NCBI GenBank assembly: GCA_016235865.1 | Contig: JACRIK010000021.1 | Location: 161,226-225,225, forward strand | Reading direction: 5' to 3' | DNA length: 64,000 nt | From: Planctomycetota bacterium | GTDB lineage: Bacteria; Planctomycetota; MHYJ01; JACQXL01 | Shown here: in pieces, positions 1 through 64,000 of the stretch | Position numbering within the stretch: position 1 is the stretch's first letter | Layout: each line of letters opens with the position of its first letter | Translations under genes and position numbers: made by a program | The notes under the pieces: generated by a model | What the model was told of the DNA's origin: nothing | Database searches by the model: none | What the model saw: the letters and a program-made list of their open reading frames with translations, nothing else

Positions 1-1904
1 GACGCAGGGCTCATAACGCCTGACGCATCGGCGCTGGTTAGCACCAATCGGCTGGCATTCCACAACTTATTACAAAAATTACGGCCGGATTCATAGGTTT
101 CATCCGATAGATTGATATCGCCGCCCAGGGGGATATTGGCCATAATGCCGAAGCGCAGGGCATCGGCGCTGTATTGGTCAATCAGGACCAGCGGGTCCGG
201 CGAATTGCCCAGCGACTTGCTCAGCTTCCGGCCTGAATTGTCACGGGCTATACCGTGGATATAGACATCCTTGAAAGGGGGCTTCCCGGTGAATTCAATC
301 CCGGCCATTATCATCCGGGACACCCAGAAAAAGATGATGTCCTTGCCGGAATTCAGGACGCTGGTCGGGTAAAAATATTTCAGGTCCTCGGTCTGTTTCG
401 GCCAGCCGAATACGGTAAAGGGCCAAAGCCAGGATGAAAACCAGGTGTCCAGCACGTCCGGGTCCTGAACCATTGAATCTCTTGAGCCGCATTTCGGGCA
501 CTTGGTCTTTTCTTTAGAAACTATCGGTGTAATATCAGATAAATTATTAATGGATCCTGAGGATATATCAAAATGTGACGGGGGTATAGATTTGCCTTCT
601 TTAAGTTCTTCGAATGGCGGATCCAAGTGAATATTTAATTCTGGATGACATTTCGCGCAATACCATACTGGTAATCGGTGTCCCCACCATAGTTGGCGCG
701 AGACGCACCAGTCCCGGATATTCTCCATCCAGTTAAGATAGGTCTTAGACCAGTGTTCCGGAAAGAATTTGACATCCCCGGACCGGACCGCCTTGATGGC
801 CGGTTCGGCCAGGGGTTTCATCTTGACAAACCATTGCAGGGACAAATAGGGCTCAATCATGGTATTGCAACGGTAGCAATGCCCGACCGCGTGCTGATAC
901 TTTTCCTGCTTTTCCAGCAGACCTTCATCGGTCAGCCGCTGGACAATCCGTTTGCGGCATTCCAGCCGGTCCAGGCCTTTGTATTCTCCGGCGTTCTCGG
1001 ACATCTTGCCGTCCGGCGCCAGGATGTTGATAGATTCCAGATTATGTTTTTGGCCCATCATAAAGTCGTTTGGGTCGTGGGCTGGGGTGACCTTGACCGC
1101 GCCGGAGCCGAAATCCTTTTCTACTATCTCATCGGCGATTATCTTGATTTCTCTGTTCATAATGGGCATAATCAGGGTCTGGCCAATAAGATTCTTGTAA
1201 CGCGGGTCGGTCGGATTGACCGCCACGGCCGTATCGCCCAGCATGGTCTCCGGCCGGGTCGTGGCCACGACCACGAACTTGTCCGGGTTATCTTTGAATG
1301 CATATCGAATCCAATACAGCCCGCCGGTGGTGTCCACATTCTCCACCTCTTCATCGGACAGGGCGGTCAGGCAGCGCGGACACCAGTTGACGATATAATT
1401 ACCCCGGTAAATCAGGCCCTTTTCATAGAGCCGGACAAAGACATCCTTGACCGCGGCCGAATAGGCCTCATCCATAGTGAATCTCAGGCGCGACCAGTCG
1501 CAGGAACAGCCCAGTTTCTTGAGCTGCTGGATGATGGTATCCCCGTATTGTTTCTTCCACTCCCAGACCCGCTCGACGAATTTGGTCCGTCCCAGTGCGT
1601 GCCGGGATGATTTATTCTTCTTTAGTTCTTTTTCCACCGCGTTCTGGGTGGCGATACCGGCGTGGTCTGTGCCTGGTACCCAGCAGGTTTCGAACCCCTG
1701 CATCCTCTTAAAACGCACCAGGATATCCTGGGGTGTCTCGTCCATGACATGGCCCATATGGAGAATCCCGGTCACATTCGGCGGGGGAATAACGATAGAG
1801 AAAGGTTTCTTGGGTTTATTCGGGCTGGACGAAAAATAGCCGTGCTCCTCCCAGAACTTATAAATCCGGTCTTCAACGGTCTTGGGATTATATGCGGTTT
1901 CCAT
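1..1904 (-). CDS. valS: Valyl-tRNA synthetase, C-terminal part cut by window edge
   Basis: Charges tRNA-Val with valine in the cytoplasm. Reading the minus strand from an ATG at 1904 gives METAYNPKTVEDRIYKFWEE, followed by the class I HIGH-type motif NVTGILHMGH (HMGH at residues 49-52) and, near residue 560, the KMSKS-type motif GRKLSKSLGN. The zinc-ribbon-like CAKCHPE / CPKCGS pairs and the WWGHRLPVWYC block are typical of ValS. About 634 codons are present of a usual ~880, so the anticodon-binding domain and C-terminal coiled coil lie to the left of the window. The frame is open to base 1. The opposite strand carries long open frames that are only shadows. No strong Shine-Dalgarno is seen before 1904. 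Confidence in the family is very high. Confidence 0.95.
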   Translation of the reverse strand, partial: METAYNPKTVEDRIYKFWEEHGYFSSSPNKPKKPFSIVIPPPNVTGILHMGHVMDETPQDILVRFKRMQGFETCWVPGTDHAGIATQNAVEKELKKNKSSRHALGRTKFVERVWEWKKQYGDTIIQQLKKLGCSCDWSRLRFTMDEAYSAAVKDVFVRLYEKGLIYRGNYIVNWCPRCLTALSDEEVENVDTTGGLYWIRYAFKDNPDKFVVVATTRPETMLGDTAVAVNPTDPRYKNLIGQTLIMPIMNREIKIIADEIVEKDFGSGAVKVTPAHDPNDFMMGQKHNLESINILAPDGKMSENAGEYKGLDRLECRKRIVQRLTDEGLLEKQEKYQHAVGHCYRCNTMIEPYLSLQWFVKMKPLAEPAIKAVRSGDVKFFPEHWSKTYLNWMENIRDWCVSRQLWWGHRLPVWYCAKCHPELNIHLDPPFEELKEGKSIPPSHFDISSGSINNLSDITPIVSKEKTKCPKCGSRDSMVQDPDVLDTWFSSWLWPFTVFGWPKQTEDLKYFYPTSVLNSGKDIIFFWVSRMIMAGIEFTGKPPFKDVYIHGIARDNSGRKLSKSLGNSPDPLVLIDQYSADALRFGIMANIPLGGDINLSDETYESGRNFCNKLWNASRLVLTSADASGVMSPA

Positions 1905-1977
1905 AAGCAGACATTCTATTTCGCCTCTACTCTGATGTCAAGAAAATCCCGCTGGGATAACTCCTGCCACTAAGTGC

Positions 1978-2056
1978 ACAACCCCCCGACCCCCTTTTCT
2001 AAGGGGGAGTGGTTAGTAAATTCCCCCTTAATAAAGGGGGATTAAGGGGGTTGTTA
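1978..2056. repeat. Dispersed palindromic CCCCCTT/AAGGGGG element
   Basis: The element begins ACAACCCCCCGACCCCC, carries CCCCCTTTTCTAAGGGGG and CCCCCTTAATAAAGGGGG hairpins, and ends GGGGGTTGTT, so its ends are inverted. A near copy lies at 4558-4621, and shorter relatives lie at 40367-40405, 45187-45220 and 45931-45973. The rest of 1905-2235 holds only a promoter-like site and a second hairpin. Confidence 0.85.
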
Positions 2057-2103
2057 GTGCTTTTGTGCCTTTGTAGCGACTCTTTTATTTCCCAAAATAA
2101 CTA

Positions 2104-2132
2104 TTGACCCCGTTAGTCATATTTGATATAAG
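2104..2132 (+). promoter_or_regulatory. Putative sigma70-type promoter for the ACT-domain gene
   Basis: TTGACC (2104-2109) and TATAAG (2127-2132) are separated by 17 bp, about 100 bp upstream of the ATG at 2236. It is a good match to the -35/-10 consensus, in a gap with no gene. Inference from sequence only. Confidence 0.5.
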
Positions 2133-2189
2133 GTCTTATATAATTCATTAATACGGAATAAAATAATCCCGCCATTCGGTGGGATCTAA

Positions 2190-2220
2190 GTCGCTGTAAG
2201 GGCTAAAGCCCAACAGCGAC
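2190..2220. repeat. Hairpin element, GTCGCTGT...ACAGCGAC
   Basis: Eight-base perfect arms GTCGCTGT (2190-2197) and ACAGCGAC (2213-2220) enclose an inner GGGC-TAAA-GCCC hairpin. It lies just before the ribosome-binding site of the ACT gene. The CGCTGT/ACAGCG arms recur at 27393-27425 and 36581-36616, so this is one member of a small hairpin family. Confidence 0.7.
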
Positions 2221-2235
2221 TAAGAGGAGGATATT

Positions 2236-2634
2236 ATGCCACAAGCGACAAAAGGTAAGGAATTACTGGTCACCACGCCCAACGCCATCGGCGCCTTGGG
2301 CACAGTCACCGGAGCCGTTTCCAAGGCCGGAGTGAATTTCATCACCATCTCCGCCTGGGGCGAGAAAGACAAGGGCTTCTTTCGGATGCTCACCTCGGAT
2401 AACGACAAGGCCGCGGCCGCGCTGAAAAATCTTGGCTACACCATTACCGAAACCGATGTTCTGCTGGTCAATCTCGGTAACAAACCCGGCACCTTCGCGC
2501 CTTTGGCCAGGAAGATTGGCGATGCCGGTATTGAGATTAACTACTGTTACGCCACGGCCTGGAGCTCCACGGCCGTCCTGGTGCTATCCACCAAGAACAA
2601 CAAAAAGGTCATGGATATCATTGCTGCCTCGTAG
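2236..2634 (+). CDS. Tandem ACT-domain protein
   Basis: A 132-residue soluble protein made of two ACT-like halves: residues ~8-68 (LLVTTPNAIGALGTVTGAVS, then ITISAW) and ~75-130 (VLLVNLGNKPGTFAPLARKI, then INYCYATAW). Each half has the beta-alpha-beta-beta-alpha-beta layout and the G-N-x-P-G-x-F/L loop of the ACT fold, which binds small molecules, usually amino acids. No catalytic domain is attached, so a free-standing regulator or amino-acid sensor is the likely role; the ligand is not apparent. The start follows a clear GAGGAG at 2223-2228. It stands alone between valS (divergent) and a GC-poor hypothetical gene. Confidence 0.85.
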   Translation: MPQATKGKELLVTTPNAIGALGTVTGAVSKAGVNFITISAWGEKDKGFFRMLTSDNDKAAAALKNLGYTITETDVLLVNLGNKPGTFAPLARKIGDAGIEINYCYATAWSSTAVLVLSTKNNKKVMDIIAAS

Positions 2635-2712
2635 AGTATGGGCAGGAAGAATGGCAGGGTGGAATAATAATTAAGTAAGATGTTTTCCGAACTCCGAGAG
2701 AGGAGAGGATTT

Positions 2713-3543
2713 ATGAAATTTATTATGATTACTACTTGGTGGGGACACTGGGATAATATACGAGGTGATTCTACATATTATAGTACAACAATGGTTCCAA
2801 GTAAGATAAAGAAAGAGGAAATATTAAAACTCCAAAACGTGGAAACGTTATTTATAAAAATACCAAGCGACAAAGATTTTATTACAGGATGTTGGACTGG
2901 CAAAACCACAAATTTCAGAGAGGAAATGCAAAGTGGGAAACCAATTATAAGGTTTGATGTAATTATTGGGCTGCGAGCCAGTTTTCCTACTCAATATCAG
3001 GACTTAAAAAGCGGTTGGTATTGTGAAGATTGGCAATCCAGTCCAGCAGTAGTAGAAGATAAATCTTTTGACCCGCCATTTTTTGATATTTTAAATACAA
3101 CTACTGACCATAAACACTTTGAAACTCATGCTTACCGTTTATTAAAAGTATTAGGATTACACACGCTGTATAAATTTCCGATGCAGGACCAAAGTGGTAA
3201 GTCAGATGGCTTCTTTGTTTTTAAGAGTCTGGCTGTTATTTTTGATATGACATTACGCAAGGATTTTGAGCAGGCCAAAAAAGTTCAGATGGAAAATTAT
3301 TGTGGCCAGCTAAAAAATGGAATGATTGAAATTATTAAAGGTGGTAAAAAGAGGGAATTTAATGTGGGGTCTAATGCAAGGCAAGTATGGATAATTACCA
3401 ATGGCTCCTCACGGGAAATCAGAACAATAGATGGTATTACGATAAAAGAAGTGCCCATAAAAAACATTATGGAACTTTATAGGAAAAGAATACAAGATGA
3501 TTTAGATGAGGCAGATTTTGAAAAGAAATTACTTGCCTTGTAA
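2713..3543 (+). CDS. Hypothetical protein, AT-rich
   Basis: A 276-residue protein that I do not recognise. The ATG at 2713 (MKFIMITTWWGHWDNIRGDS) is preferred over the upstream one at 2680 because AGAGGAGAGG sits just before it. It is rich in Lys, Ile, Phe and Trp with no signal peptide or membrane span. Aromatic-rich segments (WYCEDW, FDPPFFDI) suggest a compact globular protein. Its base composition is clearly more AT-rich than the flanking ACT and dinG genes, which fits recent acquisition. It is bounded on the right by 1 kb of tandem repeats. Function unknown. Confidence 0.7.
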   Translation: MKFIMITTWWGHWDNIRGDSTYYSTTMVPSKIKKEEILKLQNVETLFIKIPSDKDFITGCWTGKTTNFREEMQSGKPIIRFDVIIGLRASFPTQYQDLKSGWYCEDWQSSPAVVEDKSFDPPFFDILNTTTDHKHFETHAYRLLKVLGLHTLYKFPMQDQSGKSDGFFVFKSLAVIFDMTLRKDFEQAKKVQMENYCGQLKNGMIEIIKGGKKREFNVGSNARQVWIITNGSSREIRTIDGITIKEVPIKNIMELYRKRIQDDLDEADFEKKLLAL

Positions 3544-3638
3544 AAAACAATAGAATTCCGGCGCCGCCACACCGAATTATACCCCCATCCCCCTCACCCC
3601 TCCACTTCCTCCCCGGTATACCCTGTAGGGTAGCCCAG

Positions 3639-3990
3639 CCCCCGGTATAGATTAGCCCAGCCCCCGGTATGGAGTAGCCCAGCCCCAGGTATAGAGTAGC
3701 CCATCTCCCCCCATAGAGTAGTCCATACCCCGGTATGGAGTAGTCCATCTCCCCCTATGGAGCAGTTCAGCCCCCCGTATGGAGTAGCCCATCCCCTCCT
3801 ATGGAGTAGTCCATCCCCTCCTATGGGGGAGCCCACCACCCCCTGGGGGGATGCCCACCACCCCCCATAGGGTAGCCCTACTCCCCCCTGGGGGATACCC
3901 ACCACCCCCCATAGGGTAGCCCAGCACCCCCCAAGGGGATGTCCAGCACCTCACATAGGGATGCCCATACCCTCGTGGAGGGAAGCCCTA
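3639..3990. repeat. Direct tandem array, 22-bp unit, 16 copies
   Basis: Sixteen consecutive degenerate 22-bp units, typified by GGTATGGAGTAGCCCA flanked by C-runs, run without a break from 3639 to 3990; a partial first unit begins near 3611. Copies drift gradually (TAGCCCAG, TAGTCCAT, ATGCCCAC). Open frames through it on the minus strand are a by-product of the repeats. It fills most of the gap after the hypothetical gene. Confidence 0.9.
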
Positions 3991-4019
3991 TATTACCCTC
4001 CTAGGGTGGAAAGATTCCG

Positions 4020-4272
4020 CCTTAGAGCGGAAAGGCATCGCTAACAAGCGGAAAGTTCTTGCTAACAAGCGGAAAGTTCCCGCTAACAAGCGGAAGGTTC
4101 CCGCTAACAAGCGGAAAGTTCCCGCTAACAAGCGGAAAGTTCCCGCTAACAAGCGGAAGGTTCCCGCTAACAAGCGGAAAGTTCCCGCTAACAAGCGAAA
4201 AGTTCCCGCTAACAAGCGGAAAGTTCCCGCTAACAAGCGGAAAGGCATCGCTAACAAGCGGAAAAGTTCCGC
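4020..4272. repeat. Direct tandem array, 21-bp unit, 11 full copies
   Basis: Units begin CTAACAAGCGGAAAG at 4041, 4062, 4083, 4104, 4125, 4146, 4167, 4188, 4209, 4230 and 4251, exactly 21 bp apart, with a degenerate unit before 4041. The units just inside both ends carry GGCATCG in place of GTTCCCG, so the array is symmetrical at its edges. Because 21 is a multiple of three, several frames stay open (a seven-residue SGKFPLT repeat), but no start signal supports a gene. It is not a CRISPR, since there are no unique spacers. Confidence 0.93.
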
Positions 4273-4340
4273 CCCAAGGTGGTTTATTCACGTAACACCT
4301 TTAATTTTAGTGGGTTAGGGCGAATTTTCCCCTCGTTCCT

Positions 4341-4366
4341 GTCATTCCCGTGCAAACGGGAATCCA
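4341..4366. repeat. Short palindrome CATTCCCGTGCAAACGGGAAT
   Basis: ATTCCCGT/ACGGGAAT arms followed by CCAG. The form GTCATTCCCG..CGGGAATCC is a common dispersed palindrome in many bacteria. A partial inverted copy (CTGGATTCCTCCG) follows at 4380. Confidence 0.55.
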
Positions 4367-4428
4367 GTATTAAATTGTCTGGATTCCTCCGTTTTAGCAA
4401 GAGTTTAGTACCACCCTATCCGGGTAGC

Positions 4429-4538
4429 GGGGATAGGGTATAGTCCTCCACCCCATAGGGTATAGGGGGAGGGGGGATAGGGTATGGTCTCTCCCCCGAT
4501 AGGGTGTCCCCCTATAGGGGATAGGGTGGTTTTTCGGC
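4429..4538. repeat. Direct tandem array, 22-bp unit, 5 copies
   Basis: Five 22-bp units with core GGGGATAGGGTAT start at 4429, 4451, 4473, 4495 and 4517. It is a third array in the same 1.08-kb gene-free stretch (3544-4627), with the same unit length as the 3639-3990 array but a different sequence. Confidence 0.85.
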
Positions 4539-4557
4539 GCCATAAGGAATGTATTAG

Positions 4558-4621
4558 AACAACCCCCCGACCCCCTTTTCTAAGGGGGAGTAGGAAATTT
4601 TCCCTTTAATAAGGGGGAATG
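4558..4621. repeat. Second copy of the ACAACCCCCC palindromic element
   Basis: Near-identical to the left half of the element at 1978-2056 (AACCCCCCGACCCCCTTTTC, then CTAAGGGGGAG), followed by TTCCCTTTAATAAGGGGGA. It abuts the stop codon of the dinG-type gene at 4628. Confidence 0.85.
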
Positions 4622-4627
4622 TGAGAC

Positions 4628-6733
4628 CTACGACTCTATCATTACCGGGCATTTGGGCAATGCCTGGAGAAATAACTTGCCGTAGTTCTTGGTGACTATC
4701 CGGTTGTCCAGGATGACGATGATGCCCTTGTCGGTCTTGGTCCGGATAAGCCGTCCGAATCCCTGCCGGAGTTTCAGGATGGCCTCGGGCAGGAAATAGT
4801 TCTTGAATGAGTCCACGCCGTTGCGTTCCATCTCTTCCATCCGCGCCTCGACTAAGGGTTCGCCGGGCACAGGAAAGGGCAGTTTGGTGATGATGATGTT
4901 TTCCAGCGCCTCGCCCGGCACGTCCACGCCCTGCCAAAAGCTGTCCGCGCCGAGAATGACCGAGCCGATGTTGGCCCGGAATTCCTCGAGCATCTGGTGC
5001 CGGGGCATATCCTTGCCCTGCATATAGAGCGGGATGCCCTGGGCCATCAAGAGCGGATAAATCCGGTCGTGCACCCGGTGCATCAAGTCATAGCTGGTAA
5101 ACAGGACAAATGCCCGGCCGCGGCTGAGCTGGAGGTATTTCATTATCTTCTCGCTGGCTACGGGCTCGAAGTCGTCCTTCTTGTTCGGGTCCGGGGTGCC
5201 TGAGGTGATGTAGACCTTGACCTGTTTGGCGTAGTTAAAGGGCGAGTCCAGGATGATGTCCGCTGAATTCTCGATGCCCAGTGTGTCTTTAATGTATTTC
5301 AGCCCATCCTTCTTTGATGTAGATAATGTGGCGCTGGTAAAGATGGCGGACTTGACGGTTTCGGGTAATAGTATCTCCTTAATCAGGGTATTGACCTTGA
5401 GAGGCGCGCCCTGGAGCGTGACCCGGGGCTGGGCCCGCTTTTGCTTGGCCAGTTCGACCCAATATACCCCCACACCAATTCCATTGGTGTGGGGGTGAAC
5501 GGATTCGCCTGTGCCTGATTGCTTAATAAAGTTTTCCACCGCCTCGGCAAAGATGAGCGTCCGTTTGATAAAGGCGTCCAGTTCTATCTCGTCCACCTCC
5601 TTGGCCTTGGGCTTTTTCTTGCTCAACACAGATTTGAGTTCCTTGAGCGAAAAATGGAGCTTGACCAGGACCGGACTGAGGGTATTGGCCACGAAGTTCT
5701 TGCTCTTGACCCGTCCGTTCTCCGGCGCCTTGTGGTTGTGCCAGTACAGGACATCGTCAAAGAAGCTTAGCGCCGCCTCGTGCGCCTGCTCCACCAGTTC
5801 CTTACATTCGTTGGTTTTGGCAATGCGATGGGGAATAAACTGCAGGAATCCGGACTGCTTTTTGGGATTCCACAAAGAGCTGAGCAGGTAACTGACCTGG
5901 TAATTGGAGACATCCATGCCGAGGTGCTTTTGGGCCACGGATTCCAGCCGGTGCGCCTCGTCAATCACCACCATCTCGTAATTGGGCAGGAGGTTGACTT
6001 CATTTTCATAGCGCATGACCGCGTCAATCACCAGGAGCGGATGGTTGACCACCACGATATTGGCCAGCCACAGTTGGGACCGGGCCTTTTGATAGAAGCA
6101 CACCTCGTAGTAGCCGCATTTCTTGCCGGCGCAGTTGTCGCTCTCGGCGCATATCTTGTCCCAGACGCCGCTTGACGGCACCCAGTCGAATGAGGATAGC
6201 GAGCCATCCCACATACTGGCTGTTCGACCCCGGCGCGCATGGGGGGAGTTACAGCCAGTTGCCCCGCCGGATGGCGGGGACTGGTTGCGCTTGATGACTA
6301 ATCCATATATTCTTGCAAGTTCTTCTTTTTCCGCGATGAGCTCGAACAGCTCTGTCTGGTGGTCCAGTGCCTTGGCCAGCCGGCGCTGGCAGATGTAATT
6401 GGACCGGCCCTTGGCCAGCACTACCGTAAACTTATCCGGCAGGACGGTCTGGAGGAACGGAATGTCCTTATAGGCAATCTGTTCCTGGAGATTGATGGTA
6501 TTGGTGGAGACGATAACCGGCTTTTTGGTGGAGAGCGACTGATAGATGGCCGGGATAAGGTAAGCGAATGTCTTGCCGATGCCGGTGCCGGCCTCGACCA
6601 CCAGATGACGGTTCTGGTCTATGGCCTGGCAGATGCCTTCGAACATAGCCACCTGTTCGGGCCGGTATTCGTAGGCCGAGAATTTCTGGGCCAGCAGGCC
6701 CTCGGGCCCGAAGATGGCCTTGGTATCAAGCAT
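4628..6733 (-). CDS. dinG: DinG-family ATP-dependent DNA helicase
   Basis: A 701-residue superfamily 2 Fe-S helicase (XPD/DinG type) that unwinds DNA 5' to 3' during repair. Walker A EAGTGIGKT is at residues 47-55, the DEAH box (VIDEAHRLES) is near residue 256, and a cysteine set YICQRRL ... CAESDNC ... CGYYEVC fits the Fe-S domain. Helicase domain 2 is recognised from ILGADSFWQGVDVPGE and the C-terminal RQGFGRLIRTKTDKG. Two stretches look foreign to the family: residues ~148-184, inside the Fe-S domain, and ~412-423, where GC-rich palindromes are read in frame. ATG at 6733 is the natural start. It is single, with word arrays upstream. Confidence 0.92.
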   Translation of the reverse strand: MLDTKAIFGPEGLLAQKFSAYEYRPEQVAMFEGICQAIDQNRHLVVEAGTGIGKTFAYLIPAIYQSLSTKKPVIVSTNTINLQEQIAYKDIPFLQTVLPDKFTVVLAKGRSNYICQRRLAKALDHQTELFELIAEKEELARIYGLVIKRNQSPPSGGATGCNSPHARRGRTASMWDGSLSSFDWVPSSGVWDKICAESDNCAGKKCGYYEVCFYQKARSQLWLANIVVVNHPLLVIDAVMRYENEVNLLPNYEMVVIDEAHRLESVAQKHLGMDVSNYQVSYLLSSLWNPKKQSGFLQFIPHRIAKTNECKELVEQAHEAALSFFDDVLYWHNHKAPENGRVKSKNFVANTLSPVLVKLHFSLKELKSVLSKKKPKAKEVDEIELDAFIKRTLIFAEAVENFIKQSGTGESVHPHTNGIGVGVYWVELAKQKRAQPRVTLQGAPLKVNTLIKEILLPETVKSAIFTSATLSTSKKDGLKYIKDTLGIENSADIILDSPFNYAKQVKVYITSGTPDPNKKDDFEPVASEKIMKYLQLSRGRAFVLFTSYDLMHRVHDRIYPLLMAQGIPLYMQGKDMPRHQMLEEFRANIGSVILGADSFWQGVDVPGEALENIIITKLPFPVPGEPLVEARMEEMERNGVDSFKNYFLPEAILKLRQGFGRLIRTKTDKGIIVILDNRIVTKNYGKLFLQALPKCPVMIES
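5466..5496. repeat. Perfect palindrome inside dinG
   Basis: Fourteen-base perfect arms, ACCCCCACACCAAT and ATTGGTGTGGGGGT, with a 3-nt loop (TCC), lie within codons of the helicase and encode VHPHTNGIGVG in frame. The length is compatible with reading through. Confidence 0.85.
6255..6284. repeat. Palindrome inside dinG (GCCCCGCC/GGCGGGG)
   Basis: CCAGTTGCCCCGCC and GGCGGGGACTGG pair around GGAT. The stretch encodes QSPPSGGATG in the Fe-S domain, where the family has no such segment. CCCGCC-nnn-GGCGGG palindromes also occur in other genes here (36620s and 40610s). Confidence 0.75.
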
Positions 6734-6750
6734 AAATTAATTTCCGTAAG

Positions 6751-6827
6751 CCACAGATTGCACAGATTAATAAATAGAAATACTTAAATACGTATTAACC
6801 ACAGATGAACACAGATTACACGGATTA
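6751..6827. repeat. 9-bp word array, CACAGATT type
   Basis: CCACAGATTGCACAGATTA (6751-6769) and ACCACAGAT..ACACAGATTACACGGATTA (6798-6827) repeat a 9-bp word. The TAA stop of the gene at 6825 lies in the last word. Confidence 0.85.
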
Positions 6828-7352
6828 TTTTGATAGCGGTTCGATGTCTATGTCCGGTCCACCCCAATTACCAATAATAGCATCATTAAGTTTACTATTT
6901 TCGTATGACTCCATTTTCAAGTCATCCATAGTTTTCTTTATATCTACCATTAGTTCTCCTGGTGAATGAATACGGCTTTCTACTATAAGGCACGCGTTGG
7001 GTTGGTCATGACCGCAGTCTAAATCAACCTTAACTAATTTGCTTATAGAATTGTCTTCTTTCTTCCATTCCTTGTAATATTTTGTCCGGAATATTGCAGA
7101 CAGAATATTGGGTTTGTCTTTGGCGATGAATTGCCAAACGACATCTTCGTTTTCCACGCTATACAATTCAATATCGAAATCCATTTCGGTGTAGCCTTTT
7201 ATTCGGTGTGCAAATAAACCTCTTTCTTTACAGAGATTATCGATTAGTTTGTCTCTAAATTTAATAATGTTTTCCCAATCTATAAAGCCAACCCTGCAAG
7301 TAGTTATGTTGCCTTCTTTCCATGCCCAGAACATGTTTTTATTAAATGACAT
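6825..7352 (-). CDS. Hypothetical protein, AT-rich, flanked by inverted word arrays
   Basis: A 175-residue soluble protein with no family I recognise (starts MSFNKNMFWAWKEGN). There are no membrane spans; acidic and aromatic residues are scattered. It is noticeably AT-richer than dinG and the metalloprotease on either side. Inverted CACAGATT-type arrays lie on both sides (6751-6827 and 7369-7387), and its stop codon falls inside the array. This framing suggests an inserted cargo gene. A defence or toxin-related role cannot be excluded or supported from sequence. Confidence 0.65.
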   Translation of the reverse strand: MSFNKNMFWAWKEGNITTCRVGFIDWENIIKFRDKLIDNLCKERGLFAHRIKGYTEMDFDIELYSVENEDVVWQFIAKDKPNILSAIFRTKYYKEWKKEDNSISKLVKVDLDCGHDQPNACLIVESRIHSPGELMVDIKKTMDDLKMESYENSKLNDAIIGNWGGPDIDIEPLSK

Positions 7353-7368
7353 CTTTTGTAATCCTTAC

Positions 7369-7387
7369 AATCTGTGTCATCTGTGGC
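7369..7387. repeat. 9-bp word array, reverse orientation
   Basis: AATCTGTGTCATCTGTGG, two 9-bp words, is the reverse complement type of the array at 6798-6827. It ends directly at the stop codon of the metalloprotease gene (7388). Confidence 0.8.
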
Positions 7388-9973
7388 TTAAAACGGTTTA
7401 CTTACCTTCCACTCCAGCGCCGTGGTTATCCGTTCTTTGATATCATCCAGATGGGCCCTGGTCAGGGTATCAAGTTGTTCCAGATTAATAGTATTGATGT
7501 GATTCTTTATGGTCAACATGTCCTGGCGAGCCAGGGCAATGGCGTCCGAGGGATAGCTCCGAGAGTCGGACAGGTAGATGGATATTATTTTCTCCATATG
7601 GGCCCGCTGGAGATTGCGCCGGAATGGGTTGATGTTTTCTGCCTTGGTAGCCTCGGTCCAGATGCCGTCCCGGACGCCATGGAATAATTCCTCCAGCCCG
7701 AATCTCGGCTCGCCTTCTTTGTACTTGAGGGCCATATTGTTGAGCCGGCGCAGGACGGTCGGTTCATACATATAATTCAGGGCTGATTGCTGGATAGACA
7801 GGATGGTGTTGTAAATCTGGACATCCAGGGTCGGCCCTGAGTCGGCTCCGGGCATCCGTTCGGGCGCCAGTTTATTCAGGACCTCGCTGTCCGGCAGTGA
7901 CTTCTCGGACAGTGAGAATATATTATTGACGATAAAATCCAGCGCCTGCTGCTGTTTCGCGCTCGCTACCGGTTCAAACGGCACCCGGCCGTCTGTATCG
8001 CCGATGTGGTCCCGGCGGTGGTAGATGCCGCCGATGAATCTGGCCGCCAGGGTAGTTCCAATGGCGTATTCCTTGATGCCCTGATTAAACACCCGGCGCA
8101 TCTTCTGATAGCCCTCGCCCGGCTTGGAGAATTTAAACTCTATCTTGCCCCAGAGTTCCTGGGCCAGCTTGAGACGTTGGTTGACATATTCCAGCTGGTC
8201 ATTGCCCAAATCCCAGAGGGTGCAGGTTGGGTCGATGCCGGTGGGTGAATTACCGTGGCAGTCCTCGTCAGTGCCGTAGGCCAGTTCCGGCTGGGCGCAT
8301 CTGGCCGCGATGGCCTTGAGTTGGGTCAGTTCTTCATCTGGGGCCTTGGCCCCTAATGGCTTGTAGGCGTATTCAATGGCCCAGCAATCATAAGGGCCGA
8401 CCGTAGAACTCCAAAATTCACCCTGCTTGGCCGGGTCAACCGAGATATTGGCCGGATTATAATCCATTACCGAAGCGATTAGGCCTTTTTCACTGGTTAG
8501 GGCTTTATCATGAAGTTGCTCGGCTGAAAGCATATTGCTGGCCTTGAAATTATGCCTCAGGCCCAGGGTGTGCCCGACCTCGTGGACCGCCAGGTCGGTC
8601 AGGTAATCGGCCACGAATTGCTCGGCTTCTTTTTCCTTGCCGTCCAGGAATGCCCGGGCTGTTAACATCGACGAGGCAAAGGCGGCCTGATAGGCCAGTC
8701 CATTGGCGTAATTGCAATAGGCGTTGTTGATACCGAGCGGATTGATGACTTCTTCAAACTCGGCGTAATTGACGCGGGCCATATCGGCGCTGATGCGGAT
8801 GTCGGCCGCGTAGAGCTGGCCGGTGAACGGGTCTTCGTGCGATGGCCCGACTGCATAACCAGAGCCGGGCCTGATGAGCCAGCGGATGGTGTTATAGCGC
8901 GCGTCAGCCGGGTCCCAGTCCGCGTCGTCCGGTTGCTGATTCACTACCACCGCATCCTTGAATCCGGCCTGTTCAAAGGCCTTGTTCCAGAGCAGCACGC
9001 CCTTTTTTATCGGTTCGCGGTATTCGATGGGAATGGTCTTTTCCAGCCAGAAGACGATGGGTTTCTTGGGCGCGGACAGGGCCGCGGTTGGGTCTGATTT
9101 TTCCAGGTTCCAGCGGTTGATGTAGCGGACAAAAGGCGTCTCCGGTTTCATCGATGAATAATCCTGGTACATGGTGATAAAATGCCCGACCCGGTCGTCG
9201 GCCAGTCGCGGGATGTAATTATCCTGGGGCAGGGCTAAAATGGAATAATAATACCTGATGAATAAACTTTTGTCAGGAATAGTTGCCGAGTAAAATCCCT
9301 TATTGGAGCGGAAATGCATGGTGATTTCTATATCGGTATTGGCCGGGAATGATTTGAGCGTGGAAAAGAAGCTGTTGTCCCGGTCAAAGGAGAAATCAGA
9401 TTTAGTGGCTTCGTTTAAGTGCTGGGCCAGGTTGTATCGGTCAAACAGGAACAGGTCATTGAGCGAGACCAGGACGGCTCCGGTAGTGGAATGTGGTTTA
9501 GACAGGACGATGGATGAGGAGATGAGCGAATCGCTCACCCCTTTTTCCACGGCCCGGAACGCGGGTTTATCGCGGTCGGCCCGGACCAGGACGTTCTTAT
9601 GAATTAATTGAATGCGCTTGTTGACCTGCCTGAAGAAGAACGGGAAATTGTCCTCCATCGCCGCCGCATCCAGAAAAGTGCCGTCGCCGGATTCCCGGGT
9701 GACCGAGCAGAGCATAATTTTGTCCATCTGCTCGGGTTTTAGTTCCAGATAGGCCTTGCCGTCCTTGGGATTATGGTAGATGGTCAGCATGCCGGTAATG
9801 GGTTTGCATTCCTTGATAATCTCGGCGAAGTCCTTTTCATCGCCGTTCTTTTTATCCTCTTTGGCCGCGTCATTTTTGGCGTCGGTCGGCGGTAAGGCGG
9901 TTGAGGCGCAGCCGGCATATAATAATGACAACACAAACAAAGAGCCTCCGAAAGCGCATAATTTTCTTAACAT
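7388..9973 (-). CDS. Zinc-dependent metalloprotease lipoprotein (DUF5117/DUF5118 type)
   Basis: An 861-residue exported protein. The N-terminus MLRKLCAFGGSLFVLSLLYAGC is a lipoprotein signal with lipobox LYAGC. The zinc site HEVGHTLGLRHNF lies near residue 463 and carries both the HExxH and the third histidine of the metzincin-like pattern. The long N-terminal part (LFDRYNLAQHLNEATKSDFSFD, FHFRSNKG) and the spacing to HExxH match the large family of bacterial zinc-dependent metalloproteases with DUF5117 and DUF5118 regions. Likely role: degrading peptides or proteins at the cell envelope. It is single; a start at 9973 is preceded by GGAGAAAAATGCT. Only the zinc-binding motif and signal are directly seen; the substrate is unknown. 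Confidence 0.85.
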   Translation of the reverse strand: MLRKLCAFGGSLFVLSLLYAGCASTALPPTDAKNDAAKEDKKNGDEKDFAEIIKECKPITGMLTIYHNPKDGKAYLELKPEQMDKIMLCSVTRESGDGTFLDAAAMEDNFPFFFRQVNKRIQLIHKNVLVRADRDKPAFRAVEKGVSDSLISSSIVLSKPHSTTGAVLVSLNDLFLFDRYNLAQHLNEATKSDFSFDRDNSFFSTLKSFPANTDIEITMHFRSNKGFYSATIPDKSLFIRYYYSILALPQDNYIPRLADDRVGHFITMYQDYSSMKPETPFVRYINRWNLEKSDPTAALSAPKKPIVFWLEKTIPIEYREPIKKGVLLWNKAFEQAGFKDAVVVNQQPDDADWDPADARYNTIRWLIRPGSGYAVGPSHEDPFTGQLYAADIRISADMARVNYAEFEEVINPLGINNAYCNYANGLAYQAAFASSMLTARAFLDGKEKEAEQFVADYLTDLAVHEVGHTLGLRHNFKASNMLSAEQLHDKALTSEKGLIASVMDYNPANISVDPAKQGEFWSSTVGPYDCWAIEYAYKPLGAKAPDEELTQLKAIAARCAQPELAYGTDEDCHGNSPTGIDPTCTLWDLGNDQLEYVNQRLKLAQELWGKIEFKFSKPGEGYQKMRRVFNQGIKEYAIGTTLAARFIGGIYHRRDHIGDTDGRVPFEPVASAKQQQALDFIVNNIFSLSEKSLPDSEVLNKLAPERMPGADSGPTLDVQIYNTILSIQQSALNYMYEPTVLRRLNNMALKYKEGEPRFGLEELFHGVRDGIWTEATKAENINPFRRNLQRAHMEKIISIYLSDSRSYPSDAIALARQDMLTIKNHINTINLEQLDTLTRAHLDDIKERITTALEWKVSKPF

Positions 9974-9996
9974 AGCATTTTTCTCCTTATCTTGTT

Positions 9997-10025
9997 TATC
10001 TGTGTAATCTGTGCAATCAGTGGTT
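9997..10025. repeat. 9-bp word array between rarA and metalloprotease
   Basis: TATCTGTGT, AATCTGTGC and AATCAGTGG are three successive 9-bp words. The TGA stop of rarA (10017-10019, read on the minus strand) is created by the word CACTGATT. Confidence 0.8.
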
Positions 10026-11420
10026 GCGTTTCAGTTTTTCCCAGTATTCCATTCTTTTCTTTATCTCTTTTTCAAACCCGAAATCGCCGGGCTGGTAATA
10101 TTTAGCATCTTTGAGATTGTCCGGCAAGTAATCCTGTTTGACAAAATGCTGGGGGAAATCGTGGGCATATTTATAATCCTTGCCGTAGCCCAGGTCGCCC
10201 ATCAGGTCGGTGACCGGATTGCGCAAATGGATGGGCACCGGCATGGCAATGGTTTTCTGGACATCCTCTTTGACTTTATTATATGCCGCATAGATGGAGT
10301 TGCTCTTTGGGGCCGTGGCCAGATATATCACGGCCTGGGCCAGGGCGTTGTCAGATTCAGGCATGCCGACAAAATCCACTGTGTCCTTGGCAGCCAGGGC
10401 AATCAGCAGGGCCTGGGGGTCGGCGTTGCCGATGTCTTCGGAGGCGAAGCGAACCATCCGCCGGGCGATATAGAGCGGGTCTTCGCCGGATTCCAGCATC
10501 CGGCACAGCCAATAGAGCGCCGCATCCGCGTCGCTGCCCCTGAGACTTTTATGGAATGCGGAAATCAGGTTGTAGTGCTCCTCGCCGGCCCGGTCGTATA
10601 ACAGCATCTTTTTCTGGGCCGACTGCTCGACGATGGTCTTGGTGATCGTGCGCTTGGTGCTCTTGGCCGGAATGGAAAAGGCCGAGAGTTCTAATAAATT
10701 CAGGGCAATTCTGGCGTCGCCGTTGGCGATATTAACGATATATTTTTCCGCCTCGGCATCTATTTTGATATTCAGGTTGGCCAGGCCGCGCTCTTTATCC
10801 GATAGGGCGCTCCGGATTATTTTGATTATTTCGTTGGAGGCCAGCTGTTTCAGGACGAATACCCGGCAGCGGGAGAGCAGGGCGGAATTGAGTTCGAATG
10901 ACGGATTCTCGGTGGTGGCGCCGATGAGCGAGATGACGCCTTTTTCCACATAGGGCAGGAAGGCGTCCTGCTGGGCCTTGTTAAAGCGGTGGATCTCGTC
11001 CACGAACAGGATGGTTTTTTTATTATGGAGCTTCTGGTTGTATTCAGCCCGTTCCATTACCTGCTTGATGTCCTTGATGCCGGATGTCACCGCGCTAAAG
11101 GTGATGAATTCCATGCCGCTGGCCCGGGCGATTAAGAAAGCCAGGGTGGTTTTGCCAGAACCGGGCGGTCCCCAGAATATCAGCGAGGGCAGTTGGCCTT
11201 TCGATTCTCTAAGGTTGGCAATGACCTGGCGGAGCGGTTTATCCGGGCTGATGACCTCCTCTTGTCCGATAAATTCCTCGAACTTTAAGGGACGCATCCG
11301 TTCGGCCAGGGGAGTCGTTTGTCCCGATGTCTGCCCGACCTGACGGTTGTTCGGGCGGGCCTTTTCCATCTTGTCGACGGTATCAAATAGTTCGCTATCG
11401 CGGTCACTGCGGTGTTCCAT
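10017..11420 (-). CDS. rarA: Replication-associated recombination protein A
   Basis: A 467-residue AAA+ ATPase of the MgsA/RarA/WRNIP1 family, which acts at stalled replication forks and is structurally related to clamp loaders. Walker A GPPGSGKTT is at residues 84-92, Walker B and the family signature FVDEIHRFNK at ~139-148, sensor GATTENPSFELNSALLSRC follows, and a C-terminal tetramerisation part (SDADAALYWLCRMLESGEDP, ASEDIGNADP) is complete. The N-terminal ~35 residues before PLAERMRP are longer than usual, so a start at Met18 is possible. It diverges from bcrC across a 129-bp gap. Confidence 0.95.
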   Translation of the reverse strand: MEHRSDRDSELFDTVDKMEKARPNNRQVGQTSGQTTPLAERMRPLKFEEFIGQEEVISPDKPLRQVIANLRESKGQLPSLIFWGPPGSGKTTLAFLIARASGMEFITFSAVTSGIKDIKQVMERAEYNQKLHNKKTILFVDEIHRFNKAQQDAFLPYVEKGVISLIGATTENPSFELNSALLSRCRVFVLKQLASNEIIKIIRSALSDKERGLANLNIKIDAEAEKYIVNIANGDARIALNLLELSAFSIPAKSTKRTITKTIVEQSAQKKMLLYDRAGEEHYNLISAFHKSLRGSDADAALYWLCRMLESGEDPLYIARRMVRFASEDIGNADPQALLIALAAKDTVDFVGMPESDNALAQAVIYLATAPKSNSIYAAYNKVKEDVQKTIAMPVPIHLRNPVTDLMGDLGYGKDYKYAHDFPQHFVKQDYLPDNLKDAKYYQPGDFGFEKEIKKRMEYWEKLKRNH

Positions 11421-11490
11421 ACACTACATAATATACACTCTAATGACTGCTTGTCAATTAATGCGATTCGCTAACTTAAACGTAATTTTC

Positions 11491-11519
11491 TTGACTCTGA
11501 TATAACAGCTTGGTTAAAT
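11491..11519 (+). promoter_or_regulatory. Putative promoter for the bcrC gene
   Basis: TTGACT (11491-11496), a 17-bp spacer and TTAAAT (11514-11519) lie 30 bp before the GGAG/ATG of bcrC at 11550. This would leave a short leader. Inference from consensus. Confidence 0.5.
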
Positions 11520-11549
11520 ACCGGTTCAATTAGAAATAAAGGAGTTTTT

Positions 11550-12677
11550 ATGATAGAGATGTTCAAGGAGTGGTATGACGCCCGGCACGAGTATGCCAAG
11601 GAATGGAAGAAAAATAATCCCAAAGGCAAGGTGATGGGTTATTTCTGCACCTATGTGCCGGAAGAGATTCTCTATGCGGCTGATGTTCTGCCGGTGCGGA
11701 TCCTGGGCAGTCACGAGCCCCAGGATGTGACCGAACCCCATATCTTCGGGATGTATTGCCCGTTCTGCCGAGATTGCCTGGCCCAGGGACTGAAAGGCCG
11801 ATATAATTATTTAGACGGAATTATGATCGCCCAATCGTGCCTGCATATCCGGCAGGCCTTTACCTCCTGGCAGCTGCATATCCCGGTGCCATACAGTTAT
11901 TACCTGCCCATGCCCAATAATCTCCAGACCAAGTTTGCCCTGCCTTATCTGCGCGGTGAATTTGAGGCCTTTAAGAAATCGGTCGAAGGCTGGACCGGCA
12001 GGAAGATTACGGACCAGGACCTGGACAAAGGCATCGAGATAATGAACCAGAGCCGCCGGCTGATGAAACAGGCCTATGAAACCCGTAAGGCTGCCAACCC
12101 GCCGATGACCGGGCTGGAAGCGATGTATATGGCGGTGTCCAACCAGATGACCGACAAGCGGGAGCACAGCCGGATTATTGAAGAAGCGTTGAAGACGCTG
12201 CCTAAGCGGAAACTGGACCGGGAAACCGGGGCCCGGCTGATGATTGTGGGCAGCGAGGATGATGACACCGAATTTATCAAGATGGTGGAATCGGTCGGCG
12301 TTACGATTGTGATTGACGACCATTGCACCGGCTCGCGTTATTTCTGGAACGAGGCCAAGCCGGACCCGGACCGGTTGAACGCCATTGCCCGGAGATATAT
12401 CGAGCGCCCGGCCTGCCCGAGCAAGGACTGGCCGGCCCGGACCAGGTTGCCGCATATATTAAAATTAGCCAAGGATTATAATGTCCAGGGCGCGATTGTC
12501 ATCCAGCAGAAGTTCTGCGACCCGCATGAACTGGATATACCGGCTATTACCAAGATGTTAAAGGAAAATAATATCCCGACCCTGTTCCTGGAATTTGACG
12601 TGACCGTACCGATTGGTCCGTTCAAGACCCGGGTTCAGGCGTTCTTGGAAATGATATCAGAAGACGCGTTGTTCTAG
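11550..12677 (+). CDS. bcrC: Benzoyl-CoA reductase, BcrC-type subunit
   Basis: A 375-residue member of the BcrB/BcrC/HgdB (2-hydroxyacyl-CoA dehydratase) family. In the class I ATP-dependent benzoyl-CoA reductase, BcrB and BcrC form the catalytic half that takes electrons from the ATPase half (BcrA/BcrD) to reduce the aromatic ring to a dienoyl-CoA. Visible features are YFCTYVPEEILYAADVLPVR, the cysteine block YCPFCRDCLAQG, QSCLHIRQAF, and the C-terminal FCDPHELDIPAI ... FLEFDVTVPIG. Length matches BcrC. The start follows AAAGGAG. The dehydratase sister family is an alternative, but the presence of oah and dch-like genes 7-9 kb downstream favours benzoyl-CoA. The stop codon borders a 10-bp word array. 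Confidence 0.85.
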   Translation: MIEMFKEWYDARHEYAKEWKKNNPKGKVMGYFCTYVPEEILYAADVLPVRILGSHEPQDVTEPHIFGMYCPFCRDCLAQGLKGRYNYLDGIMIAQSCLHIRQAFTSWQLHIPVPYSYYLPMPNNLQTKFALPYLRGEFEAFKKSVEGWTGRKITDQDLDKGIEIMNQSRRLMKQAYETRKAANPPMTGLEAMYMAVSNQMTDKREHSRIIEEALKTLPKRKLDRETGARLMIVGSEDDDTEFIKMVESVGVTIVIDDHCTGSRYFWNEAKPDPDRLNAIARRYIERPACPSKDWPARTRLPHILKLAKDYNVQGAIVIQQKFCDPHELDIPAITKMLKENNIPTLFLEFDVTVPIGPFKTRVQAFLEMISEDALF

Positions 12678-12737
12678 AGGTTACATAAGGTTGCGGAAGG
12701 TTACAGGAGGTTGCTTAAGATTACAATTAGGTTGCTA
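12678..12737. repeat. 10-bp word array GGTTAC/GGTTGC, six units
   Basis: Six units of exactly 10 bp (AGGTTACATA, AGGTTGCGGA, AGGTTACAGG, AGGTTGCTTA, AGATTACAAT, TAGGTTGCTA) fill the gap. They begin on the base after the bcrC stop and end in the start codon of the four-helix gene, so the ATG lies in the last unit. GTTAC and GTTGC variants largely alternate. Confidence 0.95.
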
Positions 12738-13138
12738 TGGAAAAGAAAACAGCGGCATATGAGAAATTGAGATTTTACCAGGATATTTGTGAGATTAGAA
12801 GGGCAGTATACTTAATTACCGAGCGTTTTGCTAAAAGTCATATGCGTTTGGTATCACAAATGCGCGATGCGGCCAGAAGCGCCAAGCAAAATATCAGGGA
12901 AGGTTACAAAAAAGGGACTATCGGGGAGTTTATCCATAGTATTAATATAAGTCGGGGGTCCCTGGAAGAATTAAGCGGTGATATTGAAGATTGCCTTGAA
13001 GACGGTTTAATGACAGCGGAGGAATTTAAGGAGATAAGTGGGCTTATTAAAAGCGCTGATTATTTATCAGACCGTTATATTAAAGCCATTAGTAAGATGA
13101 GGGAAGCAGGAACGTGGCGGACCCCGAGGGTCAAGTAA
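12737..13138 (+). CDS. Four-helix-bundle protein (23S rRNA IVS / S23 type)
   Basis: A 133-residue all-helical protein of the family found in 23S rRNA intervening sequences and related in fold to the Avd accessory protein of diversity-generating retroelements. Family marks are a first helix with FYQDICEIRRAVYLITERF, then RLVSQMRDAARSAKQNIREG, SRGSLEELSGDIEDCLEDGL and a C-terminal helix. Its function is not established; some members are thought to bind nucleic acid. It splits bcrC from bcrB, reads in the same direction, and is bounded exactly by inverted 10-bp arrays: its ATG is in the left array and its TAA is the first word of the right array. No ordinary ribosome-binding site is present apart from the array's own AGGTT. 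Confidence 0.88.
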   Translation: MEKKTAAYEKLRFYQDICEIRRAVYLITERFAKSHMRLVSQMRDAARSAKQNIREGYKKGTIGEFIHSINISRGSLEELSGDIEDCLEDGLMTAEEFKEISGLIKSADYLSDRYIKAISKMREAGTWRTPRVK

Positions 13139-13178
13139 CTTCTTGTAACATCGTGTAACTTATTGTAACATTTGTAAC
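13135..13178. repeat. 10-bp word array GTAAC, five units, inverted relative to the left array
   Basis: GTAAC occurs at 13135, 13145, 13155, 13165 and 13174 (spacing 10, 10, 10, 9). It is the reverse complement of the GTTAC word at 12678-12737. The first GTAAC supplies the TAA stop of the four-helix gene; the array ends before the AAGGAG of bcrB. Confidence 0.95.
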
Positions 13179-13193
13179 TATCAAGGAGCATCT

Positions 13194-14501
13194 ATGAGCA
13201 ATTTGTATCCCACCGAACAACTGAAATCCTGGAACAAGGCCAAGGAAATCAGGGAGAACTATTACCGCGATTATGCGGACGCCAAGAAAAAGGGCGGCTT
13301 GAGGTGGGCCGGCGGCGCCTGGTCTTTCGGGGCCATCCCGGCCGGATTGGGCGATGATGTCTTCCCGATTACCGGCGAACCTTACGGCGCTTCCATCGCC
13401 TGGAACAAGGAATTCGCTCTGGCCTGCCAGGAAGCGGCCGAGAAAAAGGGTTATGCCCGCGACCTGTGTTCTTATATGCGCAGTTACTGGGGTTCCATTA
13501 TTCTTGATAAATACCTCTGGGGCGGGCCGTTCCCCAAACCGGATTTTATGTGGCAGGACCATATCTGCTGCAGTCATTCCAAATGGTATCAGGTGGCTAA
13601 TGAGTTGGAAGGCGGTAAGGTGCCGGTATTTGAGATTGACGTGGCCGTCGGTCCGGAGGGCGAGGTCAATAAGAACCGGGTTGATTATGTGGTTAACCAG
13701 ATGCTGGAGGGTGTTGAATGGCTGGAAAAGGTGACCGGCCGGAAATACGACGACCAGAAATTGATTGAAGCAGTGTATAATGAATGCCGGGCCACCTCGG
13801 TCTGGGCTGAGATATGCGAGCTGAACAAGACCGTGCCGGCCCCGCTGGACGAGAAGACCATGTATTCATTATATGTGCTGGGCACGCTGATGAAACACAG
13901 CAAGGTAGTGGCTGATTACTATGAGGAACTGCTGGCTGAGACCAAGGACCGGGTTAAACGCGGGATTGCGGCTATTCCCAACGAGCGTTGTCGGGTAATG
14001 AGCGATACCCAGCCGCCCTGGGCGTTCCTCAAGGTGTTCAGATATTTGGAGAAATTCGGCTGCGTATCGGTCGGCTCGCTTTATACATTCGGGTTAATCG
14101 GATTATGGGAGGTTAAACCCGATGGCACCTGGGGCGCCAAGACCACGCCTCAGCAGAAGGGCATCAAGATAAAGACCCGCGAACAGGCGCTGCGCATCCT
14201 GGCCGAATGGAATCTGGCCAAGCCGGAATGGCAGCACTTCTATTCGCCGGCCCTGAAGAGCGATATGATGATACGGATTGCCAAGGAATGGAAACTCAAC
14301 GGCGTGATGCTTCATTATAACCGCGGTTGCGAAGGCTTGAGTTTGGGCATTGCCGAGAACCGCCTGGCCCTGCAAAAGGCCGGATACCCGGTCATGACCT
14401 TTGAAGGCAACATGGGCGATGAGCGCGAGTTTGACGAGACCCGGACCATGGCGCGCATCGATGCCTTTATGGAAACGCTGGATTTAAAGAAAATGGAATA
14501 A
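13194..14501 (+). CDS. bcrB: Benzoyl-CoA reductase, BcrB-type subunit
   Basis: A 435-residue partner of BcrC in the catalytic half of class I benzoyl-CoA reductase, cytoplasmic and oxygen-sensitive. Visible motifs are [34 protein letters not shown], the cysteine pair in [14 protein letters not shown], and the C-terminal [20 protein letters not shown] leading to [14 protein letters not shown]. Length agrees with the ~435-residue BcrB subunits. The start follows CAAGGAGCATCT. With bcrC it would normally be adjacent; here a four-helix gene and two word arrays separate them. BcrA and BcrD are not in the window, so this enzyme would need them from elsewhere. Confidence 0.86.
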
Positions 14502-14507
14502 CCGATT

Positions 14508-15038
14508 ATGCGGTATTTACTGTCTGTTGTTTACTGTTTCCTGATAACTATCTTATGTACCGGTTGCCCCAGCACGCCTTTGCGCCTGCCGCCTGATGAA
14601 GAGATGCGGCTGGACCGGGAAATCAAGACCATTCTCCAGGCCAGCGAGCAGAGAGAAAAGGTGCCTTGGGAATCTATTGTTTCGGAATTGGGTTTTATCT
14701 CGCCACTGGAAGGCCGGGTTTTGGAGAACCGGGGCGAGGATGGCGTGAGTTTTAAGGCCACTGAAGGCCAGCCGGTCCGGGCTGTCAAGAGCGGTATGGT
14801 TACCTTTGTCTCGGACGATATGACCGGCTATGGCAAGGTGGTGACCATCAAGCATTCGGATGGATTCCTGTCTTTCTATGCCTATAATTCTGAGATTCTG
14901 GTCAAGGCCGACCAGGTGGTTAAGCAGGGTGATATTATTGCCCGGGCGGGAAAAAGCGGCCGGGCCACCCAGCCCCAGCTCTATTTTAGGTTATTCAAGG
15001 GCGAAACGCCGGTTAACCCGATGCGTTATTTACCGTAA
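14508..15038 (+). CDS. Degenerate M23 (LytM-type) lipoprotein
   Basis: A 176-residue exported protein. The N-terminus MRYLLSVVYCFLITILCTGC is a lipoprotein signal (lipobox LCTGC). Residues ~65-175 form a LytM/M23 peptidase fold: GFISPLEGRVLENRG, GQPVRAVKSGMVTFVSDDMTGYGKVVTIKH, VVKQGDIIARAGKSG. The usual catalytic histidines are missing (AYNSE where HL is expected, QLYFRLFKG where LHFEIR is expected), so it resembles the inactive LytM domains of EnvC/NlpD, which activate amidases rather than cut peptidoglycan. It starts 6 nt after bcrB and is followed closely by the FmdB gene, so they may share a transcript. Confidence 0.8.
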   Translation: MRYLLSVVYCFLITILCTGCPSTPLRLPPDEEMRLDREIKTILQASEQREKVPWESIVSELGFISPLEGRVLENRGEDGVSFKATEGQPVRAVKSGMVTFVSDDMTGYGKVVTIKHSDGFLSFYAYNSEILVKADQVVKQGDIIARAGKSGRATQPQLYFRLFKGETPVNPMRYLP

Positions 15039-15043
15039 TTATT

Positions 15044-15280
15044 ATGCCGTTATACGAATACCAATGCCGGAAATGCCAGCAGGTCTTTGAAGCGCTGATT
15101 CGTTCTGGCAAAGATACCGCGGACCTGTCCTGTCCTCATTGCAGGGATAGGAAGGTGAATAAACTCTTCTCCACATTTGCCACTAACTCCGACCAGCGAG
15201 GCGGTTTATCAGTTCCGGCTTCTTCTTCCAAGTCAGGATGCTCATCCTGCTCCAGAGGTTCTTGTACAACATGTAAATAA
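15044..15280 (+). CDS. FmdB-type zinc ribbon protein
   Basis: A 78-residue small protein of the FmdB regulatory family. It starts MPLYEYQCRKCQQVFEALIR, with CxxC pairs at 8/11 and 30/33 that form a zinc ribbon, and ends in a Ser/Cys-rich tail (SGCSSCSRGSCTTCK) typical of the family. It probably binds zinc; its role as regulator or assembly factor is unproven. It lies 5 nt after the M23 gene and 11 nt before the HIT gene. Confidence 0.9.
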   Translation: MPLYEYQCRKCQQVFEALIRSGKDTADLSCPHCRDRKVNKLFSTFATNSDQRGGLSVPASSSKSGCSSCSRGSCTTCK

Positions 15281-15291
15281 TGAGGTAACAG

Positions 15292-15774
15292 ATGAAGCAA
15301 TTATGGGCGCCCTGGCGCTGCACTTACATCAACGTCAAGCCCGGCCATAAGAAAAGATGTTTCCTGTGCCAGGCGCTAAAATCCGTCACTGACCGTAAGA
15401 ATCTTCTGGTCAGGCGGGGCAAGAAGTGCTTCGTGATGATGAATCTCTTTCCCTATAACGCCGGGCATCTGCTGATTTGCCCCAAGGCGCACAAGGCAAA
15501 TCTGGAGGACCTCACCAAAGAAGAAATAAAGGAATTGTTTGATTTGGCCATTGAGATGAAACGGGCATTGACCAAGGTGTTGAAGCCGGAGGGGTTCAAC
15601 ATGGGATTCAATATCGGCGCCGTGGCCGGAGCCGGGCTCTTGACTCATATTCATCTTCATCTGGTGCCGCGCTGGGGCGGCGATACCAACTTTATGCCGG
15701 TCCTGTCCGGAACCAAGGTTATTTCCCAGTCGCTCAGCCAGTTATATGAAAGGTTACAAAAGTCCTCTAAATAG
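15292..15774 (+). CDS. HIT-family nucleotide hydrolase/phosphorylase
   Basis: A 160-residue histidine-triad protein. The catalytic triad THIHLHLVP has histidines at 119, 121 and 123. The N-terminus has the WAPWRC..Y signature and a CFLC zinc-type pair (residues 23-26) seen in Ap4A-phosphorylase-like HIT proteins, and FPYNAGHLLICPKAH forms the nucleotide pocket. It likely splits dinucleoside polyphosphates or AMP derivatives. It is the last gene of the bcrB-M23-fmdB-HIT run. Confidence 0.9.
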   Translation: MKQLWAPWRCTYINVKPGHKKRCFLCQALKSVTDRKNLLVRRGKKCFVMMNLFPYNAGHLLICPKAHKANLEDLTKEEIKELFDLAIEMKRALTKVLKPEGFNMGFNIGAVAGAGLLTHIHLHLVPRWGGDTNFMPVLSGTKVISQSLSQLYERLQKSSK

Positions 15775-15807
15775 CCATCTTATTTCCCGCCAAAAACTCT
15801 AAAATAC

Positions 15808-15836
15808 TTGACATATTCGTTGTGTTGATATATTCT
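15808..15836 (+). promoter_or_regulatory. Putative promoter of the rplM-rpsI operon
   Basis: A perfect TTGACA (15808-15813) and TATTCT (15831-15836) with a 17-bp spacer lie 45 bp before the rplM start. A TATATT two bases upstream gives a 15-bp alternative. Confidence 0.6.
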
Positions 15837-15880
15837 GTCAAATTCTCATAGAGACCTTGTAAGTTATAAAGGAGCGAACA

Positions 15881-16330
15881 ATGACAGTCAAGAGCGACAA
15901 TAACAGGACTTTTCTGCTAAAGCGGGAAGAGTTGAAGCAGCAGTGGTATCTGGTTGATGCTTCAGATAAGATACTGGGCCGGATGGCCACCAAGATTGCC
16001 ACAGTCCTGATGGGCAAGCACCAACCGACCTATACGCCGTATGTGGACAGCGGTAATTTTGTGGTGGTCATCAATGCCGAGAAGATTAAACTGACCGGCA
16101 AGAAGTCGCTGGAAAAGGTTTATAAGACCTATTCCGGTTATTCCAACGGCCAGCGGGAGACGCCGATTGCCACCGTGCTGGCCAACACCCCGGACCAGGT
16201 GGTCTATCTGGCCGTCAAAAGAATGCTGCCCCAGAACCGCCTGGCCAAGCAGATGATAACCAAGCTCAAGGTATATGCCGGCGCCAAACATCCTCATCAG
16301 GCGCAAAACCCGAAAGTATTGGAGGTATAG
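15881..16330 (+). CDS. rplM: Large ribosomal subunit protein L13 (uL13)
   Basis: A 149-residue early-assembly protein of the 50S subunit. Visible family blocks are QQWYLVDASDKILGRMATKIA, LMGKHQPTYTPYVDSGNFVVVINAEKI and RMLPQNRLAKQMITKLKVYAG. The start at 15881 follows AAAGGAG. It is followed by rpsI, the near-universal partner. An N-terminal extension of about 15 residues precedes the usual start of the domain. Confidence 0.97.
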   Translation: MTVKSDNNRTFLLKREELKQQWYLVDASDKILGRMATKIATVLMGKHQPTYTPYVDSGNFVVVINAEKIKLTGKKSLEKVYKTYSGYSNGQRETPIATVLANTPDQVVYLAVKRMLPQNRLAKQMITKLKVYAGAKHPHQAQNPKVLEV

Positions 16331-16340
16331 ATATTATATT

Positions 16341-16736
16341 ATGACAGAACCGCTTTTCTACCGTGGAACGGGACGCCGCAAGACCGCGATTGCCCAGGTT
16401 ATCCTCAAAAAAGGGACAGGTAAGATAACCGTAAACAGTATGGAGTACGATAAATATTTTCTGATTCCCGAAGAACGCAATGCCGTATTAACTCCTTTGC
16501 AGAACCTGAAAATGATCGGACGTTATGACGTTACCGCTGAGGTAAATGGCGGCGGGAAACACGGCCAGGCAGATGCGCTTCGGTTAGGTTTGGCGCGCGC
16601 CTTGAAACTGGCGCATAGCACTTCTTTATCACAACTGAGCAAGGCCGGACTCCTGACCCGCGACCAGCGAATGAAGGAACGCAAGAAATACGGACAGAAG
16701 GGCGCCCGCAGACGCTTCCAGTACTCCAAACGTTAA
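16341..16736 (+). CDS. rpsI: Small ribosomal subunit protein S9 (uS9)
   Basis: A 132-residue protein of the 30S head whose C-terminal tail reaches the P-site tRNA. It starts FYRGTGRRKTAIAQVILKKG, has NGGGKHGQADALRLGLARAL, and ends with the diagnostic KKYGQKGARRRFQYSKR. The ATG at 16341 is chosen over an upstream in-frame start inside rplM. The GGAGGT used as ribosome-binding site overlaps the end of rplM, so the two are translated as a pair. Confidence 0.97.
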   Translation: MTEPLFYRGTGRRKTAIAQVILKKGTGKITVNSMEYDKYFLIPEERNAVLTPLQNLKMIGRYDVTAEVNGGGKHGQADALRLGLARALKLAHSTSLSQLSKAGLLTRDQRMKERKKYGQKGARRRFQYSKR

Positions 16737-16788
16737 TCCGGATACCTGGAATCGTTTCTGGTTATCTTCATCTGGCGTCTTACGTTAT

Positions 16789-18282
16789 ATGATTAACGCT
16801 GATGTAATAGACAATCTACCGGCCCCGAAAATAATGGTCATCGGCGATTTCTTGCTGGACCGCTATGTCTGGGGCAAGGTGGAGCGTATCTCGCCCGAAG
16901 CGCCGATCCAGATACTCAAGGTCCAGAATGACGGCGATGATCGTTTGGGCGGCGCGGCTAATGTGGTCCATAACCTGATAACGCTGGGCGCTAAAGTCAT
17001 TGCCCTGGGTGTTATCGGAACGGACAACGGCGGCCAGAGAATCATATCGCTTCTGAAATCACTCAACGGCAAGAACCGCCTTAATTATAATGGAGTTATC
17101 AAGGATAAATTTCATATTACCTCCATCAAGGAGCGGATGATCGCCCATAACCAGCAGGTCCTCCGGGTTGACAGGGAAGAACCGAACGAGGATTATTTTA
17201 TTTCGCATTCCATCGAGAGGAAACTGTTGCACCACTTTTCTCGCACTATCAGGTCTGTGGATGCGGTAATTATCTCGGACTATGACAAGGGCACGCTGAC
17301 CAAAACGTTCCTCAAAAAGATTATCCAACTTTGTCGTAAGTATCATAAGACGGTCTTAGTCGGTCCCAAGGGCCGGGATTTTACCAAATACCGGGGCGCT
17401 ACGGCTGTTGTCCCCAATCGTTCTGAGACCGAAGAGGCCACCGGCCTGGAAATCACCAGTAAGGCGTCTTCGTATAAATCAGCCGCCCAGAAGATGCTTC
17501 GCAATCTGGCGTTGGATTTTACAGTGATTACCTTGGGTCCGGACGGGCTTTATCTGCTTGATAAGAAAGGCAGCTCGGCTTACGACCCGGCCCGGCATCG
17601 GGATGTTTATGATGTCACCGGCGCCGGGGATACTGTCCTGGCTGCGCTTGGTATTGCTTTTGCCGCTAAGTTACCGTATCAGGACGCCCTGCATCTGGCC
17701 AATCTGGCGGCTGGAGTGGTGGTCAGCAAAGTGGGCACGGCTACGGTTAGCCGAATAGATATTATACAGCATCATTATCTCAAGTCTCAGCACGAAAATA
17801 TAAAGGCAGAGCATAAACTCAAGACCGTAAAAGAATTGGCTGTTATTCTATCGGCCAAAAAGGCAGCTGGCGGAAAAGTAGTATTTACCAACGGTTGTTT
17901 TGACCTGATACATCCGGGACATATCCGGACCCTGGAATTCTCCCGGGCCCAGGGCGATATCCTGATGGTCGGACTGAATTCGGATAAATCCGTAAGGATA
18001 ATCAAGGGCAAGTCGCGGCCGATACTTAATCAGTCGGATCGGATTAAGGTGCTATCGGCATTCTCTGCCGTGGATTATATTGTGCTCTTTGACCAATCCA
18101 CGCCGCTGGAATTAATAAAAGAACTCCGGCCCGATGTCCTGGTCAAGGGCGCGGACTGGGAGGAAGGTAAGATTGTCGGCGCTGATGTGGTCCGGAGTTA
18201 CGGCGGCCGCATCGCCCGCGTGCCCCTGATACCGGGCATCTCCACCTCGGATATTATAAAGAAAATAAATAAATTTAAGTAG
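16789..18282 (+). CDS. hldE: Bifunctional heptose-7-phosphate kinase / heptose-1-phosphate adenylyltransferase
   Basis: A 497-residue fusion that makes ADP-heptose for lipopolysaccharide. The N-terminal ribokinase-type domain (residues 1 to ~325) shows GDFLLDRYVWGKVERISPEAP, GGAANVVHNL and the ATP/catalytic motif VTGAGDTVLAAL. The C-terminal nucleotidyltransferase domain (from ~345) shows FTNGCFDLIHPGHIRTLEF with the HxGH signature and LVKGADWEEGKIVGAD. Full length and domain order match HldE/RfaE. Its presence points to an outer membrane with heptose-containing LPS, and ADP-heptose as intermediate. No clear ribosome-binding site before 16789. Confidence 0.95.
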   Translation: MINADVIDNLPAPKIMVIGDFLLDRYVWGKVERISPEAPIQILKVQNDGDDRLGGAANVVHNLITLGAKVIALGVIGTDNGGQRIISLLKSLNGKNRLNYNGVIKDKFHITSIKERMIAHNQQVLRVDREEPNEDYFISHSIERKLLHHFSRTIRSVDAVIISDYDKGTLTKTFLKKIIQLCRKYHKTVLVGPKGRDFTKYRGATAVVPNRSETEEATGLEITSKASSYKSAAQKMLRNLALDFTVITLGPDGLYLLDKKGSSAYDPARHRDVYDVTGAGDTVLAALGIAFAAKLPYQDALHLANLAAGVVVSKVGTATVSRIDIIQHHYLKSQHENIKAEHKLKTVKELAVILSAKKAAGGKVVFTNGCFDLIHPGHIRTLEFSRAQGDILMVGLNSDKSVRIIKGKSRPILNQSDRIKVLSAFSAVDYIVLFDQSTPLELIKELRPDVLVKGADWEEGKIVGADVVRSYGGRIARVPLIPGISTSDIIKKINKFK

Positions 18283-18296
18283 TTTTGGAGGTATTA

Positions 18297-18872
18297 ATGA
18301 GATATATTATTGCCGTATTGCTGATATGCACAATGGAATTGGTATCCCTGGCTCAGGATAACAAGCCCGTGGGTGAACCTGTCAATAATTATAATAATGA
18401 GCCGGAGAAGAAGGAAATGAGTTTCTATATCGGTCCCTGGTATAACCAGTTTGATGCCGACCTGAATCTCAAGGGTAATATCGGCTGGGTGGCCGGGGTG
18501 CGTTATCCGGTGGATACCGGCGGCAAGATACCGATTAATATGGCACTGGAGATAACCTCTTTACGGACCGAGACGAAAAGCGGTAAGGGCGTGAGTGTCA
18601 CCTCTATGGCTTTAGGCCTGGGTGAATACGGTTTTATTCCCGAGGAAAAGCGGCTCAGGGTGACGTTCCTGGGCGGGATTCAGCGCTATGGCGGCTTGGG
18701 TGATTCCGGCACCTTCTTTACCCTGCGTCCCAAGTTCAGCCTTTGGAGCACGCCGTCCACGAATCTTGAAGGGGTGGCCGGGCTGGATTTTGTCCGGACC
18801 AATGCCGCGGGCGGTGAGAGTCATTGGGAAATGAACTTTCCACTCGGGCTTAATTTGAGTATCAATTTTTGA
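18297..18872 (+). CDS. Exported hypothetical beta-rich (outer-membrane-like) protein
   Basis: A 191-residue protein with a signal peptide (MRYIIAVLLICTMELVSLAQ, cleavage near AQ-DN). The mature part has alternating polar/hydrophobic strands and glycines (FYIGPWYNQF, GWVAGVRYP, VTFLGGIQRYGG, LNLSINF) and ends in an aromatic residue, as small outer-membrane barrels do. The ATG at 18297 is preferred to the upstream TTG because GGAGG lies just before it. No family recognised. Its stop codon runs straight into a CACAGATT array. Confidence 0.7.
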   Translation: MRYIIAVLLICTMELVSLAQDNKPVGEPVNNYNNEPEKKEMSFYIGPWYNQFDADLNLKGNIGWVAGVRYPVDTGGKIPINMALEITSLRTETKSGKGVSVTSMALGLGEYGFIPEEKRLRVTFLGGIQRYGGLGDSGTFFTLRPKFSLWSTPSTNLEGVAGLDFVRTNAAGGESHWEMNFPLGLNLSINF

Positions 18873-18930
18873 CCACAGATTACACAGATAGACACAGATT
18901 TTCCGGAAATCATTCGTGTAATAAGTGGTT
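18872..18930. repeat. 9-bp word array with degenerate inverted half
   Basis: ACCACAGAT, TACACAGAT and AGACACAGATT are followed by ATTCGTGTA ATAAGTGGT, a decayed reverse-complement half. It fills much of the gap before oah; the oah ribosome-binding site AAAGGA lies after it. Confidence 0.75.
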
Positions 18931-18956
18931 ATCGTTACTAAGAAAGGAATATATTT

Positions 18957-20090
18957 ATGAAAGATATGCCCTGGTTAGAGCGCGATAATTCCAATAGAGA
19001 CCATTTCCTGTTCAGTGAGGAGTTCTTCGGCAAGGAGCCGCCTACTGTTATCTACGAGAAGAAACCCATTGTCAATCCAACTACAGGTGAGGCAGTAAAG
19101 GGTCTCTATTCATCCTGGATTACCCTGAATAATCCGGCTCAGTATAATTCATACACTACCAGGATGGTCAAGGGCGTCATCGCCGGATTCCAGCGCGCCT
19201 CGGCTGATAACAGCGTCGTGGCCGTGGTCTTTACCGCAATGGGCGATAAGGCATTCTGCACCGGCGGTAATACCAAGGAATACGCCGAATATTATTCCAC
19301 CAATCCGACCGAATACGGCAATTATATGGACCTGTTTAACGCTATGGTGGATGGGATTCTCAACTGCAAGAAGCCGGTGCTCTGCCGGGTTAATGGTATG
19401 CGGGTGGCCGGCGGGCAGGAAATCGGCATGGCCTGCGATATTACTATCTCATCTGACTTGGCCATTTACGGACAGGCCGGGCCCAGGCACGGCTCGGCCC
19501 CGGACGGCGGGGCCACGGATTTTATGCCGCTGTTTATCGGTCTGGAAAATGCCTTATGGTCCTGCACGGCCTGCGAACTCTGGAGCGCCTATAAGATGAA
19601 ACTGCTCGGGCTTATCAGCAAGGTGGCGCCGGTTATCAAAGAGGGCGGGAAATTTATCCGCAATCCGTTGGTCGTGACCGATAAATACGTGGACAACGGC
19701 GAGGTTGTCTATGGTGAATTCAAGAAGGGCAAGGAGGCCGAGGATGCCAAGGCATATCTCAAGGCCGCCAAGACCGATTTTGAACTACTTGATAAAGAGG
19801 TCAATAATGTAATCTGGACATTCACCAACCTGATGCCGGGCTGTCTGATAAAGACCATAGACAGCATCCGACTGAAGAAGAAATTCTATTGGGACCAGCA
19901 GAAACTTCCTAACCGGCACTGGCTGGCCGCTAATATGAACACCGAGGCATATATCGGGTTCAACGCCTTCAACACCAAGAAGGCAACCGGCAAGGACGTG
20001 ATTGACTTCATCAAATACCGCCAGTTACTGGCCGAGGGGCATTCGTTTGATGAGGAACTGGTCAAGCAGGTTATGCCGAAGCCGAAGTGA
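18957..20090 (+). CDS. oah: 6-oxocyclohex-1-ene-1-carbonyl-CoA hydrolase
   Basis: A 377-residue crotonase-fold enzyme of the Oah/BamA type, which hydrates and hydrolytically opens the ring of 6-oxocyclohex-1-ene-1-carbonyl-CoA in anaerobic benzoyl-CoA degradation. The marker region VNGMRVAGGQEIGMACDITI, followed by YGQAGPRHGSAPDGGATDFM, is the part used to detect this gene in the environment. The N-terminal KGLYSSWITLNNPAQYNSYT and the long C-terminal part (IGFNAFNTKKATGKDVIDFI) also fit, and the length is right for BamA and longer than an ordinary enoyl-CoA hydratase. The start follows AAAGGA. Its stop codon abuts a word array. It is the strongest functional anchor for aromatic degradation in this window. 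Confidence 0.92.
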   Translation: MKDMPWLERDNSNRDHFLFSEEFFGKEPPTVIYEKKPIVNPTTGEAVKGLYSSWITLNNPAQYNSYTTRMVKGVIAGFQRASADNSVVAVVFTAMGDKAFCTGGNTKEYAEYYSTNPTEYGNYMDLFNAMVDGILNCKKPVLCRVNGMRVAGGQEIGMACDITISSDLAIYGQAGPRHGSAPDGGATDFMPLFIGLENALWSCTACELWSAYKMKLLGLISKVAPVIKEGGKFIRNPLVVTDKYVDNGEVVYGEFKKGKEAEDAKAYLKAAKTDFELLDKEVNNVIWTFTNLMPGCLIKTIDSIRLKKKFYWDQQKLPNRHWLAANMNTEAYIGFNAFNTKKATGKDVIDFIKYRQLLAEGHSFDEELVKQVMPKPK

Positions 20091-20162
20091 ACCACAGATT
20101 ACACGGATTGCACTGATTATACTTTAAGGGAAATCTGTGTCATCTGTGAAATCTGTGGTTGC
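20091..20162. repeat. 9-bp word array, three units then three inverted units
   Basis: ACCACAGAT, TACACGGAT, TGCACTGAT, a short middle, then AATCTGTGT, CATCTGTGA, AATCTGTGG. It starts on the base after the oah stop codon and can fold into one hairpin. Confidence 0.9.
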
Positions 20163-20214
20163 ATTTTTATATTTTCTTGATTATCTTTTGCAACTATTTG
20201 TAACCGAGGAAATC

Positions 20215-20463
20215 ATGTCATATCCTAATATCTTTATCAAACTCACCGGACCGGAACGCATTCTGCTAAATCGTGAAGTTACCCGGCTGGCATCAACAGG
20301 CAGGATAAGGGCCTGTAGGCGGCTCCAGGCCATCTACCTTTCTGACAGCGGACATACCTACAAAGAGATTTGTCAGTCATTCGATGTCTCTTACCGCAGT
20401 GTCAAGGGCTGGGTGGCCCTATACCGTAAACAGGGGATAAGTGGGCTCTTAAAGAGGTCGTAG
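20215..20463 (+). CDS. Orphan helix-turn-helix protein (IS630-type transposase N-terminal domain)
   Basis: An 82-residue protein starting MSYPNIFIKLTGPERILLNR after ACCGAGGAAATC. Residues ~25-78 form a helix-turn-helix as in IS630/helix-turn-helix-29 domains (RRLQAIYLSDSGHTYKEICQ, SFDVSYRSVKGWVALYRKQG), ending GLLKRS. In a complete transposase a DDE domain would follow; here the frame stops and tandem repeats begin. It could be a transposase remnant or a small domesticated DNA-binding protein. It is bounded by a 9-bp inverted array on the left and a 22-bp array on the right. Confidence 0.7.
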   Translation: MSYPNIFIKLTGPERILLNREVTRLASTGRIRACRRLQAIYLSDSGHTYKEICQSFDVSYRSVKGWVALYRKQGISGLLKRS

Positions 20464-20534
20464 CTGTTGCATTTTGCCCCCTTCCCCTCACAAAATAGGG
20501 GGAGGGGGAGAGGCCTACCCCCTTCAGATAATCC

Positions 20535-20622
20535 CCCCATACGATATAAAGAGTAGCCATACGGATTGCAAAGAATAGCCAACCGGGTTGGAAAGATTAT
20601 CCATACGGTTTGTAAAGAATAA
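20535..20622. repeat. Direct tandem array, 22-bp unit, 4 copies
   Basis: Units with core CCATACGGATTGCAAAGAAT start at 20535, 20557, 20579 and 20601, each 22 bp. A GC-rich palindrome of the CCCCTC/GAGGGGG family precedes it (20476-20512). Together with the next array they fill the 314 bp between the HTH gene and the SDR gene. Confidence 0.88.
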
Positions 20623-20696
20623 GGTAGGTTATTGAAAAGTTGATATAATCATCTGGTTTCCTATTATTTTATTTCTTGCTAAAAACAGAGAGAGTT

Positions 20697-20767
20697 GATA
20701 AGGTGATAAGTAAATAGGTTGATAAGTGGTAATTACTTATCATCTTATAACCTTATTAACTTATAAG
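20697..20767. repeat. 8-bp word array GATAAG, inverted half CTTAT
   Basis: GATAAG occurs at 20697, 20705 and 20721, and CTTAT at 20736, 20744, 20752 and 20760, all on an 8-bp grid within each half. The array ends 10 bp before the SDR start codon and leaves no clear Shine-Dalgarno. Confidence 0.9.
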
Positions 20768-20777
20768 CTTTAATTAT

Positions 20778-21524
20778 ATGAAAGAATTAGAAGGCAAAGG
20801 CGCGATTGTCACCGGCGGGAGCGTGGGTATCGGCGCATCTATTGCCCTGGATTTAGCCCGGAACGGCGCTAATGTGGCGATCAATTACCGCAAGCACGCT
20901 GACGAGGCCAATAAAATCGTGGAGGAAATCAAGAAGATGGGACGCAAAGGCCTGGCCATACAGGCCGATGTGGCTAAGTCCGCTGATGCCGAGAAGATGG
21001 TTCAGTCCGCGCTCAAGGAATTCGGGCGCCTGGATATCTTAGTCAATAACGCCGGCATCAACCAGGATTCGGTGGTCTGGAAGATGACCGAGGAGCAATG
21101 GGATAACGTGATGTCCATCAATCTCAAGGGCTGTTTTAATTATATCCACGCGGTCGTGCCGCTGTTCAAGACCCAGAATTCAGGCAAGATAATAAATATT
21201 ACCTCTATCAACGGGTTGAGAGGTAAATTCGGCCAATCCAATTATTCCGCCTCCAAGGCCGGGATTATCGGGCTGACCAAGTCCGTGGCCCGGGAACTGG
21301 GCAAATTCAGCGTCAATGTCAATGCCGTGGCGCCCGGACTGATTGAGACCGATATGGTGGTCAATGCGCCGGAAGAGGTCAAGCAGAAGGCGCTGGCGGA
21401 AATCGTCCTGGGCCGAATCGGCAAGCCGGACGAGGTGGCTTGGGTCGTCTCATTCCTGGCTTCTGATAAGGCCAGGCATATTACCGGAGAAGTAATAAAG
21501 GTGGATGGAGGACAGTATATATAA
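20778..21524 (+). CDS. Short-chain dehydrogenase/reductase (FabG-like)
   Basis: A 248-residue NAD(P)-dependent classical SDR: TGGSVGIG cofactor loop at 12-19, NNAGI at ~88, catalytic Ser in NITSINGL and YSASK (Tyr ~156, Lys ~160), and a C-terminal GEVIKVDGGQYI. Sequence alone gives a 3-oxoacyl-ACP/CoA reductase class. Its place between oah and the dch-like gene makes it a candidate for the hydroxyacyl-CoA dehydrogenase step of the benzoyl-CoA route (usually a zinc alcohol dehydrogenase, Had) or for later beta-oxidation; this is inference. Its stop codon runs into a 10-bp array. Confidence 0.88.
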   Translation: MKELEGKGAIVTGGSVGIGASIALDLARNGANVAINYRKHADEANKIVEEIKKMGRKGLAIQADVAKSADAEKMVQSALKEFGRLDILVNNAGINQDSVVWKMTEEQWDNVMSINLKGCFNYIHAVVPLFKTQNSGKIINITSINGLRGKFGQSNYSASKAGIIGLTKSVARELGKFSVNVNAVAPGLIETDMVVNAPEEVKQKALAEIVLGRIGKPDEVAWVVSFLASDKARHITGEVIKVDGGQYI

Positions 21525-21526
21525 AA

Positions 21527-21618
21527 GGTTACAAGAGGTTACCTGATGTTACATGAGGTTACAAGATGTTACAGCAACCTTCTGTAACCATTTGTAACTT
21601 AATGTAACTTCTTGTAAC
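21527..21618. repeat. 10-bp word array, 5 GTTAC units then 5 inverted GYAAC units
   Basis: GTTAC at 21528, 21538, 21548, 21558 and 21568; GCAAC/GTAAC at 21574, 21584, 21594, 21604 and 21614. Both halves keep a strict 10-bp step and pair with each other around a very short centre. It fills the whole gap between SDR and the dch-like gene up to its AAAGG ribosome-binding site. Confidence 0.96.
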
Positions 21619-21635
21619 ACCTGAAAGGTTGAACT

Positions 21636-22424
21636 ATGGAATATAAGCATATCAAATATCAGTTTTCAGACGGCGTGGCCCGAATAACCCTGAATCATCC
21701 GCCTCTGAATGTCCTTAATATCGCAATGATGAAGGAGATTAATGGGGTGCTGGAAGGGCTGGCTAAAGAGCAGTATTTACCTGATGGTAAGGCAGGCCTG
21801 AAACTGCTGGTCTTTGACGCCGAGGGCAAGGCATTCTGCGCCGGGGTGGATGTGTCCGAGCACATCGGTTCTACCGCGATTGAGATGATAAAGGATTTCC
21901 ACCAGATATTCCGGAACCTGATAGCCATCAACAAGCCGACCCTGGCTGTGGTGCAGGGCGCGGCCCTGGGTGGCGGGTGCGAACTGGCCATATTCTGTGA
22001 TTTTATCATTGCCGCTGAGACCGCCAAATTCGGCCAGCCAGAGATTCAGGTCGGCGTATTCCCGCCCATTGCCTGTATGCTCCTGCCCCGGATTATCCCG
22101 CAGGCCAAAGCAATGGAACTGCTCCTGACCGGCGTGGTTATCGGAGCGCCTGAAGCCCTGTCCATCGGCTTGATAAATAAATCCGTGCCTGTGGATAAAC
22201 TTAAAGAAGAAGAAAACAACTTCACCTCCAAGATAACCAACTTGAGCGCCGTGGTACTGGGTTACACCAAATTAGCCGCATTGAAGCAGCAACAGAGCGC
22301 ATTCCTTGAGTATCTTACCGAAGTAGAAAACATCTATCTCAATCAATTGATGAAGACCGAGGACGCCCAGGAGGGCCTGAATGCGTTTCTGTCTAAGCGC
22401 AAACCGGTCTGGAAGAATAAATAA
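21636..22424 (+). CDS. dch: Enoyl-CoA hydratase family, probable cyclohexa-1,5-diene-1-carbonyl-CoA hydratase
   Basis: A 262-residue crotonase. In the benzoyl-CoA route Dch/BamR adds water to the dienoyl-CoA made by the reductase. Seen here: VARITLNHPPLNVLNIAMM, AFCAGVDVSEH, the oxyanion-hole region VVQGAALGGGCELAIFCDFI and AKFGQPEIQVGVFPPIACML. The VFPP and CELA blocks resemble the Dch clade more than generic EchA, and the neighbouring oah supports the choice; a generic hydratase remains possible. The start follows GAAAGG. It closes the aromatic part of the window. Confidence 0.75.
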   Translation: MEYKHIKYQFSDGVARITLNHPPLNVLNIAMMKEINGVLEGLAKEQYLPDGKAGLKLLVFDAEGKAFCAGVDVSEHIGSTAIEMIKDFHQIFRNLIAINKPTLAVVQGAALGGGCELAIFCDFIIAAETAKFGQPEIQVGVFPPIACMLLPRIIPQAKAMELLLTGVVIGAPEALSIGLINKSVPVDKLKEEENNFTSKITNLSAVVLGYTKLAALKQQQSAFLEYLTEVENIYLNQLMKTEDAQEGLNAFLSKRKPVWKNK

Positions 22425-22466
22425 ACCGGAACCATCCCGCTGGGGTGGAACTTCGCTGTCGCTTCG

Positions 22467-22490
22467 CAGATTACACAGATGGGCACTGAT
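22467..22490. repeat. Short CACAGATT-type word array
   Basis: CAGATTACACAGATGGGCACTGAT, two to three 9-bp words, lies just before the GNAT-like gene. Confidence 0.6.
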
Positions 22491-22507
22491 TAAAGAGGGG
22501 AGATAAT

Positions 22508-22978
22508 ATGGGAACATTAAAGATTAGAGTTAAGAAGCTTAAGATATCTCTGAAAATGGTACGGCAGGATGCGCGGGGATTCGCAGACCTTTTCCCAAGG
22601 GTGATAAAATGGTGTAATAACCCCAGAGATAAAGGCGACTATTATTTCTTTGAGACGACCGGCTCCGGCCCATTTCTATTAGGCGGAATTGTTGTTGATA
22701 TCGGGCCGGTGGCATACGGTCCGTTTAGGCACGATAATATTATCTTTATTGAAGATATATATAATCCTAATGACAATCCTGATGTCATACGCCGTCTTAT
22801 AAAGGAAGTAATCAAGTTTGCCAAGACAAAGAGATGCCAGCATATTAGAGGGTAGATTGACTATAAAGATAAGGTTACTCTGCAGGCAATGCGTGAACTC
22901 GGGTTCGCTATCGTTCCCATAGATGACCGTAAAGATAGAAGCAAGACAAACCAATATCTGGTGGTTAAATCACTATAA
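22508..22978 (+). pseudogene. GNAT-like protein with an in-frame amber codon
   Basis: Starts MGTLKIRVKKLKISLKMVRQ after GAGGGGAGA. A TAG at 22853-22855 (codon 116) ends the first frame at RCQHIRG, but the same frame continues for 40 more codons (IDYKDKVTLQAMRELGFAIV, then NQYLVVKSL) to a TAA at 22976-22978. The last part reads like the end of an acetyltransferase fold (helix, LGF turn, final strands), so the TAG interrupts one protein. Either it is a recent nonsense mutation (for example from CAG), or the amber codon is read through. It is AT-richer than its neighbours. The GNAT assignment rests on fold-like pattern only. Confidence 0.6.
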
Positions 22979-23006
22979 AACTACGGATTGACAAGGGATT
23001 GAGAAG

Positions 23007-24191
23007 ATGAAAATAATAAGCAAAGGCGCCATAAAGCGGATTGTAGTTGTTGTTCTTGTCATTATTGTCGGTTATGTGATATTGAACCAATTCTGCTGCG
23101 TCATAGAGACCACGCCTTATATAGCGCCGAAACTGCCTTATCGTGAGTTCGTTCCCGCCAAGTCAGGTAAGGGCGAATTGTTCTTTGATGCCGAATCACA
23201 GGTGCTGATTATGGTTTTGAGGGGCAGTCCTGCGGAATTGGGCAGTCAGCAGGGGATTTTACTTAAGCCACAGTTAAATACACTCGTCAGCAACTATCTA
23301 AACCGTTTCCTGCATACCGAGACTGGAAAGGCCTATGCGAGACAGGCAATGGAGTCAATGAAGAAATATATTCCCAAGGAATATCTGGAAGAGATAGCTG
23401 AGATGAGCAAGGCATCAGGCGTTTCTTTAGATGATATCTTATTGTTGCACACTATTATTGACGAGCCGAAGTTTCCGATGTGCAGCGTTATAATTTCATC
23501 CGGTTTGGCCAGCAAGGATAAGCAGACCATATTTGGCCGGAACCTTGATTATCTTCCTTTGGGTATTGCCACGTATTATAATATGATAACCATATATCAT
23601 CCGGACAATAAGAAATCATTTGCCTCAATCATCTGGCCGGGCTTTGCCGGGGTTCTTTCAGGAATCAACCAGGATGGACTGGCTATTGCGATGCTGGTGA
23701 GTTTAGACGGGACAGACAGCGATGATGGAATGCCGTCTGTTATTCTGTTACGCAAGATTATGGAGAATGCTTCAGATATAAACCAGGCAATAGAGGTAAT
23801 AAAAAGCGCGGACCGGTCAGCGCCGATTAATCTTGCGATGGTCGATGCGAATAATCAGTCCGTGATTGCCGAGATTACCCACAATAGGGCGTCCTTACGC
23901 TATCCTGAAAAGGGATTGCTGTTTAGCACCAACTGGTTTGTTTCACCGGATATGAATCAGGTCAAGGGTGATAACCGGTATGTGGATATGGTTAGGATGG
24001 CGGATAAATATTACGGACAACTTGATATGGAAAAGGTTATTTCCGTTCTGCGTGCAGTTAAGATTGACAATATCAACCTGCAATCAATGGTGATATTCCC
24101 GAAGGAAAGGATACTGTATTTTGCATCCGGCTCAAGGAATGCGGCTAACGGATATTTCAGGAAGATAGACCTGAATAGATATTTAAAATAA
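23007..24191 (+). CDS. C45-type Ntn hydrolase (acyltransferase/amidase-like), membrane-anchored
   Basis: A 394-residue protein with one N-terminal membrane segment (IVVVVLVIIVGYVILNQF) and a periplasmic or outside domain. The body matches the C45 family (acyl-CoA:6-aminopenicillanate acyltransferase / phospholipase B-like): LRGSPAELGSQQGILLKP at the start, then PMCSVIISSG, whose Cys is the expected autoprocessing nucleophile, FGRNLDYLP, and LSGINQDGLAIAM. Such enzymes cleave or transfer amide-linked acyl groups; the substrate here is unknown. It may be co-transcribed with the next gene, 15 nt downstream. Confidence 0.82.
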   Translation: MKIISKGAIKRIVVVVLVIIVGYVILNQFCCVIETTPYIAPKLPYREFVPAKSGKGELFFDAESQVLIMVLRGSPAELGSQQGILLKPQLNTLVSNYLNRFLHTETGKAYARQAMESMKKYIPKEYLEEIAEMSKASGVSLDDILLLHTIIDEPKFPMCSVIISSGLASKDKQTIFGRNLDYLPLGIATYYNMITIYHPDNKKSFASIIWPGFAGVLSGINQDGLAIAMLVSLDGTDSDDGMPSVILLRKIMENASDINQAIEVIKSADRSAPINLAMVDANNQSVIAEITHNRASLRYPEKGLLFSTNWFVSPDMNQVKGDNRYVDMVRMADKYYGQLDMEKVISVLRAVKIDNINLQSMVIFPKERILYFASGSRNAANGYFRKIDLNRYLK

Positions 24192-24205
24192 GAGAGGGGG
24201 GATGT

Positions 24206-25861
24206 ATGACAGAAGAAAATGCTGCTACACCAATGCCAAATCCGGCTGAACCGGCGGCTGCGCAACCAACGGCTTCAGACAAGATAGGGTGGATTCCTGA
24301 TATCACCAAGACGGTTATTCTTAGCACCCTGTTGCTGGTGATTATATTTGATTATTTTATCTACCAGAGTTGGGGCCGGACGGACGGCCTGGGTTTGGGA
24401 GCCCTGATTCTGCTAGTCGCCGGTCTTATCTGGCTGATTGAGCGGCCGTCTTTTTCCATCGGCGGATTAATTTGCGAAGGTCTGTTGATTCTGCTGGCTG
24501 TCAGAAGCATCTGGCAGGCAAGCGCCTGGGGCTGGATAACGGCTTTTATACTTATCTTTATTTTTACCTCATCGCTGAAGATGTTCTCTTTGCATATCAC
24601 GGAATTAGTCCATTCATTTTGCTGGACCGGCTTAAAACTGCCTCTTATATTGACCGGTTATGCCCGGACGATATTGAAGCTGAGTTCGCGATTCCCATTC
24701 TGGGGCGCGCGATTATTCCGGCTCGGTCTTATCTGGCTGATTCCAGCCGTAATCGTGCTGGTCTTTATCATCATCTTTGCCCTGGCTAATAGCGTTGTGG
24801 CATCCTGGATGACGAGTATCTGGGATTGGGTCTGGGAGCAATTATCCCATATCCTGGATTATTTCCCGTCCATCGGCCATATCTTCTTCTGGATATTCTC
24901 ATTTATATCAGCCGTGATTTTACTGGCGCCCCAGAAACTCAAGCTTACCGTGCTGACGCCGATATTGGGCGATGATGAAGAGATGAAGCAGGGCTCGGCA
25001 CTGCCGTTTACCGACTTATTGGCCGCCATTGCCATTAATACCCTTGTTGCGGTGAATCTGGTTTTCCTGCTCTATAACATTGTGGATTTTTCCTATCTCT
25101 GGATTAAGAAGGCGCTGCCGCAGGGATTAAGCTATTCCGAATATGCCCGGAGCGGAACATTATGGCTGACCCTGGCGCTGGCCTTGACCAGTCTGGTGTT
25201 GGGAGTGATTTTCATCAGGGACCTGAATTTCCACCGCCGCACCCGGCTGCTGAAGATACTGGCTTGGATTTGGGTGGCTCAGAACCTGATTATTGCGGTT
25301 GGGACATTTCATCGGCTGTTGATGTATATAGATTGTAACGGCCTAACCCGGATGCGCATTGTCGGCGCTTACGGCATCCTGCTGGTGGTCATCGGATTAT
25401 TAATCGTGGCTTTGAAGATGCATCGGGTGAAGAGTTTTCTCTGGATGACCCGGCGTCATCTGCTGGCCTTTTCCCTGGGGCTTCTGGCATTGGTCATCAC
25501 GCCGATGGATGTAGTGGTATTCAAATATAATGTCCATCTTATTTTACACGGTAATCCCCGCTCAGCGGTCCAGTTGATTGTCCAGCCCATCACGGCCGAG
25601 GGTATTCCGGCCCTGATTCCGCTGCTGGACTGTAAGGATGAAACTATCCGTAAGGGGGTGGCTGGTATTCTGCTCCGGGAGCAGGAAAATTTGCGGCAAC
25701 TGCAGGATAAGGAACAGCGCTGGGTGGAGCGGGAACTGTCGCGCTTCAACGCCCTGAAGGAAATCAAATCAGTCCGGAGCACATTAGAGAAGATTATACC
25801 TGACGGGCAATGGCAAAAGGCGATTAATGATCTTAACGAGCATACCAAGAAATGGTATTAA
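24206..25861 (+). CDS. Multi-spanning membrane protein (DUF4173-like)
   Basis: A 551-residue integral membrane protein with about 11-12 hydrophobic segments, beginning with a Pro/Ala-rich cytoplasmic leader and TVILSTLLLVIIFDYFIY. The block LVFLLYNIVDFSYLWIKKAL and GLSYSEYARSGTLWLTLALA is the hallmark of DUF4173/DUF4153 membrane proteins. The C-terminal ~110 residues are soluble and helical (GIPALIPLLDCKDETIRKGV, HEAT-like). Function unknown. The start follows GAGAGGGGGG. Its stop overlaps the 3' end of the convergent cyclophilin gene by 4 nt. Confidence 0.8.
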   Translation: MTEENAATPMPNPAEPAAAQPTASDKIGWIPDITKTVILSTLLLVIIFDYFIYQSWGRTDGLGLGALILLVAGLIWLIERPSFSIGGLICEGLLILLAVRSIWQASAWGWITAFILIFIFTSSLKMFSLHITELVHSFCWTGLKLPLILTGYARTILKLSSRFPFWGARLFRLGLIWLIPAVIVLVFIIIFALANSVVASWMTSIWDWVWEQLSHILDYFPSIGHIFFWIFSFISAVILLAPQKLKLTVLTPILGDDEEMKQGSALPFTDLLAAIAINTLVAVNLVFLLYNIVDFSYLWIKKALPQGLSYSEYARSGTLWLTLALALTSLVLGVIFIRDLNFHRRTRLLKILAWIWVAQNLIIAVGTFHRLLMYIDCNGLTRMRIVGAYGILLVVIGLLIVALKMHRVKSFLWMTRRHLLAFSLGLLALVITPMDVVVFKYNVHLILHGNPRSAVQLIVQPITAEGIPALIPLLDCKDETIRKGVAGILLREQENLRQLQDKEQRWVERELSRFNALKEIKSVRSTLEKIIPDGQWQKAINDLNEHTKKWY

Positions 25862-26910
25862 AATGGTAACTTTTTCGGCGGCTCGGTTCCGGCCGGGGTA
25901 ATCGGGGTAGAGGATTTTTCTATATTCACTTTGTCTGCCTTGTATTCGTGCAGGCGCTTGAAGTTAATCACGACAGAGGTTATGGCGTCATCCTTGGTCA
26001 GCATCCGGACCACCGGCATGCCTTTTACCACCCGGCCGAAGATGGTGTATTTGCCGTCCAGTTCTTCATTTTCTTTGTCACTTGTATAGATATAAAATCT
26101 GTAACTGTCTGAAGGCATCGGCTTACCTGAGGAAACGTCTGTGTCACGAATCATACCAAGCACGCCTTCCTTGTGCTTGATTTGGTTTTCCTCAAATGAG
26201 ATAGCATAGTCCAGCGGCTCTTTCCGTCCCAGACACACGCCCAAGTCAGGCCTGATTTCATAGACCGCGGTGGGCGAATAGACGTTGGCTTGGATAATGG
26301 ATATAAAATTAGCCACGGTATTAGGCGCGTCATCCTCGTAGAGTTCTATCTCAAGGTCACCCTTGGCGGTCATTATGGTCAGGCGGGGCAGATTCCTCTT
26401 CTGGGATATTTCAGCCAGCTGCTTGTTTAATTCGCCCTTGGCCCATTCTTCGTTGACCTTGAGCTGATTGAGCAGCTGGGTTACCTGCTCGGTGATAGGG
26501 TGCTTGGGGAATTTTTCCAGGATATAGTCGTATTCCTTTTTAGCTTCGTCAAATTTATTCTCGTTCAGGTAAATATTAGCCAATTTATACCTGATGAGCG
26601 GGGCGACCGGCGTCATGCCATAATTTTGGAGCATGCCTTTTAATTCTTCGGCATTATCAGACTTTTCCAGTTTATATGATGCCTCTTGGGTCATCTTGTC
26701 AAGCCGGTAATGGCGCCACCAGAGCAGTCCGGCAACCAGGCAGACGCTTAACAGGATAAAGAACAGCAGGTTTTGGTGGGTGTTGATAAAGGTGGATATC
26801 TTGGCCCAGAACGGAATCTGGATAATATCTTCCTTGCCAGGCGGCGGTTTATTGGGATATATCCTGGCCTCGCGGTTTGAGGGATTCTGTTTCTCTGTTG
26901 TCGGACTCAT
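25858..26910 (-). CDS. Cyclophilin-type peptidyl-prolyl isomerase with helical N-terminal region
   Basis: A 350-residue protein. After a charged leader there is one membrane segment at ~40-57 (LLFFILLSVCLVAGLLWW), then a TPR-like helical part (~70-150, YKLANIYLNENKFDEAKKEY) and a cyclophilin domain from ~175: MTAKGDLEIELYEDDAPNTV, NFISIIQ, GVLGMIRD, FYIYTSDKENEELDGKYTIF, GRVVKGMPVVRML. It probably assists folding of envelope proteins. The cyclophilin active-site FHR block is altered (YEIRPD), so isomerase activity may be weak. It follows a small lipoprotein gene 21 nt upstream. Confidence 0.85.
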   Translation of the reverse strand: MSPTTEKQNPSNREARIYPNKPPPGKEDIIQIPFWAKISTFINTHQNLLFFILLSVCLVAGLLWWRHYRLDKMTQEASYKLEKSDNAEELKGMLQNYGMTPVAPLIRYKLANIYLNENKFDEAKKEYDYILEKFPKHPITEQVTQLLNQLKVNEEWAKGELNKQLAEISQKRNLPRLTIMTAKGDLEIELYEDDAPNTVANFISIIQANVYSPTAVYEIRPDLGVCLGRKEPLDYAISFEENQIKHKEGVLGMIRDTDVSSGKPMPSDSYRFYIYTSDKENEELDGKYTIFGRVVKGMPVVRMLTKDDAITSVVINFKRLHEYKADKVNIEKSSTPITPAGTEPPKKLPF

Positions 26911-26931
26911 TTTCTGTCTTTCCGTGGTGGA

Positions 26932-27378
26932 CTATTTCCCGTAACCCAGTTCAATGGTCAGGTGGGTCTCAGAGCCCTTCTGGTTAATGTTAATCAAACA
27001 TTGTTCGTGGTTTTTCAGGAATCCGATAGTCAGAGAGGATTCTTTTGGATTAGGGTTATATGACCTGTTTTCCATCCAGTTGAATTTAGTCATCTGTTTA
27101 CTGTAGAATTCCATGAGGTCTTCGGTTCGGGCGCTGCCGATATACTTGATTGAAGTGGTCCGGACGCTGCCGGTCACATAGGCCCATGATTTATCAGGGC
27201 GGTGCTCAAAGTTAGCCGGTACCGGCACATCCGGCGCCTGGTAGTTCTTTACCGATGGGGTGGTAACCTTGGTGGTCTTGGACGACTTATTGCCTAAAAT
27301 ACGGCAGGAAGAAATGCCCATTACCAATAGTCCGCTTAGCAATATGGTTCCGATAATCAATATTTTAGAGTTTTTCAT
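26932..27378 (-). CDS. Small hypothetical lipoprotein
   Basis: A 148-residue protein with a lipoprotein signal (MKNSKILIIGTILLSGLL, lipobox GISSC). The mature part has VPVPANFEHRPDKSWAYVTG and then a compact alpha/beta domain (LMEFYSKQMTKFNWMENRSY, SSLTIGFLKNHEQCLININQ). This layout recurs in small envelope proteins of unknown function. Start follows AAAAGGAG. Likely co-transcribed with the cyclophilin gene. Confidence 0.78.
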   Translation of the reverse strand: MKNSKILIIGTILLSGLLVMGISSCRILGNKSSKTTKVTTPSVKNYQAPDVPVPANFEHRPDKSWAYVTGSVRTTSIKYIGSARTEDLMEFYSKQMTKFNWMENRSYNPNPKESSLTIGFLKNHEQCLININQKGSETHLTIELGYGK

Positions 27379-27392
27379 ATTTATCTCCTTTT

Positions 27393-27468
27393 ACTCGCTG
27401 TTGGACTTTTGTCCTTACAGCGAGTTATCCCGATGTATCCCGCTTCGGCGGGACGAATGTCGGGATGA
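27393..27468. repeat. Two hairpins, ACTCGCTGTT...ACAGCGAGT and CCCGC...GCGGG
   Basis: ACTCGCTG (27393-27400) pairs with the end at 27425 (CAGCGAGT) around GGAC-TTTT-GTCC. A second nested hairpin follows (ATCCCGC-TTCG-GCGGGAC inside ATCCCGAT..GTCGGGAT). The first shares its arms exactly with 36581-36616. The remaining gap to ribE holds a short CCACAGATTTAACAGATT word pair near 27540. Confidence 0.75.
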
Positions 27469-27569
27469 TGTTATAATATCGGCTCTTTAGATACTATTCT
27501 TAAATACTAAATATATGAAGATATATCAAGAAAAATAGCCACAGATTTAACAGATTAAATTTTGGACTG

Positions 27570-28199
27570 TTAAAATCCGTCATCCGAGCGGGAACCGGCC
27601 GGCGGCTTTTGGGGTAGCAGCTTCTGGATATATTTACCGAGCATATCCACCTCGATATTGACCTTATCTCCGATTTTCTTAGCTCCGAGAATGGTAGATT
27701 TAAGAGTATGGGGAATCAGGCCGAGCGAAAACCGGTCGGAACGGATATCAAATGCGGTTAAACTCACGCCGTCAATGGCAATCGAGCCTTTTTCTATGAT
27801 GGATTTGGCAGTTTCCGGCGGGCAGGTGATCTGTATCAGGCAATTTGAACCTGATTTTGTTATGGATGATACCTTGCCCACGGTATCAATATGCCCCTGG
27901 ACAAAGTGTCCGCCAAAAGGGTCTCCGGACATTATCGCCAGTTCCGTATTGACCTTGTCGCCGGCTTTGAATGAACTCAGTGTTGTTCGTTTGACCGTCT
28001 CGGACATTACGTCAAAGGTAAAGGTGTTTTTATGGCTGGTCTTGGTGGTCACGGTCAGGCAGACGCCGTTAATGGCGATGCTGTCTCCGATTTTAACCTG
28101 TTTATCCATGGCAGGTATCTTGACGGTCAGTTGCAATAAAGAGCCTTTTTGGGCGGTCTTTATTATCTGGCCTATTTGCTGGACGATGCCTGTAAACAT
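27570..28199 (-). CDS. ribE: Riboflavin synthase, alpha chain
   Basis: A 209-residue enzyme that joins two lumazine molecules into riboflavin. Two repeated barrel halves are seen: MFTGIVQQIGQIIKTAQKGS with IGDSIAINGVCLTVT, and GHFVQGHIDTVGKVSSITKS with KGSIAIDGVSLTAFDI. Length and duplication are standard. The start overlaps the end of the dihydropyrimidinase gene by 28 nt, so translation is probably coupled. The other riboflavin genes are not nearby and no FMN-riboswitch pattern is seen. Alternative symbol ribC is used in some species. Confidence 0.95.
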   Translation of the reverse strand: MFTGIVQQIGQIIKTAQKGSLLQLTVKIPAMDKQVKIGDSIAINGVCLTVTTKTSHKNTFTFDVMSETVKRTTLSSFKAGDKVNTELAIMSGDPFGGHFVQGHIDTVGKVSSITKSGSNCLIQITCPPETAKSIIEKGSIAIDGVSLTAFDIRSDRFSLGLIPHTLKSTILGAKKIGDKVNIEVDMLGKYIQKLLPQKPPAGSRSDDGF

Positions 28200-29656
28200 A
28201 ACGGGTTGAATTTATTGCGTTTCAGGAATTTGCCGCTTCCTTTGGCGCCACAGAAAGCGTGTTTCTGGACAATGACCTGTCCGCTGGCAATGACACAGGA
28301 AATAGCGCCCTTGCCTTTGTATCCTTCAAAGGGGCAGTAGTCGACATCCTGGTGAAGTTTGATTTTCTTGATATGCAGTTTTAGGTTAGGGTTAAACACC
28401 ACGATATCAGCATCGGCGCCTATGGCTATTTCTCCCTTTTTGGGATAGAGCCCGAACAGTTTGGCCGGCGCCGTGGCAAAGACGTCCACTAATTTATTGA
28501 TATTAGTATTTTTGTCCTTTATGATTTCGTTGAATAACAGGTATAATCTGGTTTCCACGCCCGGTATGCCGTTGGGTATCTTGGAGAAGTCATTCAATCC
28601 CAGCGTCTTCTGCCCGTTAAAGTTGAAGGCGCAGTGGTCCGATGCCACCGTGTTAATGGCGCCGGCCTTGATGCCGTCCCAAAGGGCCGTGAGATTATAT
28701 TTGCCCCGCAAGGGCGGAGACATCACGTATTTGGCGCCCTCAAATTCAGGCGGCAGGTTAACGCTGCCTTTGTCCCCTTTTATCAAGGGCGCATTCGGCG
28801 CTTCAGTATATTTGTCAATGGATAAAGTTAAGTATTGCGGGCAGGTCTCGGCGAATACCCTTTTATTTCCCAAGAGTGTTTTCTTAACATTCTTCAGTCC
28901 GCCTTCAGAACTCAAATGCACGATATAGAGGTTGCCGTTATTGTCCGATGCCAGTTTTATCGCCTGGGCTACGGCCTGTTCCTCCGAGTCAGCCGGCCGG
29001 CTCAAGGCGTGATAAAAGGGCGAGGTCTTGCCGTTGGCCAGGAGTTCCCTGGTTAATTTATCTATTTCTTCGCCGTTCTCGCAGTGGAGCATGGTCAGGA
29101 ATCCGAGTTTGCCTGATTCGGCTAATATTCGACCGATGGCTTCCGGGCTGGACATCAAGCTGCCTTTATAAGCCATGAAGAGTTTAAATGAGGTAACGCC
29201 TTGGTTGATGATTTCCGGAATTTCCGAGATGGTATTGTCATTCACATCGGTCAGGGCGACGTGGAACGAGTAGTCAATCACAGCCTTAGATTCGGCTTTT
29301 TTGTGCCAGTTGTCAAGGGTTTGCTTAAGGGTCTCGCCTTTGTTCTGGATGGCGAAATCAATAAACGTGGTGGTTCCGCCGCAGGCCGCGGCCACCGTGC
29401 CGGTGTAGAAATTATCGGCCGTGACCGTGCCGCCGAACGGCATATCAAAATGGGTGTGAACGTCGACTCCGCCGGGCAGGATGTATTGGCCCTTGGCGTC
29501 AATCACTTTGTCGGCCTCAAATTCGGGCAATAAATCAGCGCTGGCGGTCTTTGACTTGCGTTCTATCTTGGTGATAACGCCGTTTTCTATGGCGATATCC
29601 GCCTTAAATGCCTCGGCTGAGGTTACCACCGTGCCGTTGAGTATTTTTATCTTCAT
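28172..29656 (-). CDS. Dihydropyrimidinase / D-hydantoinase family amidohydrolase
   Basis: About 494 residues from the ATG at 29656 (MKIKILNGTVVTSAEAFKAD), which is more natural than an upstream in-frame ATG at 29695. The amidohydrolase metal site is present: GGVDVHTHFDMPFGG, the Lys to be carboxylated in FKLFMAYKGSLM, HCENGEEID, YIVHLSSEGG and TVASDHCAFN. It hydrolyses cyclic imides such as dihydropyrimidines or hydantoins; the exact substrate cannot be read. Near residue 290 the stretch NAPLIKGDKGSVNLPP looks like a palindrome-derived insertion. It precedes and overlaps ribE. Confidence 0.9.
   Translation of the reverse strand: MKIKILNGTVVTSAEAFKADIAIENGVITKIERKSKTASADLLPEFEADKVIDAKGQYILPGGVDVHTHFDMPFGGTVTADNFYTGTVAAACGGTTTFIDFAIQNKGETLKQTLDNWHKKAESKAVIDYSFHVALTDVNDNTISEIPEIINQGVTSFKLFMAYKGSLMSSPEAIGRILAESGKLGFLTMLHCENGEEIDKLTRELLANGKTSPFYHALSRPADSEEQAVAQAIKLASDNNGNLYIVHLSSEGGLKNVKKTLLGNKRVFAETCPQYLTLSIDKYTEAPNAPLIKGDKGSVNLPPEFEGAKYVMSPPLRGKYNLTALWDGIKAGAINTVASDHCAFNFNGQKTLGLNDFSKIPNGIPGVETRLYLLFNEIIKDKNTNINKLVDVFATAPAKLFGLYPKKGEIAIGADADIVVFNPNLKLHIKKIKLHQDVDYCPFEGYKGKGAISCVIASGQVIVQKHAFCGAKGSGKFLKRNKFNPLCLQASSSK
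28771..28792. repeat. Palindrome-derived insert in the dihydropyrimidinase gene
   Basis: CCCCTTTTATCAAGGGCG, read on the minus strand as APLIKGDKG, resembles the CCCCCTTTT..AAGGGGG elements between genes (1978, 4558, 45187) and the one inside the sigma54 activator. Confidence 0.65.
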
Positions 29657-29702
29657 AATATAACCATATTTATCATAAAGGAGTTTATTGGTCAAGAAAA
29701 CC

Positions 29703-29730
29703 TTGACTTAAGGGGTGCTAAAATTATATC
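29703..29730 (+). promoter_or_regulatory. Putative promoter of rfbA
   Basis: TTGACT (29703-29708) and TATATC (29725-29730), 16-bp spacer, 33 bp before the rfbA start at 29763, which itself has a strong ATAGGAGG ribosome-binding site. Confidence 0.5.
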
Positions 29731-29762
29731 CTGATTAAATAAATAAAGGATAGGAGGAATTA

Positions 29763-30638
29763 ATGAAAGGTATCATATTAGCCGGCGGCAGCGGGACACG
29801 TCTTTATCCGGTGACACTCGGGGTTTGCAAACAGTTACTGCCGATTTATGACAAGCCGATGATTTACTACCCGTTATCGATTCTGATGTTTTCCGGCATA
29901 CGGGAAATCCTGATTATATCAACACCACAGGATCTGCCTAGGTTTAAGACGGTGTTTAACGACGGCCGGCATCTGGGTCTTAACATCTCTTACCAGGAGC
30001 AAGCTCATCCCAATGGCATTGCTGAGTCATTTATATTGGGCCAGGAATTCATCGGTAAAGACGATGTCTGCCTGTTATTAGGCGATAATATATTTTACGG
30101 GCACAACTTCCTGACGCTCCTGAAAAAGACGGTTGAGGACGTGAAGACCAAACGCGGCGCTACCGTTTTCGGATATAATGTCCGTAATCCGCAGGCCTAT
30201 GGAGTGGTGGATTTTGATGCCGCCGGTCGGGTGTTGTCGATAGAAGAGAAACCTAAACAGCCCAAATCCAACTATGCGGTCACCGGCCTCTACTTCTATG
30301 ACAATGAAGTGGTCCGGATTGCCAAAAGCATAAAACCTTCCTGGAGAAACGAGCTGGAGATTACCGATGTTAATAAGGAATACCTGAAGAATAACAAACT
30401 GCGGGTAGAACTTCTGGGCCGAGGTGTGTCATGGCTTGATACCGGCACGCCCGAGGATTTACTGGATGCGGCCGAGTTCATCGCTATTTTAGAAAAACGG
30501 CAGGGATTGAAAGTCGCGTGTATAGAAGAAATAGCATATCAATTGGGATACATAGACAAGAAACAATTATTGGGATTGATAGAACCGCTCAAGAAAACCA
30601 GTTATGGCCAGTATCTTCAGAATATAGCCGATAAGTAG
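29763..30638 (+). CDS. rfbA: Glucose-1-phosphate thymidylyltransferase
   Basis: A 291-residue nucleotidyltransferase making dTDP-glucose, the first step towards dTDP-rhamnose and other surface sugars. The sequence shows [20 protein letters not shown] (the GGxGxRL nucleotide loop), [44 protein letters not shown] and [20 protein letters not shown]. Length is standard. No rfbBCD genes follow; a ferredoxin-type DUF362 gene lies 30 nt downstream. Confidence 0.96.
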
Positions 30639-30668
30639 CGTATCTTCAATCAGGTGAGGGAGTTCACA

Positions 30669-31733
30669 GTGAGTAAATCTAATCCGAGCGCCGTTTATTT
30701 CACACCTACCGATAATAACGAGCCGACTGCTTCTGTCTCCTCTAAGCTGAAATCACTGTTCAGGAAGGCCGGATTTAATAAGCTGCTCAAGAAGGATGAT
30801 TTCGTGGCGCTTAAGATGCACTTGGGCGAAGAGAAAAAGAAGAGTTTTATATCTCCAGTATTCGTCAAGGTGATTGTTGATATAGTCAAGGAAGCCAATG
30901 CCAAGCCGTTTGTTACCGATACCAACACCCTTTATGAAAGCCCGCGGGTTAATGCGGTGGACCATCTGGGACTGGCCGCCCGGCACGGGTTTTCCTATGA
31001 GAATCTGGGCTGTCCGGTCATTATTGCTGACGGGCTCATCGGCGAGAATCAGGTATCGGTCCCATTCCAGGGCGAGCGGATTCATATTGCCGGCCTGGCC
31101 AAGCGGGTTGATGTTATCCTTGCCCTGACCCATTGCACCGGTCATTTGCTGACCGGTTATGGCGGCGCTATAAAGAATATTGCCATGGGCCTGTCCGGAC
31201 GGGGCGGCAAGTTGGACCAGCATTCTGGTGTCAAACCGGAGATTATCACCGGCGACTGCCAGGCCTGCGAGGTCTGCATCATCCACTGCCCGGCAGAGGC
31301 GATTACGCTTGTTAATGGTAAGGCGCATATTGATAAGGATATTTGTTATGGATGCGGCGAGTGCTTTGCTGTCTGTCCGCACAAGGCGGTCAAGGTTGAC
31401 AAGTGGCATGCGACTTCTGACCGTATGCAGGCCAAGATGGCCCGCTATTGCGCCGGTATCCTCAAAGATAAAAGAGCCGGATTCATCAACTTTGCTACCA
31501 CCATCACCAAGAATTGTGACTGCATTGATAAACCCGAAAAACCACTGTTGCCTGATTTGGGTATTCTGGCTTCCTCAGACCCGGTGGCGATTGACATGGC
31601 CAGCATTGATCTGATTAACCAGAAGGCGGAGAGAGATATTTTCCGGGAGGTCTGGCCTGAGATTGATTATACCATTCAGTTCAGGGAGTCGGAGAAACTA
31701 GGAGTCGGCAGCCGGGCTTATAAAATAGAATAA
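30669..31733 (+). CDS. DUF362 protein with two 4Fe-4S clusters
   Basis: About 354 residues. The DUF362 domain is seen in LKMHLGEEKKKSFISPVFVK, TDTNTLYESPRVNAVDHLGL and TGHLLTGYGGAIKNIAMGLS, and the C-terminal half carries a bacterial ferredoxin pair: CQACEVCIIHCPAEAI and CYGCGECFAVCPHKAV. A further Cys pair (TKNCDC) follows. It is an iron-sulfur protein likely to move electrons; the partner is unknown. GTG at 30669 is preferred because GAGGGAG precedes it; a GTG at 30654 is the alternative. It would suit an anaerobe using low-potential ferredoxins, as benzoyl-CoA reduction and CODH need. Confidence 0.87.
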   Translation: MSKSNPSAVYFTPTDNNEPTASVSSKLKSLFRKAGFNKLLKKDDFVALKMHLGEEKKKSFISPVFVKVIVDIVKEANAKPFVTDTNTLYESPRVNAVDHLGLAARHGFSYENLGCPVIIADGLIGENQVSVPFQGERIHIAGLAKRVDVILALTHCTGHLLTGYGGAIKNIAMGLSGRGGKLDQHSGVKPEIITGDCQACEVCIIHCPAEAITLVNGKAHIDKDICYGCGECFAVCPHKAVKVDKWHATSDRMQAKMARYCAGILKDKRAGFINFATTITKNCDCIDKPEKPLLPDLGILASSDPVAIDMASIDLINQKAERDIFREVWPEIDYTIQFRESEKLGVGSRAYKIE

Positions 31734-31734
31734 G

Positions 31735-32976
31735 ATGAAAACCATATTAGCCATAATTATTATCCTCTTTAGCGGTTATATCTATGCGACTCCGACTGGA
31801 ACTCAGGTTACGGACCTTGACGGCCGCGTCTTTGAAGGGGATGGAATAAGATTTGAGAATAACAATCAGGTGGTTTTGTTGTCAAAAGGAGTCACTCCAA
31901 CCTCTTTCGCCTGCAATAATCTGGTCGGGATATCGTTTCATGGTAATCCGGTCACCCCGTCTATTCAAGCCGGGGCCGGGTTCCGGATAACCCTGGTCAA
32001 TCAGGATGTTTTATACGGCGTGATTTCAGATACGGCCAAGAACGGATTTGCGGTTTATAACAGCATCCTGGGCAAGATAGTTCTTAACTTTGAGCAGATA
32101 TCAGCCATTGAAAGGATGGAGGACAAGGAGCCGCTGTCATTGAAGATAATGGATGCGGTTCGGAAGACCGAGCGTGAGGACACGATATTCCTCCTTTCAG
32201 GCGATATGGACAGCGGGATTGTCATTTCGCTCACCCCGGAGAGCGTCAGCATCAGGTCAACGCTCTATAACCAGGACCGGACCTATAAGATGAAAGACGT
32301 TTGGGCCATTAACCTGTTCTCATTCCCGGCCGCGCCACAAAAGACAGCCGGTAATGATTTACCGGCCGTGGTGTATCTGGCGGATAATTCCAGGTTAAAT
32401 GGCTCCATTAGTCAGTCTCTATCAGAACAAACGCTTGGTCTGGTTCAGGGAAAAGTTAATTATCAGATTCCGATTCAAGGCGTAAGTTTCATCTGTTTCA
32501 GGAACAGCCGCTGTATTTACCTGTCTGATTTAGAGCCGGCAGATGCCAAGGAATATATCTCACCTGATGATAAGTCCAGAACTTTCCTCTGGCATTATCA
32601 GAGAGACAGAGGGCTGTTCAGCCAGAAACCCATTTATCTGCAAGGGCGGAAGTATTCCAAGGGGTTGGCCGCGCACGCCAATTGCGAACTTACCTATAAA
32701 TTAGATGGTTCATACCAGAAGTTCTTTGCCACTATCGGCTTGTCTAACGAGAGCGTCAAAGGCGAGAATGACGAGTTATCAGGCAGCGTCAGGTTTGTTA
32801 TCTATACAGACGGCAAAAAGACATACGAGAGCGAGGTCTTCAGGAAAGACAGCCCGCCTAAAGACATGTCCCTTGATATCAGGAACGCCAAGGAAATCAG
32901 GCTGGTGGTGAGTGATGCCGGAGACGGTTATATATTAGACCGCGCCGCCTGGGCCTTGGCTCGTGTAATTAAATAA
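31735..32976 (+). CDS. Exported NPCBM-domain protein
   Basis: A 413-residue exported protein with a signal peptide (MKTILAIIIILFSGYIYATP). The N-terminal two thirds contain repeated beta-rich segments around 'RFENNNQVVLLSKGV', 'GAGFRITLVNQDVLYGVISD' and 'VVYLADNSRLNGSISQSLSE' (possibly three similar units). The C-terminal ~130 residues are an NPCBM/NEW2 carbohydrate-binding-like domain: KGLAAHANCELTYKLDGSYQ, FFATIGLSNES, GSVRFVIYTDGKKTYESEVF, IRLVVSDAGDGYILDRAAWA. It probably binds glycans at the surface. It starts 1 nt after the DUF362 gene, so they may be co-expressed. Confidence 0.82.
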   Translation: MKTILAIIIILFSGYIYATPTGTQVTDLDGRVFEGDGIRFENNNQVVLLSKGVTPTSFACNNLVGISFHGNPVTPSIQAGAGFRITLVNQDVLYGVISDTAKNGFAVYNSILGKIVLNFEQISAIERMEDKEPLSLKIMDAVRKTEREDTIFLLSGDMDSGIVISLTPESVSIRSTLYNQDRTYKMKDVWAINLFSFPAAPQKTAGNDLPAVVYLADNSRLNGSISQSLSEQTLGLVQGKVNYQIPIQGVSFICFRNSRCIYLSDLEPADAKEYISPDDKSRTFLWHYQRDRGLFSQKPIYLQGRKYSKGLAAHANCELTYKLDGSYQKFFATIGLSNESVKGENDELSGSVRFVIYTDGKKTYESEVFRKDSPPKDMSLDIRNAKEIRLVVSDAGDGYILDRAAWALARVIK

Positions 32977-33001
32977 GAATCATTTCATAGCAGAATTTAT
33001 A

Positions 33002-33030
33002 TTGACAATGGATAAACGGCTTGATATTTT
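33002..33030 (+). promoter_or_regulatory. Putative promoter of the tRNA-Val locus
   Basis: Perfect TTGACA (33002-33007), 17-bp spacer, TATTTT (33025-33030). A start of transcription near 33037 would lie just before the truncated tRNA copy at 33042 and about 98 bp before the complete tRNA. Confidence 0.55.
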
Positions 33031-33041
33031 ACTTGTATAAA

Positions 33042-33058
33042 TACGGGCGGTTAGCTCA
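33042..33058 (+). repeat. Truncated duplicate of the tRNA-Val 5' end
   Basis: The 17 bases TACGGGCGGTTAGCTCA are identical to 33132-33148 (3 bases before the tRNA plus its first 14). After this the copy is broken by a hairpin element (33061-33096). It is either a decayed second tRNA or a target-site-like duplication. Confidence 0.75.
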
Positions 33059-33060
33059 TT

Positions 33061-33096
33061 AGAAACTGTTAGCGACAAAGGAGCGTTACAGTTTCT
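33061..33096. repeat. Hairpin element with AAGGAG loop
   Basis: Arms AGAAACTG and CAGTTTCT enclose TTAGCGACAAAGGAGCGTTA. The inside is nearly identical to the element at 36581-36616 although the outer arms differ and still pair. A second small hairpin (CCCGGC..GTCGGG) follows before the tRNA. Confidence 0.8.
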
Positions 33097-33134
33097 TATC
33101 CCGGCTTTATGTCGGGAGCGGAGGAATAACTTAC

Positions 33135-33209
33135 GGGCGGTTAGCTCAGCGGAAGAGCATCTCGTTTACACCGAGGAGGTCAGGGGTTCAAATCCCTTAC
33201 CGCCCACCA
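33135..33209 (+). tRNA. tRNA-Val (anticodon TAC)
   Basis: Acceptor GGGCGGT pairs with ACCGCCC, D arm GCTCAGCGGAAGAGC, anticodon stem CTCG/CGAG with loop TTTACAC (anticodon TAC), T arm AGGGGTTCAAATCCCTT, and an encoded CCA end (33207-33209). All four arms fold normally. It reads valine codons GTA and GTG. A GGTC-type word array begins 5 nt after it. Confidence 0.96.
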
Positions 33210-33213
33210 TTTT

Positions 33214-33277
33214 CAGTCAGCTGGTCGGCCAGTCAATCGGTTGACCGGAAGACAGGCAGACCGGAAAACCGGCAGAC
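33214..33277. repeat. 8-bp word array, GTC type turning to GAC type
   Basis: Eight 8-bp units: CAGTCAGC, TGGTCGGC, CAGTCAAT, then CGGTTGAC, CGGAAGAC, AGGCAGAC, CGGAAAAC, CGGCAGAC. The word changes strand in the middle. It fills the gap between the tRNA and the purF stop codon (33280). Confidence 0.92.
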
Positions 33278-33279
33278 AT

Positions 33280-34758
33280 TCAACACGAACACTGCGCCTT
33301 GCGCCGGTCCTGTTCTATCTCCTTAAACATACTGTCCGATATCTTGGTCGGATAGACACCGGTAAAGCAGGCCGTGCAATATTTGTTATTCCCCTGGCTG
33401 CATGAGGATGCGAATTTCCTGATACTGACCGCCTTAGTTAGTCCGTTCAGGGTTTGGTAAATCAATTTATCTGCGCCGATTTCCTTGGCAATCTTATCCT
33501 CGTTTTTATTCCGAGCAATGAATTCGTTCTTGGTCTGCATATCAATGCCATAGACGCAGGGATACCTCAGGGGCGGGCAGGTCACGGCCAGATAGACCTC
33601 TTTGGCTCCGGCGTTTTTTACCAGATTGATTATCTCGCGTGAGGTCGTGCCCCGGACAATGCTGTCATCAACCAGAAGAACCTTCTTGCCGCTGATTTCG
33701 GCCCTGATGGGATTGAGTTTTTGCCGGACCGTGCTTTCCCGCGCTTCCTGCAAGGGCATAATGAAGGTCCGTCCGATATAGCGGTTCTTGACCAGTCCTT
33801 CGCGGAAGGGCAGTCCCAGTTTCTCGGCCATGGTCGTTGCGGCCGGCTTGGCGCTGTCCGGAACCGGCACCACGATATCGGCCTTGATATTCCGCTTGAT
33901 GACCTCTTTGGCCAGTTCCTCGCCCAGCCGCAGCCGGGCTTCATAGACATTGATACCATCCATAACGGAATCCGGCCGGGCAAAATATATCCATTCAAAA
34001 ATGCAAGGCGTATGGGCCTTCTTCATCAGGCGCTTGGAGAACAACTGGCGCTGGGCCTTGAAGAACGGTTCCTGTTCCTGGATGAAAATCGCCTCGCCCG
34101 GCATCACGTCGCGTTCCAGTTGATAGCCCAGGATATCCAGCGGCACGCTTTCCGAGGCAAAGGCGTAATTATCGTCCTTCCGGCCGAAGACCAGCGGCTT
34201 GATGCCCTGCGGGTCGCGGAAGGCAAACATTCCTTTATTGGCGATTATGCCCACCACCGAATAACTGCCCTGGACCTTCTTGAAGACAGCATGAACCGCC
34301 TTAAAAACCATTTCGGGAGAGAACTTGCGTAGATTATTATTTGCCAATTCATTGGCGAAGACATTCAGGATGGTCTCGACATCACAGCGGGAATTCAGAT
34401 GGTAGAAACTGTCTTTCTCCAGCGCCTTTTTTAGTTCCGAGTAATTGGTGACGTTGCCGTTATGGGCCATGGCAATACCCAGCGGCACATTGATATAAAA
34501 TGGCTGGGCATCCTCGGCATCACCGCCGCCGATAGTCGGATAGCGGGTATGGCCGATTCCCATATTACCATTCAAACGGGCGATATTCTTCTGGTTGAAT
34601 ATATTCTGGACCAGTCCGTTGCCCTTCTTGAGATGGAACTGCTGGTCGCAGGTGATGATGCCGGCCGCATCCTGGCCCCGGTGCTGTAATGCGCCTAAGC
34701 CGTTATAGAGCTCGCCGACAATGTTCCCAGAACCGCAAACACCTAATATTCCGCACAT
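33280..34758 (-). CDS. purF: Amidophosphoribosyltransferase
   Basis: A 492-residue first enzyme of purine synthesis (PRPP plus glutamine to phosphoribosylamine). The glutaminase domain begins MCGILGVCGSG with nucleophile Cys2 exposed after Met removal, followed by QHRGQDAAGI and GHTRYPTIGG. The PRPP domain shows KVLLVDDSIVRGTTSREII. Cysteines at TPCIFEWIYFARPDS, TCPPLRYPCVYGID and YCTACFTGVYP match the Fe-S-containing Bacillus-type enzyme. There is no long propeptide. The AGGGAG before its start is itself part of an 8-bp array unit. Confidence 0.96.
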   Translation of the reverse strand: MCGILGVCGSGNIVGELYNGLGALQHRGQDAAGIITCDQQFHLKKGNGLVQNIFNQKNIARLNGNMGIGHTRYPTIGGGDAEDAQPFYINVPLGIAMAHNGNVTNYSELKKALEKDSFYHLNSRCDVETILNVFANELANNNLRKFSPEMVFKAVHAVFKKVQGSYSVVGIIANKGMFAFRDPQGIKPLVFGRKDDNYAFASESVPLDILGYQLERDVMPGEAIFIQEQEPFFKAQRQLFSKRLMKKAHTPCIFEWIYFARPDSVMDGINVYEARLRLGEELAKEVIKRNIKADIVVPVPDSAKPAATTMAEKLGLPFREGLVKNRYIGRTFIMPLQEARESTVRQKLNPIRAEISGKKVLLVDDSIVRGTTSREIINLVKNAGAKEVYLAVTCPPLRYPCVYGIDMQTKNEFIARNKNEDKIAKEIGADKLIYQTLNGLTKAVSIRKFASSCSQGNNKYCTACFTGVYPTKISDSMFKEIEQDRRKAQCSC

Positions 34759-34763
34759 TAAAT

Positions 34764-34867
34764 TGGTCTCCCTGTCTACCGGTCATCCGGTCTATCTGTC
34801 AGGCGGTCATTCGGTCTACCTGTCAATAGGTTGTCCGGTCTATCGGTCGGTCTGTCGACCGGTTATT
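34764..34867. repeat. 8-bp word array, 13 units, GGTC/TGTC type
   Basis: Thirteen units of exactly 8 bp (for example CTGTCTAC, CGGTCATC, CGGTCTAT, CTGTCAGG) run from 6 bp before the purF start into the end of the four-helix gene, whose stop codon (34863-34865) lies in the unit CGGTTATT. Confidence 0.96.
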
Positions 34868-35219
34868 TCTTCCTTAAATATCGCCTGAGTCCATCTATTA
34901 GTTTACGACAAAGCGTTGCGGTTTGATATATCCTGTCAAATTTATTCTGGTTAATATAGTTTTGGTCTAATGCGACGTATAAACATGATTGAATCTCAGA
35001 AGCGGAGTTTCTTGAATAGCCCAAATAGCGCAGGAAATCATTATCTCCGCCGCTATCAAATCCTTCGGCAATATTATTCATTGTAGAAATTGCTGACCCT
35101 GTTATCTGGTCTACCAGTCGCCTGTCTTTGGTAAAATTAGCGGCTATCTGGTAAACCATTTTTGTAAGTTCCCTGGCTTTCTTCCAGCACTCTAAATCTT
35201 CGAATCTATTTACTTTCAT
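34863..35219 (-). CDS. Four-helix-bundle protein (23S rRNA IVS / S23 type), second copy
   Basis: A 118-residue all-helical protein of the same family as that at 12737. It starts MKVNRFEDLECWKKARELTK, the classic opening of the family, then RRLVDQITGSAISTMNNIAE, GDNDFLRYLGYSRNSASEIQ and SCLYVALDQNYI. It is only distantly similar to the copy at 12737, so they are not recent duplicates. It is enclosed by 8-bp word arrays: the left one overlaps its stop, and the right one begins 4 bp from its start codon and supplies AGGA as a possible ribosome-binding site. Function unknown. Confidence 0.92.
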   Translation of the reverse strand: MKVNRFEDLECWKKARELTKMVYQIAANFTKDRRLVDQITGSAISTMNNIAEGFDSGGDNDFLRYLGYSRNSASEIQSCLYVALDQNYINQNKFDRIYQTATLCRKLIDGLRRYLRKK

Positions 35220-35223
35220 TATG

Positions 35224-35335
35224 CAGTCATCCTGTCTATCGGTCTCCCTGTCTGTCTGTTAACCGGCTAACCGGCCGACTGTTAGACCGACCCACCGACT
35301 GGCCGACCGGCTGACTGGTTGACCGGCCGACTGTC
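35224..35335. repeat. 8-bp word array, 14 units, GTC type turning to GAC type
   Basis: Fourteen 8-bp units: CAGTCATC, CTGTCTAT, CGGTCTCC, CTGTCTGT, CTGTTAAC, CGGCTAAC, CGGCCGAC, TGTTAGAC, CGACCCAC, CGACTGGC, CGACCGGC, TGACTGGT, TGACCGGC, CGACTGTC. It spans the whole gap from the four-helix start to the NRAMP stop (35336). Confidence 0.96.
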
Positions 35336-36700
35336 CTATCCGCCACTCAAGCCGACCACCACCAGCACCAGGGCGCAGATGGTGATGGCCACGGTGGCCG
35401 TAATCGCCGCGGTATTCATCAGCCAGCCGCTCCGGTATTCGCCCATCAGCTTCTTCTTGTTAATCAGGATGAGCATAATGATTAACACCGGCGGCAGCAG
35501 CAACCCGTTCAGGGTCTGCGAGATAATCATTATCCAAATCAGTGAAATCTTCGGAATCAACACTATAACGGTTCCGATAATCAATTGCAAGGTAAATATG
35601 CCGTAAAATTGGGGCGCTTCTATGAATCGTTTGGAGACGCCGCTCTCCCAGCCGAATATTTCGCAGACCGAGAACGAGGTGGACAGGGGCAGGATGATGC
35701 CGGCGCCGATTGAGGCAATCAATAACCCGATGGCAAACAGGTAGGTAGTGTAACTCCCGCCCAGCGGAGACAATGCCAGTGCCACGTCTTCCGCGCTCCG
35801 GACTCCGCTTCCGCCCTTACCGTGCAGGCACGAGGCGGTCACGATAATAAAGAATATCACCAGCCCGACGCTCAGGCCCGAGAACAGCGCCTCCCACCTG
35901 AAATACTTGTAATTGGAAATGGTGATGCCCTTTTCCACCACGCTGGACTGGTGATAGAAGACCATCCAGGGCGCCAGGGTGGTGCCGATTAAGGCCACCA
36001 TCAGCATCAGGAACTTATGGTCGAAACTGAATGACGGCGTGATGACCGCCTGTCTGACCTCGGCCCAATCCACCGGCGCCAGGAATCCGGCCACGATATA
36101 ACACCCGTAGAACAGGATGCCGACCAGGAAGACCTTCTCAAACCGCTTATAGTTGGCCTTGATGGTCAGAATCCACAGGGCCGCGACTATCATCGGCACG
36201 GACAGGTATTTATTGGACAGATAATTGATATTTAAGAGCGTCATAGCCGCGGCAATGCCGGCGATATTGGAGGCCGCGTTGGCAATGCCGGCGATGAACT
36301 TTCCGACCATGATGTAGAACGAGGCCTTGACCCCGAAGTTTTCTCTGATGAGGTCTGATAAACCCTTGCCGGTGACCGCGCCTAATCGTCCGCTCATATC
36401 CTGGTAGAGCAATAAAATAGCCACTACCGGAATCACCATCCAGAGCATGCCCAGCCCGAAATCAATCCCGGCTACGGAATAGGTGGTGATACCGCCGGCA
36501 TCGTTGCCGAAATTGCCGGTAATCAAACCCGGGCCCATTAGGGACAGGACGATTAAGAAACTTGCCCAGAAGCCTTTCTTACTCGCTGTTAACGACGAAG
36601 GAGTGTTACAGCGAGTTAGACCCGCCTCTGGCGGGTTCTGGTTGCCAGTTTGCACCGGTGGGGTAGCTTCACCTTGCGAAGTGGTTGGAACATTATTCAT
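35336..36700 (-). CDS. NRAMP-like divalent metal ion transporter
   Basis: A 454-residue membrane protein with about 11 spans and the LeuT-like NRAMP architecture. TM1 reads GPGLITGNFGNDAGGITTYS and TM6 reads GTTLAPWMVFYHQSSV. In classical Mn/Fe NRAMPs the metal site is DPGN in TM1 and MPH in TM6; here they are NDAG and APW, as in the NRAMP-related groups that prefer harder ions such as Mg2+. So the ion is uncertain. The N-terminal ~45 residues (NPPEAGLTRCNTPSSLTASK) are palindrome-derived and not family-like. The stop codon is at the end of an 8-bp array. Confidence 0.86.
   Translation of the reverse strand: MNNVPTTSQGEATPPVQTGNQNPPEAGLTRCNTPSSLTASKKGFWASFLIVLSLMGPGLITGNFGNDAGGITTYSVAGIDFGLGMLWMVIPVVAILLLYQDMSGRLGAVTGKGLSDLIRENFGVKASFYIMVGKFIAGIANAASNIAGIAAAMTLLNINYLSNKYLSVPMIVAALWILTIKANYKRFEKVFLVGILFYGCYIVAGFLAPVDWAEVRQAVITPSFSFDHKFLMLMVALIGTTLAPWMVFYHQSSVVEKGITISNYKYFRWEALFSGLSVGLVIFFIIVTASCLHGKGGSGVRSAEDVALALSPLGGSYTTYLFAIGLLIASIGAGIILPLSTSFSVCEIFGWESGVSKRFIEAPQFYGIFTLQLIIGTVIVLIPKISLIWIMIISQTLNGLLLPPVLIIMLILINKKKLMGEYRSGWLMNTAAITATVAITICALVLVVVGLSGG
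36581..36616. repeat. Hairpin element with AAGGAG loop, inside the NRAMP-like gene
   Basis: ACTCGCTG and CAGCGAGT arms enclose TTAACGACGAAGGAGTGTTA, the same inside as at 33061-33096 with four changes. It is translated in frame as LTRCNTPSSLTASK. A CCCGCC-TCT-GGCGGG palindrome follows at 36620-36635. Confidence 0.82.
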
Positions 36701-36704
36701 GTTT

Positions 36705-36752
36705 TCTGTCTATCTGTCTGCCTGTCTTCCGGTTCGCCTGTCGACTGGCTGA
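36705..36752. repeat. 8-bp word array, 6 units
   Basis: TCTGTCTA, TCTGTCTG, CCTGTCTT, CCGGTTCG, CCTGTCGA, CTGGCTGA. It lies between the NRAMP start (36700) and the EamA stop (36756) and fills the gap. Confidence 0.92.
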
Positions 36753-36755
36753 CCA

Positions 36756-37184
36756 TCATCCTATCTTCACCAGCCAGACACCGCCGATAATCAGTCCGGC
36801 GCCGAGAATCCGAAACAGAGTCGCCTGTTCACCCAGGATTAATATGCCCAGCAGGGCAGTAACTAACGGATAGGTGGCTGAAATCGGGATAATCTTTGAG
36901 GTAGCGCCTAATTTCAGCGCCCCGAAATAGGTCAGCATGGCCAGGAAACCGGCAATCAGTCCGGTAGCCGCGAACAGGAGCATGGTCTTGGGCGGGGTGG
37001 ACAGGACTTCCCTGGTCTTGCCCATTACGATTACAGTGATGAAAACCGCGATGATGATGGCCAGGTTCCTGAATGCCAGTCCGACTATGGGCGAGGTGGT
37101 TTCCAGCCCCTTCTTTTCCATTATTGGCGTAGTGCCCCAGAGTATGGCGGTCAGAATCAGAAGTATGACAATATTTAGCTGCAT
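36756..37184 (-). CDS. EamA-type (DMT superfamily) transporter half
   Basis: A 142-residue membrane protein with four to five spans, equal to one EamA domain: TAILWGTTPIMEKKGLETTS, LAFRNLAIIIAVFITVIVMG, ATGLIAGFLAMLTYFGALKL and ATYPLVTALLGILILGEQAT. Full DMT transporters have two such halves; a single half works as a dimer in small-multidrug-resistance-like cases. Substrate unknown. Both sides are 8-bp word arrays of the GTC/GAC type. Confidence 0.85.
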   Translation of the reverse strand: MQLNIVILLILTAILWGTTPIMEKKGLETTSPIVGLAFRNLAIIIAVFITVIVMGKTREVLSTPPKTMLLFAATGLIAGFLAMLTYFGALKLGATSKIIPISATYPLVTALLGILILGEQATLFRILGAGLIIGGVWLVKIG

Positions 37185-37204
37185 TGTTTTAGTCGTTAAG
37201 TTTG

Positions 37205-37260
37205 CCGGTTTTCCTGTCTACCGGTCAACCGGCCGACTGACTGACCGGAAGACCGAATAT
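37205..37260. repeat. 8-bp word array, 7 units, GTC turning to GAC
   Basis: CCGGTTTT, CCTGTCTA, CCGGTCAA, CCGGCCGA, CTGACTGA, CCGGAAGA, CCGAATAT, upstream of the EamA start. Confidence 0.9.
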
Positions 37261-37295
37261 AAATGTTTTGTTCGGTAAAAGCAAGAAATTTAACA

Positions 37296-37349
37296 ACTGG
37301 ATTAAACGGATTAATCAGATTAATTAAATCAGTTAAATCTGCTAAATCC
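37296..37349. repeat. 9-bp word array, three units then three inverted units
   Basis: ACTGGATTA, AACGGATTA, ATCAGATTA, then ATTAAATCA, GTTAAATCT, GCTAAATCC. It is a GATTA/TAAATC version of the CACAGATT arrays. The rest of 37350-37680 has no convincing gene; it holds a GC-rich stretch (37430-37570) with CCCCCGAA/TTCGGGGG-like inverted parts. Confidence 0.85.
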
Positions 37350-37680
37350 TGTTGTTTATACTTTCCTATACGGGGAGAAATAATAACCCGAATAATCAAG
37401 AATAAACATTGCTTGGAAAAGAGCAAAATGGCCCTGTCCCCCGAACTCTACTGAGACCGCGTTAGCGAATGCTTTCGGGGGACTGGTCGGGAGTACGCCA
37501 AAGGCGCACGCACCGGGCTCTAAGCGTTAGCGTGACTCCGAGTACCTACTGGAACGCAGGTCAACAGGATGGTGGTAAATTCGGGCGGGGGCGGATTTAA
37601 TTTGCATTCATTCCGGAAAGTGGTATGATATCATTAAATTCGTACGTGTCCCCAGATTACCCAGATTACCAAAAACGATT

Positions 37681-37896
37681 ATGGTGGAAGAAACAATCAG
37701 GAATCTTCCGGTTACTTTTGGTATTTCTGATATAGAACGTGTATGTCCGGCCGTGAGCCGCGATATGATTAGAAATGTTCTAAACCGTATGCGTCGAGAA
37801 GGGTATCTAACCTGCAAAGGAACCGGCCGGCGGGCGCTTTGGGAGAAACGTGGTAATAAACCCCCTAAACGTGGTAGTAAACGTGGTAATAACTAA
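37681..37896 (+). CDS. Small winged-helix-like DNA-binding protein
   Basis: A 71-residue protein. ISDIERVCPAVSRDMIRNVL, then NRMRREGYLTCKGTGRRALW, fits a winged helix-turn-helix (helix, turn, recognition helix, wing), as in C-terminal domains of Fic-type or MarR-like proteins. The tail is strongly basic (KRGNKPPKRGSKRGNN), suiting nucleic-acid binding. There is no clear ribosome-binding site before the ATG. It may be a free regulator or a fragment. Confidence 0.55.
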   Translation: MVEETIRNLPVTFGISDIERVCPAVSRDMIRNVLNRMRREGYLTCKGTGRRALWEKRGNKPPKRGSKRGNN

Positions 37897-38006
37897 TTAA
37901 GCATTCGGCAGTTAATGACGGAAGAAACCTTGCCCGGCAAAGAGCAAAATGATAGGATGGAATTAAATGGCGTCACCGGAATACCGGAGCGGCGATAGAG
38001 AAGAAG

Positions 38007-38117
38007 ATGGCCGGTGAAATCTGGGAGCAGTTAAAGGACGGAACCCTGACCAATGCGGCTAACCTGACTAACCAGGACCAGGTTAATTCATTGTGTAATT
38101 GGCTGATTAAATTATAG
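38007..38117 (+). CDS. Possible short ORF, 36 residues
   Basis: ATG GCC GGT ... TAG gives [20 protein letters not shown], then [16 protein letters not shown], a plausible helical peptide with a GAAGAAG before it. It could be a remnant of a larger gene. The surroundings (37897-38190) repeat GGCGTCACCGGAAT twice and hold nothing else supported. Confidence 0.25.
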
Positions 38118-38190
38118 GGGAATAATCGGCGTCACCGGAATTACAAGGAATGTGTTTCGGGGAAGATAAGATATATACTGGAGATTATAA

Positions 38191-38661
38191 ATGAATACAG
38201 ATATTCTTACTGCTTTGATTGGCGCAGGAGGCACTATTATTGGAGCAATTATAGGTGCTCTTTTGGCCAGAACTGATTTTTTTGACAGATTATTTAAGGG
38301 AAGTAAGTTTTTGAGTTTAGTGGGGAAATGGAAATCTACTTGGGAAGATTATAATTATCCAAACAATGCTTATAAAGAATTATTAGTTATTGAACGTCAA
38401 AAAGGATCAAATATTTATGGATATATAACCATGGAGGATAAACCAGACAAGAAATGGAATTTTGAAGGTAATTTTAGCGGACGTTTCTTGCAGTTATTCT
38501 ATTTTCCATCTAAAGAAGCAGAAGATAAACTCTTTCTTGATTATGGTTGTTACTTCTTTGAAATGCAAGGTAACGGAGCTTTTAAAGGATACTCTATAGG
38601 CTTTGATTATGAAGCAAATAGTATGGGCGTTTCAACGCATAGAATTGAAAGAATTAGATAG
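38191..38661 (+). CDS. Hypothetical protein with N-terminal membrane segment and beta-rich domain
   Basis: A 156-residue protein. Residues ~6-27 (LTALIGAGGTIIGAIIGALL) form one membrane helix. The rest is beta-rich: LVGKWKSTWEDYNYPNNAYK, ELLVIERQKGSNIYGYITME, FEGNFSGRFLQLFYFP, GAFKGYSIGFDYEANSMG, recalling a lipocalin-like or small beta-barrel fold. AT-rich compared with the next genes. I do not recognise the family; a membrane-anchored sensor or effector is possible but unproven. Confidence 0.7.
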   Translation: MNTDILTALIGAGGTIIGAIIGALLARTDFFDRLFKGSKFLSLVGKWKSTWEDYNYPNNAYKELLVIERQKGSNIYGYITMEDKPDKKWNFEGNFSGRFLQLFYFPSKEAEDKLFLDYGCYFFEMQGNGAFKGYSIGFDYEANSMGVSTHRIERIR

Positions 38662-38764
38662 CACGAAAGATTCGGAGAATGCAGTTTTATCTTAATTATA
38701 CCGAAGAAAATATTAATTCGAAATTCGGAGGAAAGTGTATTGTGTCCCCGGAATTTACAGTCAA

Positions 38765-40816
38765 ATGAAGCGTCAGAAATTGTCCGAATATCTTGACCGT
38801 ATCAAATCAGCCCTGGACCAGCAGGACTATAACAATGCGAAACGAATAGGCGAAACGGCCCTGAAAAAACTCCGTACCCTCTCTTATTCTTCTCTGGATA
38901 AATACCAGTTGTATGTAAATTTAGGAGGCGTTTATTATCATCTGGCGGAATATTCCCGTTCTTTGGACATTTTTTACCGGGCTTATCTGGTATCAGTAAG
39001 GTTTTCTCTTTCGGAGACAAGGATTATTTATGCCTCATTTGGTATGGGGCATAATCTTCTTATGATGAGAAATCTTGACCTGGCCTTAGCCCAGTTCCAG
39101 AAGGTGGAACAGTACTATAAAAAATATGGTGATAAGATATTTCCGATGGATGCTCAACGTGATGCGTGGACTCTGCTTATGATTGGGCATTGCTATCTTG
39201 GTAAAAACGAATTAGAAAAGGTAAGTGATGTTATTGAAAACAGATTGTCTTCTCGCGAGATTATTCTCTTATCTAAAGAAGCTCTTGCGGATTATAACCA
39301 GCTCAGAGGTGGGTATTTGATTGCCATAAATGAATACAAGCAAGCTCGTGAATCATTACGGGAATGTATTAAACTCGGTGAACAATTTAACCTTCCTACA
39401 AGAATACTGGACGCCAAAAGCTATTTGGCTGTAATTAACCTTCTGGAAAATAAGATAGATGATGCCATTAAAACATTACTGGAAAACCTGAGAGATGCCA
39501 GGCGTCTGAAATTCAATAACTTCATTTGCGAATCAGGACTTCTTTTGAGTAAGTGCTATTTGCTTAAAGGTCTGCCTGACAAGTCCGCATCTATAGAGGA
39601 GCGTATCAAACCCATCCTGGCAAAATTAGATACGGTTTGGCTCTATGAAAAGATCCGTGAATTTGAGAAACTCTATCGCCAGTTGAAATTGCCCAGGCAA
39701 TCGCAACCCATCCCAGCGATTTTGGTCAATGCATTGAGTCGCCGTCATGAAACCTCGCCTTATAAATGGAGTATCATTGGTAACTCTGCGGCGATGCAAG
39801 AGGTATTTCAGCTAATAGAAAAGATTGCCCCGACGGATTTGCCGATATTAATCCAGGGCGAGACCGGCACCGGCAAGGAACTGATTGCCCAGGCGATTCA
39901 CGCCAATAGCCCACGTTCAGCCAAGACCTTCCTGGCATTTAATTGCGGGGCGATACCGGAGTCGCTTCTGGAAAGCGCGCTCTTTGGCCATACCAAGGGC
40001 GCCTTTACCGGCGCGGAAGAAGACAAAAAAGGTTATATTGAACTGGCCTCTGGCGGCACGCTCTTTATAGACGAGATTAGCAGTATGTCAGGCGGGATGC
40101 AGCAGAAACTCCTGCGGGTCCTGGAGGAGAATCTGGTCTGGCGGATTTGCGCTCAGAAACAGATAGCCGTCAACACCCGTTTCATCTTTGCCAGCAACCA
40201 GGACATAAAGCAAATGGTTAAGCAGAAGTTATTTAGGGAAGACCTGTTTTACCGGATTAATACTATTATTGTTAATCTGCCGACTTTAAGAGAACGGAAA
40301 GAGGATGTGCCGTTATTGATAGAACACTTCCTTAAGAAATACCACCCCTCACCCCAATCAATCAAATCCCCCCATCCCCCTTTTGCAAAGGGGGAGAAAG
40401 GGGGATTAGAAATAAGGGGAGATTTTATTCCCGAAGTATCGCAAGACGCCCTCCGTCTCCTCACCGCCTATTCCTGGCCCGGCAATATCCGCGAACTGGA
40501 AAACGAGATAAAACGTATCTGTGTATTACACCCGAATACAAATCTTATTATTAAACCAATGTTGTCCGATATCATCCGCAATTATTCGGCTGATGAAACC
40601 CAGTTGCCTGCCCGACCATCAGGCGGTGCCGGCGCAACCCTTAAGGAATTAACCTGCGCCTTCCAAAGAAATATGATTATCCAAACCATTAAAAAATGTA
40701 ATGGCCGTATTACACATGCGGCCCGCTTACTTGGGTTCACTCGTCCCCATCTGCATGAAAAAATGAGGCAACTAAATATCCCATCCGGCAAAAGTAATAA
40801 AAACCTGTCAGTGTAA
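38765..40816 (+). CDS. Sigma54-dependent activator with TPR sensor region
   Basis: About 683 residues. The N-terminal ~320 residues are TPR-like helical repeats (YHLAEYSRSLDIFYRAYLVS, FGMGHNLLMMRNLDLALAQF). The AAA+ domain has Walker A GETGTGKE, the sigma54-contacting loop GAFTGA and Walker B TLFIDEISSM. A Fis-type HTH closes the protein (NGRITHAARLLGFTRPHLHE). It opens sigma54 promoters using ATP; the TPR part replaces the usual receiver, so it is probably controlled by protein contact. The ATG at 38765 is chosen; a GTG at 38735 lies too close to GGAGG. A palindrome insert (PHPPFAKGEKGG) sits between AAA+ and HTH. The gene after it has a sigma54 promoter. Confidence 0.92.
   Translation: MKRQKLSEYLDRIKSALDQQDYNNAKRIGETALKKLRTLSYSSLDKYQLYVNLGGVYYHLAEYSRSLDIFYRAYLVSVRFSLSETRIIYASFGMGHNLLMMRNLDLALAQFQKVEQYYKKYGDKIFPMDAQRDAWTLLMIGHCYLGKNELEKVSDVIENRLSSREIILLSKEALADYNQLRGGYLIAINEYKQARESLRECIKLGEQFNLPTRILDAKSYLAVINLLENKIDDAIKTLLENLRDARRLKFNNFICESGLLLSKCYLLKGLPDKSASIEERIKPILAKLDTVWLYEKIREFEKLYRQLKLPRQSQPIPAILVNALSRRHETSPYKWSIIGNSAAMQEVFQLIEKIAPTDLPILIQGETGTGKELIAQAIHANSPRSAKTFLAFNCGAIPESLLESALFGHTKGAFTGAEEDKKGYIELASGGTLFIDEISSMSGGMQQKLLRVLEENLVWRICAQKQIAVNTRFIFASNQDIKQMVKQKLFREDLFYRINTIIVNLPTLRERKEDVPLLIEHFLKKYHPSPQSIKSPHPPFAKGEKGGLEIRGDFIPEVSQDALRLLTAYSWPGNIRELENEIKRICVLHPNTNLIIKPMLSDIIRNYSADETQLPARPSGGAGATLKELTCAFQRNMIIQTIKKCNGRITHAARLLGFTRPHLHEKMRQLNIPSGKSNKNLSV
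40367..40405. repeat. CCCCCTTTT/AAGGGGG palindrome inside the activator gene
   Basis: CCCCCATCCCCCTTTTGCAA, followed by AGGGGGAGAAAGGGGG, is the intergenic element type of 45187-45220, here translated in frame as SPHPPFAKGEKGG in a linker. Confidence 0.85.
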
Positions 40817-40934
40817 GATTTTCCTGACACCCAATCCTAAAATCTCATTATTCCCGTCTTTGACGATATTCCCTAACTCATTGATAAGCAAGGTAATAAG
40901 AAATCTTTATTGAATCTGTAAGTCCTCATCCATC

Positions 40935-40950
40935 TGGCACGATATTTGCA
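40935..40950 (+). promoter_or_regulatory. Sigma54 promoter (-24/-12)
   Basis: TGGCACG-ATAT-TTGCA is an exact match to the consensus TGGCACGN4TTGCW, with GG and GC the right distance apart. Transcription would start near 40961, 37 nt before the ATG of the Ig-like lipoprotein gene. The neighbouring upstream gene is a sigma54 activator. Confidence 0.88.
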
Positions 40951-40997
40951 TATATATAGGTAAGATTAACCGTGTAAAAACATAAGCAGGAGGTTGT

Positions 40998-43900
40998 ATG
41001 AGAAACAGCGCAATAATAGCGGCCCTATTTCTGGTGGCCTTTGTCACCACCTTTAACTACGGCGGCTGCGGCTCCAGCAGCGGCGTCAGCGGCTCCAGCG
41101 TCCCGGCAGACCGGCCGCCGGTATTAACCTCGCCCGACGATAAGAATGTCAATGAAAATACCTTGCTGTCATTCACTCTCTCCGCGTCAGACCCGGACGG
41201 CGATACGATTGCCTATTCAATGGTCGGAACGCCCACCGGCTCGGTCTTAAACCCATCCACCGGCGCATTCTCCTGGACCCCGTCCTATACCCAATCCGGC
41301 AGTTATCCGGTCACCTTTACCGCAACAGCCAATAGTTTAGCTGACTCCAAGCCGATTACTATTATAGTAAGCAATGTCAACCGGCCGCCGGTTCTGGCCG
41401 CCGTGGGCAATCAGACGGTGAATGAAGCCGTGCTATTAACATTTACCGTCTCAGCCGCTGACCCGGATGGCGATACGATTACTTATTCAATGGCTGGCAC
41501 ACCAACCGGCTCAACCCTGAATTCATCTTCTGGCGTATTCTCCTGGACGCCCGGCTATGCCCAGACCGGCAATTATAATGTCACCTTCCGGGCCGAGGAT
41601 GTCTCTGGCGCCTTTGACGACGAAACCATCACCATCTCGGTTGGCGATGTCAACCGACCGCCGGTCCTGGCCGCCATCGGCAACCAGGCCGTAAATGAGG
41701 GCACGACATTAACATTTACCGTCTCTGCCACTGACCCGGATGCGGACACCATGACCTACTCGGCCAGCGGCTTACCATCTGGAGCTGTTTTTACCCCGAC
41801 TACCGGCGTCTTCTCTTGGACTCCCAACTATACCCAGGCAGGTATATATAACAGTGTTACCTTCACGGTCACGGACAGCGGCGCTCCCAATCTGGCTGAC
41901 AGCGAAACCATAACCATCTCGGTAAATAATACGGATAGGCCGCCGGTATTAACCGCGCCGGGCAATCAGGCCGTAGATGAGAATAGCAATCTGTTATTCA
42001 CCCTTTCCGCATCAGACCCGGACGGCGATACGATTGCCTATTCAATGGCTGGAACGCCGACCGGAGCCGCTTTAAATGCCGGCACAGGCGACTTCGCTTG
42101 GATGCCTGATTATACTCAAGCAGGTGATTATGTCGTCACCTTTACGGCCACCTCAAACAGTTTATCCGACTCCAAAGCCATAACCATCCTGGTCAATAAT
42201 ATCAACAGGACTCCTGTCCTGGCCGCCATCGGAAACCAGGCCGTCAATGAAGGCGCGCTATTAACATTTACCGTCTCTGCTACTGACCCGGATAACGACA
42301 CCCTGACCTACTCGGCCACCGGCTTACCCGGCGGCGCAACCCTGAATTCATCTACCGGCGCATTCTCCTGGATGCCCAACTATATCCAGTCCGGTGATTA
42401 TAATGTAACTTTCCGGGCCACGGATACCGGCGCATTGTTTGATGAAGAAGCCATCACTATTACGGTGACTGATGTGCCGGGCGCCGTCACGCTCTTCGTA
42501 ACCAACAACGGGGGCGGCGCGGTCTCCTCATCCCCGGCCGGCATCTCCGGCAACGCCAGCACCAGCGCCGGATTCATCCCGGGCACGGTCGTCACACTGA
42601 CCGCGGTCGCGGACGCCAATTACGGCTTCATTGGCTGGACCGGCGCATATACCGGCGCCGGCGACTGCGTTCTCACGATGACCGCGGACACCAGCGTCAC
42701 CGCCACCTTTACACCCCTTATTGTTGTGTCATTAGTCCCGGCCCGGACATCGGGCGTCGCGCCCCTGGCCGTCTTCTTTGACGCCTCATCCACCACGGCT
42801 GTCGCGACCACCCGTCCGTTCCACGACCTGGAATACCGCTGGGATTTCGGCGACCCGCTTGGCTCACCGGTCAGCGGCACCACCTGGGCCACCGGCAGTA
42901 ATCCGGGCGTCAACAGCCGCAATGAAGCCACCGGTCCGGTCGTGGCGCACGTCTTTGAAAGGCCCGGCACATACACAATCAACCTGACCGCGTTTGACGG
43001 CACCAACACCGCGGTCGCCAATACGACTATCACGGTCCAAGACCCTGATGTAATCTTTGCCGGCACAAATACTATTTGCATCGGCGCGACAGTCACTCCG
43101 ACACCGGGAGTTGACGGCTGTCCAGACGGAGCTTTCACAGTTATGCAGCCAAACTTTGCCACGGCCATCACCACCTACGCAACCACGGGAAAAAGAGTGC
43201 TGTTCAGGAGGGGAGATACGTTCACTTCCACGGCATCTGGTGCACTAACCAGTAACGGGCCAGGAATCGTGGGGGCGTTTGGCGCTGGTGCGTCGCCCAT
43301 TGTGCGAATGACGAACAATACTGTGATATTAGCTTTATCCAACAGAAGCACCCCGGGCATCGGCGACTGGCGCGTGATGGACCTGGAGTTTGATGGTCTG
43401 TCAACGCTTCTTTCAGAAGGGGTCAGGACCCAAGGGGGTATAAATCAGGTCACTCTCCTGCGATTGAATATGCACGACATACACGATGGCTTTGGGTTTA
43501 CTGCTACCATATTGGATTCTCAGAATGGCAACGGCTATCCCGGCCACAAGACGTATGACCAGATTGCCATAGTTGATTCATCTGTTGTGCGCATAGTCGG
43601 CACAACCGGCGGGGTTGGATTCGCCGGGTCCGGGAAGCATTTCGCGATGCTGGGGAATTTTGGAGATGACGCCATATTAGGCGAGCACGTGGTGCGGCTT
43701 TTTTACCTGTATAAAGCCGTAGTCAGCAACAACACGCTCAGCAGGCAGGCGTCGACCAAGGGGGTCATCAAGATGCACGGCCCGACCTGGACACCATCTA
43801 CGGATTACCATACCGACCCGCCCCCGACAGGGGTAGAAGGCGAGACGGGCGGATATACCGAATTAGTCGTTCTTTCCGACAACAAATTTGTGGGGATGTC

Positions 43901-44540
43901 TAACGCTGTCTACACGGTTAATATGGCCGCCCAGGACTCTTACAAAGACGAACGGCTGAGAAATATCATTGTTGAACGCAATTGGTGGCCCAAGCCGATT
44001 GATATAACAAATAGCGTTGTCAAGGCACTCGCGGTCGATGCCGACGAGGTTACTATCCGGAATAATATCTGCGCAATATCTAGTGGTGGTTTTGTCCTGG
44101 TGCGCGGCACCCCAGGCAGTCCAACAGACATTATAACACCTCCTCCGACTAACGTTCGCGTGTATAACAATACCATCTACAGCAATAGACCCACCTCTGT
44201 CGGATACTTTATTGCTGTTGATATCAGAGCACCGTCTACGAATGTCACCGTGTATAACAATTTGGCCTATGCTCCATACGTTAGAACTGACTCATGGGCT
44301 ACGAATATGGTTATCGATGCCGGCACAGGCACTATTACAGCGGCCAACTCTACAAACTTCCAAATAAAAAACACCTTCCCCGGATGGTTCAGCGCCACGC
44401 CGGATGTTCCAACGGACTTTATGCTGATGGGTGGCAGTTACGCCATCGGAGTCGGCGCGTTGGTCCCGGTCTGGTCCGATTTCTTCCGCACGCCCAGGCC
44501 GCAGGGCAGTATGGATATGGGCGCCGTCAAAGCGCCGTAA
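40998..44540 (+). CDS. Large surface lipoprotein: Ig-like repeats, PKD-like domain, beta-helix
   Basis: 1180 residues. The signal ends in a lipobox-like NYGGC. Residues ~35-495 hold five cadherin/He-PIG-like repeats of ~90 residues (NRPPVLAAIGNQAVNEGTTL, FTVSATDPDGDT, GVFSWTPNYTQAGIY). Next come a TTxxGGGAVSSSPAG-type domain with GAYTGAGDCVLTMTAD, a PKD-like domain (ARTSGVAPLAVFFDASSTTA, EYRWDFGDP, GTYTINLTAFDG), and from ~690 a right-handed beta-helix-like C-terminus (RNIIVERNWWP, TIRNNICAISSG, NVRVYNNTIYSN, NVTVYNNLAYAP). It is likely an adhesin or polysaccharide-active surface protein. The start follows GCAGGAGG, and the gene lies directly behind the sigma54 promoter at 40935. Confidence 0.88.
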   Translation: MRNSAIIAALFLVAFVTTFNYGGCGSSSGVSGSSVPADRPPVLTSPDDKNVNENTLLSFTLSASDPDGDTIAYSMVGTPTGSVLNPSTGAFSWTPSYTQSGSYPVTFTATANSLADSKPITIIVSNVNRPPVLAAVGNQTVNEAVLLTFTVSAADPDGDTITYSMAGTPTGSTLNSSSGVFSWTPGYAQTGNYNVTFRAEDVSGAFDDETITISVGDVNRPPVLAAIGNQAVNEGTTLTFTVSATDPDADTMTYSASGLPSGAVFTPTTGVFSWTPNYTQAGIYNSVTFTVTDSGAPNLADSETITISVNNTDRPPVLTAPGNQAVDENSNLLFTLSASDPDGDTIAYSMAGTPTGAALNAGTGDFAWMPDYTQAGDYVVTFTATSNSLSDSKAITILVNNINRTPVLAAIGNQAVNEGALLTFTVSATDPDNDTLTYSATGLPGGATLNSSTGAFSWMPNYIQSGDYNVTFRATDTGALFDEEAITITVTDVPGAVTLFVTNNGGGAVSSSPAGISGNASTSAGFIPGTVVTLTAVADANYGFIGWTGAYTGAGDCVLTMTADTSVTATFTPLIVVSLVPARTSGVAPLAVFFDASSTTAVATTRPFHDLEYRWDFGDPLGSPVSGTTWATGSNPGVNSRNEATGPVVAHVFERPGTYTINLTAFDGTNTAVANTTITVQDPDVIFAGTNTICIGATVTPTPGVDGCPDGAFTVMQPNFATAITTYATTGKRVLFRRGDTFTSTASGALTSNGPGIVGAFGAGASPIVRMTNNTVILALSNRSTPGIGDWRVMDLEFDGLSTLLSEGVRTQGGINQVTLLRLNMHDIHDGFGFTATILDSQNGNGYPGHKTYDQIAIVDSSVVRIVGTTGGVGFAGSGKHFAMLGNFGDDAILGEHVVRLFYLYKAVVSNNTLSRQASTKGVIKMHGPTWTPSTDYHTDPPPTGVEGETGGYTELVVLSDNKFVGMSNAVYTVNMAAQDSYKDERLRNIIVERNWWPKPIDITNSVVKALAVDADEVTIRNNICAISSGGFVLVRGTPGSPTDIITPPPTNVRVYNNTIYSNRPTSVGYFIAVDIRAPSTNVTVYNNLAYAPYVRTDSWATNMVIDAGTGTITAANSTNFQIKNTFPGWFSATPDVPTDFMLMGGSYAIGVGALVPVWSDFFRTPRPQGSMDMGAVKAP

Positions 44541-44545
44541 ATGTT

Positions 44546-44591
44546 CCCCTCACCCTTCCCTCTCCCCATTGGGGAGAGGATAGGTGAGGGG
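44546..44591. repeat. CCCCTCACC...GGTGAGGGG hairpin
   Basis: CCCCTCACC and TCCCTCTCCCC pair with GGGGAGAGGA and GGTGAGGGG around ATT. A near copy is at 47208-47258. Placed 5 nt after a stop codon it could also end transcription, though no T-run follows. Confidence 0.8.
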
Positions 44592-44632
44592 GTATAAAGT
44601 CATTATGCTGATGAATGAAAGGTTAATAGGAT

Positions 44633-44848
44633 ATGGATATGCTGGAAATTAACTCAGCGGAATTACCCGGCGATATGGCGGTGACGCGTTTTGACGGGGA
44701 GCCGAACGGCACGACATTTATAGATTTGGAAAACTTCCGGCACGCGAAAGGCGTCAATGCCGCAGTAAAGAAATTTACCAATGATATGAAAAGCGGGACG
44801 TCTTTCTCAGAGTGTAAACTTGTCCATTACCTGGGCTCAAAGATATAA
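44633..44848 (+). CDS. Small hypothetical protein
   Basis: A 71-residue soluble protein (MDMLEINSAELPGDMAVTRF, then DLENFRHAKGVNAAVKKFTN and FSECKLVHYLGSKI). A second ATG two codons in is an equal start; AAAGG lies upstream. Balanced composition and a start signal suggest a real gene, but I recognise no family. It is followed at once by a 21-bp tandem array. Confidence 0.5.
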   Translation: MDMLEINSAELPGDMAVTRFDGEPNGTTFIDLENFRHAKGVNAAVKKFTNDMKSGTSFSECKLVHYLGSKI

Positions 44849-44854
44849 GCCCGG

Positions 44855-45120
44855 TTTGTCGAGGGAGGTGAAAACTTCACTGGGGGCTGGGAAAGTTTCA
44901 CTGAAGGCATTGAAGGTTTTACGAGGGCAGTGATGGTTTCACTGAAGGCGGTGAAAACCTTACTGAGGGCGGTGAGAGTTTCACTGAGGGCGTGGAAAAC
45001 TTTACTGAAGGCGGGGAAAGTTTCACTGAGGGCAGAGTAAGTTCATTGAGGGCGGTGAAGATTTCATTGAGGGCGGTGAAGATTTCACTGAGGGCGGTGA
45101 AAGTTTCACTGAAGGCGGTG
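44855..45120. repeat. Direct tandem array, 21-bp unit, 13 copies
   Basis: Thirteen units with core TTCACTGAGGGCGGTGAAA, nearly all exactly 21 bp (two are 20). Each unit contains a small inverted pair (TTCAC...GTGAA). It fills most of the 409-bp gap before 45258; the remainder holds the palindrome at 45187. Confidence 0.93.
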
Positions 45121-45186
45121 TGTTATTTATATAACATCTTTAATTTTAATAACTTATAGTAAATCCTGATTTCTAATCCCTTTCTT

Positions 45187-45220
45187 TCCCCCTTTGCAAA
45201 AGGGGGATTAAGGGGGATTT
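45187..45220. repeat. CCCCCTTTGCAAAAGGGGG palindrome
   Basis: TTTCCCCCTTTGCAAAAGGG followed by GGATTAAGGGGGATTT, the intergenic form of the element found inside the sigma54 activator gene. Confidence 0.8.
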
Positions 45221-45257
45221 AATAGGTTGATACCAAAATCGGGATAGGAGGTGTAAA

Positions 45258-45920
45258 ATGCCAGGAAGAGATTATATACCGTACTCAGACGCGGAGTTTG
45301 ACGAGTGGTTGCGCAATTTCAGCGCCAATATCGGCCCGATCGGCACAACTCTCGGACTGCCGGCGGCCAAGGTTACCGCGGCCGTTAACGCCTATCCGGC
45401 CTGGCAGGTCAAATATGTGGCGCACCAGGCCGCCCAGGATGCCGCTCGGTCCGCGGCCGAGGACAAGGATGCCGGACGCGATACGGCCAAGGATACGGTT
45501 CGGGAAGTGGCCGGAATGGCCCAGAAAAGCCGGGACCTGACCGACGGGCAAAGAGAGACCCTGCGCATCACCGTGTGGGATACGAATCCGACCCCGATTC
45601 CGCCGGACTATGTGCTGAATCTGGCGCCGCCTAACCTGATTCTGGACTGGCATCAGCGCGGGCAGGTCACGGTCCATTTCGGCGTCAACCCGTCCAACGA
45701 GAAACTCAACGCCAAACCCAAAGACATTGCGGCGGCCAGAATCTCGTATCGGATAGAAAGCGGGCCGTGGACATTCGTGGCCGACGACACCAACAGCCCC
45801 TATCTGCATAATCTGGCCATCACCGAGCCACAGAACGTGGAATACCGGGCTCAGTGGATTGACAAGAAACAACGCGTCGGTCCTTACAGCGAAACGGCTA
45901 AGTGCACGGTATCACCATAG
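45258..45920 (+). CDS. Hypothetical protein with C-terminal Ig/FN3-like part
   Basis: A 220-residue protein. It starts MPGRDYIPYSDAEFDEWLRN after GATAGGAGG, with no signal peptide. Residues ~1-100 are helical and Ala-rich (AHQAAQDAARSAAEDKDAGR). Residues ~120-218 are beta-rich: LAPPNLILDWHQRGQVTVHF, ISYRIESGPWTFV, VEYRAQWIDKKQRVGPYSET, like an FN3 domain. Similar proteins of this layout occur in uncultured bacteria next to surface repeat proteins. Role unknown; it may pair with the repeat protein downstream. Confidence 0.72.
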   Translation: MPGRDYIPYSDAEFDEWLRNFSANIGPIGTTLGLPAAKVTAAVNAYPAWQVKYVAHQAAQDAARSAAEDKDAGRDTAKDTVREVAGMAQKSRDLTDGQRETLRITVWDTNPTPIPPDYVLNLAPPNLILDWHQRGQVTVHFGVNPSNEKLNAKPKDIAAARISYRIESGPWTFVADDTNSPYLHNLAITEPQNVEYRAQWIDKKQRVGPYSETAKCTVSP

Positions 45921-45930
45921 TACGAATTAA

Positions 45931-45973
45931 ATCCCCCCAGCCCCCCTTTTTCAAAGGGGGGTAAAGGGGGATT
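45931..45973. repeat. CCCCCC..GGGGGG palindrome
   Basis: ATCCCCCCAGCCCCCCTTTT, then CAAAGGGGGGTAAAGGGGGA. It fills the 69-bp gap between the two genes. Confidence 0.8.
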
Positions 45974-45989
45974 TGGAGAGATTATTTTT

Positions 45990-47201
45990 ATGCCATTATT
46001 ACCTAATGAGGTCAAGACCGAACACATCGCTAACGGCGCAGTGACCACGCCGAAGATAGGCGATGCCCAGGTGGCTACTGCCAAACTACAGGATGACTGT
46101 ATTACCACAGTGAAGATAGCCAATGCGTCTGTCACCCGCGACAAAATCGGCGAGAAACAGGTCAGTACTTCCCGCTTGAAGGATGCCAGTGTCACCACGC
46201 CTAAAATTGCATCTGCGGCTGTAGATAGCAGTAAGCTGGCAGTAAGCAGCGTCATCACTGAAAAGATTTCCAATGCGTCAGTTACTACGGATAAGATTGC
46301 ACCTGGCGCGGTAATCAGTAGTAAGTTGGCAACAGATAGCGTGACTACTGAAAAGATTGTTTTCGGGGCAGTAACCGGTCCCAAAATCGGCCCAGGTGCA
46401 GTCACGGCAGAAAAACTGGGCGCTAACGCTGTCACCACCGAGAAGATTGCCAATGGCGCAATAACCCAGGCCAAGTTATCATTTACCCCGCCTTCAGTAG
46501 CAAGGCCTATCACGCCTGCGGTGACAACCGATGAAATTGCCGATGCCTCAATAATCGCCCAGAAGATTGCATCCAGCGCAATTACTGCCGCTAAACTTGC
46601 GACAAGCGCAGTAGAGACCGCCAAGATTGCCAACAAGGCCGTGACCGGCGCTAAAATCAAGGATTACGACATCGGCTATACCCAGATTGCATCCAACAGC
46701 ATCAACCGCGAGAAGATTATCAACGGGGAAGTCATAACCGATAAGCTCGCAGACGGCGCGGTGACCGCCGAGAAATTAGCGCCGGGCGTTGGTGGCGGTG
46801 ATAGATTCGTCTGGGGCGCGGAGGGACAGTCAGGTAATCCCCGCAGTTCGGCTGATGTGCTTTACTTAACCAGTATTAGCGCGGATATTCCTTACACAAC
46901 CTTTGACCTTTCGGTCTGGGTTCCGGCTAATGCCAAGGCAGTGCTCCTGCAACTGGGCATCTTCAATCAGGCGTTTACATCAGGTCGGGCGTTCTTCCGG
47001 GTGCGAACTAATGCTGACCAGCGGGATGCGCTCGGCGTCGGGATGGCGCCCGGACAGAATTCTATGATGGCCAATAGCGGAATCGTGCCGCTGGTCGTAG
47101 GCACCGGGCCGAGGACGATTGAGTACACTCTGGAATCAGTCGGCGGGCCGTGGATTGCGACTTTTACGATGTGGATTACGGTCGTTGGCTACATTATGTA
47201 A
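45990..47201 (+). CDS. Repetitive KIxxGAVT-repeat protein (fibre-like)
   Basis: A 403-residue protein. Residues ~10-265 consist of about 16 repeats of 14-16 residues following the pattern ANGAVTTEKI-x(n)-KLA (for example NASVTTDKIAPGAVISSKLA). Such regular short beta repeats with spaced Ile/Leu form elongated beta-prism or trimeric fibres, as in tail-fibre-like or spore-surface proteins. The last ~130 residues (DRFVWGAEGQSGNP, VWVPANAKAVLLQLGIFNQA, FRVRTNADQRDALGVG) form a compact beta domain, possibly the tip. No signal peptide is seen. The opposite strand has a long shadow frame caused by the repeats. Confidence 0.8.
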   Translation: MPLLPNEVKTEHIANGAVTTPKIGDAQVATAKLQDDCITTVKIANASVTRDKIGEKQVSTSRLKDASVTTPKIASAAVDSSKLAVSSVITEKISNASVTTDKIAPGAVISSKLATDSVTTEKIVFGAVTGPKIGPGAVTAEKLGANAVTTEKIANGAITQAKLSFTPPSVARPITPAVTTDEIADASIIAQKIASSAITAAKLATSAVETAKIANKAVTGAKIKDYDIGYTQIASNSINREKIINGEVITDKLADGAVTAEKLAPGVGGGDRFVWGAEGQSGNPRSSADVLYLTSISADIPYTTFDLSVWVPANAKAVLLQLGIFNQAFTSGRAFFRVRTNADQRDALGVGMAPGQNSMMANSGIVPLVVGTGPRTIEYTLESVGGPWIATFTMWITVVGYIM

Positions 47202-47207
47202 TAAAAA

Positions 47208-47258
47208 ACCCCCTCACCCTTTCCCTCTCCCCAGCGGGGAGAGGATAGGAGAGGGGGA
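47208..47258. repeat. CCCCCTCACC...GAGAGGGGG hairpin
   Basis: AAACCCCCTCACCCTTTCCC, then TCTCCCCAGCGGGGAGAGG, relative of 44546-44591. It lies 7 nt after a stop codon and before a convergent gene, so it may act as a terminator-like barrier. Confidence 0.78.
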
Positions 47259-47353
47259 TTTACTTTTATGTCTACCCAATAATCCCGTCATTCGACGGGA
47301 TAATAGGCAGTCCCTACGGGACTCCCTTCGGTCGTAACGCCCGTACGGACTAA

Positions 47354-49564
47354 CTACCCGATAATCGGCGGCATGGCCAGCGCCGGATGCCCGGTTTTCT
47401 GCAGGTGCGCAATCACTTCTTCTTCAGTAGTCGCCGTTGTTTCGTCCGCCATCATTTCCAGCAGTCCCGGCACGCCTTCTTCCGCGGCCCGCTTGTTAAT
47501 CAGGTCCTTGAGTTCTTCCTTGAGGATTTTGGGCAGCCAGACCAGCCGCTTGATGCCGCCTTCGGCCAGGAGGAATTTCTTGCTGACGATATAACGTTTG
47601 CCGTGCCCGACAAATCCGGGTATCTGCTGTCCGCCGCCGACCGTGCCGGCCAGGGTGGAGAACTTCATTCCGGACGGCGTCATCCCGGCGAATTCCCGGC
47701 TGACGGTCATTACGCCGTTGGCGCCGGGCAGGACCGCGGCAATGCATTCAAAGCATCCGCACGAGGTCATCGGGTCGTTCATAATGCTGTAGGCGCTCAT
47801 GGCCTGGATGGCCTTGCGCGACGCTTGGGCGATGAATTCGTTACAGCCGGTCCATTGTCCGTTGAGCGCGTTAATCACGTCGCCCTTGGGTACCGGCTGG
47901 TTCGGCCCGCGCGGATTAATCTCAAACGCCGCTTTGCAGGTGAACCAGTTATACGAGCCGCATAAGCCGGTCCGCTCCGGTGAGACCACGCAGACGTGGG
48001 TCGGCGCGAAACTCTGGCAGAGCAGGCAGGAATAAAATGTGTCGGTTGATTCGTCGGTCATCGAGCCGACCCGTTCGTCCCGTTTACTATAGACCGCCCG
48101 GGCTACATCGCGCATCTTCAAGACGTCCGCTTCCTTGGTGTATATCTTGACCTGGACCTTGTCCACGATGGAGGCGAATTCGTTGTGGAACTGGGCGTGG
48201 ATAATCGTGCCGATGTGGGCCAGTTTAAAACCCTTGGCCTTGGCTTCCTTGCTGATGCGAATCCAGATAATTTCGCGCTGGCCCATGTGGAATACGCCCT
48301 GGGCCTCGTTGATGAAGTTGTGCAAGCGCCGCTCCAGAATCGGCTCGAAGTCGGCCTGCATCTTGCGGCCGGAAACCTCGGCGACAATGCCGATGGGCAG
48401 CATGGTGCCTTCCTTGATGTCGGTTATTTCCGGGCCGATTATTTCTATTTTATTGTCGGTAACTTCGTTGGCGTCCTTGGTAGTGACGAATTCAAATGCC
48501 GGGGTTTTATTACCGCCCATTTCCACGTAGGTGTCCTCGCCCCGAATCCGTTCGCCTTCAAATGCCGCACCGTAAGAAACCGGGATGGGTATCTTGGCAA
48601 TATGGAGTTTTAATCCTCTGACTTCAATGGCTTTGGCAATCATCTTATCAGCCGGCACCGGCGAGACTACGTGTTCGTAGGTGCAAACGCCGGTGGGCAG
48701 GATTTGCCCAATGTCGGTTTCGGAGATGGCCGGGAATCCGTAATTGATAACGCCGGCGGCCTGGGCGTGCTTTTCATCATCCACCTCGCCGAATGCCAGG
48801 ACGAATGCGAATATGCGGTTTTTGTTGTATTTCAGGATGCGTTGGTAATCGCCGGGCTTGACGCCGCCGAATGCCAGGGCGGCTCTGGTGGCAAATCCGA
48901 CCGCGTGGATGGCCGCGGTTGAATCGTTGCCCAGCGGCACTAATCGCGTTTCCCAGCCCATCTGGACTCCGGCCTCGCGCAGTTGGCCGGCCATGCTTTT
49001 TCCATTATTGCCGGCCGCCAGGAATACATACAGGTTTTTCTCCTGAAGCTCCCGGGCTATTTTTACGGCGACTTCGGTAGATGGGCAGACGCCGACGCAG
49101 GCCGCAAAGCCCGGGGCGCTTCCGTCCACGAATTCCACGCCGCGTTTTCTCATGATAATATCATCAGCCGCGCCCAGCCAGAAATCGCCTTCTTCCGGGC
49201 AGTTCTCGCCGACCACGTAGGGCAGCGGGTCCTGGAGGTATTTTAATGCCTCAATAATCTCGTCCGCAAAGAGCGTGGCCATCCCGGCGTCAAGGGTGTG
49301 GCCCAGATAGGGCACCCAGTGCTTTTCATCCGGCACCGGATGGAGCAGTTTCTGGGCTTCCTGGAGCAGCTCGGTCAACTGGCCGACCTTGGCGATATTC
49401 ATTCCCAGTATGCCGTGTGAAATCGGCAGGTAATAGCCGGTGTTAGGAAATTCCACCTTCTTATCGGCGCCGTGTTTCTTTAATGCTTCGCTGAGTTCTT
49501 TCTCGGCCCGGGCGACTAATTTGTGCGCGCCCCGGATAGCTTTAGTAGCGATTATTTTGGACAT
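47354..49564 (-). CDS. acsB: Acetyl-CoA synthase (CODH/ACS beta/alpha subunit)
   Basis: A 736-residue enzyme that joins CO, a methyl group and CoA into acetyl-CoA, or runs in reverse. The A-cluster ligands are present: Cys ~512, 515, 524 and 534 in FYSCLLCQSFAPTHVC and TGLCGSYNWFTC, and ~600/602 in SCGCFEC, with the same spacing as the known enzyme. The N-terminal CO-tunnel domain (KHWVPYLGHTLDAGMATLFA) and GGKMQ-type linker regions are full length. The start follows AGAAGGAG. It is the last gene of the cooC-cooS-membrane protein-acsB operon. CFeSP and methyltransferase genes are not in the window. Confidence 0.96.
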   Translation of the reverse strand: MSKIIATKAIRGAHKLVARAEKELSEALKKHGADKKVEFPNTGYYLPISHGILGMNIAKVGQLTELLQEAQKLLHPVPDEKHWVPYLGHTLDAGMATLFADEIIEALKYLQDPLPYVVGENCPEEGDFWLGAADDIIMRKRGVEFVDGSAPGFAACVGVCPSTEVAVKIARELQEKNLYVFLAAGNNGKSMAGQLREAGVQMGWETRLVPLGNDSTAAIHAVGFATRAALAFGGVKPGDYQRILKYNKNRIFAFVLAFGEVDDEKHAQAAGVINYGFPAISETDIGQILPTGVCTYEHVVSPVPADKMIAKAIEVRGLKLHIAKIPIPVSYGAAFEGERIRGEDTYVEMGGNKTPAFEFVTTKDANEVTDNKIEIIGPEITDIKEGTMLPIGIVAEVSGRKMQADFEPILERRLHNFINEAQGVFHMGQREIIWIRISKEAKAKGFKLAHIGTIIHAQFHNEFASIVDKVQVKIYTKEADVLKMRDVARAVYSKRDERVGSMTDESTDTFYSCLLCQSFAPTHVCVVSPERTGLCGSYNWFTCKAAFEINPRGPNQPVPKGDVINALNGQWTGCNEFIAQASRKAIQAMSAYSIMNDPMTSCGCFECIAAVLPGANGVMTVSREFAGMTPSGMKFSTLAGTVGGGQQIPGFVGHGKRYIVSKKFLLAEGGIKRLVWLPKILKEELKDLINKRAAEEGVPGLLEMMADETTATTEEEVIAHLQKTGHPALAMPPIIG

Positions 49565-49583
49565 AAATTAAACTCCTTCTAAA

Positions 49584-49859
49584 TTATTTAGTGAGTGCAA
49601 TAATCAGTATATACACGATTAAGAGAAGTGTCCATATCCAAGCAATAACAGTTCCTATAATAGCCAATGTTTTTCTTGGGAATGGTTCTCTGTTTATCAG
49701 GAGAAAAATAAGCCCGTAGATAGCAACTATTGGAGCCCCACAACCAAGTAAACCGCCTATAAAAATTGTCCATGTATTTTTTAGTTGTCTATCTCTTCTT
49801 AAAACATTAGCCATGGCCTGTTCCATGACTTCTTTTTGTTGATTATTTTCTTCTATCAT
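49584..49859 (-). CDS. Small two-span membrane protein in the CODH/ACS operon
   Basis: A 91-residue protein with a helical charged N-terminus (MIEENNQQKEVMEQAMANVL) and two membrane helices (~33-53 FIGGLLGCGAPIVAIYGLIF and ~67-88 IIGTVIAWIWTLLLIVYILI). It is AT-richer than the genes around it. It lies 5 nt after cooS and 19 nt before acsB, on the same strand. No family recognised; it is not a standard CODH/ACS gene, so it may be an inserted or lineage-specific membrane partner. Confidence 0.72.
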   Translation of the reverse strand: MIEENNQQKEVMEQAMANVLRRDRQLKNTWTIFIGGLLGCGAPIVAIYGLIFLLINREPFPRKTLAIIGTVIAWIWTLLLIVYILIIALTK

Positions 49860-49864
49860 ATCTT

Positions 49865-51826
49865 TTATACTGTCAAATCTCTCCGGGCATCCATATCATA
49901 AAGTTTGCGCTCCTGCGCCTTCTGGATACCGAGGGCTTCGCGCTTCTTGTTGATATGGTCAATAATCATGGCGGCCATCTTGCCGGCATCCGGCTCAAAC
50001 GCCCACTTGCCTTTATATATCTTTTCGTATTCTTCAAATATGTATTTGGTCATGGTCGGGCTGCCCATGGTCGGCCAGGTGGCGCCGAAGACAACCAGCG
50101 CGCCTGAGGTGACAAAGTATTGGCCGATGGCAATGGCCTTTTCACTCATCCATTCCGGAGCGCAGCCGGCTACCGGCAGGTCAGACAGGTCTGTTCCTAA
50201 CCCACCTTCCTTGACCATCTCGCAGCAAGCCACCAGGATGCGGCTGTTATCCACGCAGGCGCCGCAATGCAGCACCGGCGGCATGCCGACTGCCTCGCAG
50301 ACCTCGCGCAGTCCCTTGCCGGCGAATTTGGCGGCTTCGGGCACCAGCAGTCCTTCCTTGGCGCAGGCAATGGCCGAACAGCCGGTTTGGACCACCAGGA
50401 TGTCGTTGCCAATCAGTTCCTTGACCAGTTTGAGATGGACGTCATCGTGTTTGACCCTGGGATTGTTGCATCCGACCACGCCGACCACGCCGCGAATCCG
50501 GCCGTTGATGATGTTGTCATTGAGCGGGCGGTATGAACCACGGAACGAGCCGCCCAGCATATAATTAATCGTCTCGTGCGAGAATCCGGCTATCAGGTCC
50601 GTGACCTTGTTGGGGATATTGGTCTTGCCGCGCTTGGGGTAATTTTCTATGGCGACCGTGACAATCTTCTTGGCGATATTCAGGGCGTCGTGCTCGTCGA
50701 ATTCAATATGGGTGGCGCCCTGGATTTTGACCGTGGGCGAGGTGGTAATCAGTTTGGTGTGGAAGCATTCAACCAGTTTGCCCAGGGCCGGCATAATACA
50801 CTGGACGTCTACGACCATGGCTTCGACCGCGCCGGTGGCGATGGCCAGTTCCTGCTGGAGGAAATTCCCGGCCAGCGGCACGCCGTGGCGCAGGAGGATT
50901 TCGTTGCCCGAACAGCACATCCCGGCCAGGTTGATGCCCTTGGCGCCTTTTTGTTTGGCCAGGCTGACCAGTTCCGGGTCGCGGCTGGCCACGGTGACCA
51001 TCTCGGCCATCAGCGGATTATGGCCGTGGACAACAATATTAACCTGGTCGTTTTTCAGCACGCCCAGGTTGACCTGGCTGCGCACCGGCACCGGTGTGCC
51101 GAACATAATATCCTGGAGTTCGGTGGCAATCATCGAGCCGCCCCAGCCGTCCACCATTGAACAGCGGCTGCCCTGGAGGAGCAGGTTTTTGTAGTCGGCA
51201 TCGTCGCCGATATGGGTCCGGGACATCATCTCAACGATTTCCCGGTCAATGCCGCGGGGTGTGACGCCGGTCTGGTTCCAGATTTCCTGGCGCTTGGCCG
51301 GCGCGCGTTTAATCATCTGAAGCCCTTTTTCCGTGCCGAATTCAGCCAGGGCTTTCTGGCCCAGTTCTTCGGCGACCTTGTTGCTCGGCTTGTCTTTGGT
51401 GTCTATGCCGAAATCAGCCGCGACTTTATTTAGTTTTACGGTATCCTTAATCTGGTAGCCGGGGACTTCTCCCTTGGCCGCGGAGATGAATGTATGGCAG
51501 ACGTGGCGGGAGTGCTCGCAGTGGGCCGCGGTGCCGGCGGCGATCATCCGGCAGAAATTACGGGCTGCCACCGTGTTGATATCCGCGCCGCAGACGCCCT
51601 TGACCTCGTCCGGTTTCTTGGGATTGAACCGGCAGGGTCCCATGCCGCAATGCTTGCAGCAGGCGCCGACTTCGCCGATGGGGCAGGGCTTGACCTTCTG
51701 CGCCCGCTGGAATGCCGTGTCATAATTAGCGGCCTCGGCGTATTTTAACATTTCTATAGTGGCTTCACAGACAGATGGGGCTTCTTTACCTTTGGGGTTA
51801 GTGTCTTCTTTCACGACTGCGCTCAT
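49865..51826 (-). CDS. cooS: Anaerobic carbon monoxide dehydrogenase, catalytic subunit
   Basis: A 653-residue Ni-Fe-S enzyme interconverting CO2 and CO. The N-terminal cysteines for the D and B clusters are in CPIGEVGACCKHCGMGPC, and the C-cluster region is seen in NIVVHGHNPLMAEMV, INLAGMCCSGNEILLRHG, VVQTGCSAIACAKEG and VLHCGACVDNSRILVA. Length fits CooS/AcsA. The start follows AAGGAGAACTGTT. It is 12 nt after cooC and part of one operon ending with acsB, so CO made here would feed acetyl-CoA synthase. Confidence 0.97.
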   Translation of the reverse strand: MSAVVKEDTNPKGKEAPSVCEATIEMLKYAEAANYDTAFQRAQKVKPCPIGEVGACCKHCGMGPCRFNPKKPDEVKGVCGADINTVAARNFCRMIAAGTAAHCEHSRHVCHTFISAAKGEVPGYQIKDTVKLNKVAADFGIDTKDKPSNKVAEELGQKALAEFGTEKGLQMIKRAPAKRQEIWNQTGVTPRGIDREIVEMMSRTHIGDDADYKNLLLQGSRCSMVDGWGGSMIATELQDIMFGTPVPVRSQVNLGVLKNDQVNIVVHGHNPLMAEMVTVASRDPELVSLAKQKGAKGINLAGMCCSGNEILLRHGVPLAGNFLQQELAIATGAVEAMVVDVQCIMPALGKLVECFHTKLITTSPTVKIQGATHIEFDEHDALNIAKKIVTVAIENYPKRGKTNIPNKVTDLIAGFSHETINYMLGGSFRGSYRPLNDNIINGRIRGVVGVVGCNNPRVKHDDVHLKLVKELIGNDILVVQTGCSAIACAKEGLLVPEAAKFAGKGLREVCEAVGMPPVLHCGACVDNSRILVACCEMVKEGGLGTDLSDLPVAGCAPEWMSEKAIAIGQYFVTSGALVVFGATWPTMGSPTMTKYIFEEYEKIYKGKWAFEPDAGKMAAMIIDHINKKREALGIQKAQERKLYDMDARRDLTV

Positions 51827-51838
51827 AAACAGTTCTCC

Positions 51839-52627
51839 TTATCTATTCTGGTATTGATTAGATGGGTTTTTGCTATGCTCCAAAAATTCTATGATGGATG
51901 TGACCTCATGATTCACCTGCTGGTCCATCACTGCTGTTTCTTTCTTATCTAAACCGTTTATTGAATCGGAATAGGGAATATTCCCGATTAATTTAATTTT
52001 GTCAAGGTATTTCGTAATAAATTGCCGGTCTTCCGGCGACCTGATTTTATTACCGACGGCCGCCAGGTTCTTTATCCCGATTTGTTCGGCCAGTGTTTTG
52101 ATTCGGTGCGCGGCCTGGATACTGCGCAGGCCCGGCTCGACTACGGTAATCATCCAGTTAACCGCATCAGCCGTGGACCGGCCCAGGTGTTCCACCCCGG
52201 CTTCCATATCAATGATGACCCGTTCATTGCGCTCCAGTAGGATGTGCCTGACCAGTGTTTTAATCAGGGCGCTGGCCGGACAGACGCAGCCGCCGCCGCC
52301 GGTGGTGACTCCGCCCATGACGATTAACCTGATGCCGTTATGTTCATGGGCAATCTTATCAGGCAGGTCGTCCACTGTGGGATTGAGTTTGAACATCTGT
52401 CCGAGCGTGCCGGGCTTGGCGCCGGTGCGTTCCTCAATCAGTCCGGACATCTCGCTTAAGGGGATGATTTTGTCGGGTTCGGGAAATCCCAGCGCGCCGG
52501 CCAGACTGGTCACCGGGTCGGCGTCGATGGCCAGAACCTTGTAGCCGGCTTTGGCCCAGGCATTGGCCAGAAGGGATGCGATAGTGGTCTTGCCCACGCC
52601 GCCCTTGCCGGTAATTGCAATCTTCAC
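51839..52627 (-). CDS. cooC: CODH nickel-insertion ATPase
   Basis: About 262 residues from a GTG at 52627 (VKIAITGKGGVGKTTIASLL). The deviant Walker A KGGVGKTT, the CxC metal motif GGGCVCPASALIKT, and RVIIDMEAGVEHLGRSTADA mark the CooC/AcsF MinD-like ATPase that matures the Ni centre of CODH. GTG 52627 is preferred over a TTG at 52639 because GAGGGG lies 5-10 nt before it. That GAGGGG is part of a perfect 11-bp inverted repeat with the leader, so translation may be controlled by leader folding. Confidence 0.94.
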   Translation of the reverse strand: MKIAITGKGGVGKTTIASLLANAWAKAGYKVLAIDADPVTSLAGALGFPEPDKIIPLSEMSGLIEERTGAKPGTLGQMFKLNPTVDDLPDKIAHEHNGIRLIVMGGVTTGGGGCVCPASALIKTLVRHILLERNERVIIDMEAGVEHLGRSTADAVNWMITVVEPGLRSIQAAHRIKTLAEQIGIKNLAAVGNKIRSPEDRQFITKYLDKIKLIGNIPYSDSINGLDKKETAVMDQQVNHEVTSIIEFLEHSKNPSNQYQNR

Positions 52628-52688
52628 CCAGCCCCTCAATTTCTATACTAACCCAGTCCTTCCTTAATCTTTATAAGGAGGGGCTGGG
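52627..52688 (-). promoter_or_regulatory. Leader with two mutually exclusive hairpins over the cooC ribosome-binding site
   Basis: On the minus-strand RNA, arm 1 (from 52688 to 52675, CCCAGCCCCTCCTT) can pair with arm 2 (52665-52652, AAGGAAGGACTGGG, 12 of 14 pairs, 9-nt loop) or with arm 3 (52637-52627, GAGGGGCTGGG, 11 of 11 for its CCCAGCCCCTC part). Arm 3 holds the Shine-Dalgarno and touches the GTG. The second fold hides the start site, the first frees it. Regulation is inferred; only the complementarity is seen. Confidence 0.5.
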
Positions 52689-52773
52689 CTCATCCTACTT
52701 CTCTAAAGCACTACGACCATAAATTAAAGCAAATATCTTGGAATATGTTAACAAATTTTGGCAGAATATTATT

Positions 52774-53319
52774 ATGAACAATCTGCTTCTTCACATCTGC
52801 TGCGGAGTGTGTGCCGTGGGATTAATCAATAAGTTTAAGCAGGATGGCATTAAGGTTACCGGCTACTTTTATAATCCCAATATCCACCCATTTATGGAAT
52901 TCCGGAAACGCTTGAGGGCGGTTGAGGTCTTATCCGAGCAGGAGAAAATGCCGATACATTATGAGACCTCCTATGGGTTGGATGAATTCCTGGTTGCCGT
53001 GGCGCCTTATGCGAAGATATACGAAAAGAACCGATGCCTGAAATGCTATGAGATGCGGTTGATTAAGACCGCCCAGAAGGCCAGGGAATTAGGATGCGAT
53101 TCGTTCGCCTCGACCCTGATGGTCAGCCCGCAACAGGACCAGGACGCTATTAGAAATATCGGAGAAAAGGTTGCCAAGGCAGTTGGAATTGGTTTTAAGT
53201 ATGAGGTAGTGACCGATTTGTATCATGAATGCAAAGAACTGGCCAAGAAACGCCAGTTATACCGCCAGCAGTATTGCGGGTGTGTGTTCAGCGAGTATGA
53301 GAGATATAACAAAAAATAA
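52774..53319 (+). CDS. queH: Epoxyqueuosine reductase QueH
   Basis: A 181-residue Fe-S enzyme that reduces epoxyqueuosine to queuosine in tRNA. The DUF208 motifs are seen: LLLHICCGVCAVG at the N-terminus, YFYNPNIHPFMEFRKR, KNRCLKCYEMRL and the C-terminal YRQQYCGCVFSEYER. The ATG at 52774 is chosen because the family begins immediately before LHICC. It is close to tgt (54760), which inserts the queuosine base, so this is a queuosine locus interrupted by a SpoIID gene. Confidence 0.95.
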   Translation: MNNLLLHICCGVCAVGLINKFKQDGIKVTGYFYNPNIHPFMEFRKRLRAVEVLSEQEKMPIHYETSYGLDEFLVAVAPYAKIYEKNRCLKCYEMRLIKTAQKARELGCDSFASTLMVSPQQDQDAIRNIGEKVAKAVGIGFKYEVVTDLYHECKELAKKRQLYRQQYCGCVFSEYERYNKK

Positions 53320-53354
53320 GGATACAGGATGCAGGATGCAGGATACAGGAAATA
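53320..53354. repeat. 7-bp word array GGATACA/GGATGCA, five units
   Basis: GGATACA, GGATGCA, GGATGCA, GGATACA, GGAAATA. It begins on the base after the queH stop codon, and the start codon of the SpoIID gene (53336) lies inside it, in GGATGCA. Confidence 0.9.
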
Positions 53355-54592
53355 AGGCGCCTGTTCTGGTGTTCCTTTGTGCCTTTGCGGTAATAATCTT
53401 GGTTGCCGGCTGCGCTTCCAACGGCTCGGCGTCATCGTTTTACCGCTATGAGACGGCCAAAAAGGTATTGAGCGAGCCGCCGTATCTACAGGTTTTGCTG
53501 GCCGAATACGGCAATGCTGATTCGGCCGTTATCAAGGTCGGCGCTGCCTATGCCTTATATCCTTATCTGGACAATCGGGCCAATAAATTCATTGGCCCGC
53601 AGCCGTTATCAAAGCAGAATGCCATGTTTGAGCCGGTCAAGGTATCAAACAATGACGGCGATATCGTGCTGGGCGGGGTAAGCAATTTCTTTGGCAATGA
53701 TATCGTGCTGGTGCCGGCCAGCAGTTCAGCCCTGATTTTGGTGGGCAAACGGAATTACAAGGGTCGCCTGAGGATAAAGGCCCTGCCCAATAACAAGATT
53801 GCTCTGGTCAATATCATTGATATGGAAAGTTACCTGCCCGGCGTGGTCTCCAACGAGATGGACGAATCTTGGCCCCAGGATTCGCTGGCGGCTCAGGCCA
53901 TATCGGCCCGGTCATTTGCTTTTTACCGCATCAAGCAATCGGCCGTGGGGCAGTCCAAGAAGCTGTTTGACTATGACCTGACCGACGACATCTATTCCCA
54001 GGTCTATCGGGGCGAGGAGCGGACCGGTCCCAAGACCAGGCAAGCCGCAGAACAGACCCGGGGCATTATCCTGAGTTATGATGCCATGATTTTCAACTGC
54101 CTGTTCCATGATACCTGCGGTGGGCATACCGAGCCCGGTGATTTGGTCTGGGGCGGAACGGTTGTTCCGCCGCTTAAGGGACGCCCCTGCGGTTTCTGTT
54201 ACCATTCCAAGCACTCGCAGTGGAAGGTTGAATTCACCCAGCCGGAGATTATCAAGGCGCTGGACCTGAAAGGCGAAATCGATGATATATTGATAACCAA
54301 GGTTGCGCCGGGCGGGCATATCGTGGAACTGGCGCTTAAAATATCCGGCCGGGCCGAGCCGATTACCTTCCAGGCCCAGAAATTCAGGATTGCCCTGAAT
54401 CCCAATAAACTCAAGAGCACGCTTTTTAAGGTGACTAAGAAAGGCGTCTTGTTCGAATTCACCGGCCGGGGCTGGGGCCATGCTGTCGGTATGTGCCAGG
54501 AAGGCACGCGCGGCATGTCCGAAAACGGATTCACCCCGCTCCAGGTCCTGGAGTATTATTACCCCCAGGCCAGGGTGGTTAAGATTTATTAG
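53336..54592 (+). CDS. SpoIID/LytB-domain lipoprotein
   Basis: About 418 residues from the ATG at 53336 (MQDTGNKAPVLVFLCAFAVI), a lipoprotein signal with lipobox LVAGC; longer in-frame starts would run into queH. The body is a SpoIID domain: DMESYLPGVVSNEMDESWPQ, DSLAAQAISARSFAFYRI, LFDYDLTDDIYSQVYRGEE, FHDTCGGHTEPGD, and the C-terminal GRGWGHAVGMCQEGTRGMSE. SpoIID proteins are lytic transglycosylases acting on stripped peptidoglycan in spore formers; in non-spore formers they probably remodel the wall or assist amidases. Its start codon is created by an array unit. Confidence 0.9.
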   Translation: MQDTGNKAPVLVFLCAFAVIILVAGCASNGSASSFYRYETAKKVLSEPPYLQVLLAEYGNADSAVIKVGAAYALYPYLDNRANKFIGPQPLSKQNAMFEPVKVSNNDGDIVLGGVSNFFGNDIVLVPASSSALILVGKRNYKGRLRIKALPNNKIALVNIIDMESYLPGVVSNEMDESWPQDSLAAQAISARSFAFYRIKQSAVGQSKKLFDYDLTDDIYSQVYRGEERTGPKTRQAAEQTRGIILSYDAMIFNCLFHDTCGGHTEPGDLVWGGTVVPPLKGRPCGFCYHSKHSQWKVEFTQPEIIKALDLKGEIDDILITKVAPGGHIVELALKISGRAEPITFQAQKFRIALNPNKLKSTLFKVTKKGVLFEFTGRGWGHAVGMCQEGTRGMSENGFTPLQVLEYYYPQARVVKIY

Positions 54593-54597
54593 CATAG

Positions 54598-55833
<1,236 letters not shown>

Positions 55834-55839
55834 ATGCGT

Positions 55840-55875
55840 ACACGGATTAAACAGATTTTGCTGATTTAGCGGATA
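55840..55875. repeat. 9-bp word array, four units
   Basis: ACACGGATT, AAACAGATT, TTGCTGATT, TAGCGGATA, then a decayed inverted end (GTGTCTCTGTGGTG). It fills the gap after tgt. Confidence 0.85.
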
Positions 55876-55941
55876 ATCCGGGTGTCTCTGTGGTGAAAGA
55901 TTTTCTTGATAGGACGCATAATAAAATATATCCTGATTGAT

Positions 55942-56409
55942 ATGGTCAGAGTTAGATTGTTGATAGGGTTAATGCTGATATTTCTGGCGCTGGGTTGCCA
56001 GTCAACCGGCGTGCCGCTGGTGCCGGCCTATCCCTGGGCCGGATGCGGTGTGGGGAGTTTCGTCCAGTATAAAATGATTATGCCGGACGGCAAGACCGTG
56101 CAGGAAAAGCAGACCGTGATTGACGTCAAGCCCGGCCAGGTGCTGGTTGAATCGTCGGCCCTGACCGATGACGGCTGGGAGCCCAAGGGCAAGATGATTG
56201 TGCCGCTCAATGTGCCCAAGCGTCCGCCGGCCGGCGCCGTAGCTCTGGCTCAGGAACAGCTCATCATTGCCGGCAAGACCGTAAACTGCAATGTCATGGA
56301 AAGCAACGGCATCCGGGTCTGGATGTCCGATGAGGTGCCGGGCGGACTGGTCAAGCGGATGAGCGAGGGAGTAGTAGTCCTGGAAGTGATGGACTTCAGG
56401 AAGAAATAG
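55942..56409 (+). CDS. Small hypothetical lipoprotein
   Basis: About 155 residues from the ATG at 55942 (MVRVRLLIGLMLIFLALGCQ), a lipoprotein signal with lipobox LALGC; a TTG at 55906 would add 12 residues. The mature part is beta-rich (YPWAGCGVGSFVQYKMIMPD, KTVQEKQTVIDVKPGQVLVE, TVNCNVMESNGIRVWMSDEV, PGGLVKRMSEGVVVLEVMDF). This layout suits a periplasmic lipid- or protein-binding beta domain. No family named. A 9-bp array follows its stop codon. Confidence 0.75.
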   Translation: MVRVRLLIGLMLIFLALGCQSTGVPLVPAYPWAGCGVGSFVQYKMIMPDGKTVQEKQTVIDVKPGQVLVESSALTDDGWEPKGKMIVPLNVPKRPPAGAVALAQEQLIIAGKTVNCNVMESNGIRVWMSDEVPGGLVKRMSEGVVVLEVMDFRKK

Positions 56410-56411
56410 CA

Positions 56412-56447
56412 ACCACAGATTACACAGATTTCGCAGATTAAGCAGAT
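56412..56447. repeat. 9-bp word array, four units
   Basis: ACCACAGAT, TACACAGAT, TTCGCAGAT, TAAGCAGAT, filling the gap up to 4 nt before the pyrK start; no other ribosome-binding site is apparent. Confidence 0.92.
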
Positions 56448-56451
56448 AATA

Positions 56452-57258
56452 ATGACAATAAAGTCAACAATAGATGCCAGGGTGATATCCAACAAGCCAC
56501 TGCAAAAGGGCAGGGCGTGCAAATATTTCCGGATGGCGCTGGCGTTGAATAAACCAGTCAAAAAGGTTATTCCGGGCCAGTTCGTGCATATCAGGTTAGA
56601 GTCGAAAGAACACGTCCTGCCCAGGCCGTTTACCATATTTGACGTGAAAGATAAGGGTAGGGTTATTGAGGTGGTCTATCAGGTAGTGGGCAAAGGCACG
56701 GAATTGATGTCGTATCTTAGGCCGGGCCACAAAGTCTGGGTCTTGTGTCCACTGGGCAACGGATTTAAAATAGATAAGAAGATTGGGATGCATGTCCTGG
56801 TTGGCGGTGGTATCGGCGCGGCCGGATTATATCTGCTATTAAAGGAAATGACGGTCCAGCGGATAAAGAACATCTATGTCTTTATCGGCGCCCGGAGCAA
56901 AGACGACCTGTGCTTGTTGCCTGACTTCAAAAAGCTATCTAAGGACATAGTCGTAGCCACCGAAGATGGCTCTTTGGGTACTAAAGGTCTAATTACCTCT
57001 TCATTAGAGAATTTCCTGAACAAATTCGTCATTAGGCCTTCGTCATTAGGCATTTCTTTATATGCCTGCGGTCCTCGTGGAATGTCTGAGGCCGTCCGGA
57101 AACTCGCCATAGCCCGGAACATCCCAGCCCAGCTTTCCCTGGAAGCCCGGATGGCCTGCGGCGTGGGTTTATGCCGGGTGTGCGTCTGCCGGACTACCAA
57201 AGGGTATGCCACGGTCTGCGAAGACGGCCCGGTGTTTGATGCCCAGGACCTGGCCTAA
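56452..57258 (+). CDS. pyrK: Dihydroorotate dehydrogenase electron-transfer subunit (PyrK type)
   Basis: A 268-residue flavoprotein with a FAD domain (VIPGQFVHIRLESKEHVLPR, then PFTIFDV), an NAD domain (VLVGGGIGAAGLYLLLKEMT) and a C-terminal [2Fe-2S] site with the spacing MACGVGLCRVCVCRTTKGYA then TVCEDGPVF. PyrK passes electrons from dihydroorotate dehydrogenase B to NAD+. No pyrD follows: downstream is a repeat array and a convergent gene, so its partner must be elsewhere or it serves another oxidoreductase. The start follows a 9-bp array. Confidence 0.9.
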   Translation: MTIKSTIDARVISNKPLQKGRACKYFRMALALNKPVKKVIPGQFVHIRLESKEHVLPRPFTIFDVKDKGRVIEVVYQVVGKGTELMSYLRPGHKVWVLCPLGNGFKIDKKIGMHVLVGGGIGAAGLYLLLKEMTVQRIKNIYVFIGARSKDDLCLLPDFKKLSKDIVVATEDGSLGTKGLITSSLENFLNKFVIRPSSLGISLYACGPRGMSEAVRKLAIARNIPAQLSLEARMACGVGLCRVCVCRTTKGYATVCEDGPVFDAQDLA

Positions 57259-57268
57259 ATACGGCATT

Positions 57269-57394
57269 TCGGCTTGATATCAGTTGATACCGGCTTGACA
57301 TCAGTTGATACCGGATATATATCAATTGATTTCGGCTTAAAATCAGTGTATTTCGAGCTTAAATACATGGATTTAGGCCTATAATCCAGGGATA
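57269..57394. repeat. Direct tandem array, 21-bp unit, 6 decaying copies
   Basis: Six units of exactly 21 bp start at 57269, 57290, 57311, 57332, 57353 and 57374 (core CGGCTTGATATCAGTTGAT). Similarity falls off steadily from left to right. It fills the gap between pyrK and the convergent giant gene. Confidence 0.92.
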
Positions 57395-57407
57395 AAAGAA
57401 GGTAGGT

Positions 57408-60400
57408 CTATTCATTCGGCGCGCCGGCGTAGTAATATGTTGACTGTTCTACGGCTGAGCCGTTTCTGGTCTGGGGGGTGTTGCCTGAATAGCCGTTACA
57501 TTCGTAGTAGAGCCGACCGGCGCCGCCTGCGCCGCCATAATCGCCCCATCCGTCCTGTCCGCCCCGTCCGCCATTAGCTGAGATGGTGCCTGAATTGGTA
57601 ATGGTATTAACTCGTAAAACAGCCGAGCCGCCGGCCCCGCCACCACCTAAGCCGGCCGTTGCGTAAGTGGCTTCATAATAATCTATTCCAACGCCGCCAT
57701 TGGCGATAATATAGCCGGTGTTGGAGATGACATTGGCTCCGATGAACAGGAATCCGCCGCCGGTCCCGGCATTGGTGCCGGATATGACTTCAGCATAATC
57801 ATCACTAACACCGCCACCGGCCCCGCCGCCGGCCCCGAGATAGGCGCGTCTGTTTAACTGGGTGGAATCACCATAGAGACCGCCGCCGCCGGCATCGGCG
57901 CCAAAATCAGAGCTGCCCTGACCGCCGGCGCCGCCGATTGTGCTTGAGCCGGGCGAGCCGACCCCGTAGGCCAGTCCGACACTTCCATATCCTCCGCCTC
58001 CTCCGCTTCCGCCAAAATAGAAGCCATTTCCGGATGTGTCATACAAGCCACCCGCACCACCGCCGGCCGGACCAATGGTGCCGGCTGCAGCATTTCCTGT
58101 ATAAGAGATGGTGCCGTTGGTTGAATAGCCGCCGCCGCCGCCGCCGCCGCCCGGATTCTGGCTCTGCGCGTTCGTGGCTGAGGAACTGGTGGCCGTGCCG
58201 CCTGAGGCATATCGGGGTTGGATATATGATTCACCGGCTTCTGAGCTGCCATTACATGTAGTTCCTGTCCCGCCTCTATGGCCTCTGGCTGAGGCGTTTA
58301 TATAACAAGTGGAGTTGATGGTGATAGTTCCGTTGGCCCTAAAGGCCATAACGCCTCCGGTTGAGCCATTCCAGTAATTACAAAAAAGCTCAGAACTGCT
58401 TCCGGAGATGGTGACATCGGTGTAATTGGGTACGCGCTGGACAATTATCCGCTGGGTCGTGCCGTTATAGGAATTGGTCAGCGGAGAAACGAGAGTGATA
58501 GAATAGTTATCCGGCAGGGCGATGATGCGCTTGAATTCGTATAGCCCGACATTGGTGTAACTGGATGCCGTGCCTTGGAGATTGATGATGATGACCTCGT
58601 CATTGACGGCAAATCCGGTCGGCCGGGCACCGGTGGATGAGATGGTGGATTGGCCGGACGGGATATTGACATCTATGGTCCAGATGACTGCATCAGCAGT
58701 TCCGGTTCTGGTTGTCTGCTGTGTCTGGGTATTGATGTTAAAGCCGCTGGTAACGGTAATCGGTCCATCTGCGCCTGAGCCGCGGTAATCAGGCAGGATG
58801 GTGGTGAACGACAGGGGACTGCCATAACTGGTGCCGGAGCTGTTGGTGGCCACGATACGGAAGTAATAGGTGGTGCTGACCACCAGCGATGTGATGGGCG
58901 CGGAAACACTGACATCGATGGTGCCGTTGCCGGCGTTCTGGAGCGCGGTGGTATTTCCGTAGGTGATGGTGGTTCCCCACTCAAAGTAGTAATTGGTATC
59001 AGCGCCGTTGGGATTGACCGTGCCGCTCAGGACCGCGGAGTTATAGGTGATGGTGACAGCTGAATTAGTATTGACCGTCGGTCCGGTGCTGGGCGCCGGG
59101 CTATAGCCGGAGAATGAATCGTATTGGAGATAGGTCCGTCCGGCGCCGCCGCCGCCGCCGGAATAATATGGAGACGTTCCGCCCGTGCCGCCAAAGGTGG
59201 CGATGCCGTAGATATTCTGGTTGGTGATGACGCTGGCCTGGATGTAGATAGAGCCGCCTGAGCCGCCGCCGCCGCCGCCCGGGCAGGAACGAGCCACGGT
59301 GTTAGGAGTGACGCCAGCCAGGCCGCCGGCATAGATATAGGCATTGTCCGTAGTAGAGCCGGCCTGATTGTAATAAACGATGACGGTATTGGCGCCGATA
59401 CAGATGAATCCGCCGCCTGTGCCGCCCGAACCGCCAGTCTGTTCTCCGCCCGTGCCATAAGAACCGCCGCCGGCGCCGCCGCCGGCACCGAGGTATGCCC
59501 GGTAGGGCAATTGAGTGGTATCGCCATAGGTGCCGCCGCCGCCGCCGCCGCCTGCTTCAGGAGTCCAAGGAACGCCAGCCAGACGGTCGCCGCCCCGGCC
59601 ACCGGTCGTACCTGAACCGGCCGTGGCTGTGATGGTGCCGGAAATAGTGCCGACTCCGGGCTGACCAACTGTGCCATAACCGCCGCCGCCACCGCCACCG
59701 GCCAAACTGAAATAAGAGACAGAATATGCTGCGCCACCGCCGCCACCGGCCGGACCAGTCGTGCCCACTGAACCGACCGTAGATGAAGAACTATCTGTGG
59801 CGCTGCTACCGCCGCCTGCACCGCCCGGATTTGGAGTAGCCACGCCATTATAAGAACTGAATGAGCCGGCCTGCGCGCCTGAAGAATAGAGCCCGCCGAA
59901 ATAGGTTTCACCAGCTGGCGCATTAGAACTCCGAGCTACTCCGGTGCCGCCCCGGAGGCCCACGCCATAGGCGCTGACATAGGCCGTTCTGGTGGCCGGG
60001 GTATCGGTCGAGCCGACTGAGACGGTGTTCAGGCCACGGAATGCCAGGACGCCGCCGGTCGCGCCGTTCCAGGCGCTGCAGGTTAGGTTGGTATCCCAGG
60101 GCACGGCCACGCCGGAGTAATTGGGTATGCGCTGGAGCATGACATATTGGGTGGATCCGCAATTGGCGTCAGAGCCGGTCGCGTCGCCGTAATACCTGAT
60201 TTTAGGCCAGGCAAAGGTAACGACATTGCCGGCCACTGAGGCGACACGCAGGAATTCATAGTTGCCGGTATTGGTAAAGGCGGTGGATGAGCCCTTTAAT
60301 GAGATGAGGATAACCTCGTCGCCCGGGCTTATGGCGCCGGATGGGGCGTCAACCAATGTGGCAGTATTGGCAGTCATGGTTGAGACCCGTGAGTTCCAGG

Positions 60401-63400
60401 CATCTGCCTGGGTACGGCTGCCGCTCCAGTTAGTATTTATATTAAACGTTCCGGTAACGGTCAGCGGGCCGTCTGCGCCTGAGCCGCGATAGTCCGGATA
60501 GGTGGTAAAGGTCAGGTTTCCGCCCAGTGTGGTGCCGCCGGAGTTGGTGGCCCTTAACCTGAAGTAGTAGGTGGTGCTGGCGGCCAGAGAGGTTGAAGTC
60601 AGGGTAACACTGACCGGAACGTCTGAGGTGCCGCTGCCGGCGTTCTGGATGGTGGTGCTGTTGCCGTAGGTGATGGTGGTGCCCCATTCAAAGTAGTAGT
60701 CGGTATTATTCCCGTTGGGATTAACCGTGCCGTTTAAGGTGGCCCAAGTTACGGTAATAACCGTGGCCGGGTCAGTGGTGACTATGGGCGCGGTGCTGAC
60801 TGAGATTATATTAAAGGCATTTGAGGTGGCGCTGATAGTGCCGGAGAGCGCCGTGGCGCTTAAGACATAGCCGGTGCCGGCCAGGCTGATACTTAAATCA
60901 TTAAAGGTGGCAATGCCGGATGCGTCGCTGTTTCTGGTGAGCGTGCCGGCCATGGTTGTGCCGTTGGTGGTTGTTATTGAAACCGCGGTGTTGGAAACCG
61001 GATTGCCTACTTGGTCCCTGACCAGGATTGTTATGGCCGGAGAGATGGTATTTCCGGCATTGGTATCGGTTGGCTGCTGGATAAAGGTAAGTGTAGATGA
61101 TGAACCAGAGGCGGTGACCGAGAACGGACTGGATGTGGCAGATATTAAGGTGCCGCTGGTGGCGGTCAGGGTTCGATTGGCGCCGATGCCGTAAACGGTC
61201 ACGCCGGTAAAGGTGGCCAAGCCGCCGGAGGCCGGGACATTGGTGGTGGTTCCAGAGAGTGTGGAGCCGGCGCTGACGGTAAGAGAGACCGGATTAGTGG
61301 CCGTGATAACATTATTGTCGTATTGGTCGCGGATGATGACGGTAACCGCCGGGGCGAAGGCCGCGCCGGAGATTGTATCGGTCGGTTGCTGGACGAATGC
61401 CAACTTATTGGGCGATGCCGGATTGACGGTAACGCTATTGCTGGCTGAGGTGGCGGTCAGGGCGCCGGAGGTAGCGCGGATGGTGATGGTCTCAGCCCGG
61501 TTATAGGTGGTAGCTGTAAATGTAGCTACTCCACCGGATGCGGCCACGGTATTGCCCGAGGCGAATCCAGTAGTGCCGGTGACAGTCACGACCGTGACGC
61601 TGGCATTGGTCACCACCCGGTTATTATACTGGTCGGTAATCTCGGCGCTGAATGAGGCCCAGGAACTGCCGGCAATCTGGGGCGAGGCGGGTTGGGTGAC
61701 CCAGAGCAGTTTACTGGCATTAGCCGGATTGATGGTGAAATTGCTGGAGGAAGTAGTGGTGCAACCGATTGCCGAGGCGCTCAAGGCGTAAGTCCCGGTC
61801 AGGGTGATACTCAGATTATTAAATGTCGCCAGGCCCGATGAATCGCTAGTTTGTGCGAGTGAGCCACTCATTAATGTTCCATTAGTGGTGGTGACAGATA
61901 CCGAGACGCTGGGTACATAATTGCTATAGACATCCCGGACCCGGATGGTCATGGCCGGCGAGATGCTCTGACCGGCGGTGGTATCAGTCGGCTGCTGGAC
62001 GAATATGATATTATTTGCGCTGGCCGGATTGATGGTGAAGTTACCGGAGGCAGTAGTGGTGCAACCAATGGCCGAGGCGCTTAAGCCATAGGTGCCGGCC
62101 AGGGTCATACTGAGATTATTAAACGAGGCCAGGCCGGCGCCATCGCTGGTCCTGGTGAGCGTGCCGCTTATGGCCGTGCCGTTAGTGATGGTGAGCGATA
62201 TCGAAACCGACGGCACGGTGTTGCTATATGCGTCCGTGGACCGAACGGTAATTATCGGCGCGATGGTTTGCCCGGCAGTGGTGGTGCTGGGCTGCTGGAC
62301 AAATGCCAGGGTGCTGGCTGTGGCCGGATTTATGACAATGCTGTTGCTGACTGCAGTAGAAGTAATACCTCCTGATGTGCCGCGGATAGTGATGGTCTCG
62401 GCGGTATTATATTTTAGCGCACCAAAGGTGGCCAGGCCGGACGATGCCGTGGTTGTGTAGCCGGAGGCAAATCCGCCTATGCCGGTGGCGGTAACCATAG
62501 TCATCACCGTAGAACTATCCGTGACACAGCGGTTGCCGAAGGAATCGATTACCTCAATACTAAATGAGCTCCAGGTATTACCGGCTGTCTGGGGCGAAGC
62601 GGGCTGGGTGACCCAGCGCAACTGGTTAGCCGGGCCGGTCAGGTTATTGACCGTAATCGCGGTGCTGGTGCCTTGCTTGCTGTTGGCGTCAATGGCTGTG
62701 ATGGTGAAGCCGTCCGGCGGCGTGCCGTCGTGCCGGGCCCGGTAATAAATGGTGGCTACTCCGCCGCTGAGGTTATAAGTGCCGGTGGTGGTGATATATG
62801 AGTTATTGGTGTAGAAGGTAATGGTCGGGGTGGCTGTGACCACGGCGGTGGTAATAGTAACGGCGGTGGAGGTGCTGACCGTATTATCAGAGATATCCTT
62901 AGCCGTGACAACCGCGCTTTGGGTGCTCCAGGATATTACGGATGAACTGGCCGGTACGACCGTGTAATAACTTATGCCGCCCGGAACGATTGTAAGGGTC
63001 CGGTTGGCGGTTTTGGTTGGGGTCGCCACCGAGGTGGCGGTAATGGTCACTGTTCCGATTGATAAGCCGGTGAGTTTATCCACATTGAGCGTGGCCGTGC
63101 CGGTGCCGTTTGTTTTGGTCCAGGTATGGGTGTCAGGGACAATGTTGTTGGCTGCGTCTTTGGATGTGGCAGTACAGAGATATTCCACACCAGACCCGAT
63201 GGAGCCAGATGGTGTTGAGACCGTGACCGAATTGACTGCGCCGGGTATGACCGTGACTGTTTTACCGCCGGACTTGGTTGGAGCAGATACCGATGTAGCG
63301 GTAATGGTAACCGTGCCTGACAAGACGCCGGTGAGTTTGTCCACACTCCGGTTGGCTGTGCCCGAGCCATTGGCATTAGACCAGGTGTATGTGTCCGAGA

Positions 63401-64000
63401 CAAGATTACCTGCTGCATCTGTAGAGGTGGCGGTATATGACGATGTCTGGATACCGGAGGTAATCGGGTCGGAGCCGGATACAGTGACTGTGTTAATGGC
63501 GCCGGGGATGACTAACACTGTCTTACCGCCGGACTTGGTTGGGGATGAGGCCGAAGTCGCGGTGATGGTGACCGTGCCTGATAAGACGCCGGTGAGCCTG
63601 TCCACACTCCGGGTGGCAGTGCCGGTACCGTTGGCGTTGGTCCAGGTAAATGTATCAGCCACCTGATTAGTGGCTGCGTCACGCGAGACCGCGGTATATG
63701 ATGATGTCTGGATACCGGAGGTAATCGGGTCGGAGCCGGACACAGTGACTGTGTTAATGGCGCCGGGGATTACGGTGACGGTCTTACCGCCGGACTTGGT
63801 CGGAGCCGCCACCGAAGTCGCGGTGATGGTGACCGTGCCTGATAAGACGCCGGTGAGCCTGTCCACACTCCGGGTGGCAGTGCCGGTTCCGTTGGCATTG
63901 GACCAGTTATATGTATCCGATACCGTATTGCCGGCGGCATCGCGCGAGACCGCGGTGTATGATGATGTCTGGATGCCGGAGGTAATCGGGTCAGAGCCGG
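57408..64000 (-). CDS. Giant repetitive surface protein, N-terminus beyond window
   Basis: At least 2196 residues, open to base 64000. From the N-terminal side: four or more Ig-like repeats of ~85 residues (GAINTVTVSGSDPITSGIQT, TKSGGKTVTVIPG) that are nearly identical in DNA; then ~110-residue invasin/filamin-like repeats (FVQQPTDTTAGQSISPAMTI, GTYALSASAIGCTTTS); then two copies of a module of FN3-like domain (LNGTVNPNGNNTDYYFEWGT), a DYRGSGADGPLTV-type spacer and a long Gly-rich region (GGGGGGGYGTVGQPG, GAGGGAGGGSYG). It ends YYYAGAPNE with no sorting motif recognised. Likely a secreted adhesin or sheath protein; the GC-rich opposite strand gives only shadow frames. Confidence 0.88.
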   Translation of the reverse strand, partial: GSDPITSGIQTSSYTAVSRDAAGNTVSDTYNWSNANGTGTATRSVDRLTGVLSGTVTITATSVAAPTKSGGKTVTVIPGAINTVTVSGSDPITSGIQTSSYTAVSRDAATNQVADTFTWTNANGTGTATRSVDRLTGVLSGTVTITATSASSPTKSGGKTVLVIPGAINTVTVSGSDPITSGIQTSSYTATSTDAAGNLVSDTYTWSNANGSGTANRSVDKLTGVLSGTVTITATSVSAPTKSGGKTVTVIPGAVNSVTVSTPSGSIGSGVEYLCTATSKDAANNIVPDTHTWTKTNGTGTATLNVDKLTGLSIGTVTITATSVATPTKTANRTLTIVPGGISYYTVVPASSSVISWSTQSAVVTAKDISDNTVSTSTAVTITTAVVTATPTITFYTNNSYITTTGTYNLSGGVATIYYRARHDGTPPDGFTITAIDANSKQGTSTAITVNNLTGPANQLRWVTQPASPQTAGNTWSSFSIEVIDSFGNRCVTDSSTVMTMVTATGIGGFASGYTTTASSGLATFGALKYNTAETITIRGTSGGITSTAVSNSIVINPATASTLAFVQQPSTTTAGQTIAPIITVRSTDAYSNTVPSVSISLTITNGTAISGTLTRTSDGAGLASFNNLSMTLAGTYGLSASAIGCTTTASGNFTINPASANNIIFVQQPTDTTAGQSISPAMTIRVRDVYSNYVPSVSVSVTTTNGTLMSGSLAQTSDSSGLATFNNLSITLTGTYALSASAIGCTTTSSSNFTINPANASKLLWVTQPASPQIAGSSWASFSAEITDQYNNRVVTNASVTVVTVTGTTGFASGNTVAASGGVATFTATTYNRAETITIRATSGALTATSASNSVTVNPASPNKLAFVQQPTDTISGAAFAPAVTVIIRDQYDNNVITATNPVSLTVSAGSTLSGTTTNVPASGGLATFTGVTVYGIGANRTLTATSGTLISATSSPFSVTASGSSSTLTFIQQPTDTNAGNTISPAITILVRDQVGNPVSNTAVSITTTNGTTMAGTLTRNSDASGIATFNDLSISLAGTGYVLSATALSGTISATSNAFNIISVSTAPIVTTDPATVITVTWATLNGTVNPNGNNTDYYFEWGTTITYGNSTTIQNAGSGTSDVPVSVTLTSTSLAASTTYYFRLRATNSGGTTLGGNLTFTTYPDYRGSGADGPLTVTGTFNINTNWSGSRTQADAWNSRVSTMTANTATLVDAPSGAISPGDEVILISLKGSSTAFTNTGNYEFLRVASVAGNVVTFAWPKIRYYGDATGSDANCGSTQYVMLQRIPNYSGVAVPWDTNLTCSAWNGATGGVLAFRGLNTVSVGSTDTPATRTAYVSAYGVGLRGGTGVARSSNAPAGETYFGGLYSSGAQAGSFSSYNGVATPNPGGAGGGSSATDSSSSTVGSVGTTGPAGGGGGAAYSVSYFSLAGGGGGGGYGTVGQPGVGTISGTITATAGSGTTGGRGGDRLAGVPWTPEAGGGGGGGTYGDTTQLPYRAYLGAGGGAGGGSYGTGGEQTGGSGGTGGGFICIGANTVIVYYNQAGSTTDNAYIYAGGLAGVTPNTVARSCPGGGGGGSGGSIYIQASVITNQNIYGIATFGGTGGTSPYYSGGGGGAGRTYLQYDSFSGYSPAPSTGPTVNTNSAVTITYNSAVLSGTVNPNGADTNYYFEWGTTITYGNTTALQNAGNGTIDVSVSAPITSLVVSTTYYFRIVATNSSGTSYGSPLSFTTILPDYRGSGADGPITVTSGFNINTQTQQTTRTGTADAVIWTIDVNIPSGQSTISSTGARPTGFAVNDEVIIINLQGTASSYTNVGLYEFKRIIALPDNYSITLVSPLTNSYNGTTQRIIVQRVPNYTDVTISGSSSELFCNYWNGSTGGVMAFRANGTITINSTCYINASARGHRGGTGTTCNGSSEAGESYIQPRYASGGTATSSSATNAQSQNPGGGGGGGGYSTNGTISYTGNAAAGTIGPAGGGAGGLYDTSGNGFYFGGSGGGGGYGSVGLAYGVGSPGSSTIGGAGGQGSSDFGADAGGGGLYGDSTQLNRRAYLGAGGGAGGGVSDDYAEVISGTNAGTGGGFLFIGANVISNTGYIIANGGVGIDYYEATYATAGLGGGGAGGSAVLRVNTITNSGTISANGGRGGQDGWGDYGGAGGAGRLYYECNGYSGNTPQTRNGSAVEQSTYYYAGAPNE

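What the first reader, a model, noticed from the sequence alone, without database searches (positions are those of the whole stretch)
12678..13178. Four-helix-bundle gene exactly enclosed by inverted 10-bp arrays, splitting bcrC from bcrB
Seen: six GGTTRC units (10 bp each) run from the bcrC stop to the ATG of the four-helix gene, and five GTAAC units (reverse complement) run from its TAA towards bcrB. The gene's own start and stop codons are in the arrays. Known: these proteins occur in 23S rRNA intervening sequences and share a fold with the Avd protein of diversity-generating retroelements. Inference: array-gene-array is an insertable unit that entered a benzoyl-CoA reductase operon, and the protein may recognise or make the arrays.
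Basis: partly seen in the sequence, partly recalled or inferred. Interest (0 to 1): 0.9.

Follow-up and report, generated by a model that had tools for sequence, protein, structure and literature searches.

The report
Four-helix gene inside mobile repeat hairpins
A small gene of unknown role, its closest relatives in other bacterial phyla, and most of the more distant family members tested, sit between two mirror-image arrays of short repeats; the same arrays are also scattered through the genome without the gene, and their sequence changes in step with the gene, which points to an undescribed kind of two-part mobile DNA.

Summary
In detail: a PF05635 four-helix-bundle gene (12737-13138) lies between inverted 10-bp arrays (GTTRC units 12680-12735, GTAAC units 13135-13178), separating bzdN- and bzdO-type benzoyl-CoA reductase genes. 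It is not a one-off. Close relatives of the gene in Planctomycetota, Omnitrophota, Ratteibacteria and the WOR-1/Saganbacteria group sit at unrelated loci, nearly all inside such arrays. The bzdN-bzdO junction is empty in two same-family genomes and holds a decayed copy in another family. Other PF05635 genes, including those on cyanobacterial plasmids, mostly lie between inverted 6-11-bp (often 7-bp) arrays: 62 of 78 score above threshold against 11 of 160 control genes. The arrays also occur without the gene as hairpins, usually about five units per arm, right after stop codons, some as near-identical copies at unrelated sites. Their motif and unit length follow the resident four-helix gene (0 of 20,000 permutations). 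No reverse transcriptase was found in 13 of 15 hosts, and none of the Y1-transposase loci examined is flanked by such arrays. Best reading: a REPIN/RAYT-like two-part mobile element whose protein is an S23p/Avd-fold (probably pentameric) array-recognition protein, with 23S rRNA intervening sequences as a special case. Recognition and the copying enzyme are inferred, not shown.

The parts
11550..12677 (+). upstream gene, bzdN-type benzoyl-CoA reductase subunit (HGD-D fold)
   Evidence: PF06050 E 6.8e-87; TIGR03190 515 bits over cut-off 453.8
12680..12735 (+). left array: six 10-bp units (GTTAC, GTTGC, GTTAC, GTTGC, ATTAC, GTTGC), starting 2 bp after the upstream stop and ending 1 bp before the ATG
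   Evidence: sequence, TRF, chain search
12737..13138 (+). four-helix-bundle protein gene, 133 aa, PF05635 / TIGR02436 (23S rRNA IVP, S23p)
   Evidence: PF05635 E 2.3e-18; TIGR02436 57 bits over cut-off 24; AlphaFold pLDDT 92.6; TM about 0.78 to 2gsc
13135..13178 (-). right array: five GTAAC units (reverse complement of the left motif); the first contains the gene's TAA
   Evidence: sequence, TRF, chain search
13194..14501 (+). downstream gene, bzdO-type benzoyl-CoA reductase subunit
   Evidence: PF06050; TIGR03191 684.6 bits over cut-off 448.6
21528..21618 (.). gene-free element of the same family: 5 GTTAC units followed by 5 GYAAC units, between an SDR and an enoyl-CoA hydratase gene
   Evidence: RNA fold z -6.7
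34863..35219 (-). second PF05635 four-helix gene in the window, 118 aa, between a PurF-like and an Nramp gene
   Evidence: (C21:196118-196426), TIGR02436 90.6 bits, neighbours
34765..34865 (+). 8-bp CCGGTCTA/CTGTC array on one side of the second four-helix gene
   Evidence: TRF, flank alignment 34812-34865 with 35268-35325
35260..35333 (-). inverted partner array (GACCGRC/CCGACTGG units) on the other side of the second four-helix gene
   Evidence: TRF; flank score 37, 0/100 shuffles

Best explanation
This is one copy of a small mobile element: a hairpin whose two arms are inverted arrays of about five short degenerate units, with a four-helix-bundle (S23p/IVP) gene in the loop. SHOWN: this architecture accompanies most PF05635 genes tested, across several phyla; the unit has occupied different loci and is absent from the same junction in relatives; gene-free copies of the hairpin with the host's own motif are dispersed in the genome, always outside ORFs in the set tested and usually immediately after stop codons. 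INFERRED: the four-helix protein, probably a pentamer like its solved relatives, recognises the repeated cores, explaining why cores are fixed, spacers drift, arms often hold five units, and motif and unit length change together in gene and gene-free copies. Gene-free hairpins are non-autonomous satellites copied in trans, as REPINs are with RAYTs. In operon transcripts the arms form double-stranded RNA that RNase III could cut, as known for 23S rRNA intervening sequences, making insertions after stop codons tolerable. The enzyme that copies the DNA is unidentified; host replication or repair acting on the hairpin is my guess.
For: Association: flanking inverted arrays at 62/78 PF05635 genes vs 11/160 control genes, Fisher p about 2e-30. 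Mobility: orthologous proteins (67-76% identical) inside arrays at different loci in G000, G006, G007; 17 relatives in several phyla, nearly all visibly array-flanked; three 78-83%-identical cyanobacterial proteins with the same TCAGAAG motif at three unrelated plasmid sites. Empty, filled and decayed bzdN-bzdO junctions. Near-identical gene-free hairpins with unrelated flanks. Covariation: host element motif vs host gene-free motif, trace 115.2, permutation maximum 112.6, 0/20000; 9-bp units in both the G002 element and the G002/G003 gene-free arrays versus 10-bp in G000; motif follows protein clade more than host phylum in the tree. Cores about 97% invariant, spacers degenerate. Five units per arm: right arm 30/44, left arm 23/44. 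0/38 hairpins inside ORFs, 30/35 between co-directional genes, median about 5 nt after a stop. No RT in 13/15 hosts. None of the Y1 loci examined is flanked by GTT arrays, and one adjacent RAYT-like gene has different palindromes of its own. Fold equals S23p and Avd.
Against: No binding or movement was observed; everything is comparative and much of it comes from draft MAGs. The protein has no recognised catalytic domain. Spacers do not covary in register across the hairpin (48% vs 50% match), so exact hairpin pairing is not under selection. Twelve of 42 other PF05635 loci in the order fall below the array threshold, as do two plasmid loci. Unit number and length vary outside the GTT-type subfamily (6-11 bp), so the five-unit/pentamer match may hold only there, and the count requires at least 3 exact units per arm. 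Gene-free hairpins occur in G003 and G008, where the subfamily gene was not found; those are incomplete drafts. No target-site duplication was identified.
Confidence: 0.6

Rival explanations
1. Host regulatory system: the four-helix protein is a host RNA- or DNA-binding regulator, and the arrays after stop codons are its binding sites, kept for mRNA stability, operon coupling or termination rather than as selfish DNA.
For: Hairpins lie within a few nt of upstream stop codons, mostly between co-directional genes. Arm pairing is stronger on the gene's sense strand in 40 of 58 elements. Cores are nearly invariant. Cyanobacterial STRR hairpins between hupS and hupL were proposed to affect transcript stability (PMC2670836).
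Against: The gene itself jumps with its arrays, is patchy (3 of 294 genomes sampled in the phylum) and crosses phyla. The bzdN-bzdO copy is lost or decaying in relatives. Near-identical copies lie at unrelated sites. The sense-strand bias could be transcription-linked mutation.
Confidence: 0.22
2. Ordinary MITE-like repeats moved by an unrelated transposase (for example a Y1/HUH enzyme) in trans, with the four-helix gene a passenger.
For: Y1 transposases exist in 13 of 15 array hosts. Gene-free hairpins resemble MITEs/REPINs in size and place.
Against: Two of the array-rich hosts (G303, G309) show no Y1 gene (drafts). None of the Y1 loci examined is array-flanked, and a RAYT-like gene next to GTTAA arrays has its own distinct palindromes. 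A passenger would not be expected in most PF05635 genes of many phyla, nor to covary with the array motif.
Confidence: 0.12
3. Retroelement: the Avd-like protein works with a reverse transcriptase that copies the hairpin RNA back into DNA, as in diversity-generating retroelements.
For: The fold matches Avd and the DGR ribonucleoprotein (4dwl, 8ub7). The elements are probably transcribed.
Against: No RVT_1 gene in 13 of 15 array-bearing hosts, including this 96%-complete genome.
Confidence: 0.03
4. Chance: slippage-born short tandem repeats that happen to lie beside a small gene.
For: Short arrays of other kinds are common in this window.
Against: 62/78 vs 11/160; inverted orientation with fixed polarity; shared motif on both sides; about five units per arm; motif covariation.
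Confidence: 0.01

Closest known systems
23S rRNA intervening sequences with S23p/IVP ORF (Leptospira, Coxiella; PMC4990558)
   Same: PF05635 ORF in the loop of a stem made by inverted terminal repeats. Coxiella's IVS has tandem heptamers (GACAGAT) just before the ORF. Mobility of IVSs had been proposed (Ralph and McClelland 1993, cited there).
   Different: Here the element sits between operon genes, not in rRNA; both arms are repeat arrays; gene-free satellites with the same motif are dispersed in the genome. RNase III excision is shown for Coxiella, not here.
REPIN/RAYT systems (PMC3116915)
   Same: Single-copy protein gene flanked by inverted repeats; dispersed gene-free inverted doublets in intergenic space; co-evolution of protein and repeat.
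   Different: The protein is a four-helix bundle, not a Y1/HUH transposase; the repeat is an array of short degenerate units, not a 16-20-bp palindrome.
Cyanobacterial STRR heptamer repeats (PMC2670836 and references) and TAACTGA heptamers (PMC4679880)
   Same: Degenerate intergenic heptamer arrays, often hairpins, function unknown. Plasmid four-helix genes of Nostoc, Calothrix and others lie between inverted heptamer arrays of this style.
   Different: No link to S23p/four-helix genes was found in the papers searched; the units in this window are 10 bp.
Avd of diversity-generating retroelements (4dwl, 8ub7; PMC10053308)
   Same: Same four-helix fold (TM 0.65-0.72).
   Different: No reverse transcriptase nearby or in most hosts.
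MITEs
   Same: Short, intergenic, inverted-repeat, multi-copy.
   Different: No parent transposon found; no target-site duplication identified; arms are tandem arrays.

Membership tests
PF05635 / TIGR02436 four-helix bundle (S23p, IVP) | profile match above curated cut-off | tested here: met
   66.8 bits vs 33.8; 57 vs 24
PF05635 / TIGR02436 four-helix bundle (S23p, IVP) | four-helix bundle fold of solved members | tested here: met
   2gsc TM about 0.78, 1.4 A; pentamer state of this protein not tested
23S rRNA IVS | S23p ORF in the loop of a stem formed by inverted termini | tested here: met
   (z -3.2)
23S rRNA IVS | located inside the 23S rRNA gene | tested here: not met
   lies between bzdN- and bzdO-type genes
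23S rRNA IVS | excised from the transcript by RNase III | not testable with these tools
   sense-strand pairing bias 40/58 is only suggestive
REPIN/RAYT | protein is a Y1 HUH transposase | tested here: not met
   gene is PF05635; Y1 loci examined are not array-flanked
REPIN/RAYT | dispersed gene-free inverted repeat doublets sharing the repeat of the protein gene | tested here: met
REPIN/RAYT | co-evolution of protein and repeat | tested here: met
   0/20000 permutations; tree
Diversity-generating retroelement | reverse transcriptase | tested here: not met
   PF00078 absent in 13/15 hosts
Cyanobacterial STRR | 7-bp degenerate tandem units in intergenic space | tested here: not met
   10-bp units here; met for most cyanobacterial plasmid relatives
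MITE | target-site duplication and related autonomous transposon | tested here: inconclusive
   no TSD visible; only the four-helix copy is a candidate autonomous partner
Rfam RNA families | covariance-model match | tested here: not met
   0 matches over 8 loci

The most novel reading that the evidence does not exclude
PF05635 four-helix proteins define a widespread class of bacterial mobile hairpins ('four-helix/array elements') that spread without a recognisable transposase or reverse transcriptase. A ring-shaped protein reads tandem cores in both arms and mobilises gene-free satellites in trans. The 23S rRNA intervening sequences and the orphan heptamer (STRR) hairpins of cyanobacteria would belong to this one class.
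Probability: 0.4. Interest if true: 0.95.

Novelty: new variant of a known kind. Interest (0 to 1): 0.86.

Why it matters
PF05635 (S23p/IVP) proteins are widespread, solved structurally since 2006 and still without function. The orphan short-repeat hairpins of cyanobacteria have no explained origin, and the mobility of 23S rRNA intervening sequences has been a conjecture since the 1990s. The finding joins the three in one testable scheme: the protein reads the arrays, and the arrays are the element's ends and satellites. If true it adds a mobile-element type with no known recombinase and gives a direct assay (motif-specific binding, motif swaps) for a large orphan protein family that shares Avd's fold.

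Tried and rejected
Exact-hairpin RNA selection: rejected as the main constraint because 5-nt spacers do not covary in register. Helical-phase DNA-binding argument (10 bp = one turn): dropped as a general rule since most PF05635 elements have 7-8-bp units. Reverse transcriptase partner: absent in most hosts. Y1 transposase as mover: not flanked by these arrays, own palindromes elsewhere. Viral or phage carriage: no relatives in viral contigs or phages. Rfam: no match. My first idea that only this subfamily has arrays was wrong: other PF05635 genes have them too, with other motifs. Ten literature searches found no paper linking S23p/four-helix genes to flanking arrays, but the library lacks most subscription journals.

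Full report
OBSERVATION. A TAG stop at 12675-12677 is followed 2 bp later by six 10-bp units (GTTAC, GTTGC, GTTAC, GTTGC, ATTAC, GTTGC; starts 12680 to 12731), and the ATG is at 12737. The gene's TAA lies inside the first of five GTAAC units (13135-13178). The gene is a PF05635/TIGR02436 four-helix-bundle protein. Its neighbours fit the bzdN and bzdO models, so 'bcrC/bcrB' should read bzdN/bzdO-type.

THE SAME ARRAYS WITHOUT THE GENE. In this window, at 21528-21618, five GTTAC units run straight into five inverted units with no gene. The 2.67-Mb genome has well over a dozen such arrays, against 0 reversed-pattern controls for the strict pattern. The polarity is fixed: the GTTAC reading direction always points to the loop, and no reverse arrangement was seen.

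THE GENE MOVES WITH ITS ARRAYS. In the same order, orthologues (67-76% identity) are array-enclosed at other loci: G007 between a YggS-like and another gene, G006 between a glycosyltransferase and an epimerase gene, and G002 at the same bzdN-bzdO junction but with 9-bp units in both arms. Across the order this junction is filled (G000, G002), empty (G001 with a 13-bp gap, G003 with 25 bp), or holds a decayed copy (G008: array plus an internal gene fragment plus array remnant) or an array remnant (G006). A scan of genome contigs gave 17 relatives, 52-77% identical, from Planctomycetota, Omnitrophota, Ratteibacteria, WOR-1 and Saganbacteria. Nearly all are visibly enclosed by inverted arrays, with motif variants GTTAC, GTTTC or GTTAA.

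IT IS GENERAL FOR PF05635. The five other four-helix genes of this genome, and most in the order, also lie between inverted arrays with unrelated motifs and units of 6-11 bp. The second four-helix gene in this window (34863-35219) has 8-bp CCGGTC-type arrays. On plasmids, 17 of 19 four-helix genes (Cyanobacteriota, Riemerella, Gemmatirosa, Azospirillum) have flanking inverted arrays, mostly heptamers such as GGGAACA, GGGTGTA, AGCTAAA and TCAGAAG. The two below threshold are a Prevotella protein with a 'suffix domain' and one Nostoc locus. In all, 62 of 78 PF05635 genes score at or above a flank-complementarity threshold, against 11 of 160 control ORFs (odds ratio 52, p about 2e-30). Units of 7 bp are the commonest. 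The locus of this finding itself scores only 22, below the threshold of 28, because its spacers are not complementary; so the threshold undercounts. Three cyanobacterial proteins 78-83% identical carry the same TCAGAAG-type arrays at three unrelated plasmid sites, each close after an upstream gene.

GENE AND GENE-FREE ARRAYS CHANGE TOGETHER. Host by host, dispersed gene-free arrays have the motif of that host's gene-bearing element: GTTAAYA in Ratteibacteria G306, GTTTCTTAA in Omnitrophota G301/G302, GTTACYGA in Saganbacteria G308, GTTACAARAG in this order, and 9-bp GTTACAAAG in G002/G003. Scoring gene-free units with weight matrices from gene-bearing arms gives an own-host trace of 115.2, against a permutation mean of 74.6 and maximum of 112.6 (0 of 20,000). 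Hosts are partly related and the search pattern limited which arrays could be found, so this p-value is optimistic. The protein tree puts Planctomycetota and Omnitrophota members in both the GTTAC-type and the GTTAA-type parts, so motif follows protein more than host phylum; many inner forks of that tree are weakly supported.

ANATOMY. Among 44 gene-free hairpins from several phyla, arms hold five units most often (right arm 30/44, left arm 23/44), and in GTTAA-type elements the innermost unit is often GTTGC. The Ratteibacteria gene-bearing element L148 has the same arms with the gene between the innermost units. Core bases are about 97% invariant, while the 5-nt spacers are degenerate and do not match better in register than out of register (48% vs 50%). 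None of 38 hairpins lies in an ORF; 30 of 35 lie between co-directional genes, with a median of about 5 nt after the upstream stop. Near-identical hairpins occur at unrelated sites with homology ending near the array ends.

WHAT COULD MOVE IT. Reverse transcriptase (PF00078) is absent from 13 of 15 hosts, including this genome. Y1 transposases occur in 13 of 15, but none of the Y1 loci fetched by that search is array-flanked, and a RAYT-like gene beside GTTAA arrays in G304 has its own different palindromes. The four-helix model (pLDDT 92.6) matches S23p 2gsc best, then 2rld and Avd (4dwl, 8ub7). S23p of Xanthomonas is described as a homopentamer (PMC4990558). A five-fold ring reading five tandem cores with free spacers, in the manner of the RNA-binding ring protein TRAP (from general knowledge), would explain fixed cores, drifting spacers and the arm length; this is inference.

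RNA LEVEL. Arms pair more strongly on the gene's sense strand in 40 of 58 elements (mean difference -8.4 kcal/mol), and both gene-free and gene-bearing elements fold better than shuffles. This fits transcription and possible RNase III excision, shown for the Coxiella IVS (PMC4990558), but transcription-linked mutation could give the same bias. The Coxiella IVS also has tandem heptamers (GACAGAT) next to its S23p start codon, which brings it into the same architecture.

LITERATURE. Cyanobacterial STRR hairpins (PMC2670836) and TAACTGA heptamers (PMC4679880) are described without mechanism. IVP ORFs occur in rRNA insertions of CPR bacteria (PMC11270868). REPIN/RAYT is the nearest working model (PMC3116915). 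I found no paper linking four-helix genes to these arrays, within the limits of the library.

VERDICT. The insertable-unit reading is well supported; recognition of arrays by the protein is likely but unproven; the copying mechanism is unknown.

Noticed in passing
window 6791-6827, 7359-7395, 9998-10022, 18872-18904, 20093-20159, 56416-56447: A second dispersed array family with 9-bp units (ACCACAGATTACACAGATT / AATCTGTGTCATCTGTGGT), in places inverted around ordinary genes, with no four-helix gene seen next to it.
   Followed up: partly
window 33238-33277, 36705-36754, 37223-37253: GACCGG/CCGGTC 8-bp arrays like those around the second four-helix gene (34863-35219) also lie between the neighbouring genes.
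   Followed up: partly
window 53315-53356: GGATACAGGATGCAGG 7-bp array without an obvious inverted partner.
   Followed up: no
window 3630-3967, 4039-4270, 44861-45120: Longer 21-22-bp tandem repeat arrays of a different kind.
   Followed up: no
L245 (G304:C18) 1034-1600 and flanks: A RAYT-like Y1 gene with its own REP-type palindromes (AAAGTCTGAAGACTT), close to GTTAA four-helix arrays: two hairpin systems side by side.
   Followed up: partly
L270 and L278: In two cyanobacterial CRISPR loci a four-helix gene sits between cas6 and cas4, with different array motifs (AGCTAAA vs AGGTGAC); in L276 one sits between cas10 and cmr3.
   Followed up: no
L286 44453-44546: An inverted 8-bp array hairpin inside the coding sequence of a Nostoc mobF relaxase gene.
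   Followed up: no
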